Positions 1-35,122 of a stretch of 35,122 nt of DNA are shown here, one piece after another. Location: NCBI GenBank assembly GCA_028280735.1, contig JANQLH010000278.1:1-35122 (forward strand), written 5' to 3'. Source of the DNA: SAR324 cluster bacterium. GTDB taxonomy: Bacteria > SAR324 > XYD2-FULL-50-16. Positions within the stretch are counted from its first letter, which is position 1. Every line of letters starts with the position of its first letter. The position numbers and the translations under genes were made by a program. A model generated the notes under the pieces. That model saw only the letters and a program-made list of their open reading frames with translations. It had not been told where the DNA came from and did not search any database.

Positions 1-297
1 ATCCACCAAGGCCGGCACACCGGTGAAATCCTGCAATATCACACGGGTGGGTTTAAAGGGAATCTCTTCATCTGATTTTGTCTTGGCCTCCCAGTTGGCC
101 AAGGCGACAATGTCCTTTTCATTAACCTGGAAGTTATCCAGGTTTCGCAGGGTTTGTTCCAACAGGACTTTTATGGAAAAAGGCAGATGGCTAACCTTGC
201 CTATGCCGGCTGTTTCCAGTTTGTCTAAACGATAAAAACCGAATGTTCCGGATGAGAGCTTGACTTCATCTTTACAACCAAACTTATCATTATCCAT
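1..297 (-). CDS. acnA: Aconitate hydratase A, N-terminal part (cut by window edge)
   Basis: Ninety-nine codons are visible, starting with ATG at 297 and running off the left edge. The translation begins MDNDKFGCKDEVKLSSGTFG and goes on through FYRLDKLE, LPFSIKVLLEQTLRN and RVILQDFTGVPALVD. These are the hallmark N-terminal blocks of the AcnA/IRP1 type of aconitase, which interconverts citrate and isocitrate in the TCA cycle with a [4Fe-4S] cluster. The cluster cysteines lie beyond the edge. An AGGGAG ribosome-binding site sits 7-8 bases before the ATG. A 9-bp inverted repeat lies 38-88 bases upstream of the start. The gene diverges from the 1206 gene across a long non-coding stretch. Confidence 0.93.
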   Translation of the reverse strand, partial: MDNDKFGCKDEVKLSSGTFGFYRLDKLETAGIGKVSHLPFSIKVLLEQTLRNLDNFQVNEKDIVALANWEAKTKSDEEIPFKPTRVILQDFTGVPALVD

Positions 298-1205
298 GAT
301 ATCTCCCTATATTTTTAGTGCTGCACCATAAATACCAGCCTGTATTTATCGAAAAATGATTAAAACCGGCTGTGCAACAGGCTGGATTATAATAATAAAC
401 TCAAGGTATTGCCATTATCTTGCAACAAGCACTCCCAAAACACAATTTGCATTGCAATTTTGGATCAGGAAGCTCGAACTACATTACAGCTGCTGCATTA
501 TAGCTCAAAAGCACAACAAGAATTTTTCCAACGACACTTGTCATACCGGGGACTCCTTTTTATCTATCATTTTTAAAATTATGGAATCAATAAAGAATTA
601 GAGGTTTTTGCATTATCATGATTAAAAGGTCATTCGACATTTCAATTGCAAGCTCACTTGCCGATAACTTTTATAGATACTGAGACAACACTCGGGATAT
701 TTGAAGAATTCAAGGCTTTAAGCTGACCTCTTTGTATCTATCTGAAATAATGTTTTAAAAAATCAAAAATTCCAACTATTGATACAATATTCACATCTGT
801 CTCATGATATTTAGCGAGACAGCGAAATCATATATTTGTTAATTAAATCAAATGAATATTGTAAATTTTTCTTGTGAATTGTGAAAAAAACGTAAATTCC
901 GTGTATCAGAAGATGGTTGGTTGATAGCTGGAAAGGCGGAGAAATCGGACTCAGTATTGTAACTATATAATTTTTAACAACAAATTTATATTATTCGGAC
1001 CTTGGTACGAATTTTGAGATGAATAGCCTAACACTTGGATTCGGGGTAGTAATTTGCCGTAACGAAACAAGAGAAGTATGCCCCTTTTGTGGTTGTTGAG
1101 AGAGGGATGGTTTTCGTTCCAACATAATAATAATGACTGAAAATCAGGTTTGGTGACTAAGTATGGCCCCAAACGACTGAAATTCTTGCTGGAGGTAGAT
1201 TAACA
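298..1205. other. AT-rich intergenic stretch without a recognisable gene
   Basis: About 0.9 kb between divergent genes. Short open frames occur on both strands but none has a ribosome-binding site together with a protein-like composition. Apart from the inverted repeat at 335-385 no RNA gene or repeat was recognised. The AT-rich part at 700-960 could hold promoters, but no confident -35/-10 pair was found. Confidence 0.5.
335..385. repeat. Inverted repeat upstream of acnA
   Basis: CCAGCCTGT at 335-343 is matched by its perfect reverse complement ACAGGCTGG at 377-385, separated by 33 bases. It lies in the probable leader or promoter region of acnA (minus strand). It could be an operator or a leader stem-loop; the sequence does not decide which. 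Confidence 0.4.
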
Positions 1206-1409
1206 TTGAAAAGGTGCGATCAAAATATAAAGGAGACCCTTGCGCTGGTTGAAAGGATGATAGAACTGGCAGGAAGAGGTGATGTTGATAGGGAAGACGT
1301 GAGTTGTGGAATTCTTTATGGTGTTATTCTTGACTCCGCATACAAGATAAAAAAACTGGCTGAAGAAGAGAAGCAGGCCCATGTTAAAAAAGGCTGGTGG
1401 AAAGACTGA
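1206..1409 (+). CDS. Small hypothetical protein (67 aa)
   Basis: Start is TTG at 1206, supported by a GGAGG site at 1191-1195; no in-frame ATG exists upstream before a stop. The product is a charged, probably alpha-helical cytosolic protein: MKRCDQNIKETLALVERMIE, then a Cys-containing SCGILYGVILDSAYKIKKLAEEE and a basic, Trp-rich end KKGWWKD. There is no signal peptide or membrane segment. Composition and the good Shine-Dalgarno site make it likely to be real. No family name is recognised, so no function is assigned. It lies 0.2 kb before the rubrerythrin-like gene on the same strand and may share its transcript. Confidence 0.65.
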   Translation: MKRCDQNIKETLALVERMIELAGRGDVDREDVSCGILYGVILDSAYKIKKLAEEEKQAHVKKGWWKD

Positions 1410-1625
1410 ATTGACTGCAATTCGATTGTTTTCGTTATTATTTGGAAATTCGTTGACCTGGAAGTGGCAAAGGATTGTATTTTCATTACAAAAATTTTGA
1501 CTATGAAGGTCTGCCTTACTATAGTGTCAAAGAGATAGTTGGGAACAGCAGTGCTATGGGCATTTGTTGGTGCTGGCAGAGTTAACGGGTTTCTATACCA
1601 TTGTTTCAATTAAAAGGAGTGAGTG

Positions 1626-2105
1626 ATGATGCAGTTTGCATTTCATATCGATGAAGTATTTGAAATGGCAATTCAGATGGAAGAAAACGGGGCTGAGTAT
1701 TATAGTAAAGCCGCGCTGGCTGCAGAAGATCCGGAAGTTAAAGCAATTCTGGAGAAGCTCTCGGTTATGGAAATGGAGCACAAAGCTTTGTTTACCAGCC
1801 TTCGTGAGGAGGTTGTCAGTGCCAACGAGCATAAAGCATTTTATGATCCCGGCGGGGAAAATGCCCGCTACCTGAAATCAATTATTGATACCCAGGTTTT
1901 TTTTGAAAAAGAGATCGATACCTCTTCCATGGAGGACGTGCTGAAAGAAGCAATTTGGGGGGAGAAAGACACTACCGTGTTTTACCTTGGTATCAGACAA
2001 AGCATGGATGATGAAGCAGCGAAACAGAAAATCGATAAGATCATCGAAGAAGAGATGTCTCATATCAGGATTTTAAGCGAACGGTTAAAAGCCCTGAAGT
2101 CATAG
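1626..2105 (+). CDS. Rubrerythrin/ferritin-like diiron protein
   Basis: A 159-residue four-helix-bundle protein of the ferritin-like superfamily. Diiron-ligand-type motifs occur in order: EENGAEYY near residue 18, EMEHKAL near residue 49, and EEEMSHIRIL near residue 140, an E...ExxH arrangement typical of rubrerythrin domains. There is no C-terminal rubredoxin domain (no CxxC pair), so it is the short erythrin-like form. Such proteins act in peroxide reduction or iron handling in anaerobes and microaerophiles. AAGGAG at 1614-1619 supports ATG 1626 or 1629; an in-frame GTG at 1623 is less likely. Confidence 0.85.
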   Translation: MMQFAFHIDEVFEMAIQMEENGAEYYSKAALAAEDPEVKAILEKLSVMEMEHKALFTSLREEVVSANEHKAFYDPGGENARYLKSIIDTQVFFEKEIDTSSMEDVLKEAIWGEKDTTVFYLGIRQSMDDEAAKQKIDKIIEEEMSHIRILSERLKALKS

Positions 2106-2171
2106 ATTAAGGGAGAAATCTATGACTTAACTTCCATTAATGCCGGATGGATAATCACCTCTCCGGCGTTT
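2101..2171 (+). terminator. Two hairpins after the rubrerythrin-like gene
   Basis: An 8-bp inverted repeat (CATAGATT/AATCTATG) overlaps the stop codon at 2101-2124. A second stem, GCCGGA/TCCGGC, at 2142-2167 is followed by GTTTTG. The second resembles a weak intrinsic terminator. The T tract is short, so read-through into the MoxR gene is possible. Confidence 0.4.
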
Positions 2172-2210
2172 TGCATTCCGTTATTAATTCCAAACGACAC
2201 TTTAAAATTT

Positions 2211-3143
2211 ATGAAGGTAAAAATCGATTCAGCGGACGATATATCCAAAGTTTTATCAAAACAAGGGTATATCAGTTCAACAGATATATCTACCATCGTT
2301 TTTTTAGCGATGAAAATGAACAGACCTATCCTGGTGGAAGGTCCTGCAGGAGTAGGAAAAACTGAACTGGCCAAATCACTGGCGAAGGGATTGGGCCTGG
2401 AGTTGATTCAGTTGCAATGTTATGAAGGATTGGATGAAACCAAAGCGATTTACGAATGGGAATACGCGAAACAATTGCTTTACACCCAGATTTTAAAAGA
2501 GAAGATCAATGAGGTGGTCGGATCAAGTGATGATTTAAACGAATCAATACAACGATTGGTAAAACTTGAAGACGCTTTTTTTTCAGACCATTTTTTATTG
2601 CCGAGACCCCTGCTGAAATCGCTCCGATCTGAAAACAAAACAGTATTGTTGATAGATGAGGTGGATAAATCTGATCCTGAATTCGAAGCTTACCTGCTTG
2701 AAATTCTTAGTACTCACGAAATCACCATTCCGGAGTTGGGAACCCAGCGAGCCAAAGAAATACCTATTGTTTTTCTTACTTCAAATAATGTCAGAGACCT
2801 GAGTGATGCTCTGAAACGCAGGTGTTTGAACCTGTTTATCGATTTCCCCAACCAGGATATGGAAACCCGCATTGTTCAGTCTCGCTTCCCGGAAATGAAA
2901 GATGTTTTGGTGAAAAAACTGGTTGGCGCTGTACATGAGATCAGGCAGTTGGAAATCAAAAAAAAGCCGTCTATTTCTGAGACCATAGATTGGGCCGAGT
3001 CGATTCTCATGCTGCAAATTGATGATATCACCCCGGCAGAGTTAAAGCGAACCCTGGGGACTATCAGCAAGTACAAGACAGATATGGATCAAATTCTTGA
3101 GAACACCGAGAAGGTATTGGGAGAAACCTCATGGTCAGTATGA
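2211..3143 (+). CDS. MoxR-family AAA+ ATPase
   Basis: A 310-residue AAA+ ATPase. Walker A is GPAGVGKT at residues 44-51; Walker B is VLLIDEVD, about 100 residues later, followed by EFEAYLLEIL; an arginine-finger-type stretch LKRRCLNLF follows a sensor-like FLTSNN. QLQCYEGLDETKAIYEWEY is typical of the MoxR subgroup paired with CoxE-type VWA proteins. These pairs act as chaperone-like machines that mature or insert cofactors in partner enzymes; the client is unknown here. The stop overlaps the VWA gene by 13 bases, indicating translational coupling. No clear ribosome-binding site precedes ATG 2211, but no better start exists. Confidence 0.9.
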   Translation: MKVKIDSADDISKVLSKQGYISSTDISTIVFLAMKMNRPILVEGPAGVGKTELAKSLAKGLGLELIQLQCYEGLDETKAIYEWEYAKQLLYTQILKEKINEVVGSSDDLNESIQRLVKLEDAFFSDHFLLPRPLLKSLRSENKTVLLIDEVDKSDPEFEAYLLEILSTHEITIPELGTQRAKEIPIVFLTSNNVRDLSDALKRRCLNLFIDFPNQDMETRIVQSRFPEMKDVLVKKLVGAVHEIRQLEIKKKPSISETIDWAESILMLQIDDITPAELKRTLGTISKYKTDMDQILENTEKVLGETSWSV

Positions 3144-4501
3144 TGTTGCGGTTTGCAACCCAGTTACGCCATGAGGGCTTAAGCGTTCCAACATCATCGC
3201 TGCATACGGCTATTCAGGCACTGGAATGGATTGACCTGATGAACGAATCACAAGTGTATGCCGCGCTGGAGTCGTGCCTGGTCCAAAACATGGCGTTTCG
3301 GGAAAAATTCGCGGAAGTCTTTAACAAGTTTTTTAAGGAAAAAACCATGTTTGAACTGGAGGGAGAAAGTGCCGCTTTCAAACTTCAGCTTCAGGAGTTT
3401 ACAAATAATCTGAGGGATGAAAATGATTATGTATCAACAGTACTGGCCGATTTTTTGGAAGGTGACGTAAGGCAGGTACTGGAGAATGTGGCAGATGACA
3501 AACAGTTTCGTGCGGTATACAGCGATGTTACCTCGGGTATTGGAATGTCCAAGGAAAGAACCAGAAAGGAGATTCTAAAAAGAATTTCGGTACTGGCAGA
3601 TCAGGCCAACGATTTTGCCAATGTTTCATTTCATCTTCCCAAGGAAAAAAGAGAAAAACTTTCGGAGCATATTCGCGAGCAACTGGAAGCGGCAGCGGAA
3701 TTGCTAAAAGAGAAAACTCCGAAACGTAAATCCCGTGATTATCTGTTACCCTGGGAAAAACAGCGTGCCGTATCCAATATTTCGTTTGATAATCTCACTG
3801 TTGCCGATCAGGAGAAGGTAAAGCATGAAGTTGAGCGTATTGCCCAAAAACTGAACGACACACTTTCCCGGCAAAAAAAACGTGCTCGCAGGGGGCATCT
3901 GGATATCAAAAACACTATCCGTCATTCCATGAAGTTCAGCGGTATTCCTTTTAATATCAAAACCAGAACCCCGGCACGGAAAAAAGGCAAAATCGTGGCG
4001 TTGTGCGACATTTCCATGTCGGTTTCACATGCTGCCCAATTTATGCTGCTGTTGCTTTATCGTCTGCAGAATCGATTTACCAGAATCCGATCCTTTGTAT
4101 TTATCAGAAACGCCTTTGAGATTTCCCATTTGTTTGAGAAATATGCCATGGAAGCTGCCCTGGAAAAAGCCGTGAAGCAGCATCATATCGGTATGGGGCA
4201 ACTGACCAATTACGGAAAATCGTTTAAATCCTTCCTGGACAGGTACTCCAGTGCATTAACCAAAGATACCACCTTGTTGATTTTGGGAGATGCCCTGAAT
4301 AATTATATCGATCCGCAAGTGGAAGACTTTAAAAAAATGAGTGAAAAAGTCCTGAGAACCTACTGGTTGAATCCGGAACAGGAGAAATATTGGTACTCTT
4401 CGGGTAGTGCCATTATGGATTATAAGCCGCATTGTACCCAATTGGTCGAGTGTGCGACCGTGGAGCAGTTGTCTGACTTTGCCCGGAACCTGGTTCTGTA
4501 A
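3131..4501 (+). CDS. VWA domain-containing protein, CoxE-like
   Basis: A 456-residue protein with a mostly helical N-terminal two-thirds, including a lysine-rich segment near 190-270, and a C-terminal von Willebrand factor A domain. The MIDAS metal-binding motif DxSxS is DISMS, starting at residue 293, preceded by the strand KIVALC. This is the CoxE/ViaA-like partner of the upstream MoxR ATPase. Such pairs are known in CO dehydrogenase maturation and RavA-ViaA. GGGAG lies 7 bases before ATG 3131; ATG at 3140 is an alternative. No metalloenzyme client lies beside the pair, so its target cannot be named. Confidence 0.88.
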   Translation: MVSMMLRFATQLRHEGLSVPTSSLHTAIQALEWIDLMNESQVYAALESCLVQNMAFREKFAEVFNKFFKEKTMFELEGESAAFKLQLQEFTNNLRDENDYVSTVLADFLEGDVRQVLENVADDKQFRAVYSDVTSGIGMSKERTRKEILKRISVLADQANDFANVSFHLPKEKREKLSEHIREQLEAAAELLKEKTPKRKSRDYLLPWEKQRAVSNISFDNLTVADQEKVKHEVERIAQKLNDTLSRQKKRARRGHLDIKNTIRHSMKFSGIPFNIKTRTPARKKGKIVALCDISMSVSHAAQFMLLLLYRLQNRFTRIRSFVFIRNAFEISHLFEKYAMEAALEKAVKQHHIGMGQLTNYGKSFKSFLDRYSSALTKDTTLLILGDALNNYIDPQVEDFKKMSEKVLRTYWLNPEQEKYWYSSGSAIMDYKPHCTQLVECATVEQLSDFARNLVL

Positions 4502-4713
4502 CCGGTAATGATAATAATGCCCGGATCGATGTCATTGTCGAAGCTTGTTTTGAGGAACTCATAACAGAGTCCGGCACTGTCGGGAGTCAACGAGTCATTG
4601 AACAAACGGACCTTCCGCTGTTTTAACGTAAAAAACACATGATGACGAACTTTTGGAAAAAATATTGAAAATAAGATCACGGTAACGATTGAACAATATA
4701 ACGGAGGGCCGAT

Positions 4714-5187
4714 ATGTCAGATAAAATAGTCTATGAGGATAAATACTTTCAAGTTGTGAGCCCCCAATACCCTTTGAATTGCCGCGAAGATGGCGGACAC
4801 TTGGTTTTGCTAAAGAAGGAGACTGTTAAGGATCGTTCCGAAATGGACTGGCAAGAAGCCATCGATTTTATTCGGATATCAATGATGGTTGGGAAAGCTA
4901 TGTACGATGTTCTTGGGGTAGAGCGCATGAATTATGAAGATTTGGGCAACTGGGGCGTGGATAAACCGATGGGTTCAACCATGCATCTGCATTTCTTCGG
5001 TCGTGCCAAAGAACAAACCCACCAGGTTCGCGGAAGTCATATGATGATCTATCCGGAAGGGCATAAAATTTATAAGGGTCATCTGAAACCCTTCACAGAT
5101 GAAGAAGTGGATACCTTAAAAAAAGAAATTGAAACCATAGCCAAGGAAGAAAAATATGTGAAAATGGCTGAAGCCGCAGGTATATGA
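4714..5187 (+). CDS. HIT-like family protein
   Basis: A 157-residue cytosolic protein with a histidine-triad-like fold: N-terminal beta strands (VLLKKETV), a central helix, then the signature region STMHLHFFGRA. Compared with the canonical HxHxH pattern, the first His position is Thr while the next two His are kept. The C-terminal part is a charged helix. HIT proteins hydrolyse nucleotide phosphoramidates or dinucleoside polyphosphates. The altered triad leaves the exact activity open. A strong GGAGGG site precedes the ATG. It stands alone, with 0.2 kb before it and a MITE-like repeat after it. Confidence 0.75.
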   Translation: MSDKIVYEDKYFQVVSPQYPLNCREDGGHLVLLKKETVKDRSEMDWQEAIDFIRISMMVGKAMYDVLGVERMNYEDLGNWGVDKPMGSTMHLHFFGRAKEQTHQVRGSHMMIYPEGHKIYKGHLKPFTDEEVDTLKKEIETIAKEEKYVKMAEAAGI

Positions 5188-5666
5188 ACCCTCATTGAAT
5201 CCTACCGGTTAAACCCGCCGGATAATTCGGTCGTTGTAGGCTGATACATAATGTGATACAGAAAGAGAAGCAGTCTTGCTTTGAATAATAGAATCAAGAC
5301 ACAATAATTAGTGCCTGAACGAAAACCGATTTAACCCATACGAATAAGTGTTTTTAAAAACAGTTTGGTACTTCGAAGTATAGTGCTTTCAGCATTCAGC
5401 GATCAGCTCTCAGCCGCTTTTTACTTACAATTGTTGTGTCTTCTGCTGAACGCTGAAAGCTGACGGCTGACAGCACGTTCATCTTCAAATTGAATTCCGA
5501 CATCTGGTATAGGGCTGGATAAGGCTTTAGTGACTTTCCGTTCAGGCACAAATCAACGACCGAACATCAAAGCTCCAAATGCATTTGGCATTGCGTTTCT
5601 CTTAATAGTTCAATTGCCATAGTAATCATCAGTCAATCAAAAACCAGGTAAACCCTACATCTATTT
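5188..5666. other. Intergenic stretch containing a MITE-like repeat
   Basis: Nearly 0.5 kb between the HIT-like and GCS genes. More than half of it is copy 1 of the MITE-like element (5305-5553). The remainder holds no open frame or RNA that I recognise. The promoter of the following operon presumably lies between 5554 and 5660, but no convincing -35/-10 was identified. Confidence 0.5.
5305..5553 (+). mobile_element. MITE-like element, copy 1
   Basis: About 249 bp bounded by terminal inverted repeats: left ATTAGTGCCTGAACGAAAA; right end, reverse-complemented, ATTTGTGCCTGAACGGAAA. The interior carries a second imperfect inverted repeat rich in GCTGAAAGC / GATCAGCTCTCAGC units. It matches copies 2 and 3 along its whole length (TIRs, central CAGCGATCAGCTCTCAGCC, and GGCTGGATAAGG near the right end). 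It has no coding capacity, consistent with a non-autonomous element mobilised in trans. Confidence 0.75.
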
Positions 5667-7097
5667 ATGGCCGAGCAGAAAACCACATTATCGATCGATT
5701 TTTTAGCGGAAAGCGTTGCCAGAAAGTACACAATGCCCGGTAACAGCGATAAAAAAAACATCGGGCTGGAGCTGGAACTTTTTCCTATGAAAGTAGATGA
5801 AACGAGCCGCTACAAGGTTGCTGACATAATGAATGAGCAACTGAACGGGACCTATGATCTGCTTTATACAAATTCCCTATGTCGCTGCAGCATGTTTGAT
5901 CCCGATAAAAAACTGGATGTACCTCGCTTAAATTCAGCGGTCGGGGGTATCGTCACCTTTGAACCGGGGGGGCAGATTGAGTACAGTTCAGCCGTCGATA
6001 CGGACCTGAACAAGGTAATCAATGAACTGATCATGCACATGTCGGAGCTGGAGAATATTTTAGCAGCCAGGGGATACAGGTTTTTTTTTGGTGCTCTCAA
6101 TCCCTGGCAATCGGTTGATGAAGTCGGCCTGAAAATGAGAAAGCCGCGCTACCTGGCAATGGATCGTTTTTTTAAAAACATCGGTCCCTATGGCCGGCAA
6201 ATGATGAGACTTTCAGGTTCAATTCAGGTGAACCTGGATTTCGGAGGCCCGGAGACGACTAAAAAACGATGGTTGGTTACCAATTTATTGTCTCCTGTTT
6301 TTTGTGCCATTTTCGGTAATTCGCCTTTTCTGGCAGGAAAAGCAACCGGTAAGAGAAGCTACCGTACTATAATCTGGCAAAACCTGGATAAAACCAGGAC
6401 GGGCTTCCCGCACCTTAGAATTGGTCAACCGGGCATGGTTTCAATGATTGAACAATACCTGGGGTTTGCCCTCAATGCCAGTGTCTTCACCCTTCCTGAT
6501 GAAAGCGGTTGCCTGGTTTATCGTCAAAATGATATTTCCTTTAAATCCTGGTTGGAAAACGGTTATAACGGCTTTTACCCATCTATTGAAGACTGGGAGG
6601 CACATCTCACAACCTTGTTTCCGGATGTCAGGGCCAAAGGCTTTTTGGAATGCCGTTTTATTGATGGACAATCCAAACCTTGCTGGGCTGTTCCGGCGGT
6701 TATTGCAACGGCCCTGATTTATGATGAAGTAGCGATAGATAAAACAATCTCCCTGCTTTCTTCTTACCAAGGGGAGCTGGAAAAAATGGCTCTTGCGGCC
6801 GCATCAGATGGTGTCGGGGCTTTCCCGGATTTATGCAGGGAGGTTTATGAAATTGCCCTGAACACAGGTCAATATCAACTCGATTCCGATTTATTGGGAT
6901 ATTGCGAACGTTTTTTTCGACATTTTACACTTCAAGAGAAGAATCCGGCTGATGATCTGCTATCCATCAATAACGGATTAATATTTGCAGCAGACCAATA
7001 CAGAGAATATGAGGACCAGCTTTTTGATATTATTCAACCCCCAATGTATGTGGCTGCAAAAAATGCAAATGAGATAGCCTGGGGATGCAAGTGCTGA
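5667..7097 (+). CDS. Glutamate-cysteine ligase, GCS2 family
   Basis: A 476-residue ATP-dependent carboxylate-amine ligase of the GCS2 (plant/proteobacterial GshA, EgtA-like) family. The nucleotide/metal-binding opening GLELELFP is at residues 33-40. FEPGGQIEYSSA, around residue 97, is the family hallmark for glutamate and Mg binding. MRLSGSIQVNLDF and the LECRFIDGQ region follow. The expected reaction joins glutamate and cysteine to gamma-glutamylcysteine, a thiol buffer or glutathione precursor. No glutathione synthetase is present in the window. It heads a plus-strand run with a selenocysteine peroxiredoxin, which fits a thiol redox role. The ribosome-binding site before ATG 5667 is weak. 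Confidence 0.85.
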   Translation: MAEQKTTLSIDFLAESVARKYTMPGNSDKKNIGLELELFPMKVDETSRYKVADIMNEQLNGTYDLLYTNSLCRCSMFDPDKKLDVPRLNSAVGGIVTFEPGGQIEYSSAVDTDLNKVINELIMHMSELENILAARGYRFFFGALNPWQSVDEVGLKMRKPRYLAMDRFFKNIGPYGRQMMRLSGSIQVNLDFGGPETTKKRWLVTNLLSPVFCAIFGNSPFLAGKATGKRSYRTIIWQNLDKTRTGFPHLRIGQPGMVSMIEQYLGFALNASVFTLPDESGCLVYRQNDISFKSWLENGYNGFYPSIEDWEAHLTTLFPDVRAKGFLECRFIDGQSKPCWAVPAVIATALIYDEVAIDKTISLLSSYQGELEKMALAAASDGVGAFPDLCREVYEIALNTGQYQLDSDLLGYCERFFRHFTLQEKNPADDLLSINNGLIFAADQYREYEDQLFDIIQPPMYVAAKNANEIAWGCKC

Positions 7098-7133
7098 AAC
7101 CAGGGGGATAATAAAATAAATCGAGAGGAGTTA

Positions 7134-7838
7134 ATGAACAATAAAAGAATCAAGCAATTTGTAATTCTAGCTGTGCTGATAGCTTTGGTCGTTCTATTTT
7201 TTATCTTTGACTTAAAGCAGTATCTGACACTTGAGTATATGAAAAGCCAACAACAAGCGTTTGCTGATTATTATAGTGAAAATACAGTTTTGACCATTGC
7301 GATTTATTTTATCATCTATGTTATTACAACCTCACTATCATTGCCGGGAGCCGCTGTTCTAACACTGGTTGGCGGTGCTCTTTTCGGTTTGGTCACCGGT
7401 ACCATTGTTGTTTCTTTTGCCAGTACCCTGGGAGCAACCCTGGCATTTCTAGTATCCAGGTTTTTACTTGGAGATTATGTACAAAGTAAATTTAGCGACA
7501 AGTTAAAAGTAATCAACGAAGGAATTGAAAAAGAAGGAGAGTTTTATCTCTTTACCTTGCGGTTGGTGCCCTTGTTTCCTTTTTTCCTCATCAACCTGAT
7601 CATGGGACTCACCCCAATTAGAACAATCAAGTTCTTTGTTGTAAGTCAGTTAGGGATGTTACCCGGAACCATCGTCTATGTATTTGCAGGAACTCAATTG
7701 GCTCAAGTTGATTCCCTGAAAGGAATCCTCTCCCCGGGGCTAATCGGCGCGTTCGTTTTACTGGGACTTTTCCCTTTACTTGCTAAAAAGACACTGGAAC
7801 TTATCAAACGGCGAAAAGTAAGCCCGACTTCATCCTAA
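7134..7838 (+). CDS. TVP38/TMEM64 (VTT domain) membrane protein
   Basis: A 234-residue inner-membrane protein. It has an N-terminal membrane segment (residues 8-26), a second around 52-70, and the VTT/SNARE-associated core with SLPGAAVLTLVGGALFG, STLGATLAFLVSRFLLGDY and the re-entrant-type motif RLVPLFPFFLINLIMG, ending with another membrane helix and a basic tail. The family has been linked to lipid scrambling or transport; the substrate is unknown here. A GAGGAG site precedes the ATG. It follows the GCS gene by 36 bases and is probably in the same operon. Confidence 0.88.
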   Translation: MNNKRIKQFVILAVLIALVVLFFIFDLKQYLTLEYMKSQQQAFADYYSENTVLTIAIYFIIYVITTSLSLPGAAVLTLVGGALFGLVTGTIVVSFASTLGATLAFLVSRFLLGDYVQSKFSDKLKVINEGIEKEGEFYLFTLRLVPLFPFFLINLIMGLTPIRTIKFFVVSQLGMLPGTIVYVFAGTQLAQVDSLKGILSPGLIGAFVLLGLFPLLAKKTLELIKRRKVSPTSS

Positions 7839-7868
7839 CCAAACCCGTTCAACTTCCTGGAGAGGCAT

Positions 7869-8654
7869 ATGAATAAGTCGTTATTGACAATGGGATTCAT
7901 TGCGATACTCGGATTTCTGACTAGTCCGGATATATTGGGTTTTGATCAGAGCCACAACGCATTTGATAAAATCCTGAAACAATATGTTGTGGTAAATGGT
8001 CCTCAAAGCGCTGTGCGGTATGGGGAAATCAAGAAGAATCCGGCCCAGCTGAACAGCTATATTACGGAGCTGGAAGCTGTCACGGCTGATGAATTTTCAG
8101 GTTGGAGTGAACCACAGCAGATTGCCTTTTTGATTAATGCGTACAATGCCTTGACAATACAACTGATTCTTACCAAATATCCTGATCTGAAATCCATTAA
8201 GGATCTAGGCGGCTTTTTCACCGGTCCCTGGAAAGTTAAATTTTTCACCTTGTTTGGTGAGAAACATCATCTGGATTACATTGAGCATGAGCTTTTGCGG
8301 GTTAACTATACGGAACCGCGAATCCACTTTGCGCTTGTATGCGCATCAATCGGTTGTCCGCCGTTGATCACGGAAGCATACACGGGAGATCGCCTTGATG
8401 AACAGTTGAATCGATCGATGATTTCGTTTCTAAGGGACCCTGAACGAAACAGGTATGACAAAGCAGACAAAACCCTGTATCTATCATCGATCTTTAAATG
8501 GTTCTCCGAAGACTTTACCAAGGTAAACTCCTCGGTTGAGGCGTTTGTTGCTCCCTGGATTACCGATGACAAAACAGAGCAGGATTTAATTACCGGTAAA
8601 AAGGTGGACTTGGAGTACCTGGATTATGACTGGTCATTAAACAGATCGAATTAA
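7869..8654 (+). CDS. DUF547 domain protein, exported
   Basis: A 261-residue protein with an N-terminal hydrophobic signal segment (residues 4-22) and the DUF547 domain. Conserved blocks are QIAFLINAYNALTIQLIL, GGFFTGPWKVK, HLDYIEHELLR, HFALVCASIGCPPL (with the invariant Cys pair region) and LSSIFKWFSEDF. Function of the family is unknown; it often sits beside redox and membrane genes. GGAGAGG precedes the ATG, and the gene is 30 bases after the VTT gene and 25 before the selenoprotein gene, so it is part of the same operon. Confidence 0.87.
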   Translation: MNKSLLTMGFIAILGFLTSPDILGFDQSHNAFDKILKQYVVVNGPQSAVRYGEIKKNPAQLNSYITELEAVTADEFSGWSEPQQIAFLINAYNALTIQLILTKYPDLKSIKDLGGFFTGPWKVKFFTLFGEKHHLDYIEHELLRVNYTEPRIHFALVCASIGCPPLITEAYTGDRLDEQLNRSMISFLRDPERNRYDKADKTLYLSSIFKWFSEDFTKVNSSVEAFVAPWITDDKTEQDLITGKKVDLEYLDYDWSLNRSN

Positions 8655-8679
8655 TCTATTTCCTTCAGGTGTTAACAGC

Positions 8680-9330
8680 ATGAACAAAGATATACCGGAT
8701 ATTGGAGAAAAGATTCCGGATTTTATTGCCCGGGATTCCAATGATAACCAGTTTTCATTGTCGGAGGCGTTGAACGATACGACATATTTGATGCTGGTCT
8801 TTTATCGCGGACACTGGTGACCTTTCTGTGTCGGCCAGTTGGCTGAAATAAGCAAACACCAGGCAACACTGAACGGTCTGCAAACCAAAGTAGTCGCCAT
8901 TTCTGTAGATGCTCCCAAGCAATCCCGATCATTCAAGGCGGAAAAGTCATTCCTGTTCACCGTCTTGTGCGATACTGACAGAAAGGTAATAAAGCAGTTC
9001 AATCTGCTGAATCCATATGAGCATGCGGGAATCGCCTATCCTGCCATATTTATCATCAAGCCGGGCAGAATCATCGGCTATCGTTCGCTTGATAAAACAG
9101 CCAGCAGGGTAGACCTTACCGAAGTTTTAACTTTTTTGAAGACAGTCAATACCAATCCCGAATATACCCTTCGCTCAGAATCGAAGAAAAACGTGATTAT
9201 TCCCAAAGGCGGCGATCTCCGGCAGTTGGCTAAGAACCTGTTTGTTCGGGGAACCCTTGAGGATTGGAAACACTACATCGGATACCCCCTGGTTGTTATC
9301 AAACTGCTTTTCCGTAAAAAAAACCTATGA
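8680..9330 (+). CDS. Selenocysteine-containing AhpC/TSA-type peroxiredoxin (UGA = Sec47)
   Basis: The frame from ATG 8680 is interrupted only by TGA at 8818-8820 and then stays open to 9330, giving 216 residues. The context is VFYRGHW-U-PFCVGQLAE. In cysteine homologues of this AhpC/TSA-like family the U position is the peroxidatic Cys of an RGxWCPxC motif, so UGA most likely encodes selenocysteine in a UxxC redox site with Cys50. The thioredoxin fold is intact on both sides (PDFIARDSNDNQFSLSEAL before; KVVAISVDAPKQSRSF and YPAIFIIKPGRIIGYR after). A SECIS-like hairpin follows the UGA. Expected role: thiol-dependent peroxide reduction. The stop overlaps the next ATG by 4 bases. A gene caller without recoding would report only the C-terminal part from about 8839. 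Confidence 0.88.
8831..8846 (+). promoter_or_regulatory. Bacterial SECIS-like hairpin for Sec47
   Basis: TCGGCC (8831-8836) pairs with GGCTGA (8841-8846), including one G-U pair, and closes an AGTT loop at 8837-8840. The stem begins 11 bases after the UGA and the loop G is 18 bases after it. Bacterial SECIS elements have a small apical loop with a G among its first two bases, within a few tens of bases of the UGA. The fold was done by eye. Confidence 0.7.
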
Positions 9331-10085
9331 AGAAGATCTTAGCTCTAAGCGCGGTGTTGTTAGTGGTTTTAATGCTTTACGCCGGGTGGATAAAACTCCG
9401 CAGTATGGATTTTGATGATGGGGGATTACCATTGGCCATCCGTTGGGAAGGGTTCTACCACAACATGAACTTAAGAGATGTCGGCTTCAGTATCAATCAA
9501 TGCCTGGGGGAAGACCTTCTTACGGAAACGGTTCTTCTGCGCTCAGCCGGCTGGTTTTCGGGCTGGGACTGTGACAAGGTCGGTAATCCGGATGTGATCT
9601 ACTCACTTAACTACGCTCCAAGCCGGGAAGAACGCTATTTTTGTCAATCGGGAAGTGGTAAGACCATTGGCCGCTATTTTAATCCCGACATTCAATTCAA
9701 AGATCTGGAATTCGTCAAAAACTGGCAGGACCCCAATATTCGAAATGCGGCTTGCCGGGTTCTCGAAGACATGTTTCTTTCCATTCAGGAAGACAAAATG
9801 ATCCTGATTCATTGCGATGCAGGCAGGGACAGGACAGGAGCCTATTCAGCCTTACTGGCTGCCATGGCGGCAGAAGCTGATAACCGCCTTGATCAAAGAA
9901 TGTTAGATGCGATCGAATGTGACTATAGAAAAACCAAGTCTCTTTCAAAAGAGAAACACGGACGCATGGAACAATTCATTAAATCCCTGCGGGATACAGG
10001 AGGTGTTGCCTCGTTTATCCAGCAATCCTGCTCCATCGAACCTCGGATCATCTCCCGTGTAGCTTCAAAATTGATAGCTCAATAA
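9327..10085 (+). CDS. Tyrosine/dual-specificity phosphatase-like protein, membrane-anchored
   Basis: A 252-residue protein with an N-terminal hydrophobic anchor (residues 3-20) and a cysteine-phosphatase domain. The P-loop HCxxGRDRTG is HCDAGRDRTG, with catalytic Cys163 and Arg169 (CX5R). The early NLRDVGFSINQCLG and LLRSAGW match the N-terminal blocks of bacterial Y_phosphatase3/DSP-like enzymes. The anchor suggests a periplasmic or membrane-associated catalytic domain; substrate may be a phosphoprotein or phosphoinositide-like compound. Its ATG overlaps the selenoprotein stop (ATGA), so the two are translationally coupled. It is the last gene of the operon. Confidence 0.85.
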   Translation: MKKILALSAVLLVVLMLYAGWIKLRSMDFDDGGLPLAIRWEGFYHNMNLRDVGFSINQCLGEDLLTETVLLRSAGWFSGWDCDKVGNPDVIYSLNYAPSREERYFCQSGSGKTIGRYFNPDIQFKDLEFVKNWQDPNIRNAACRVLEDMFLSIQEDKMILIHCDAGRDRTGAYSALLAAMAAEADNRLDQRMLDAIECDYRKTKSLSKEKHGRMEQFIKSLRDTGGVASFIQQSCSIEPRIISRVASKLIAQ

Positions 10086-10103
10086 GCGTATTACTTTCTA
10101 ACC

Positions 10104-11285
10104 TTATGCCAACAGCTCTTTTGCTTTTTGCAGTCTGGCGGTAATATTTATCTTTTGAGGGCACCGTTCGGATGCCCGCCTGAGATCCTCATGTTCAAAA
10201 GCCCTGTGGGTTGCTGCAAGTGATTGGTAATTGCTTTTTGCACGTTTCGGGTCCCCATAGTTTTCATAGTACATCAGAAATCGCAGCTGGTCCGCTATCC
10301 TGGTATTTCCTCTTATTGCCGATTCGCAGATGTGAGAACAACCGTTGCAAGCCAGGTGATCAGTATAAGCAGCCAGTTGGTTCAGTTGGTGGAATTCGCT
10401 GGCGCTTAGTTTTGTTGCGGTTCTTGCTGCCGTTGCGTTTTCAACGACCTGCTGGACATTTTGCATTTCAGAGACAATGGTATCGATTCGCTCATCTTCC
10501 CAAACGGACTTTAATTTGGCTTGGGCTAACGAGAAGTTTTTGGAACGAAACTTTACCACGGATTCTTCATCGGAGGAAACCCCACCCATTGTTTTCATGG
10601 CGATTAAACCGATACCTGCGCGTTTACAATCATCAATCGCCTTATTGAGCTCTCGATCCCCGTATCTGCGGAAATTGTAACGAAACATAATAGCGTCGAT
10701 GCCACCAACCTGCACCGCCTTTTTCATTGAACCAACCACGTCGCCGCTATGGATGGAATACCCAAAAAAGCGGGTTTTTCCCGATTTTTTTAATGAATCG
10801 GCAACTTTTAAATAATCCTGTGATAAATCGCCCGGTCCGCTAATTCCGTGAATTAGGTACAGATCCAAATAGTCTGTCTTTAATTGACGAAGGCATTTGT
10901 CGGCATCTTCCTTAAAACCATTAGCTGTCCAGGCACCGGACTTGGATGTGATCCAGAGCTTCTTTCTGTTTCCGATCTGGCTCATGAAATTTGCAATTGC
11001 TTTGTGCGATGAACCCCATCCGTAGCTGATGGCGGTATCGATCCAGTAAACTCCCTCTTTAAAGCAGCGATGCATGATCTTGTCATATGTTGTATCCATA
11101 GACTGGGCCGTACCCAGGTGGAGGATCGGCAGGGAATCCCCTGTTGAACCGAATTTTCTATGCGGAATTTTTCCGGCAGCGAAAGCGGGAGTCGATAAGT
11201 TACTTGTCGATGCCAGACCCAAACCGGCAGCAGATATCATTGCACCCTTGATAAAACTACGCCTTTTTATATTTTTATTTTCCAT
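10104..11285 (-). CDS. Tat-exported aldo/keto reductase with C-terminal Fe-S motif
   Basis: A 393-residue protein with a twin-arginine signal (KRRSFIKGA, then a hydrophobic stretch to about residue 36). The aldo/keto reductase TIM barrel follows: KFGSTGDSLPILHLGTA, catalytic-type Asp/Tyr in IDTAISYGWG, Lys in LWITSKSG and His in LYLIHGIS. Near the C-terminus, CNGCSHIC plus a later ERCPQKI gives CxxCxxxC...CP, a [4Fe-4S] binding pattern found in the Fe-S subgroup of this family. It is probably folded in the cytosol and exported. GGAGT precedes the ATG. It ends the DUF6599-DUF362-polyferredoxin series, 72 bases downstream. Substrate unknown. Confidence 0.87.
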   Translation of the reverse strand: MENKNIKRRSFIKGAMISAAGLGLASTSNLSTPAFAAGKIPHRKFGSTGDSLPILHLGTAQSMDTTYDKIMHRCFKEGVYWIDTAISYGWGSSHKAIANFMSQIGNRKKLWITSKSGAWTANGFKEDADKCLRQLKTDYLDLYLIHGISGPGDLSQDYLKVADSLKKSGKTRFFGYSIHSGDVVGSMKKAVQVGGIDAIMFRYNFRRYGDRELNKAIDDCKRAGIGLIAMKTMGGVSSDEESVVKFRSKNFSLAQAKLKSVWEDERIDTIVSEMQNVQQVVENATAARTATKLSASEFHQLNQLAAYTDHLACNGCSHICESAIRGNTRIADQLRFLMYYENYGDPKRAKSNYQSLAATHRAFEHEDLRRASERCPQKINITARLQKAKELLA

Positions 11286-11357
11286 AGGACTCCACAGAAA
11301 GGAAATGTTGATGTAACAACCAGTTTATTGAAAAAAATCAGTTAAATCAGTATTATA

Positions 11358-12956
11358 CTATCCTTCCTCCTGATAGCGATGTTTTAACAACAATTTTCGA
11401 TATTGGGACCGGCTTTCGCCCACAGCTGTAACGTACACAGCAGCCTGATCCGTAACCGGGCATTCTGTCTGACAAATGCCGCATCCGATGCAAAGATCGG
11501 GAACAATAAAAGGTTTGTTTAAAGTAATCAGCTCGCCAAAAACGTCTTTTGTCTCCACATCCTTGGTTTGTATAGCCTTGGGTGCAACCGGACAAACTTC
11601 TTCACAAACCACGCAAGGGATTTCATTAGCCCAGGGTAAACAGCGATTAGTGTCCATAAAAGCGGTGCCTAATCGAATTGGTCCGTTGTTCTCGAAGGGA
11701 CCTTTTCCCATTTTTTCCGCAACGGAGATTTTCCGGATAGCACCTGTAGGACAGGCTTCGGAGCAAAGGGTACATTTTTGTTGGCAATGCCCGATGTTAA
11801 ATTTCATGACAGGCGTCCACAACGCTTCAAATCCTCCTTCCAGAAAACCGGCTGGTTGCAGGACATTGGTGGGACAGATATTGAGACACTGATCACATTT
11901 TATACACCTGGCGAGAAACTCGTTTTCCTCAACAGAACCCGGCGGTCTGATCATCAGCGGGGAATAAGCGTCGTTCGAGGTCTTTCCGTTAATTTTAATC
12001 AACGGATAGCTTATCAAACCAAGCACACCTGCAAACACCAGCTTACGCTTTGAATAGTCCGGAGCCGGTCTGACCTGGTTTTGGTCCAGGTTGAACATCG
12101 AATAGCGAATTGCATCTTCTGGGCAATCATCCAGACAATTCAAGCAAGCCAGGCATTCACTGAGGCGTAGTTTTCCTTGTGGATCACATGCTCCCTCACA
12201 CCTGGTTAGGCAAAGGTTGCAATCCGTGCATTTTTCAATATCCCGATTGATTCTCAACAGAGAAAACCTGCTGAGAAATCCCAGCAGGGCACCGGTTGGG
12301 CAAAGAACCCGGCAAAAAAAACGCGGATGCCAGATGTTGACAGCAACAAAACCGATAAACAAAACACCGATCCAGAACGATCCTAAAAAAATTCTTTCGG
12401 TGGTACCCGGTTTGAAGGTTAACAATTCGATAACTTTGTCCGGGGCAAAAACACCCAGCTTTCCGATCAACATATCCCAGGTTGGGATTAGCGTCGTGGA
12501 AAATGATCGATAAAGGATTGCAAGCGGGTCCAGCCAGCCAATCTGCAAAGCTCCGAAGGTAGCAGAAATCAGAAATATAATGAGCAATGAATACTTAATG
12601 AATTGGCGGGACCTGTAAGTATTCTTCTTTCGCAAAAGCTCAGAGTTTTTATTATTGAAAAGCCAGCCTGTGAATTGGTGCAAGGTTCCCAACGGGCAGA
12701 TCCAGTTGCAGAAAACACGACCAAAAAGGAAGGTTAATCCAAGAATAATCAGTGACCAGCCCAGAAAGCCATAAACAAAACCTGTTGAAAGCAATGTTGA
12801 AACCAGGAGCAGGGGATTAATCTCCATTAACCTGGAAACCGGGTAGCCAAAAATTCTGGAAGTCCAGGCTGCATATAAGGATAAAATGAAAAAAACGAAA
12901 AAAAGAACCTGACTTAGAATGCGGACATTGGTTAAACGCAGCAGGGAATATTTCAT
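11358..12956 (-). CDS. NapH/MauN-like membrane polyferredoxin
   Basis: A 532-residue integral membrane iron-sulfur protein. The N-terminal half has several membrane helices and the NapH/CcoG-type motifs GRVFCNWICPLG and FFCRVLCPTGALLGF. Then come ferredoxin-type [4Fe-4S] motifs: CTDCNLCLTRC, CLACLNCLDDCP, CIKCDQCLNICP, CTLCSEACP, CVVCEEVCP and CIGCGICQTECP. Such proteins pass electrons between the quinone pool and periplasmic reductases. It starts 4 bases inside the end of the DUF362 gene (ATGA overlap). The likely partners are the Tat-exported DUF362 protein and aldo/keto reductase of the same operon; electron donor and acceptor are not shown by the sequence. Confidence 0.9.
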   Translation of the reverse strand: MKYSLLRLTNVRILSQVLFFVFFILSLYAAWTSRIFGYPVSRLMEINPLLLVSTLLSTGFVYGFLGWSLIILGLTFLFGRVFCNWICPLGTLHQFTGWLFNNKNSELLRKKNTYRSRQFIKYSLLIIFLISATFGALQIGWLDPLAILYRSFSTTLIPTWDMLIGKLGVFAPDKVIELLTFKPGTTERIFLGSFWIGVLFIGFVAVNIWHPRFFCRVLCPTGALLGFLSRFSLLRINRDIEKCTDCNLCLTRCEGACDPQGKLRLSECLACLNCLDDCPEDAIRYSMFNLDQNQVRPAPDYSKRKLVFAGVLGLISYPLIKINGKTSNDAYSPLMIRPPGSVEENEFLARCIKCDQCLNICPTNVLQPAGFLEGGFEALWTPVMKFNIGHCQQKCTLCSEACPTGAIRKISVAEKMGKGPFENNGPIRLGTAFMDTNRCLPWANEIPCVVCEEVCPVAPKAIQTKDVETKDVFGELITLNKPFIVPDLCIGCGICQTECPVTDQAAVYVTAVGESRSQYRKLLLKHRYQEEG

Positions 12957-14035
12957 GTTAGCTCCCTGATTCTGCCACTGGGATCGATTTTACCAGCTCC
13001 TTTCATTTCGGATTTCATCAAGTATTCCGGTAGCTCTCTGCCTCTTTCCAAAAGATTGGTTACAGCCCAGGCATCCATCGCTACCTGATCGGTGCCTGCA
13101 ATGATGGTATGTTTCATCACAACATCACTGGGGATACCCCCGGTTGGACCGTTACGCATCAATACCCGCATGCCGTCCAAAATGGTGAGGGTAGGCCGGA
13201 TCATAATGGCCAGATCGGAAATGATTTCGTGAATATCCTGATGGAACTGATTTCGTTTGCCTCCCAGGAGGCCGTACCAGTTTTTAATCCCCAGGGAGGC
13301 ACTACATAAATTATGATCTTTTACCGGTGCCAGTCCGATAACCTTTGTGACATTTCGAAAAGGGCGATGAAAAAAACTCCAGTTTTTTATCAGGACGGCG
13401 TCCGGTGTATGGAGGTTGCGGAACGCATTACCATCCGGGAGATACACCCGGGCTCCGGCATTCTCGACAGCCCGTTTAATACCACTTTTTTCAAAACTGT
13501 CCGCCGGGGATTCGATTGGATTGTCGGCCACTTTTACTTCTGCTGCCCGACATTCCAGGTAAAGCATGGTTATCAATTCGGAGATGATTTCCGGATGTGT
13601 GGTTGCCCCCAGGTTTGGAGAACGATCAAATGCAGCATTGGGTTTTACCAATACCACATCCCCCGGTTTGATAAACCGTTTCAATCCTCCAATAGCATCC
13701 AGCGCTTTTCTCAGTGTCACCCCGGTTTCTCCTTGTCTGCCTATGCCAACATCGGGAAAGTTGTTATCCGATTCGACTCTAAAATCCCGGAGGGTATAAA
13801 TCTCCGGTTTGGGTAGGCTTCTCAGTCCCGTTTTGTCTTTTAAAGAAAACTTGTAATCTTCCGGGGCAAAGGACAAATAACCCAATCCTGCCGTCAATCC
13901 AGCCATGGCAGTTGCCCTGGTGATGAATTGACGCCGGCTCAACGGTTTTTTTTCTTTTGAATTAGTTTTCGAATCCGGATTCATTGGCGAGAATTGCAGA
14001 GGTTCGTTGTATATATTGTTGGGCGATGTCGACAC
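12953..14035 (-). CDS. DUF362 domain protein with Tat signal
   Basis: A 360-residue protein. A twin-arginine motif (LSRRQFITRA) and hydrophobic stretch near residues 34-55 mark it as Tat-exported. The DUF362 domain follows: GDVVLVKPNAAFDRSPNLGATTHPEIISELI, VKVADNPI, KNWYGLLGGKRNQFHQDIHEIISDLA and LTILDGMRVLMRNGPTGG. DUF362 proteins usually accompany ferredoxin-type modules. The annotated start is GTG 14035 with a GGGGTGG site upstream; ATG 13984 is equally possible and would cut the overlap with the DUF6599 gene from 74 to 23 bases. Function beyond the redox context is unknown. Confidence 0.87.
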   Translation of the reverse strand: MSTSPNNIYNEPLQFSPMNPDSKTNSKEKKPLSRRQFITRATAMAGLTAGLGYLSFAPEDYKFSLKDKTGLRSLPKPEIYTLRDFRVESDNNFPDVGIGRQGETGVTLRKALDAIGGLKRFIKPGDVVLVKPNAAFDRSPNLGATTHPEIISELITMLYLECRAAEVKVADNPIESPADSFEKSGIKRAVENAGARVYLPDGNAFRNLHTPDAVLIKNWSFFHRPFRNVTKVIGLAPVKDHNLCSASLGIKNWYGLLGGKRNQFHQDIHEIISDLAIMIRPTLTILDGMRVLMRNGPTGGIPSDVVMKHTIIAGTDQVAMDAWAVTNLLERGRELPEYLMKSEMKGAGKIDPSGRIRELT

Positions 14036-15065
14036 TTTTCATTTTTTCCACCCCAAAAATCACCGATCCTTCCTGACGAATCACAAACCAGGTGTTCAGA
14101 TACAAATGTTGCATCACTGCGAAATTGGGAGTGCTTCTCACTGTTTTATAATCATATTGTTGCTCTTGAACCAACCTGGAAAACAAGACAGGCTCTTGCT
14201 TATCTTCGGCAAGCCTGTGGATAAAAACCCGTCCCGATGTGCCAGGGTCAGGAGCACCAAACCAAAAATCCCTGGCAAAATCAAACTGAAATACATTGTT
14301 GCTTTGATAGCTTATAAAAGCAGGATTGATCTTCAGCATTTCTGCAAGGATATGGTACTCAAAGGGTATATCGGATTCTGCCTGCGGTAATGAAACCAGG
14401 AGTTTCATTACGTTTTCCGCTTTGCTGCTAATTACCGGCGATTCGCTGTTACCAATTAAACGGGCGAAAAACCTGCCTTTTCTGCCAACGGCTCCGGCCG
14501 TATTGACAATATAAACAACGCTTTCATGGCTTTTTACCCTTGCTTCCGGTGATACATATTCAGCAAAAACCCCCAGGCTGCCTTTTAAATCACCTTGGTC
14601 GTAAAGCTCGATACCAATTTCGTTGGCTCCTTGGGAATCGGCAATACGGATAAACTGCATTTTTTGGAATCCCTGTTTAAGGAATTTGTCCGCCTCACCG
14701 TTAATTTTCTCAAACAAGTTATCGGCATTAAATTCTCTTAGAGAGCTGCTTATCTGCCAGGAGTCGTTGAGAATATCCCGGGTCAACAGTCCGGTGTCAG
14801 GAGCCGGGGCTAATTGTTGGTTCTGCGTCTCGGACCATCGCTGTAGTGGCGCATGGTATATTTCAGAGGTAATGATGCCCGTATTCAGGTATTTGTCCGG
14901 CAGATCCCTGGATTCGGGATCAAAATTGTTCCGCTGCAAGACCAACCAGCTGATCACCAGGATCAGACCGGTGATGATTATTGATGAGATAATCAGTTCA
15001 AACGGTGGGATGTTTGACCTGTTAACGCGACGTTTACGCCGGTTAAATAGGGCTTCGGATTTCAA
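13962..15065 (-). CDS. DUF6599-type membrane-anchored protein
   Basis: A 367-residue protein with one N-terminal membrane anchor (about residues 23-44, after a basic RRKRRVNR stretch) and a periplasmic domain. Recognisable family features are NLFEKINGEADKFLKQGF, IGIELYDQGDLKGSLGVFAEY and GRKGRFFARLIG. The assignment to DUF6599 is from memory of this pattern. The start is TTG 15065 with AGGA about 10 bases upstream. It heads the four-gene minus-strand redox series and overlaps the next gene, so it is probably an accessory subunit of the same membrane complex. No catalytic residues can be named. Confidence 0.72.
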   Translation of the reverse strand: MKSEALFNRRKRRVNRSNIPPFELIISSIIITGLILVISWLVLQRNNFDPESRDLPDKYLNTGIITSEIYHAPLQRWSETQNQQLAPAPDTGLLTRDILNDSWQISSSLREFNADNLFEKINGEADKFLKQGFQKMQFIRIADSQGANEIGIELYDQGDLKGSLGVFAEYVSPEARVKSHESVVYIVNTAGAVGRKGRFFARLIGNSESPVISSKAENVMKLLVSLPQAESDIPFEYHILAEMLKINPAFISYQSNNVFQFDFARDFWFGAPDPGTSGRVFIHRLAEDKQEPVLFSRLVQEQQYDYKTVRSTPNFAVMQHLYLNTWFVIRQEGSVIFGVEKMKSVDIAQQYIQRTSAILANESGFEN

Positions 15066-15244
15066 TCTGTCCGTCCTGAAGAAATTGACTGTCAGTCTAA
15101 ATTGATGAGCTAAACTATATCAAAGCCAACTTGATTTGATAACATAAAATGTCAAGCTGGTGTCAAGAGAGATGGCTAGAGGGCTGAAGAGTTGCACTTC
15201 AGCCTGATGTTGTGGTTTTTGTTCGTAGTTCGAAACCTGTGAAA

Positions 15245-16042
15245 TTAAAATCCTTCCAAGCGCATAGAATTCTTATCGCTGCATATATAAGCATATGCGC
15301 TGTGATTATGTATCGATTCAAAGTTTTCTACACTGATGGAAAACCAGGTAATGTTATCATCTTTTTCCAATTGCAGGGCTATGTCTCGCACAATGTCCTC
15401 GACAAACTTCGGATTGTCATACGCTCTTTCGGTAACTGCTTTTTCATCGGATCGCTTCAGGATTGAGTAGAGTTCGCAGGAACCGGCAGACTCAACCATG
15501 GTAATCATTTCTTCCATCCAGATAAACTCCTTGAAACGTGTCAGCAAGGTCACTTCACCTCGTTGATTGTGAGCGCCGTAATCGCTGATTTCTTTAGAGC
15601 AGGGACAAAGAGAGGTAATAGGCACCCTTAGTTCCAACAAAATGTCGGCATCACCGTTTTCAAGGGTTTTGGCAATAAATCCGCAATTGTAGTCCATCAA
15701 ACCGACCGCACCGCTCACCGGGGCTTTTTTCTCAATGAAATAGGGAAAGCGTACTTCGATATGCGCTGATTTTGCGCCTAGTTGTCGTTTCATCTCCTCC
15801 AAAATCATGGAAAATGATTTTAGCGACACTTCATTTCGAAACACGTGAAGCATTTCAATGAACCGGCTCATATGGGTTCCCCTGGCCTCTTGCGGCAGAT
15901 CTACAAACATATCGATGGATGCAGTTGTGGACTGGTATTGATTCGCTCTGTCCAAAACAGTAATGGGGTACTTGATTCCTTTTACTCCAACCCGATCAAT
16001 AGCTATGTTTCTGTAATCTTTTGTGTTTTGCAAGTCTATCAT
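15245..16042 (-). CDS. folE2: GTP cyclohydrolase FolE2
   Basis: A 265-residue type IB GTP cyclohydrolase (COG1469). The signature SLCPCSKEISDYGAHNQRG holds the catalytic Cys (Cys146, with Cys148 nearby) and the His/Glu environment; GTHMSRFIEML, EVRFPYFI and the C-terminal VENFESIHNHSAYAY are also conserved. It converts GTP to dihydroneopterin triphosphate, the first step of folate (and queuosine) synthesis, and is less dependent on zinc than FolE1. AAAGGA lies just before the ATG. A DHFR/RibD-like reductase lies about 1 kb away on the same strand. Confidence 0.95.
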   Translation of the reverse strand: MIDLQNTKDYRNIAIDRVGVKGIKYPITVLDRANQYQSTTASIDMFVDLPQEARGTHMSRFIEMLHVFRNEVSLKSFSMILEEMKRQLGAKSAHIEVRFPYFIEKKAPVSGAVGLMDYNCGFIAKTLENGDADILLELRVPITSLCPCSKEISDYGAHNQRGEVTLLTRFKEFIWMEEMITMVESAGSCELYSILKRSDEKAVTERAYDNPKFVEDIVRDIALQLEKDDNITWFSISVENFESIHNHSAYAYICSDKNSMRLEGF

Positions 16043-16141
16043 TTGATTTCCTTTATGAGGTTCTTCTCTTGGTTCGGAATCAGGTAACTTGTGCGTTTAA
16101 AAGACGCTTGTTAAATTGATACCTTGAAACGATTTATCTTC

Positions 16142-16155
16142 ACTTTCCGGAAAGT
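16142..16155. promoter_or_regulatory. Perfect 14-bp palindrome (possible operator)
   Basis: ACTTTCCGGAAAGT is its own reverse complement. It lies 8 bases before the CDP-alcohol phosphatidyltransferase start and 100 bases upstream of folE2, in the divergent gap. It could bind a dimeric regulator; its GGAAAG half could also serve as a Shine-Dalgarno-like sequence. Confidence 0.35.
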
Positions 16156-16163
16156 CATCCCGG

Positions 16164-17054
16164 ATGGATTATTCAATCTGTTTTGTAAAAAGTGTTGTGG
16201 GTTTAAGATTTCAATCCTTCGTCCAATCTGAATTTATAAGCGGTTTTAAAAAAAGTATGAGGCCTAACTGGTCTTTTTCCTTCCGTGTCGATGAGTTTCT
16301 CTGTTTTCTTGCCTGGCCCCTGGTTTATTCTCTCTCGTTCACAAGGGTGACTCCCAATCAGGTGGCGTTTGTCTCATTTTTGAGCGGAATGGGATTTTTA
16401 GTTGCTTTGTTCCTGGATTACCTGGCTGCGTATCCTATTCCATTGTTTTTTTTGCTCCTCGCCAGAATCGTGCTTGACTGTGTGGATGGACAGTTAGCAA
16501 GGTATACACATCAAACTTCCAACCTTGGAGCTTTGTATGATTTGGTGTCCGATTTCATTTTTGCCATCGGGTTGTTTTTCTGCCTGGGATATGTCCTGAT
16601 AGTTCACCAGGAAACAGCTGCAGACATGGTGATTCCAACAGTCGCCATTGCCCTGTTTTGCTTTTTGACCTCTTCAACAGTATTTTCTTACATTTCCGCG
16701 TTGGAGCGATCTTCAGATCTGTATCCCGCGGAAGTTCGGAGACGATTCATTGCCAGGTTGGAAAATGATCGTCCGGAAAGTGCTTTTTACGGATTCAAAT
16801 TAGCCGTATTCAATTTCTTGTTTCTTTGCAGTTGGCGGATCATCTCCTATATCAGCTTTTTATTGGTGGTTAATCCTGAAAAGTCGGAGCATCACAAATC
16901 GGCACTTGGAATTTTGTCACCATTGGAATTTGGTATGCACCTGACTGTTCTGGCGATTATCATCTTGTTTCAGGTTAGCCTGGTTTACTTTTTGATATTC
17001 GAAATCATTGCCTTTTGTGCCTATTTCCTGATCCTTCTCTACCATTATCGCTAG
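16164..17054 (+). CDS. CDP-alcohol phosphatidyltransferase family protein
   Basis: A 296-residue integral membrane enzyme. The complete CDP-alcohol phosphotransferase signature DX2DGX2ARX8GX3DX3D is present: Asp105, Asp108-Gly109, Ala112-Arg113, Gly122, Asp126 and Asp130. Six or so membrane segments surround it (about 46-62, 67-100, 131-150, 157-175, 208-235, 254-292). It should transfer a phosphoalcohol headgroup from a CDP-linked donor; whether the acceptor is diacylglycerol, inositol phosphate or another alcohol is not visible. Start ATG 16164 is used; ATG 16258 is an alternative. It faces away from folE2 and has no same-strand partner. Confidence 0.88.
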   Translation: MDYSICFVKSVVGLRFQSFVQSEFISGFKKSMRPNWSFSFRVDEFLCFLAWPLVYSLSFTRVTPNQVAFVSFLSGMGFLVALFLDYLAAYPIPLFFLLLARIVLDCVDGQLARYTHQTSNLGALYDLVSDFIFAIGLFFCLGYVLIVHQETAADMVIPTVAIALFCFLTSSTVFSYISALERSSDLYPAEVRRRFIARLENDRPESAFYGFKLAVFNFLFLCSWRIISYISFLLVVNPEKSEHHKSALGILSPLEFGMHLTVLAIIILFQVSLVYFLIFEIIAFCAYFLILLYHYR

Positions 17055-17075
17055 TACCGAAAGTGCATGTTTTTG

Positions 17076-17618
17076 CTATTTGACTACCTGGTATTTTAAC
17101 AGCAGGGTTTTTGTTTCATTTAGTGTTTCCAGGTTTTCCAGTTTTAGTGCTACGTTGTGGCTAATACTGGTTGCCAGGTGCATTCCTTCCGGCATTAACA
17201 ATGCTTCAATAGTCAGGTAAATATCATCAACCAGGTTGTGCTCAAAACATTGGGCATTGATTTGAGGTCCACCAAGCAAAGCAACACGTTTAACCTTCTT
17301 TCCATCCAATTGATATAAAAGCTCTTTAACCGACCCCTGGTGGAAGCTTACCATTTCATGTTCGCGGAAATTATCCGGATGGTTTGTCATGACATAAAAG
17401 CGCACTCCCTCGTAGGGTTTGCATCCAATGGATCGATATGTATTGGCACCCATGATGACTGTCCCGATATCCCTTGTTTTTTTAAGGAACTGTTCCCTGT
17501 CTTCCTCCGAAGTCCATTCAAAGGAATTCTGCACTTCCTTTTGTGCGACCACACCATTCACGGACATCACCATCAGCAAGGAGACTTTTGGGTAAGTGAG
17601 ACTGTTAGATTCGATCAT
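17076..17618 (-). CDS. Dihydrofolate reductase / RibD C-terminal family protein
   Basis: A 180-residue NADPH-binding reductase of the DHFR/RibD-C superfamily: VSLLMVMSVNGVVA near the N-terminus, GTVIMGANTYRSIG, VRFYVMTNHPDNF and the dinucleotide-type loop KKVKRVALLGGPQINAQCF. FolE2 lies on the same strand 1 kb away, so a pterin or folate substrate is plausible, but the family also includes riboflavin-pathway and other reductases. No classical DHFR active-site WP motif follows the MSVNG segment, so it is not a standard FolA. The start overlaps a small VTT-like fragment by 14 bases. Confidence 0.8.
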   Translation of the reverse strand: MIESNSLTYPKVSLLMVMSVNGVVAQKEVQNSFEWTSEEDREQFLKKTRDIGTVIMGANTYRSIGCKPYEGVRFYVMTNHPDNFREHEMVSFHQGSVKELLYQLDGKKVKRVALLGGPQINAQCFEHNLVDDIYLTIEALLMPEGMHLATSISHNVALKLENLETLNETKTLLLKYQVVK

Positions 17619-17790
17619 ATATCAGAATATATGCAATTGGAGCCATTACGCTCCACCGTTGGATAAAATCCTCAATTAAGTGTTGCAAACCGCTAAAGCT
17701 CAGATCTGATTTCAGGAAATTAAAGAAAAATACCAAGATAACACCAAGCCAGAATCCCAATAGTGTTAAACGAACATATTTATGATTCAT
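17605..17790 (-). pseudogene. Probable N-terminal fragment of a VTT/TVP38-like membrane protein
   Basis: Sixty-one codons encode a membrane helix (LTLLGFWLGVILVFFFNFL), a short amphipathic stretch and RWSVMAPIAYILIY, then stop. This arrangement (one helix, then 'xxWxxxAPIAYxLIY') resembles the first 60 residues of TVP38/TMEM64 proteins, whose conserved core should follow but is absent. The frame ends where the DHFR-like gene begins. It may be a truncated remnant, or less likely a genuine small membrane protein. Its upstream CAGGA site is far from the ATG. Confidence 0.4.
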
Positions 17791-18252
17791 GGAAAATCGT
17801 CATTCCTGAAGATAGCATGTTTGATGTCAGATCCGTTATCAGTTTGTTTTTAGTACTTTAATCTGCAAAAACTTGACCGAAATGCAGAAAGCCTTGGAAA
17901 GCGTTCAAGTACAGGTCTATCGTATTGCTTAAAAGCAAGGTGAATATGATCACATGTGGATTTGGTTTAAAGCTTTTGTATCATTTGTTAAGTTGTGCCC
18001 CTTAAAGATCATTGTAATAAGGATACTCAAGGTTGTAAAACCCGGAATTTCAAGGCTGGACAATAGGAACTTTTAGTTGACACATGCTCAAAGGATTATG
18101 ATATAATAGTCCATAAAAGTTCCTTACTTTATTTGGTGCAGAAAAGGGGGCTGACTATCAGTATTATGGGAAGTAAGGTCTTGTTTGCGGAACACAGCCT
18201 GAACGATTCCCTCGCTTCTGCCTTTTGCAACCCAATTTCAAAAGAATTTAAC
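17791..18252. other. Upstream region of cheW
   Basis: No gene recognised. It contains the TTGACA/TATAAT promoter and flanking inverted repeat at 18065-18124. An upstream extension of the cheW frame (from GTG 18133) overlaps the last 120 bases, but its composition does not resemble CheW. Confidence 0.5.
18065..18124 (+). promoter_or_regulatory. Sigma-70-type promoter inside an 11-bp inverted repeat
   Basis: TTGACA (18077-18082) and TATAAT (18102-18107) are both perfect consensus boxes with a 19-base spacer. They are enclosed by AGGAACTTTTA (18065-18075) and its exact reverse complement TAAAAGTTCCT (18114-18124). The right arm would fall at the transcription start. This predicts a strong, possibly repressed, vegetative promoter for cheW with a leader of about 140 bases. 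Confidence 0.65.
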
Positions 18253-18780
18253 ATGGCTGAACTTGAAATTGCTGAAACCAATCAGTATCTGACATTTCAA
18301 TTGTCGGAAGAAATTTTTGCACTCGATATTGCAAAGGTGCGGGAAGTTTTAGAATATACCAAAGTAACCAAAGTTCCCCAGACTCCGGATATGATGATCG
18401 GTGTGATCAACCTGAGGGGTAGTGTCGTTCCTGTTATCGATTTGCGGTTGAAGTTCGGAATGGGAATGAGTGAACGAACTGTAAACACATGTATAATCAT
18501 TATTGAGGTTTCCATTGATAGTGAGATTACTCTAATCGGTGCGCTTGTGGATTCTGTCAAGGAAGTGATGGACATGGATTCGGATCATATTGAGCCTCCT
18601 CCGAAAATAGGCACACAATTGAATACCGAGTTTATCAAAGGAATGGGAAAGCAGAATGAACAGTTTGTCATCATTCTGGATATTGAAAAGATTTTTAGTG
18701 TAGATGAACTATCAATGGTGCAGGCTGTATCCAATGAAGCTTCAGTAGCTGTGGAAGAAGAGGAAGAAACTGCAAGCTGA
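18253..18780 (+). CDS. cheW: Chemotaxis coupling protein CheW
   Basis: A 175-residue CheW-fold adaptor: NQYLTFQLSEEIFALDIAKV, VREVLEYTKVTKVPQTPDMM, GVINLRGSVVPVIDLRLKFGM and the C-terminal FIKGMGKQNEQFVIILDIEKIF. CheW links chemoreceptors to the CheA kinase at the inner membrane. ATG 18253 is chosen because MAELEIAETNQYLTF is the usual CheW opening; longer forms from ATG 18166 or GTG 18133 have 29-40 extra residues with no CheW similarity. The tail is acidic (VEEEEETAS). No cheA, receptor or flagellar gene is adjacent, so it is an orphan copy. Its own strong promoter lies about 150 bases upstream. Confidence 0.9.
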   Translation: MAELEIAETNQYLTFQLSEEIFALDIAKVREVLEYTKVTKVPQTPDMMIGVINLRGSVVPVIDLRLKFGMGMSERTVNTCIIIIEVSIDSEITLIGALVDSVKEVMDMDSDHIEPPPKIGTQLNTEFIKGMGKQNEQFVIILDIEKIFSVDELSMVQAVSNEASVAVEEEEETAS

Positions 18781-18791
18781 AAAACAAGTAG

Positions 18792-18812
18792 AGCCCCCTG
18801 CAATTGGGGGCT
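18792..18812. terminator. Hairpin between convergent cheW and ABC permease genes
   Basis: AGCCCCC (18792-18798) pairs perfectly with GGGGGCT (18806-18812) around a 7-base loop. It lies 12 bases after the cheW stop and 5 bases after the permease stop on the other strand. Neither side has an immediate long T tract (a short one lies on the minus side), so it is a probable bidirectional terminator of moderate strength. Confidence 0.55.
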
Positions 18813-18816
18813 TGAA

Positions 18817-19590
18817 TCATGTTCTAATCCCCACTCCCCGGTTCATCAAATACAAAGCCCACCCCCACAACAAGACAATAAACAGGGCAATCATGCTGTA
18901 GGTTTCCAGTAATCCGACGTCCGAAACTCCTAAAATGCCGTATCTGAAACCGTTGACCATGTATACGATGGGATTAGCCTTGGAAACAGCAGCCCAGAAC
19001 GGTGGCAGCAGATTAATCGAGTAAAAGACCCCTCCCAGGTAGGTTAGCGGTGTCAAAACAAAGGTCGGGACGATGGAAATATCATCAAACTTGTTGGCAA
19101 AAATCGCATTGATAAATCCACCTAATGAAAAAAGAACGGCGGTAAGAAATACAATACTGACCGTTATCAGAAGGTTAAACACAGAGAGTTTGGTGAAAAA
19201 GAGGGCCAATACGGTGACGATTGCTCCTACCGAAATCCCTCTGGCGACACCTCCCATGACAAAGCCGCTAATTATGATGTAGTTGGGTAGCGGAGAGACA
19301 AGCATTTCCTCCACACTTCTCTGGAACTTGGAGCTGAAGAATGAAGAGACAACATTGGAATAGGAATTGGTGATAATCGACATCATAATCAAACCGGGTA
19401 CGATATACTGCATATAATCGTAGCCACCCATTTCACCGATCCTTGATCCAATCAACTGACCAAAAATTACAAAATAGAGAACTACAGTGATAGCTGGTGG
19501 AATCAGAGTTTGAACCCATATTCTCAAAAACCGTTTTATCTCTTTAAAGACGATGATGCGAAATGCGATGAATTGTTCTTTGAAATTCAT
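18817..19590 (-). CDS. ABC-2 type transporter permease
   Basis: A 257-residue inner-membrane permease with six predicted helices. The ABC-2 pattern is clear: N-terminal FKEIKRFLRIWVQTLIPPAIT, a central FFSSKFQRSVEEMLVSPLPN coupling region, and the late TPLTYLGGVFYSINLLPPFW motif typical of DrrB/NodJ-like exporters. It pairs with the ATPase encoded 54 bases upstream in the same direction to form an exporter of a drug, polysaccharide or lipid-like compound; the substrate is not evident. GAGAAAG lies before the ATG. Confidence 0.92.
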   Translation of the reverse strand: MNFKEQFIAFRIIVFKEIKRFLRIWVQTLIPPAITVVLYFVIFGQLIGSRIGEMGGYDYMQYIVPGLIMMSIITNSYSNVVSSFFSSKFQRSVEEMLVSPLPNYIIISGFVMGGVARGISVGAIVTVLALFFTKLSVFNLLITVSIVFLTAVLFSLGGFINAIFANKFDDISIVPTFVLTPLTYLGGVFYSINLLPPFWAAVSKANPIVYMVNGFRYGILGVSDVGLLETYSMIALFIVLLWGWALYLMNRGVGIRT

Positions 19591-19644
19591 AATTCTTTCT
19601 CAATAAGACCACGATGATTCTGAATTATCTGTCTCGTAACTTTG

Positions 19645-20595
19645 TTATGTATCATGAGACATGCTTTGATGGTTTTCTATCCTGCCGTTACTAACCAGGT
19701 TTACAAAAAGCTCTTCAAGCCTGTTTGTCTTGTTTCGCATACTCTTAACTTTGATTCCGGATAGTTCCAGGGAACTGAAGATTTCATTGAGTGTACGATC
19801 CTTGGTGAGATCCACTTCCAAGGTAGTCGAATCTATCAGTTTAGAGCTGCAGTTCGGTAAATCCGGAGCAGAATCCAAACCGGATTCCAGATCCAACACA
19901 AATGTCTCTTTATCCAGCTTGGTCAGTAGTTCCTTCATGGTGGTATTTTCAATAATTTCCCCATGATTAATAATCGCGATAGTGCGACACAATTGTTCTG
20001 CTTCTTCCAGGTAATGGGTTGTCAGAATAATTGTGGTTCCATTCCTGTTTATTTCCTCCAGAAAATTCCACATGGAACGCCTCAGTTCGATATCTACACC
20101 GGCTGTGGGTTCGTCCAAAATAAGCAGCTTGGGTTCGTGCACCAGGGCCCTGGCTATCATCAGACGTCTTTTCATCCCTCCTGAAAGCATTCTGGACGAT
20201 TCGTCCCTTTTATCCCAGATATCAAGGAGCTTCAAATATTTCTCGACTCTCTTCAGTGAAGTTTTGGGTTCGATACCAAAGTATCCGGCTTGATAAAACA
20301 AGATGTCTTTAACTTTTTCAAAGAAATTAAAATTAAACTCCTGGGGAACAACGCCAATGTATTTCTTTGCCAGGGCAAAATTGATATCAATATTCTGATC
20401 GAAAATGGTAACTTCCCCTTCGGATTTATTAATCAACGAACTGATAATTCCGATTGTGGTGGATTTCCCTGCTCCATTGGGTCCCAGCAAGGCCATGAAG
20501 TCACCTTGTTTAACATCGAAACTGATCCCCTTTAGGGCTTCGACGCCTCCATTAAACGTTTTTTTTAAATTATGAACAGAGAGCGCAAGGTTCAT
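19645..20595 (-). CDS. ABC transporter ATP-binding protein (ABC-2 exporter)
   Basis: A 316-residue ATPase: Walker A GPNGAGKST near residue 38, Q-loop VVPQEFNF, signature LSGGMKRRL near 140, Walker B LLILDEPTAGVD and switch His in ILTTHYLEE. A C-terminal extension of about 90 residues follows, as in DrrA/CcmA-type exporters. It supplies energy to the permease encoded next. AGGAG is 6 bases before the ATG. The C-terminal MSHDT end is followed by the permease start after 54 bases, consistent with one operon. Confidence 0.93.
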   Translation of the reverse strand: MNLALSVHNLKKTFNGGVEALKGISFDVKQGDFMALLGPNGAGKSTTIGIISSLINKSEGEVTIFDQNIDINFALAKKYIGVVPQEFNFNFFEKVKDILFYQAGYFGIEPKTSLKRVEKYLKLLDIWDKRDESSRMLSGGMKRRLMIARALVHEPKLLILDEPTAGVDIELRRSMWNFLEEINRNGTTIILTTHYLEEAEQLCRTIAIINHGEIIENTTMKELLTKLDKETFVLDLESGLDSAPDLPNCSSKLIDSTTLEVDLTKDRTLNEIFSSLELSGIKVKSMRNKTNRLEELFVNLVSNGRIENHQSMSHDT

Positions 20596-20684
20596 TTGGT
20601 TCTCCTGAAAGTGGACTTATAATTCGGAAAGCAATTAGACTATCATACCTTGATATAACCGGAGATGGAAAGCGTCAAACCGGA

Positions 20685-21062
20685 TTAAGGGTAATCCGGA
20701 TATGCCTTCTGCCAGGCGTGAGTGCCCCCCTTCAGGTTATAGAGGTTTTTATAACCATTCTTGTATAAAACACGGGCAGCTGCGTTACCCATCGGACCTG
20801 ATTCGCAGTATAGAAAGATTGGCGTGGTTTTGTCGGCGGGAAAACGATGCAGGTTATTCCGGATATTGTTGTAAGGAACAAATAGATCGGTTCCTTTAAT
20901 ATGAACCTGCTCCGGGATATGAACGTCTACCAGAAATATATCTTGTTCTGCCAGACGTTGAGACAGCTCATGCGGAGTGATCTCTTTTAAATAACCTGGT
21001 TTTAAAAACTGGCACGAGATTACAAAAGGAATGATGGTTATTACATACAACAGTGATTTCAT
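20685..21062 (-). CDS. Rhodanese-like lipoprotein
   Basis: A 125-residue rhodanese-domain protein. The N-terminus is a lipoprotein signal with lipobox VISC (Cys17), so it is probably tethered to a membrane on the periplasmic side. Rhodanese blocks follow: ITPHELSQRL, IFLVDVHIPEQ, the active-site loop YCESGPMG with Cys86, and the closing NLKGGTHAWQKAYPDYP. It could carry persulfide sulfur or reduce/transfer sulfane sulfur. It starts 5 bases after the histidine kinase stop and is probably co-transcribed. Confidence 0.88.
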   Translation of the reverse strand: MKSLLYVITIIPFVISCQFLKPGYLKEITPHELSQRLAEQDIFLVDVHIPEQVHIKGTDLFVPYNNIRNNLHRFPADKTTPIFLYCESGPMGNAAARVLYKNGYKNLYNLKGGTHAWQKAYPDYP

Positions 21063-21067
21063 GGCAG

Positions 21068-22468
21068 TTAACTTCTATCTTGGGGGATTTTCAAATAAAC
21101 GGTGGTACCAACGTTCTTCTGACTGAATATCTCGATCCATGCATCCATGGATGCGGCTAATTGTTTGGTCATTGGAAGACCAAGGCCGATACCGCCTTCT
21201 TCTCTTGTATTTGTTTCCTGAGTTTGGGAAAACAACTCCAAGGCAACGAGAATCTGTTCCTCGGACATTCCTCTTCCCTGGTCTGTTACTTCGATGACCA
21301 ATAACCTGTAGTGTTTCTCATCCAGAATTGACGCATCCAGGTAAATTTCATTTTGATTGCTGTTTTTATCCGCATTGCTTAACAGTTCGTAAATTATATC
21401 CACCACTTTTCCTTTATCAAAACTGGCGATCAGTGGTCCCTGTAACTTACAACAGAATGTGTTGATATGTTCCAGTTTGGATCGTTTGTAAAAATCCATG
21501 GCTTCGATCAATACTTCTCTGGTGTCTGTATCCTTATCTATTTGAGTTGCAGAACGAACTTCAACTTCGGTGAATCTTAGAATTCTTGAAACATGAGACA
21601 ACAGGGTTTGTCCCTTGCTCATGATCGATTTTAATTCCCTGCTTTCCGGATCTTTTAGCATTTGAAGCTGTGTCAATCCCAGGATACCGTTTAACGGCGT
21701 GTTTAGTTCGTGTGAAATAATATCCAGAAAGCGGCTTTTTGCCCGGTTGGCTTCCTCCGCTTTTTCCTTTTCGAGATGTAGTTGAAGGTTTTTTTGTTTG
21801 CTTCGTTCCTCTGTCAAAACGTAGTAGCCTACCGATTGTTTTCTTAGTTTTTGATTGTTTCTGACTACTTTGGCCAATACAGCCGTGAACAAAGCCAATA
21901 TCAATATTTTGTCCAGTTCCGCTCCGACAAGAATATAATCTGAACTCACGCTTTCAAGATGGTTGAAAGTTATCTTCATCGGTTCTTTAACCAGCGCGAA
22001 TCCAAACAGCGTCAACCAACAAATGATTGCAGATATCCCCGAGACGATGACATATATTGTCTGAGTCCTTAAGGACTGGATGGTTATAAATAAAAAGAAA
22101 TACACGTAGGTGGGAGATTTTAGGAACATTTGAGCCGGTTGAAGATATTGACTGTGATAAGAGAACATTATCGCGCTTAAAGCAACAAAATCAGAAACAG
22201 CAAAGATGTGTTTTGTCCATCTGTTTTGAATTCTACGATGGGCCAGCACCGATTCTGCTGTAAGCAGGACGACATACATCAACATCATCGCCAGGGTGAG
22301 ATTGAAATTCCTGCCTTCCTGAAAGCCTTTTGTCGTTAAATAAAAAATGACAAACAGGACAAAGATAATAAAAAGCTTGATTCGGCTGATTAAAATCCCT
22401 GTTTTCTCATTTTCTTGTTGTAGAAGTAATTTGACTTTATCAGCAGCATCATTTGAATTTTGAGCCAT
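21068..22468 (-). CDS. Membrane histidine kinase without receiver domain
   Basis: A 466-residue sensor kinase. The N-terminal 200 residues hold about six membrane helices (roughly 28-46, 56-74, 88-105, 120-135, 140-160, 185-202) and little periplasmic sequence. A coiled-coil linker (residues 205-242) leads to HisKA with phospho-acceptor His253 in ISHELNTPLNGILG, and an HATPase domain with N-box LLSNADKNSNQ, G1 DQGRGMSE and G2 GIGLGLPMTKQ. No response regulator is adjacent. The closest same-strand partner is the rhodanese lipoprotein. The start lacks a clear Shine-Dalgarno site. The signal sensed is unknown, possibly membrane-related. Confidence 0.9.
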   Translation of the reverse strand: MAQNSNDAADKVKLLLQQENEKTGILISRIKLFIIFVLFVIFYLTTKGFQEGRNFNLTLAMMLMYVVLLTAESVLAHRRIQNRWTKHIFAVSDFVALSAIMFSYHSQYLQPAQMFLKSPTYVYFFLFITIQSLRTQTIYVIVSGISAIICWLTLFGFALVKEPMKITFNHLESVSSDYILVGAELDKILILALFTAVLAKVVRNNQKLRKQSVGYYVLTEERSKQKNLQLHLEKEKAEEANRAKSRFLDIISHELNTPLNGILGLTQLQMLKDPESRELKSIMSKGQTLLSHVSRILRFTEVEVRSATQIDKDTDTREVLIEAMDFYKRSKLEHINTFCCKLQGPLIASFDKGKVVDIIYELLSNADKNSNQNEIYLDASILDEKHYRLLVIEVTDQGRGMSEEQILVALELFSQTQETNTREEGGIGLGLPMTKQLAASMDAWIEIFSQKNVGTTVYLKIPQDRS

Positions 22469-23209
22469 GAGCTTAAAAGATTTGAATCACGACACGGAAT
22501 ACACTGAAGCGATAACTTCGGTGTTCATTTTAGTTTCAATTGACCTTCAGTATTGTCAAACCCGGAAATCGACAGCGTCGGCTTGGGGCTATGCCCTTCC
22601 AAACAACAGGTTGAAAACGGTAAACATGATTCGGTGGCAAATCATTCGAATCACAAACCTGCCAACAGTCTAACCCAGGAAGTACAAAAAATGAAATGAT
22701 TATTAGTTAGTGTCTGAACGGAAAATCGCTAAACCGTTATCCAGCCTTGTGCCGGATACCTTAAATCAGCTTAAGGATCAGCGTGCTGTCAGCGTTTGGC
22801 TTAAAGCATGGCAATGACGAGCAAAAACCGGCTGAGAGCTGATCGCTGAATGCTGAAAGTACTAAGTTTCGAAGCCCCAAACTGCGTTTAAAGCTTTTGT
22901 TGGTGAGGGCTAAACTGGTTTTCGCTCGGGCACTAATTCATAACAAAATTCATAAAAAGGGTAGTTTCTTAATAGGATAAGACGACTAAAAAAGGTGAAT
23001 CGCTGATGGCAATGCGTACCTGTTATGCTGTTTAAATTGAATTTAGCGGGCTGAGCGGATGGAATACGCTGTGCATTTCTTTACTCGATTGATGCTTGAA
23101 GATGAGTTCAATAGTAATCATGAGCTTGTCTCCGGTTTTAAAGTACGGAAAAAAGTTTTCAATTCCGACTATTGTAAACTATCTGTCATCTAAGTAATAA
23201 GGCTCTTTA
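22469..23209. other. Gene-poor region with MITE-like copy 2
   Basis: Between the histidine kinase start and the lipoprotein-like fragment. It holds MITE-like copy 2 (22707-22938). Short frames at 22467-22673 and 23059-23193 have no ribosome-binding site or recognisable composition. No RNA gene was recognised. Confidence 0.5.
22707..22938 (-). mobile_element. MITE-like element, copy 2 (inverted)
   Basis: A 232-bp copy in the opposite orientation to copies 1 and 3. Its plus-strand left end TTAGTGTCTGAACGGAAAA and its right end (reverse-complemented AATTAGTGCCCGAGCGAAAA) form the terminal inverted repeats. Reverse-complemented, the interior aligns with copies 1 and 3, including TTCAGCGATCAGCTCTCAGC and ACAAGGCTGGATAA. 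Confidence 0.75.
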
Positions 23210-23335
23210 ATGATGAGGAATAATACGACACCCAGGGTTCGGCGCTTTTTGATTGTGCTGGCAGGAACTATCTTTTTAAGTGGTTGCAGCTGGTTTGGCG
23301 ATGATTGCAATTCCCGTAAACGCAAGTTGCCGTGA
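23210..23335 (+). pseudogene. Lipoprotein signal fragment (41 codons), probably a decayed gene
   Basis: The frame from ATG 23210 encodes a basic N-terminus, a hydrophobic stretch RFLIVLAGTIFLSGC with lipobox LSGC, then CSWFGDDCNSRKRKLP and stop. This is a convincing lipoprotein signal without a mature domain. After the TGA the same frame continues only 22 codons before another stop. Downstream frames on both strands contain Cys/His-rich pieces that could be shifted remnants of the mature part, but no family is recognised. It lies between two MITE-like copies. Confidence 0.4.
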
Positions 23336-24083
23336 AACCCAAGGTACGCAGGTGGGGCACCTGTGATAGCAGTTTTGGAGAGTGATCAACATAGGAGTTG
23401 ACACCAATCTCGAAAAAGCAAAGCAAATTATTTTATATAACAACCGGATGCGTCATGCGGTTCATCCGGTAATGAATCCCTGCAAGGTGCACCTGCACGA
23501 TAGGATCTGCCATCTTCCCGATTTTCTTCACCACAAGTTTACCTGCCGGCCATTCTCCAGGCCAAAAAAAGTTCCATGCAATTAGATGTCACCTAGGAAA
23601 GCGCAAACAGCACAATTGGCAGTTTGCATTTTCACATGACAATCCCGGCATGTTAATTCTACAAAAAAGGTTTGACTAATGTCGTGCTGACGGAAAACTG
23701 TCGCATCAAAACAGTCATGGTGAGTACTAGGAGGTCGCTTTTCTAAAAGCCTTTCGGAAGTGGTTATCCATCCGGGCAAGAATATTGCAGAAATTCGGCT
23801 TAATCATCTACTAATTAGTGTCTGAACGAAAACCCGTTCAAAGTGTACCAATAAGCTCTTTAAAGGCAGCTTGATGTTTCGAGTTTAAGTGCTTTCAGCG
23901 ATCAGCTCTCAGCCAGTTTTTGTACGAGTTTTCAATGTTTTATGCTGAAAGCAGACGGCTGATAGCACCTTAATTATCAAGCTGAACTTCGGTATCTAGC
24001 ACAAGGCTGGATAAGGATTTAGCGATTGTCCGTTCAGACACTAATTAAAACAAAATGTTCAATCAGCTAATGAGGAGAATTTT
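23336..24083. other. Decayed region with MITE-like copy 3
   Basis: 23336-23811 holds only broken frames, including a 67-codon Cys/His-containing frame at 23382-23585 (plus) and a minus-strand piece with CRDCH and CAVC at 23582-23779. Neither has a ribosome-binding site. 23812-24047 is MITE-like copy 3. The Sec-peroxiredoxin gene begins right after it. Confidence 0.45.
23812..24047 (+). mobile_element. MITE-like element, copy 3
   Basis: A 236-bp copy with the best-preserved terminal inverted repeats: TAATTAGTGTCTGAACG at the left and its exact reverse complement CGTTCAGACACTAATTA at the right (17 bp). The interior has the imperfect inverted repeat GCTTTCAGCGATCAGCTC / GCTGAAAGCAGACGGCTGA. It ends 36 bases before the Sec-peroxiredoxin start, so it may affect that gene's transcription. 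Confidence 0.8.
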
Positions 24084-24560
24084 ATGTCAATTGTGGAAGG
24101 AAAAGCAGCACCGGATTTCACACTACATGACCAAAACGATAAGGAGGTATCACTGTCTCAATTTAAAGGAAATATCGTTGTGGTCTATTTTTACCCCAAA
24201 GACAATACACCCGGTTGAACCAAGGAAGCCATTGGATTTCGTGAGTTACACGAAACATTTAAGGCATCCGGGGCTGTCATTCTGGGGATATCTCCTGACA
24301 GTACAGCATCCCACACTAAGTTTATTGAAAAGCAGGATTTAAACTTTACCCTGCCCTCAGATCCGGAGAAGAAGGTGATGTCCGAATATGGCGCCTTTGG
24401 AGAAAAGATTATGTACGGAAAAAAAACCGTTGGAGTCATTCGCTCAACGGTGTTGGTCGATGAGGAAGGAAAGGTATTTAAGCATTGGAAACGAGTTCAG
24501 AAAGCTGCCGACCATCCGGCCAAAGTCCTGGAAGTTATTCAGAAAGATATGAAAAAATAA
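24084..24560 (+). CDS. bcp: Selenocysteine-containing Bcp-type peroxiredoxin (UGA = Sec45)
   Basis: ATG 24084 has a GAGGAG site 7 bases upstream. The frame runs to TAA 24560 (158 residues) with one internal TGA at 24216-24218. The context FYPKDNTPG-U-TKEAIGFRELH matches the Bcp/PrxQ active site YPKDxTPGCTxExxxFRD, so UGA replaces the peroxidatic Cys45. The second Bcp cysteine (position 50) is Ile here, so this is a 1-Sec form needing an external thiol. The rest is a full Bcp: VVVYFYP before, VILGISPDSTASHTKFI, FTLPSDPEKKVMSEYGAFGEK and VIRSTVLVDEEGKV after. A SECIS-like hairpin follows the UGA. Role: thiol-dependent reduction of peroxides. Confidence 0.92.
24237..24255 (+). promoter_or_regulatory. 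Bacterial SECIS-like hairpin for Sec45
   Basis: TTTCGTG (24237-24243) pairs perfectly with CACGAAA (24249-24255) around an AGTTA loop. The loop G (24245) is 27 bases after the UGA, in the range expected for bacterial SECIS elements. The AGTT loop start is the same as in the Sec47 gene at 8831-8846. Confidence 0.78.
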
Positions 24561-24672
24561 GTCGGCTTTTGAATACGAAAGTTTATGCGCCTGATCCGCT
24601 CGAAACAGGCTAGATTGCCTGCAGGGCGGATTAGAGAGAATATTCCGGGTTTGATCCCCGTTAATCCCTTCA

Positions 24673-25308
24673 TTACTCATCATCGAGAGTTTGTAGAGTC
24701 CTCAAATGACTGACATCTCCAAACGACTGTAGAGTCCAACCGTTGCTGTCCTTCGCAAAAATGTTTATACCGCAGTTCCAAATTTTGTGATGCCTTGTCG
24801 CGGATAAATCTAGCCCTGTGACATACCTGAAATATCCGTCAACGACACCACCGTGCGTAACCACGATAATTGTTTCTCCTTCGTGATTGGAAGCTATTTC
24901 GTTCAAGCATTCGACGCTTCGCGTAAATCGCTGCCGGATGCTTTCACCTTCGGGGATCTTATAGTCGACATCCCCGGATTTAAAGCGTTCGTAAACCAAT
25001 GGATGGCTTTCGCTCATTTGCCGGATGGTCAGCCCCTGGAATATGCCAAGATGTCGTTCCCTCAGCCTATCATCGACCATTATATCATGACCGGTCTCGG
25101 CAACTATGTATTCAGCCGTTTGCATGGTTCTTCCCAGGTCACTGCTATACAGGACACTTGTCTTGAATGATTTTAAAGCTTTGGCTACCGCCCGGGCCTG
25201 ATCTATTCCATTGCTGGTCAAGGGACTGTCATTATGCCCTTGCCACCTGCCCTGGATATTCCACTCTGTTTCCCCGTGACGGATAACTACTAAAATGGAT
25301 TCCTGCAT
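24673..25308 (-). CDS. Histidine phosphatase family protein (phosphoglycerate mutase-like)
   Basis: A 211-residue cytosolic enzyme of the histidine phosphatase superfamily. The catalytic RHGE motif is at residues 10-13 in VIRHGETEWN; GHNDSPLTSNGIDQA, LYSSDLGRTMQTAE, LRERHLGIFQG and the second His in IIVVTHGGVVDGYFR complete the active site. Homologues include cobalamin/alpha-ribazole phosphatases, phosphoglycerate mutases and general phosphatases; the substrate cannot be told apart here. GGAG lies 10 bases before the ATG. The gene follows the DUF3047 gene by 20 bases on the same strand, suggesting a two-gene operon. Confidence 0.9.
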   Translation of the reverse strand: MQESILVVIRHGETEWNIQGRWQGHNDSPLTSNGIDQARAVAKALKSFKTSVLYSSDLGRTMQTAEYIVAETGHDIMVDDRLRERHLGIFQGLTIRQMSESHPLVYERFKSGDVDYKIPEGESIRQRFTRSVECLNEIASNHEGETIIVVTHGGVVDGYFRYVTGLDLSATRHHKIWNCGINIFAKDSNGWTLQSFGDVSHLRTLQTLDDE

Positions 25309-25328
25309 GTTCCGATATCTCCGTGTTT

Positions 25329-25982
25329 CTATTTCGCACTAAAATAAATATCACCATAATAAGCTACGGCCCGGGATTGGGAATTATCCGTATCTGTCAT
25401 TATGGCAATGGCATCAATGTACCGAATTTTGCGGTTGAAGCTTTTCTCAAAGTCTTTTTGTACGTTTCGCTTTTCCCGAACCCATTGACCGGCGTGCTGA
25501 TCCCCCGTTTTAACGGTAATCATCCTGGCTTTGCTGCTAAAAGGATTTGGCCAGTCTGATCCTTCAGCGCTTGAGGAGGACCAAACATAATTGATTGCAT
25601 TAACCCCCCAGGGTGCCCAGCCGATCTTAACGATAACATATATTCGTGCTGCAAAGTCATCGCCGGGCTTTACCGTCTCATCTTCAATGCCGAGAGTTTG
25701 TTCAATCTTCCAGCTCCAGTTCAGAAAAGGGGTTTTGTCCAAATCTATCTTCATTGGTTTTAGAAAGGCAGAAGCCGTACCATTACTTTCGGCTTGAATT
25801 GCCTGTTTACCATTTAAGGTCACCAATGAATATGAAGTCATTCCTTCTAATTCTTTGTTTTCCCAGCCTTCGAGATCTCCTTTGGAGAATTTTCCGATAA
25901 AAGTAGCTTCGCTTTCTCCATGCAAATCTTGAAACAGTGAGATTAGAAACAAAACAACCAAAGCACCTCGTAAGAATGTCAT
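25329..25982 (-). CDS. DUF3047 domain protein, exported
   Basis: A 217-residue protein with a cleavable-looking signal peptide (residues 1-22). The DUF3047 features are LKPMKIDLDKTPFLNWSWK, GDDFAARIYVIVKIG, NAINYVWSS, the tail of the exposed-loop region EKRNVQKDFEKSF and the ending VAYYGDIYFS. The family is a beta-sandwich of unknown function, probably periplasmic. A GGAGG site precedes the ATG. It is placed just downstream of the sigma-54 regulator gene on the same strand, but with a 0.1 kb gap, so co-transcription is uncertain. Confidence 0.85.
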   Translation of the reverse strand: MTFLRGALVVLFLISLFQDLHGESEATFIGKFSKGDLEGWENKELEGMTSYSLVTLNGKQAIQAESNGTASAFLKPMKIDLDKTPFLNWSWKIEQTLGIEDETVKPGDDFAARIYVIVKIGWAPWGVNAINYVWSSSSAEGSDWPNPFSSKARMITVKTGDQHAGQWVREKRNVQKDFEKSFNRKIRYIDAIAIMTDTDNSQSRAVAYYGDIYFSAK

Positions 25983-26085
25983 CGTGGCCTCCGAATAAAT
26001 GCTGATTGAGGATCAAGCTGATTATTTTACGGGATTTACCCGAACAACAACAAAACACTCTTCTAAAAATCATTATTCACAAGGC

Positions 26086-27456
26086 TTATGGCATTACCCC
26101 GTACTTCTTCAGTTTTTGGTGAAGAGTTCTTCGTGTGATACCCAATTGCCGGGCCGTTTCACTTTTGTTTCCACCGGTAATCTTTAAGGCATGGAGGATT
26201 GCCTGTTTTTCCACTTCTTCCAATGGAACAATGAACTCGTCCTGAACCTTCTGTTCAACAGCTTGAATATTGGCTGTTCCGGTATTTTGCGGAAGTGAGA
26301 AATCCGTCTGATCCAAACTTTTTTCACGGCACAAGACTACGCCTCTTTCTATTGCGTTCATCAGTTCCCGCACATTGCCCGGCCAGTGGTGAGATGTGAG
26401 GTAATGCATTGCCTTACCGGTAAAACCAGCAATGTTTTTGCCATTTTTCTCCGCAAACATTGTTAAAAAAAACTGGGCAAGGAGAGGGATGTCTTCTCTC
26501 CTCTCCCTAAGGGGTGGTAGATCAAGCATAACGACATTCAGTCTGTAAAATAGATCTTCCCTGAACGTTCCGGTATGAACCATTTCCTGCAGATTCTTGT
26601 TAGTCGCTGTGATTAGTCTGACATCCACGGTGATGGTCTGCTCGCCTCCGACCCTGGTGAGTTCCTTTTCCTGCAATACCCGTAACAGCTTGGCCTGCAT
26701 AGGAAGAGGCATCTCTCCGATTTCGTCCAAAAAGAGACTGCCTCCATCTGCCAAAAGAAATTTACCATCCTTCCTGCGATCCGCACCGGTAAAGGCCCCC
26801 TTTTCATGGCCAAACAACTCGGATTCCAAAAGAGATTCGGTAATGGCTGCGCAATTGACCTTAACAAATGCCTTGTCTTTTCTGGTGCTATTGTAATGAA
26901 TGGCCCCGGCGATCTGTTCCTTTCCGGTGCCCGACTCACCGTTGATTAGAACAGTAGCGTTTGTGGGAGCGACCTGGGCGACTGTTTCCAGCAGTTTCTT
27001 CATCACAGAACTGTTGCCAATGATGTTGCGATTATCAAAATGCTTTCCCAGGCTTTCCTTCAACAAACGGTTTTCTTCCCGCAACTTGACGTGTTCAACG
27101 GCGCGCTGCATAACCAAGCGAAGCTTATCGAAGTCCAACGGCTTTGTCAGGTAGTCGTAAGCCCCTCTTTTGATTGCCTCAACAGCGATTTCTATGGAGG
27201 AATATGCGGTCATGATGATGATCGGAATGGAAGTGTTCAGTTTTCTGATTTCATTTAGAGCTTCCAAACCACTGACCTTAAGCATGCGGTTATCCATCAA
27301 AATCAGATCATAGCTTCTTTTTTTTACCGCCTCTATTGCCGTGGAACCGTCATCAGCTTCAAACAACCGGTAGCCCCAATCGCCCAGGAGGGTTGCCAGC
27401 ATAGTTCTATGGCCTTGATCGTCGTCGACCACCAAGATCGATATCTTGTCGGACAT
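26086..27456 (-). CDS. Sigma-54-dependent response regulator (NtrC/ZraR-like)
   Basis: A 456-residue regulator in three domains. The receiver has Asp55 in LILMDNRM and acidic DDD at 11-13. The AAA+ domain has Walker A GESGTGKE, GAFTGA (sigma-54 contact loop) as HEKGAFTGADRR and Walker B GGSLFLDEIGEM. The Fis-type helix-turn-helix is GNKSETARQLGITRRTLHQK at the C-terminus. The start at 27456 is set by an AGGAGA site; the longer open frame to 27618 overlaps the kinase gene and is not protein-like. It starts one base after the kinase stop, so they form a pair. Likely target: the -24/-12 promoter at 29950 with its two upstream inverted repeats. Confidence 0.94.
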   Translation of the reverse strand: MSDKISILVVDDDQGHRTMLATLLGDWGYRLFEADDGSTAIEAVKKRSYDLILMDNRMLKVSGLEALNEIRKLNTSIPIIIMTAYSSIEIAVEAIKRGAYDYLTKPLDFDKLRLVMQRAVEHVKLREENRLLKESLGKHFDNRNIIGNSSVMKKLLETVAQVAPTNATVLINGESGTGKEQIAGAIHYNSTRKDKAFVKVNCAAITESLLESELFGHEKGAFTGADRRKDGKFLLADGGSLFLDEIGEMPLPMQAKLLRVLQEKELTRVGGEQTITVDVRLITATNKNLQEMVHTGTFREDLFYRLNVVMLDLPPLRERREDIPLLAQFFLTMFAEKNGKNIAGFTGKAMHYLTSHHWPGNVRELMNAIERGVVLCREKSLDQTDFSLPQNTGTANIQAVEQKVQDEFIVPLEEVEKQAILHALKITGGNKSETARQLGITRRTLHQKLKKYGVMP

Positions 27457-27457
27457 T

Positions 27458-29224
27458 TTAGGTCTCCTGTTTAATGTTGGGGATGGCAATCGTGATTGTC
27501 GTTCCGTTTCCGGCCGCGCTACTGACACTGATTTTGCCGTGGTGCGCTTCCACAATATTGTGCACAATTGCCAGACCCAGACCGGTACCGGTCGGTTTGG
27601 TGGTGTAATACGGGTCAAATATTTTTGTTAAATCCTTTTGATCAATTCCTTTTCCGGTATCAGACACGCTGATATTCAAGGTATCGGATTCCGTATGATA
27701 CCAATAATCAAGTTTAAGGATACCATTTGGTTCCATAGCGTCGATTGCGTTGAGGTAAAGATTCAACAACACCTGGCTGATTTTGTCTTTATCAATTTTT
27801 ACCGTGCATGGTTGATTGTGTACCGCCAGTTCAAGTTCTATATCCTTGTCTTTGAGTTGTTGCGAAACAAGGTTTGTGGTTTCCTTTATAAACGAGGAAA
27901 TGTTTGTTGGTTGTGGTATAATACGAACCGGTCGTGCCAGTTCAAGTAGCTGGCCAACCACCCTGTCAAGGCGGTCTACCTCGTTTATCATGACATTGGC
28001 TGTTTGCCTGTCTTTCTCCATTTCCTTGTAACGATCTCTAAAATATGTGGCGAATCCTTTAATGGAACTCAATGGATTTCGAATCTCATGAGCGACCCCG
28101 GCAGCAAGTCTGCCGATACTGGCAAGTTTCTGACTTCGCGCTATTTCCTTTCTTAAATGATGAATCTCTGAAAGATCCTTTAATAAAACGGCATATCCCA
28201 TCACTTCTTCCTGGTCGCCCTTTATTTGGGAAATACTGATTTCCAACGGTAAGGATTTTCCTTCGGATATCTCGTATTCGATTTCTTCACCAATAATCCT
28301 CCCCAGTTTGTCGGATTTCTCTACCAGGCTCTGTAGATCAGAAGGAAGTACTTTGGCACTGGAATGTCCTACCAGGTTCAAAGCTGGTTTACTTAATACC
28401 ATTTCAGCTGTCGTATTTATGGAGGTGATGGTCTGCTCCGCATCAAGGGATATTAATCCGATCGGCATGTTGTCCACCAAATTGTCCGAAAAAGCCTTGA
28501 TTCTGGAAAGTGATGTTTTGGCCGATTGGTAATTCTGAAAAAGAAACAGCAGGATAACCCCGGTTAAGCCGGTAACAAAGAGGATTGATCCAGTAATAAC
28601 ACTGTTTATTAAAGTAGCAGTACCTGCTTCATCAAGGGACTGCATTTCCAATCCCACAAAAATGAACTGAGTCGGAGGTTTGATCTCCAAAGCTCTCGGC
28701 CCGAGTGGAGGAGGACCGGGCATTCCGAATCGCTTCATCATTCCCATTGCCCTGGGATTACCTGGACCACCGCTGGGTTTGAACTGTTTGAACACCTCAA
28801 ATGTTCTAAGGTTATTTTCAGTTTCAACAATTCTCCAAAAAAGCTCATCTGACTCGGAGGCTTTCAGCAAACCCGGGTCAATACTGTGGGGTTGCCCAAT
28901 ATTTTCAATACTATCGTGAGCAGTTATCAGTCCGTTTGCTTCGGTCACAATCAAATAAGCGATATCCGGTTGCCGGGCTGTTTCCTCCAGTAATTGTTGC
29001 AGTCGTCTATTCCCCCAAAATCGACCTCTCATACCGGCTCGAGTACCGGCTTCAAAAGATCTGATCAATGCCGCTCCCTTTTCCAGCAACAAGGTTTGGG
29101 TGTATTCCCTCTGTTTGTCAATATTTTGATAAGTAATAAAAAACACAATGGGGAAAAAAATCAGAATAGCTCCCAGTATTAAAAAAGGTGGTATTGTTAA
29201 GGACTTCTTATCTTGTTTATTCAT
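27458..29224 (-). CDS. Two-component sensor histidine kinase (ZraS/AtoS-like)
   Basis: A 588-residue kinase. Membrane segments at about 12-31 and 208-230 enclose a periplasmic sensor of about 175 residues. This contains LIVTEANGLITAHDS and an unusual Gly/Pro/Met-rich loop at 151-177. A PAS domain (about 240-350), HisKA with His379 in GVAHEIRNPLSSIKG, and HATPase with NLYLNAIDAM, DTGKGID and GTGLGLAIVHN follow. It should phosphorylate the adjacent sigma-54 regulator. Architecture matches ZraS/HydH-type metal or envelope stress sensors, but the ligand is not established. The ribosome-binding site is weak. Confidence 0.93.
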   Translation of the reverse strand: MNKQDKKSLTIPPFLILGAILIFFPIVFFITYQNIDKQREYTQTLLLEKGAALIRSFEAGTRAGMRGRFWGNRRLQQLLEETARQPDIAYLIVTEANGLITAHDSIENIGQPHSIDPGLLKASESDELFWRIVETENNLRTFEVFKQFKPSGGPGNPRAMGMMKRFGMPGPPPLGPRALEIKPPTQFIFVGLEMQSLDEAGTATLINSVITGSILFVTGLTGVILLFLFQNYQSAKTSLSRIKAFSDNLVDNMPIGLISLDAEQTITSINTTAEMVLSKPALNLVGHSSAKVLPSDLQSLVEKSDKLGRIIGEEIEYEISEGKSLPLEISISQIKGDQEEVMGYAVLLKDLSEIHHLRKEIARSQKLASIGRLAAGVAHEIRNPLSSIKGFATYFRDRYKEMEKDRQTANVMINEVDRLDRVVGQLLELARPVRIIPQPTNISSFIKETTNLVSQQLKDKDIELELAVHNQPCTVKIDKDKISQVLLNLYLNAIDAMEPNGILKLDYWYHTESDTLNISVSDTGKGIDQKDLTKIFDPYYTTKPTGTGLGLAIVHNIVEAHHGKISVSSAAGNGTTITIAIPNIKQET

Positions 29225-29583
29225 GCTAATGGTCTTTTTGTGCTTTATTGTAAATCGATGCCGTATCTCTGCAAGCTATGTTCCGAGCTATCCTTTAAAT
29301 AAATGGGGATAGTTGTCAGATCAATTTCCTGAATCAATCGTTTCTCACTCCAAAACGTATTCATATACCATTTTTACCAGGTATATTGTGAAGCTAAGGC
29401 AATATACCCGTTCAAATCTGCAAGCTTGGTTTTTCGCTGGTACTGATCATGGTGTTTTGCCAAAAAACAACTTTTCATTTTTACAATAACTATGTTCCCG
29501 GGTCCTGTCGAACTCGCAGACTGTGTTACAATAGTAAAATTTACGGTTTTTCTATTTTAATAGACAAAATGTCACACTTGTCA

Positions 29584-29602
29584 CCCCGGACTTGATCCGG
29601 GG
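29584..29602. repeat. REP-like palindromic repeat
   Basis: CCCCGGA and TCCGGGG flank CTTGA. The surrounding context (TGTCACCCCGGACTTGATCC ... GGATTCCGGGTCA ... GGAATGACA) is of the intergenic palindromic repeat type that is dispersed in many proteobacterial genomes. Only one such unit was seen in the window. Confidence 0.5.
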
Positions 29603-29769
29603 TCCATCAATTATTTCAATTAGTTACAAAAGGATTCCGGGTCATGAGATGCGAAGCTTATAACAATGAACGGAATGACAAAGGCTCGTGATTTTTGCAT
29701 GACTTCCAAAAATCTGAATTGCAGCACATTCTGCAAAATTGGAATGACACAAAAAAGTGAGGTTTAAAA

Positions 29770-29786
29770 TGGATAAATTGTATCCA
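29770..29786. promoter_or_regulatory. Upstream activator-type inverted repeat, copy A
   Basis: TGGATAAATTGTATCCA has 6-bp arms TGGATA/TATCCA around AATTG. It is centred 172 bases upstream of the -24 element at 29950 and identical to copy B. It is a candidate enhancer site for the sigma-54 regulator at 26086-27456. Confidence 0.6.
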
Positions 29787-29811
29787 CTGTTACTTTTTTA
29801 TCCTCCTGAAC

Positions 29812-29828
29812 TGGATAAATTGTATCCA
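29812..29828. promoter_or_regulatory. Upstream activator-type inverted repeat, copy B
   Basis: The same 17 bases as copy A, with its centre 42 bases (four helical turns) further downstream and 130 bases before the -24 element. The same-face spacing is what cooperative binding of NtrC-type dimers would need. Confidence 0.6.
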
Positions 29829-29949
29829 GAGTTAACTTGTTTTTGCTATGAAATATCTCCCTTTTTTGAAGGAATAGTGATAAAAAAACGTAAATAAAGT
29901 AAATAAAAACAAAAGCCTAAATTGAGATCATTCGAGTTTATAAACGATT

Positions 29950-29964
29950 TGGCACGTTGGATGC
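29950..29964 (+). promoter_or_regulatory. Sigma-54 (-24/-12) promoter
   Basis: TGGCACGTTGGATGC matches the TGGCACG-N4-TTGC consensus with the exact GG-to-GC spacing and one mismatch (A for T at the first base of the -12 box). Transcription would start near 29976, about 60 bases before the secreted-protein gene at 30037. No second such site was seen before the kinase gene. Confidence 0.75.
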
Positions 29965-30036
29965 GATATAGGCTTCATATGAATTCACAAGATCGAGTTA
30001 ATCGACTATCTATCCAATTCAAACATGGAGATTATT

Positions 30037-30504
30037 ATGAAACGCTTTAATAAAACTCTCGCAGTAATGGTTGTTAGTATCAGCTTTCTTATGTCCCCGG
30101 CTGTTTTTGCATATGGCTGGGGTGGTGGTAAAGGTCCCGGATACTCCCAGAATAGACAGGCAGGATATGGTCCCGGTCGTGTGTTAAGAGGAGAGATGTA
30201 TAATGCCAGGGTTGAAGTTTTAGCTGAATTGTCCGACTTGTCGCAGGAGGATATCAAGGCCAAATTGCAATATAAACCCATGTGGGCTGTGCTCGATGAG
30301 GCTAAAGTAGACTTCCCTACATTTCAAAAGAAGATGCATGAAAAAGCTAAAACAATTGTTACCCAGGCAGTAGCAGACGGCAAGATTACCCAAGTTCAGG
30401 GTGATTACATGCTGGAAAGAATGGAAAAAGGTCCGATGGGGCCAAGAGGCAAAGGCAGGGGAATGGGATGTCGCTCAGGTAATGGCGGAAATTGGAATCA
30501 ATAA
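30037..30504 (+). CDS. Secreted DUF2680-like (Spy/ZraP-like) protein
   Basis: A 155-residue exported protein. The signal peptide ends at PAVFA, followed by a Gly-rich YGWGGGKGPGYSQ mature start. A helical central part, RVEVLAELSDLSQEDIKAKL and AKTIVTQAVADGKITQVQ / GDYMLERMEKG, resembles DUF2680 domains. The tail is Gly/Met/Arg-rich (GPMGPRGKGRGMGCRSGNGG). Placement beside a ZraSR-like two-component system and behind a sigma-54 promoter suggests a periplasmic chaperone or metal-binding stress protein, as ZraP is for ZraSR. ATG 30037 is chosen: GGAG lies 6 bases upstream and it gives a clean signal peptide. A strong terminator follows. Confidence 0.8.
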   Translation: MKRFNKTLAVMVVSISFLMSPAVFAYGWGGGKGPGYSQNRQAGYGPGRVLRGEMYNARVEVLAELSDLSQEDIKAKLQYKPMWAVLDEAKVDFPTFQKKMHEKAKTIVTQAVADGKITQVQGDYMLERMEKGPMGPRGKGRGMGCRSGNGGNWNQ

Positions 30505-30517
30505 AGAGTCCTGAATA

Positions 30518-30555
30518 CCCACTTAGAAGTAAATCTTCTTTGTGGGGTTTTTTTT
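30518..30555 (+). terminator. Rho-independent terminator after the secreted protein
   Basis: CCCAC...AGAAG (30518-30528) pairs with CTTCT...GTGGG (30535-30546) around TAAAT, with a 2-base internal mismatch on each side. It is followed by an eight-T tract at 30548-30555. It would end most transcripts from the sigma-54 promoter before the DUF4405 gene. Confidence 0.85.
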
Positions 30556-30650
30556 ATTCTGATAATCCGAGTAACATGTGTGGCTGAGCTTGACTAATCA
30601 ATAACGGGTAATGATGCAATTGATTGAACTTTTTTTATAGGATTCTGTTC

Positions 30651-31526
30651 ATGGCAAAAAAGACAATGAATAACAAGGGAATGACTTCTTTTTTTATGAC
30701 TCTGGGATTTATTCTGCTGGTTGTTACCGGCATAATGCTTTATATCGTTCCGGCAGGCCGAGTGGCTAACTGGGTTAATTGGACCATGTTAGGTCTGACT
30801 AAAACACAATGGGGCAATATACACATTCTTGCCGGATTCATGTTGATCATTGCCGGCTTTTTTCACATCTATTTCAATTGGAAACCATTAAAGCATTATT
30901 TTTATAGTAAAGTTGAGAACGGCATTAACCTTAAAAAGGAGATGGTTGTCTCTTCGGCAATTTCGATTATGTTAGTCATTGCGGCGATTGGAGATTATCC
31001 TCCTTTCAGTTATGTTTTTGATTTTGGTGATTTTGCCAAGGAAGCCTGGGTAGTCGAGGAAAAGTATGAAGCTCCTATGGGCCATGCGGAATTACTGGCG
31101 TTTGATTCTTTCATTTCCAAGCTAAAAATTGATAAGGACAAAGCTTTGAAGGAGCTGAATGCAAATGGAATTATAGTGGCAGCAGGTAAAGATTCATTGG
31201 AAAAGATTGCCAAGGCAAACAATATTGCCCCGGTGGATATCTACATGGTTATCCGTAAATATGAACCCGCCAGGGAAGAAGTAAACCTTGAAGAGCTGAC
31301 ACCGGAAAAAGTTGAAGATCTTTTGGAAGGTAAAAGAATTGGCAAAAGGAATATTAATTGGATACTGGCAGAATTCAAGCTGACCCCCGAAAAAGCCTCC
31401 CGTCGTCTAAAAAAGAACAACATTCAGGCCACACACAATGAATCCTTTCATGACATTGCGGACCGCTATGATGCCAGTCCCATGGATGTTGCAAAAGTAC
31501 TCCTCGTCAAACAATACACTCTTTAG
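30651..31526 (+). CDS. DUF4405 membrane protein with duplicated C-terminal domain
   Basis: A 291-residue protein. The N-terminal 100 residues are a DUF4405 cytochrome-b-like membrane domain: helices at about 10-33, 49-71 and 88-108, with His residues in GNIHILAGFMLIIAGFFHIYFNW that could ligate heme. The C-terminal half is soluble and contains two similar segments of about 50 residues: one from about 142 (LLAFDSFISKLKIDKDKAL ... NIAPVDIYMVI), the other from about 230 (INWILAEFKLTPEKAS ... DASPMDVAKVLL). The start at 30651 is supported by ATAGGA 9 bases upstream; a frame extension to 30624 lacks one. It may be co-regulated with the secreted protein despite the terminator between them. Function unknown, probably membrane electron transfer or sensing. 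Confidence 0.8.
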   Translation: MAKKTMNNKGMTSFFMTLGFILLVVTGIMLYIVPAGRVANWVNWTMLGLTKTQWGNIHILAGFMLIIAGFFHIYFNWKPLKHYFYSKVENGINLKKEMVVSSAISIMLVIAAIGDYPPFSYVFDFGDFAKEAWVVEEKYEAPMGHAELLAFDSFISKLKIDKDKALKELNANGIIVAAGKDSLEKIAKANNIAPVDIYMVIRKYEPAREEVNLEELTPEKVEDLLEGKRIGKRNINWILAEFKLTPEKASRRLKKNNIQATHNESFHDIADRYDASPMDVAKVLLVKQYTL

Positions 31527-31543
31527 AGCTGACCTCCGATTAT

Positions 31544-33274
31544 TCAGTCGGTTTTGTAACGGTTTGTAATCGGCAAACGGCGATCTTTCCCAAAAGCTTT
31601 ACTGGTTACTTTGACACCGGGAGGTGCCTGTCGCCGTTTATATTCGTTCCGGTTCACCAGTTTGATGATTCGCTTAACAGTGTCTGTTTCGAATCCCAGA
31701 TCCAGGATTTCTTCAAATCTGCGATCCTCCTCCACATAAGCCTTTAAAATTGCATCCAGGACCTCATAAGGAGGCAATGAGTCGGAATCGAGCTGATTTT
31801 CCCGGAGTTCGGCGGAAGGCTCCTTGGTGATAATATTTTTGGGAATGACTTCCTGATTGCGGTTTTTATATTCACATAGCTCGTAAACCAGTAATTTGGG
31901 CACGTCTTTAATAACAGCAAAACCCCCTGCCATATCACCATAAAGCGTGGCATAACCGACAGCCATTTCGCTCTTGTTTCCTGTGGTCAACACCATCCAT
32001 CCGAATTTATTGCTCAAGGCCATGAGAATGTTACCCCGGCTGCGGCTCTGAAGGTTTTCTTCCGCTTCATTGGGAGCGGTATCGTTAAATTGGGAGGAGA
32101 GGGTGTCCAAAAAGGAATTGAATACAGGCTCTATGGGAATGACATCATATTGAATGCCGAGATTTTGGGCTAATTCCCTGGCATCATCCTTACTGTGGTC
32201 CGATGAATACCGGGAAGGCATGGAAACGCCTACCACATTATCCTTCCCCAAAGCGTCGACTGCGATGACAGCCGTTAAAGCAGAATCAATACCGCCTGAA
32301 AGTCCAATCAGGACTTTTCTGAATCCGTTTTTTTGAACATAATCCCTGGTTCCCTGGACAAGGGCTAGGTAAATCTCTTCGATGCTTTCTTTTATGGGTT
32401 TGATCGCAGAGACAATAGTTTTTTTTGCGGAAGGCGTCTTTAATTCATCAAGCTGTATAGTCGGGACGGTGGTCAGGGAATTCTCTGTTTCACTTTTCCC
32501 TTTTCGTCGGCGCGGATCTCTTAAACGCTGTCTGAAAACACCGGTCATATCCACGTCTGCGACAAGAAAATCCTCGGCAAAGGACTCAGCCCTGGCAATG
32601 GTTTCGCCTTTTTCATTTATAATAAGACTGCTGCCGTCAAAAACCAGCTCATCCTGACCTCCAACCAGGTTGCAATAGGCGACAACAGCAACATCATCGG
32701 CTGCCCTGGTTTGTAACATACGCTCTCTTTCCCTGGTTTTCCCCTCGTGAAACGGGGATGCGGAAATGTTCAACAAAAGTTTGGCTCCGTTAAAGGCCTG
32801 GTTTTCCGGCGGTCCTACCGGATACCAGATGTCTTCACAAATACTGACGCCAAAGGGGATATCAAAGAGATTGTAAATAGCTTCGTTGAAGCCTCTTTTA
32901 AAATAACGTTCTTCGTCAAAAACACCATAATTCGGCAGTAAGAATTTCTTGTAAGTACCGTATTGTTTCCCATTGTGGATTATGGCAGCTGCATTATAAA
33001 TATCGTCGTTGGTGTGGACGTATCCTACTATTACCGTCAGGTTTCTGCACAAGGGTTTCAGTTTTTCCAGATACTCTAAATTGGTATCCATAAAATCGGG
33101 TTTGAGCAACAAATCTTCCGGCGGGTATCCGCATATTGCTAATTCGGGAAACAAAACCAGATCCGCTTTGACGCCCTGCGCTTGTTTTATGCAAGTGGAG
33201 ATTTTTTTAAAGTTTCCTTCAAAATCACCAACGGTGGTATTGATTTGTGCCAGGGCTAACCGCAGGTTGTTCAT
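31544..33274 (-). CDS. nadE: Glutamine-dependent NAD+ synthetase
   Basis: A 576-residue two-domain enzyme. The N-terminal nitrilase-type glutaminase domain has the triad Glu44 (LFPELAICGY), Lys110 (YKKFLLPNYGVFDE) and Cys146 (VSICEDIWYP). The C-terminal ammonia-dependent synthetase has the PP-loop LSGGIDSALTAVIA, MPSRYSSDHSK, TTGNKSEMAVGYATLYGDMAGG and the closing KRRQAPPGVKVTSKAFGKDR. It makes NAD+ from deamido-NAD, ATP and glutamine, the last step of NAD synthesis. No clear Shine-Dalgarno site precedes the ATG. It converges with the DUF4405 gene and lies 47 bases downstream of the desulfurase gene. Confidence 0.96.
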   Translation of the reverse strand: MNNLRLALAQINTTVGDFEGNFKKISTCIKQAQGVKADLVLFPELAICGYPPEDLLLKPDFMDTNLEYLEKLKPLCRNLTVIVGYVHTNDDIYNAAAIIHNGKQYGTYKKFLLPNYGVFDEERYFKRGFNEAIYNLFDIPFGVSICEDIWYPVGPPENQAFNGAKLLLNISASPFHEGKTRERERMLQTRAADDVAVVAYCNLVGGQDELVFDGSSLIINEKGETIARAESFAEDFLVADVDMTGVFRQRLRDPRRRKGKSETENSLTTVPTIQLDELKTPSAKKTIVSAIKPIKESIEEIYLALVQGTRDYVQKNGFRKVLIGLSGGIDSALTAVIAVDALGKDNVVGVSMPSRYSSDHSKDDARELAQNLGIQYDVIPIEPVFNSFLDTLSSQFNDTAPNEAEENLQSRSRGNILMALSNKFGWMVLTTGNKSEMAVGYATLYGDMAGGFAVIKDVPKLLVYELCEYKNRNQEVIPKNIITKEPSAELRENQLDSDSLPPYEVLDAILKAYVEEDRRFEEILDLGFETDTVKRIIKLVNRNEYKRRQAPPGVKVTSKAFGKDRRLPITNRYKTD

Positions 33275-33321
33275 TTTAGTATTTTGAAATGTGTTTTATC
33301 GGTGAGGATTGAATGTGTCTA

Positions 33322-34797
33322 TCAATTGGAATTTACAGCTATCGACGGTTTTTTGTCGAGGTTGGCTGCTTCATTATTTCTGAGCTGCTCTAAAATTTGC
33401 GGCAGGTAGTTAAAAAGATATTCGATGTCATCTTCCGTTGTTCGCAGTCCGAAACTAAAGCGAATAGAGCCGTAATTTTCAACATCAACACCAAGAGCTC
33501 TAATGACGTGCGATTCCTCATGACTTCCTGAACTGCAGGCCGAACCGGAGGAAACGTATATTCCAATCTGGTTTAGACTAAGAAGCAGGGCACCACTATC
33601 TACATTGGGAAAACCAATGTTCAGGTTATTCGGCAACCTGTTTTCCAAGGATCCGTTGATGATATAACCGGGAACATGCTGTTCCAGTTTTTTTATAAAC
33701 AGCTTACTTATTTTTTTTAGTCGGCTGTGCTCTTTCTCCCTTTCTTTATGCATGAGGGCGGCTGCTTTTCCGAAAGCCAGAATGAATCCGACATTTTCAG
33801 TTCCGGCTCTTCTTTCGAACTCCTGCTCGCCTCCGTGGATCAGAGGTTCGAGCTCAATTCGCTCATCTACAAACAGGGCCCCGATTCCTTTTGGTGCGTA
33901 GATTTTATGTGCGGATACCGACAGCAGATCGATTCCGAGCTTTTTGGGATTCAAGGGAATCTTGCCATAAGCCTGAATACCATCAACCATGAACGGCACC
34001 TTGCTGTTTTGACAGATTTCACCAATTGCTTCTATCGGATTGATCATGCCGATTTCATTATTGATTGCCATGATGCAAACCAAAATCGTGTTTCGCCTGA
34101 TGGCTGCGGCAACATCCTTGGCCGAAACGGCACCGTCTTTATTGACATCCAGCAGTGTGATATCAAATCCCAGATTTTCCAACCAGGCCAGGGTGTGCAA
34201 AACGGAAGGGTGCTCCGTCTTACTGCTGACAATATGCTTGCGTTTCCCCAGGTGTTTGAGAGCAATCCCCTTGATCGCCATGTTATTGGCTTCAGATCCG
34301 CTTCCCGTAAAAATGATTTCCGGGGAGACAACACTCAAGGTTTTGGCTACCTGGGCCCTTGCCTCAAAAATCCTTTCATAAGCTTCTTTGCCCGGTTTTG
34401 TGCTGCTGCTGGGATTTCCATAGCCATATTCTCCCTTATAATAATCTCCCAGAATTTTTTTAACCTCGTCCCGAATATAAGTAGTACCGTTGTGATCGAA
34501 ATATACTTCACGAAAATCAGGGACTTCAACAGTGGCAATAGGCTTACAGATATGGTTAGGGTCGTGGATCGGGATACCTATCCAACTGTAGACGGAAAAT
34601 AATCCGTTCGGGAATAGGAGTTCCAACTCGTTTCTTTCCACACCCAGTTTATTTTTCAGGATGTTAAAGAGAGGTCCAACCCTGTGTTTATAATAATACT
34701 CGTTGGCAAATTCCAATATTTCAAAATGACGCCGAGTCAACTCTGTCCCTGTCCTTCGGGACATTTGGTAAATAAAGGCTTTGGTATAATTATTCAT
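33322..34797 (-). CDS. DsrC/TusE-like domain fused to cysteine desulfurase
   Basis: A 491-residue protein. Residues about 96-480 are a class V PLP-dependent cysteine desulfurase: YFDHNGTT, GNPSSSTKPG, FTGSGSEANNMAIKG, PLP Lys298 in SAHKIYAPKG, and catalytic Cys421 in SSGSACSSGS. Residues about 12-88 (TGTELTRRHFEILEFANEYY, then LLFPNGLFSV and WIGIPIHDPNHIC) resemble the DsrC/TusE sulfur-relay fold, with Cys84 near the expected C-terminal Cys and Tyr at the other DsrC Cys position. The enzyme would take sulfur from cysteine as persulfide, and the attached domain may accept or pass it on. There is no clear ribosome-binding site. It follows the DUF169 gene by 9 bases. Desulfurase call certain; N-terminal domain assignment is from pattern memory. 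Confidence 0.88.
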   Translation of the reverse strand: MNNYTKAFIYQMSRRTGTELTRRHFEILEFANEYYYKHRVGPLFNILKNKLGVERNELELLFPNGLFSVYSWIGIPIHDPNHICKPIATVEVPDFREVYFDHNGTTYIRDEVKKILGDYYKGEYGYGNPSSSTKPGKEAYERIFEARAQVAKTLSVVSPEIIFTGSGSEANNMAIKGIALKHLGKRKHIVSSKTEHPSVLHTLAWLENLGFDITLLDVNKDGAVSAKDVAAAIRRNTILVCIMAINNEIGMINPIEAIGEICQNSKVPFMVDGIQAYGKIPLNPKKLGIDLLSVSAHKIYAPKGIGALFVDERIELEPLIHGGEQEFERRAGTENVGFILAFGKAAALMHKEREKEHSRLKKISKLFIKKLEQHVPGYIINGSLENRLPNNLNIGFPNVDSGALLLSLNQIGIYVSSGSACSSGSHEESHVIRALGVDVENYGSIRFSFGLRTTEDDIEYLFNYLPQILEQLRNNEAANLDKKPSIAVNSN

Positions 34798-34806
34798 AAA
34801 ACGGAT

Positions 34807-35122
34807 TCAGTCTGTGGCACCTGGATACAATTGAAACGGATATCCGGTTTGCGAATTCTCCATTCCGTCCACCACTGTTTTAAATATTGAAAAAGGAATG
34901 CCCATTCCCAGGCGATCAGCGTCGAACTGGGCAATTAATCTTGCTCCCAGGCAATAGCTGGAGATATTGATCTCCCCGGTAAGATAGGGCCTGGCAATCA
35001 GATCGGAGTTTACCATGCGAAGACCGCCCATGCTTGCATTCACCCGCTTGCCTGTGGAAAATTGATAGGCCTGAATAATTCGGGTCAATTCAACAGGTCT
35101 CACGCTCATCAGCACGACATCC
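34807..35122 (-). CDS. DUF169 family protein, C-terminal part (cut by window edge)
   Basis: The frame is open to the right edge (it continues as DVVLMSVRPVELTRIIQAYQ), so the start is outside the window. The pattern TGKRVNASMGGLRM, LIARPYLTGEINISSYCLGAR and RLGMGIPFSIFKTVVDGMEN matches the C-terminal part of DUF169 proteins, a family of unknown function common in anaerobes. The stop at 34807 is 9 bases before the desulfurase ATG, so the two are probably co-transcribed. Confidence 0.75.
   Translation of the reverse strand, partial: DVVLMSVRPVELTRIIQAYQFSTGKRVNASMGGLRMVNSDLIARPYLTGEINISSYCLGARLIAQFDADRLGMGIPFSIFKTVVDGMENSQTGYPFQLYPGATD

Follow-up and report, generated by a model that had tools for sequence, protein, structure and literature searches.

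The window, that is the whole stretch of 35,122 nucleotides from a SAR324 cluster bacterium analysed here, carries on its forward strand at 8680-9330 a gene of 216 residues that probably encodes a selenocysteine (Sec)-recoded, peroxiredoxin (Prx)-like UxxC thiol:disulfide oxidoreductase, within a clade of its own marked by a C-terminal extension. In the proposed mechanism, SelB and a Sec-tRNA(UCA) would read the in-frame UGA at 8818-8820 as Sec, directed by a bacterial SECIS (bSECIS) hairpin at 8831-8846. Attack by the U47 selenolate on a disulfide, or else on a sulfenic acid or peroxide, would be followed by resolution through C50 to a U47-C50 selenenylsulfide, from which some cellular thiol system would regenerate the enzyme. 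Both this chemistry and the reductant are predictions made from the sequence.

Reading frame and product of the gene

The frame contains a single internal TGA, codon 47 of 216, lying in FYRGHW-U-PFC at the N-terminal end of the U47-P-F-C50 motif. The rest of it is open up to its own stop, which is also a TGA (9328-9330) and overlaps the ATG of the following gene. As the preliminary description of this DNA had anticipated, ORF calling with translation table 11 returns a truncated gene, 8839-9330 alone, with a TTG start and 163 residues. The annotation is corrected here, since such calling drops 53 N-terminal residues and with them the active site.

When read through, the product matches PF00578 (AhpC-TSA, thioredoxin fold) over residues 8-134 with an E-value of 1.3e-26 and 93.3 bits against a cut-off of 26, and the Redoxin profile is matched as well. 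Hence, the earlier observation of one in-frame TGA with an intact fold on both sides holds. The best NCBIfam match is NF040769 (SelL-related, 5.4e-14), but its 52.2 bits lie below the cut-off of 120, and the orthologues described below (36-54 bits) fall under the same cut-off.

Conservation of the TGA and selenocysteine machinery

Whole-genome search of relatives gave three full-length orthologues with 50-52% protein identity, two in species of the same genus (G001 and G002) and one in the same family (G009). The preliminary description had named an ordinary sense codon in close relatives, together with reads exposing the TGA as a sequencing error, as one observation that would count against recoding. 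Instead, all three orthologues have one internal TGA each, at the same codon, and FYRGHWUPFC is unchanged. On either side of the TGA, dN in the orthologue comparisons is 0.23-0.54 while dS is saturated or above 1.5; such a low dN with mostly saturated synonymous sites indicates protein-level selection both upstream and downstream of the codon. A full-length orthologue is found in 4 of the 52 genomes of the phylum, the class-wide and phylum-wide searches resolving to the identical 52 genomes and the identical four full-length orthologues. A looser cut-off adds one partial match alone, in G023, and no relative was found among viral contigs. Cysteine homologues were found at 12 gammaproteobacterial loci with RGHWCPFC at the place of the Sec, which supplies the Cys counterpart that a selenoprotein is expected to have.

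The search for selA, selB, selC and selD that had been proposed as a check was positive. Indeed, the genome of origin contains a tRNA-Sec (63.7 bits over its cut-off, anticodon UCA) and selA (530 bits). Its selB is present as two contig-edge pieces, C15 (model positions 48-580) and C218 (model positions 1-50), and selD likewise appears split over two contig edges, C133 (G000:C133:1-726) and C233 (G000:C233:21821-22003). The latter, an N-terminal SelD piece, reads CGUAAK with an in-frame TGA of its own, so that Sec decoding in this genome is indicated a second time, and independently. With a draft of 88% completeness and 5.8% contamination, machinery and gene might in principle stem from different organisms, though close relatives share the gene.

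A bSECIS-like hairpin downstream of the TGA

The hairpin, UCGGCC-AGUU-GGCUGA (8831..8846, forward strand), has a stem of 6 bp (arms 8831-8836 and 8841-8846) and a loop of 4 nt (8837-8840) with G at the second place followed by U. Its energy, with the extended helix (8827-8850), is -9.5 kcal/mol. It starts 10 bases past the TGA, and not 11 as first given, and the loop is reached after 16 nt; every coordinate of the preliminary description agrees to one base or better. In the bacterial SECIS model the loop has 3-9 nt with a G in its first two places, the stem 4-16 bp, the distance from UGA to loop is 16-37 nt and the minimum free energy is -7.5 or lower (PMC13188914). The hairpins of the window, G001 and G002 fall within all of these limits, so that the SECIS-like character noticed at the outset stands. 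In G009 the hairpin has one A.C mismatch and, at -3.5 kcal/mol, misses the energy limit of -7.5.

At pair 17-26 of the hairpin alignment two species have G-C, while one has A-U, both sides having changed. Furthermore, the SelD hairpin of the same genome, UCAGUCC-GGUC-GGACUGA, has the same layout with its stem equally far from its TGA. Random synonymous recoding matched the stability of the hairpin in only 2.5, 2.7, 2.0 and 0.5% of draws in the four species, each of which was tested. This is a stronger test than codon identity, which by itself is weak for the hairpin region (3/7 codons against 7/63, p = 0.055). An Rfam scan of the window matched no family, which is unsurprising because bacterial SECIS elements are too varied.

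Taken at face value, a draft-assembly contig and a truncated table-11 ORF would fit a pseudogene or a base-call error, in which the TGA would either truly end translation or be an artefact, the gene being dead or shortened. This is very improbable given that the same TGA recurs in three relatives at mostly saturated synonymous distances, that both halves of the gene are under selection, that the hairpin is kept and that the Sec machinery is present. An equally slight chance goes to the TGA being read as another residue, through general recoding to Trp or chance readthrough. The frame is indeed open when the TGA is read, but TGA terminates other genes of the window and 8680-9330 itself, the homologues have Cys or Thr and never Trp at the place of U47, and a Sec-specific tRNA and SelB exist. 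We infer that Sec is inserted here, and recoding of the TGA at 8818-8820 appears nearly certain from these sequence comparisons, the machinery, the orthologues, the hairpin and the Cys homologues all speaking for it.

Active site and fold

In a profile alignment with solved peroxiredoxins (A. pernix PrxQ, S. tokodaii Prx and M. tuberculosis AhpE), U47 falls on the Ser/Thr of TxxC(P) while C50 (codon 8827-8829) falls on the peroxidatic Cys. The same register is obtained in an alignment of 40 relatives, where U47 stands at the Thr of PxxxTxxC(P) and C50 at the peroxidatic place. It is obtained again with a second selenoprotein gene of the window, a PrxQ/Bcp with a TPGU motif (24084-24560, forward strand, 158 residues, TGA 24216-24218) and its Sec at the true peroxidatic place: this Sec meets C50. 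The product of 24084-24560 matches PF00578 at 5e-41 and PRK09437 at 145.6 bits against a cut-off of 140, and a hairpin, UUUCGUG-AGUUA-CACGAAA, lies about 25 nt past its TGA. The preliminary description had placed the TGA of 8680-9330 exactly at the peroxidatic Cys, which is three residues off. The full-frame alignment with AhpC/TSA homologues that it called for bears out the fold and the RGHWCPFC cysteine homologues, but the peroxidatic placement fails.

The signature PxxxTxxC(P) is here R43-xxx-U47-xx-C50, in which the Pro and the Thr are absent and the Cys is present, UxxC having replaced TxxC. The catalytic Arg, which a typical peroxiredoxin carries in the strand following its active site, is absent as well, P121 (codon 9040-9042, in YPAIF) standing at that column. 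We take column 121 to hold the catalytic Arg in peroxiredoxins and the cis-Pro in thioredoxins. It is Arg in 8/8 TxxC/TxxU rows and Pro in 12/12 UxxC/UxxU and 19/20 CxxC rows, that is in 31 of the 32 C/UxxC/U proteins. Since R43, U47 and P121 mean the loss of three of the four signature residues, with thioredoxin-like ones in place, the protein is better named a Prx-like thiol:disulfide oxidoreductase. Hence, the description as a UxxC protein of the AhpC/TSA family is right as to fold and motif, whereas the claim that Sec takes the place of the peroxidatic Cys in a peroxiredoxin does not hold, R43 and P121 replacing the catalytic Pro and Arg. In such an enzyme C50 would be the resolving partner of U47.

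The AlphaFold model of the window protein, built from an alignment of this protein and ten Cys homologues with the three orthologues left out, has a pLDDT of 76.9, most of the core being at about 85-93. The C-terminal extension (about residues 161-216, 9160..9327) reaches only about 40-60; it is absent from the Cys homologues, and RGxxxDWKH is kept in it in the four orthologues.

The main rival to an oxidoreductase is a Sec-containing peroxidase, whose chief task would be the reduction of H2O2 or alkyl hydroperoxides, with either U47 or C50 attacking and the other resolving. The fold is that of a peroxiredoxin and the best solved matches of the model include Bcp4, AhpC2, PrxQ-type proteins and AhpE; moreover, C50 aligns with the peroxidatic Cys, and rapid reaction of a selenolate with peroxide is conceivable. 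Against this, the PxxxTxxC...Arg site has R43, U47 and P121 where its Pro, Thr and Arg would be, and the genome already has an AhpC beside AhpF (C205) in addition to the TPGU PrxQ. On balance a peroxidase seems unlikely, and the thiol:disulfide oxidoreductase is the likely function.

Relation to known Prx-like selenoproteins

Prx-like UxxC selenoproteins were reported in the Sargasso Sea survey of 2005 (PMC1088965). The GOS survey of 2008 listed, as Prx-like 1 (pfam00578, UxxC), 225 selenoproteins and 2,740 Cys homologues (PMC2398784 Table 2), and the disulfide oxidoreductase activity of the PF00578 UxxC family is a predicted one (PMC13188914 Table 1). The product of 8680-9330 shares with the PF00578 UxxC/UxxU oxidoreductases the fold, the U in first position, a bSECIS just downstream and abundant Cys homologues. 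Judged on sequence, it is best read as within the definition of the known Prx-like UxxC family, as a new member in a small clade with a C-terminal extension. In a tree of 40 relatives, the representative WP_010940744.1 not among them, the three orthologues join the window protein in one group (97/99 support) that stands apart from the phylum's remaining UxxC proteins and its UxxU pair. The clade further differs by its extension of about 55 residues and an adjoining glutamate-cysteine ligase gene.

SelL and SelL-related proteins (NF040769, UxxU) have in common with it the Prx-like core and Sec at the Thr place, but the window gene is UxxC and scores 52 bits, below 120, and the UxxU proteins of the phylum stand elsewhere in the tree. 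Sec-containing PrxQ/Bcp proteins (TxxU), such as the one at 24084-24560, share the AhpC/TSA fold; in these the Sec is the peroxidatic residue and both Thr and Arg are retained, whereas in 8680-9330 the Sec takes the Thr place and a Pro stands for the Arg. With ResA/TlpA proteins the common features are the C/UxxC motif and the Pro in the cis-Pro loop column. However, sequence and model of the product are closer to AhpC/TSA, and no N-terminal signal or anchor is apparent in it. The gene leaves the understanding of selenoproteins unchanged.

Prx-like selenoproteins are numerous in the phylum, UxxU members occurring along with UxxC and TxxU ones. Two loci of the phylum (L032 and L035) encode UxxU Prx-like proteins, YRGYWUPKU and YRGPWUPKU, with a SelL-like double-Sec motif. 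Genomes with TxxU, UxxC and UxxU side by side are useful for following shifts of Sec between the Thr and Cys places within a single active site.

Gene neighbourhood and a plausible link to thiol metabolism

The selenoprotein gene lies in a tightly spaced run on the forward strand. The run begins with a glutamate-cysteine ligase of family 2 (EgtA/plant-type relative, 5667..7097), a VTT-domain membrane protein (7134..7838) and a DUF547 protein (7869..8654, 25 bp upstream of the selenoprotein). Downstream, a tyrosine-phosphatase-like protein with HCxxGRDRT (9327..10085) has a start that overlaps the selenoprotein stop. The successive gaps of 36, 30, 25 and -4 nt give the run an operon-like look.

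This arrangement is partly kept in the relatives. In G002 the order ligase, selenoprotein, phosphatase is conserved, the ligase being adjacent to the orthologue and the phosphatase directly downstream. Upstream of the G009 orthologue lie a fusion of VTT with a disulphide reductase and, directly adjoining the gene, DUF547, and in G001 a distant VTT fusion alone remains, with a rhodanese-rubrerythrin gene downstream. Hence, of the thiol-redox operon claimed earlier, the ligase in a tightly spaced run stands, while the neighbourhood is only partly kept and the VTT, DUF547 and phosphatase genes are not established thiol genes. A link of the locus to thiol metabolism is plausible, without being fixed across relatives.

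Glutathione synthetase was sought in the 88% complete genome and not found, and for this reason gamma-glutamylcysteine may be the cellular thiol. A further reading, which we regard as doubtful, is that the clade constitutes a distinct selenoenzyme subfamily whose extension and linked ligase would reflect a dedicated reductant, possibly gamma-glutamylcysteine and not glutathione.

In relatives (L066:1478-3685 and L068:13574-15715) the VTT domain is fused to a pyridine-nucleotide disulphide oxidoreductase, and in the window the VTT part stands by itself. A further Sec codon was considered in the TGA terminating the ligase gene (7095-7097) and rejected: the frame beyond it consists of the VTT gene's leader and start, and the ligase orthologue of G002 has an unrelated 13-residue tail.

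Elsewhere in the genome of origin, a TlpA/ResA-like candidate selenoprotein with WTTTUISC is encoded on the reverse strand of another contig (G000:C38:1740-2105). On the reverse strand of the window, 10104-15065 holds genes for an aldo/keto reductase whose beginning, RRSFIKGA, is TAT-like, a polyferredoxin membrane protein, a DUF362 and a DUF6599 protein, a run that looks like an iron-sulfur electron-transfer cluster.
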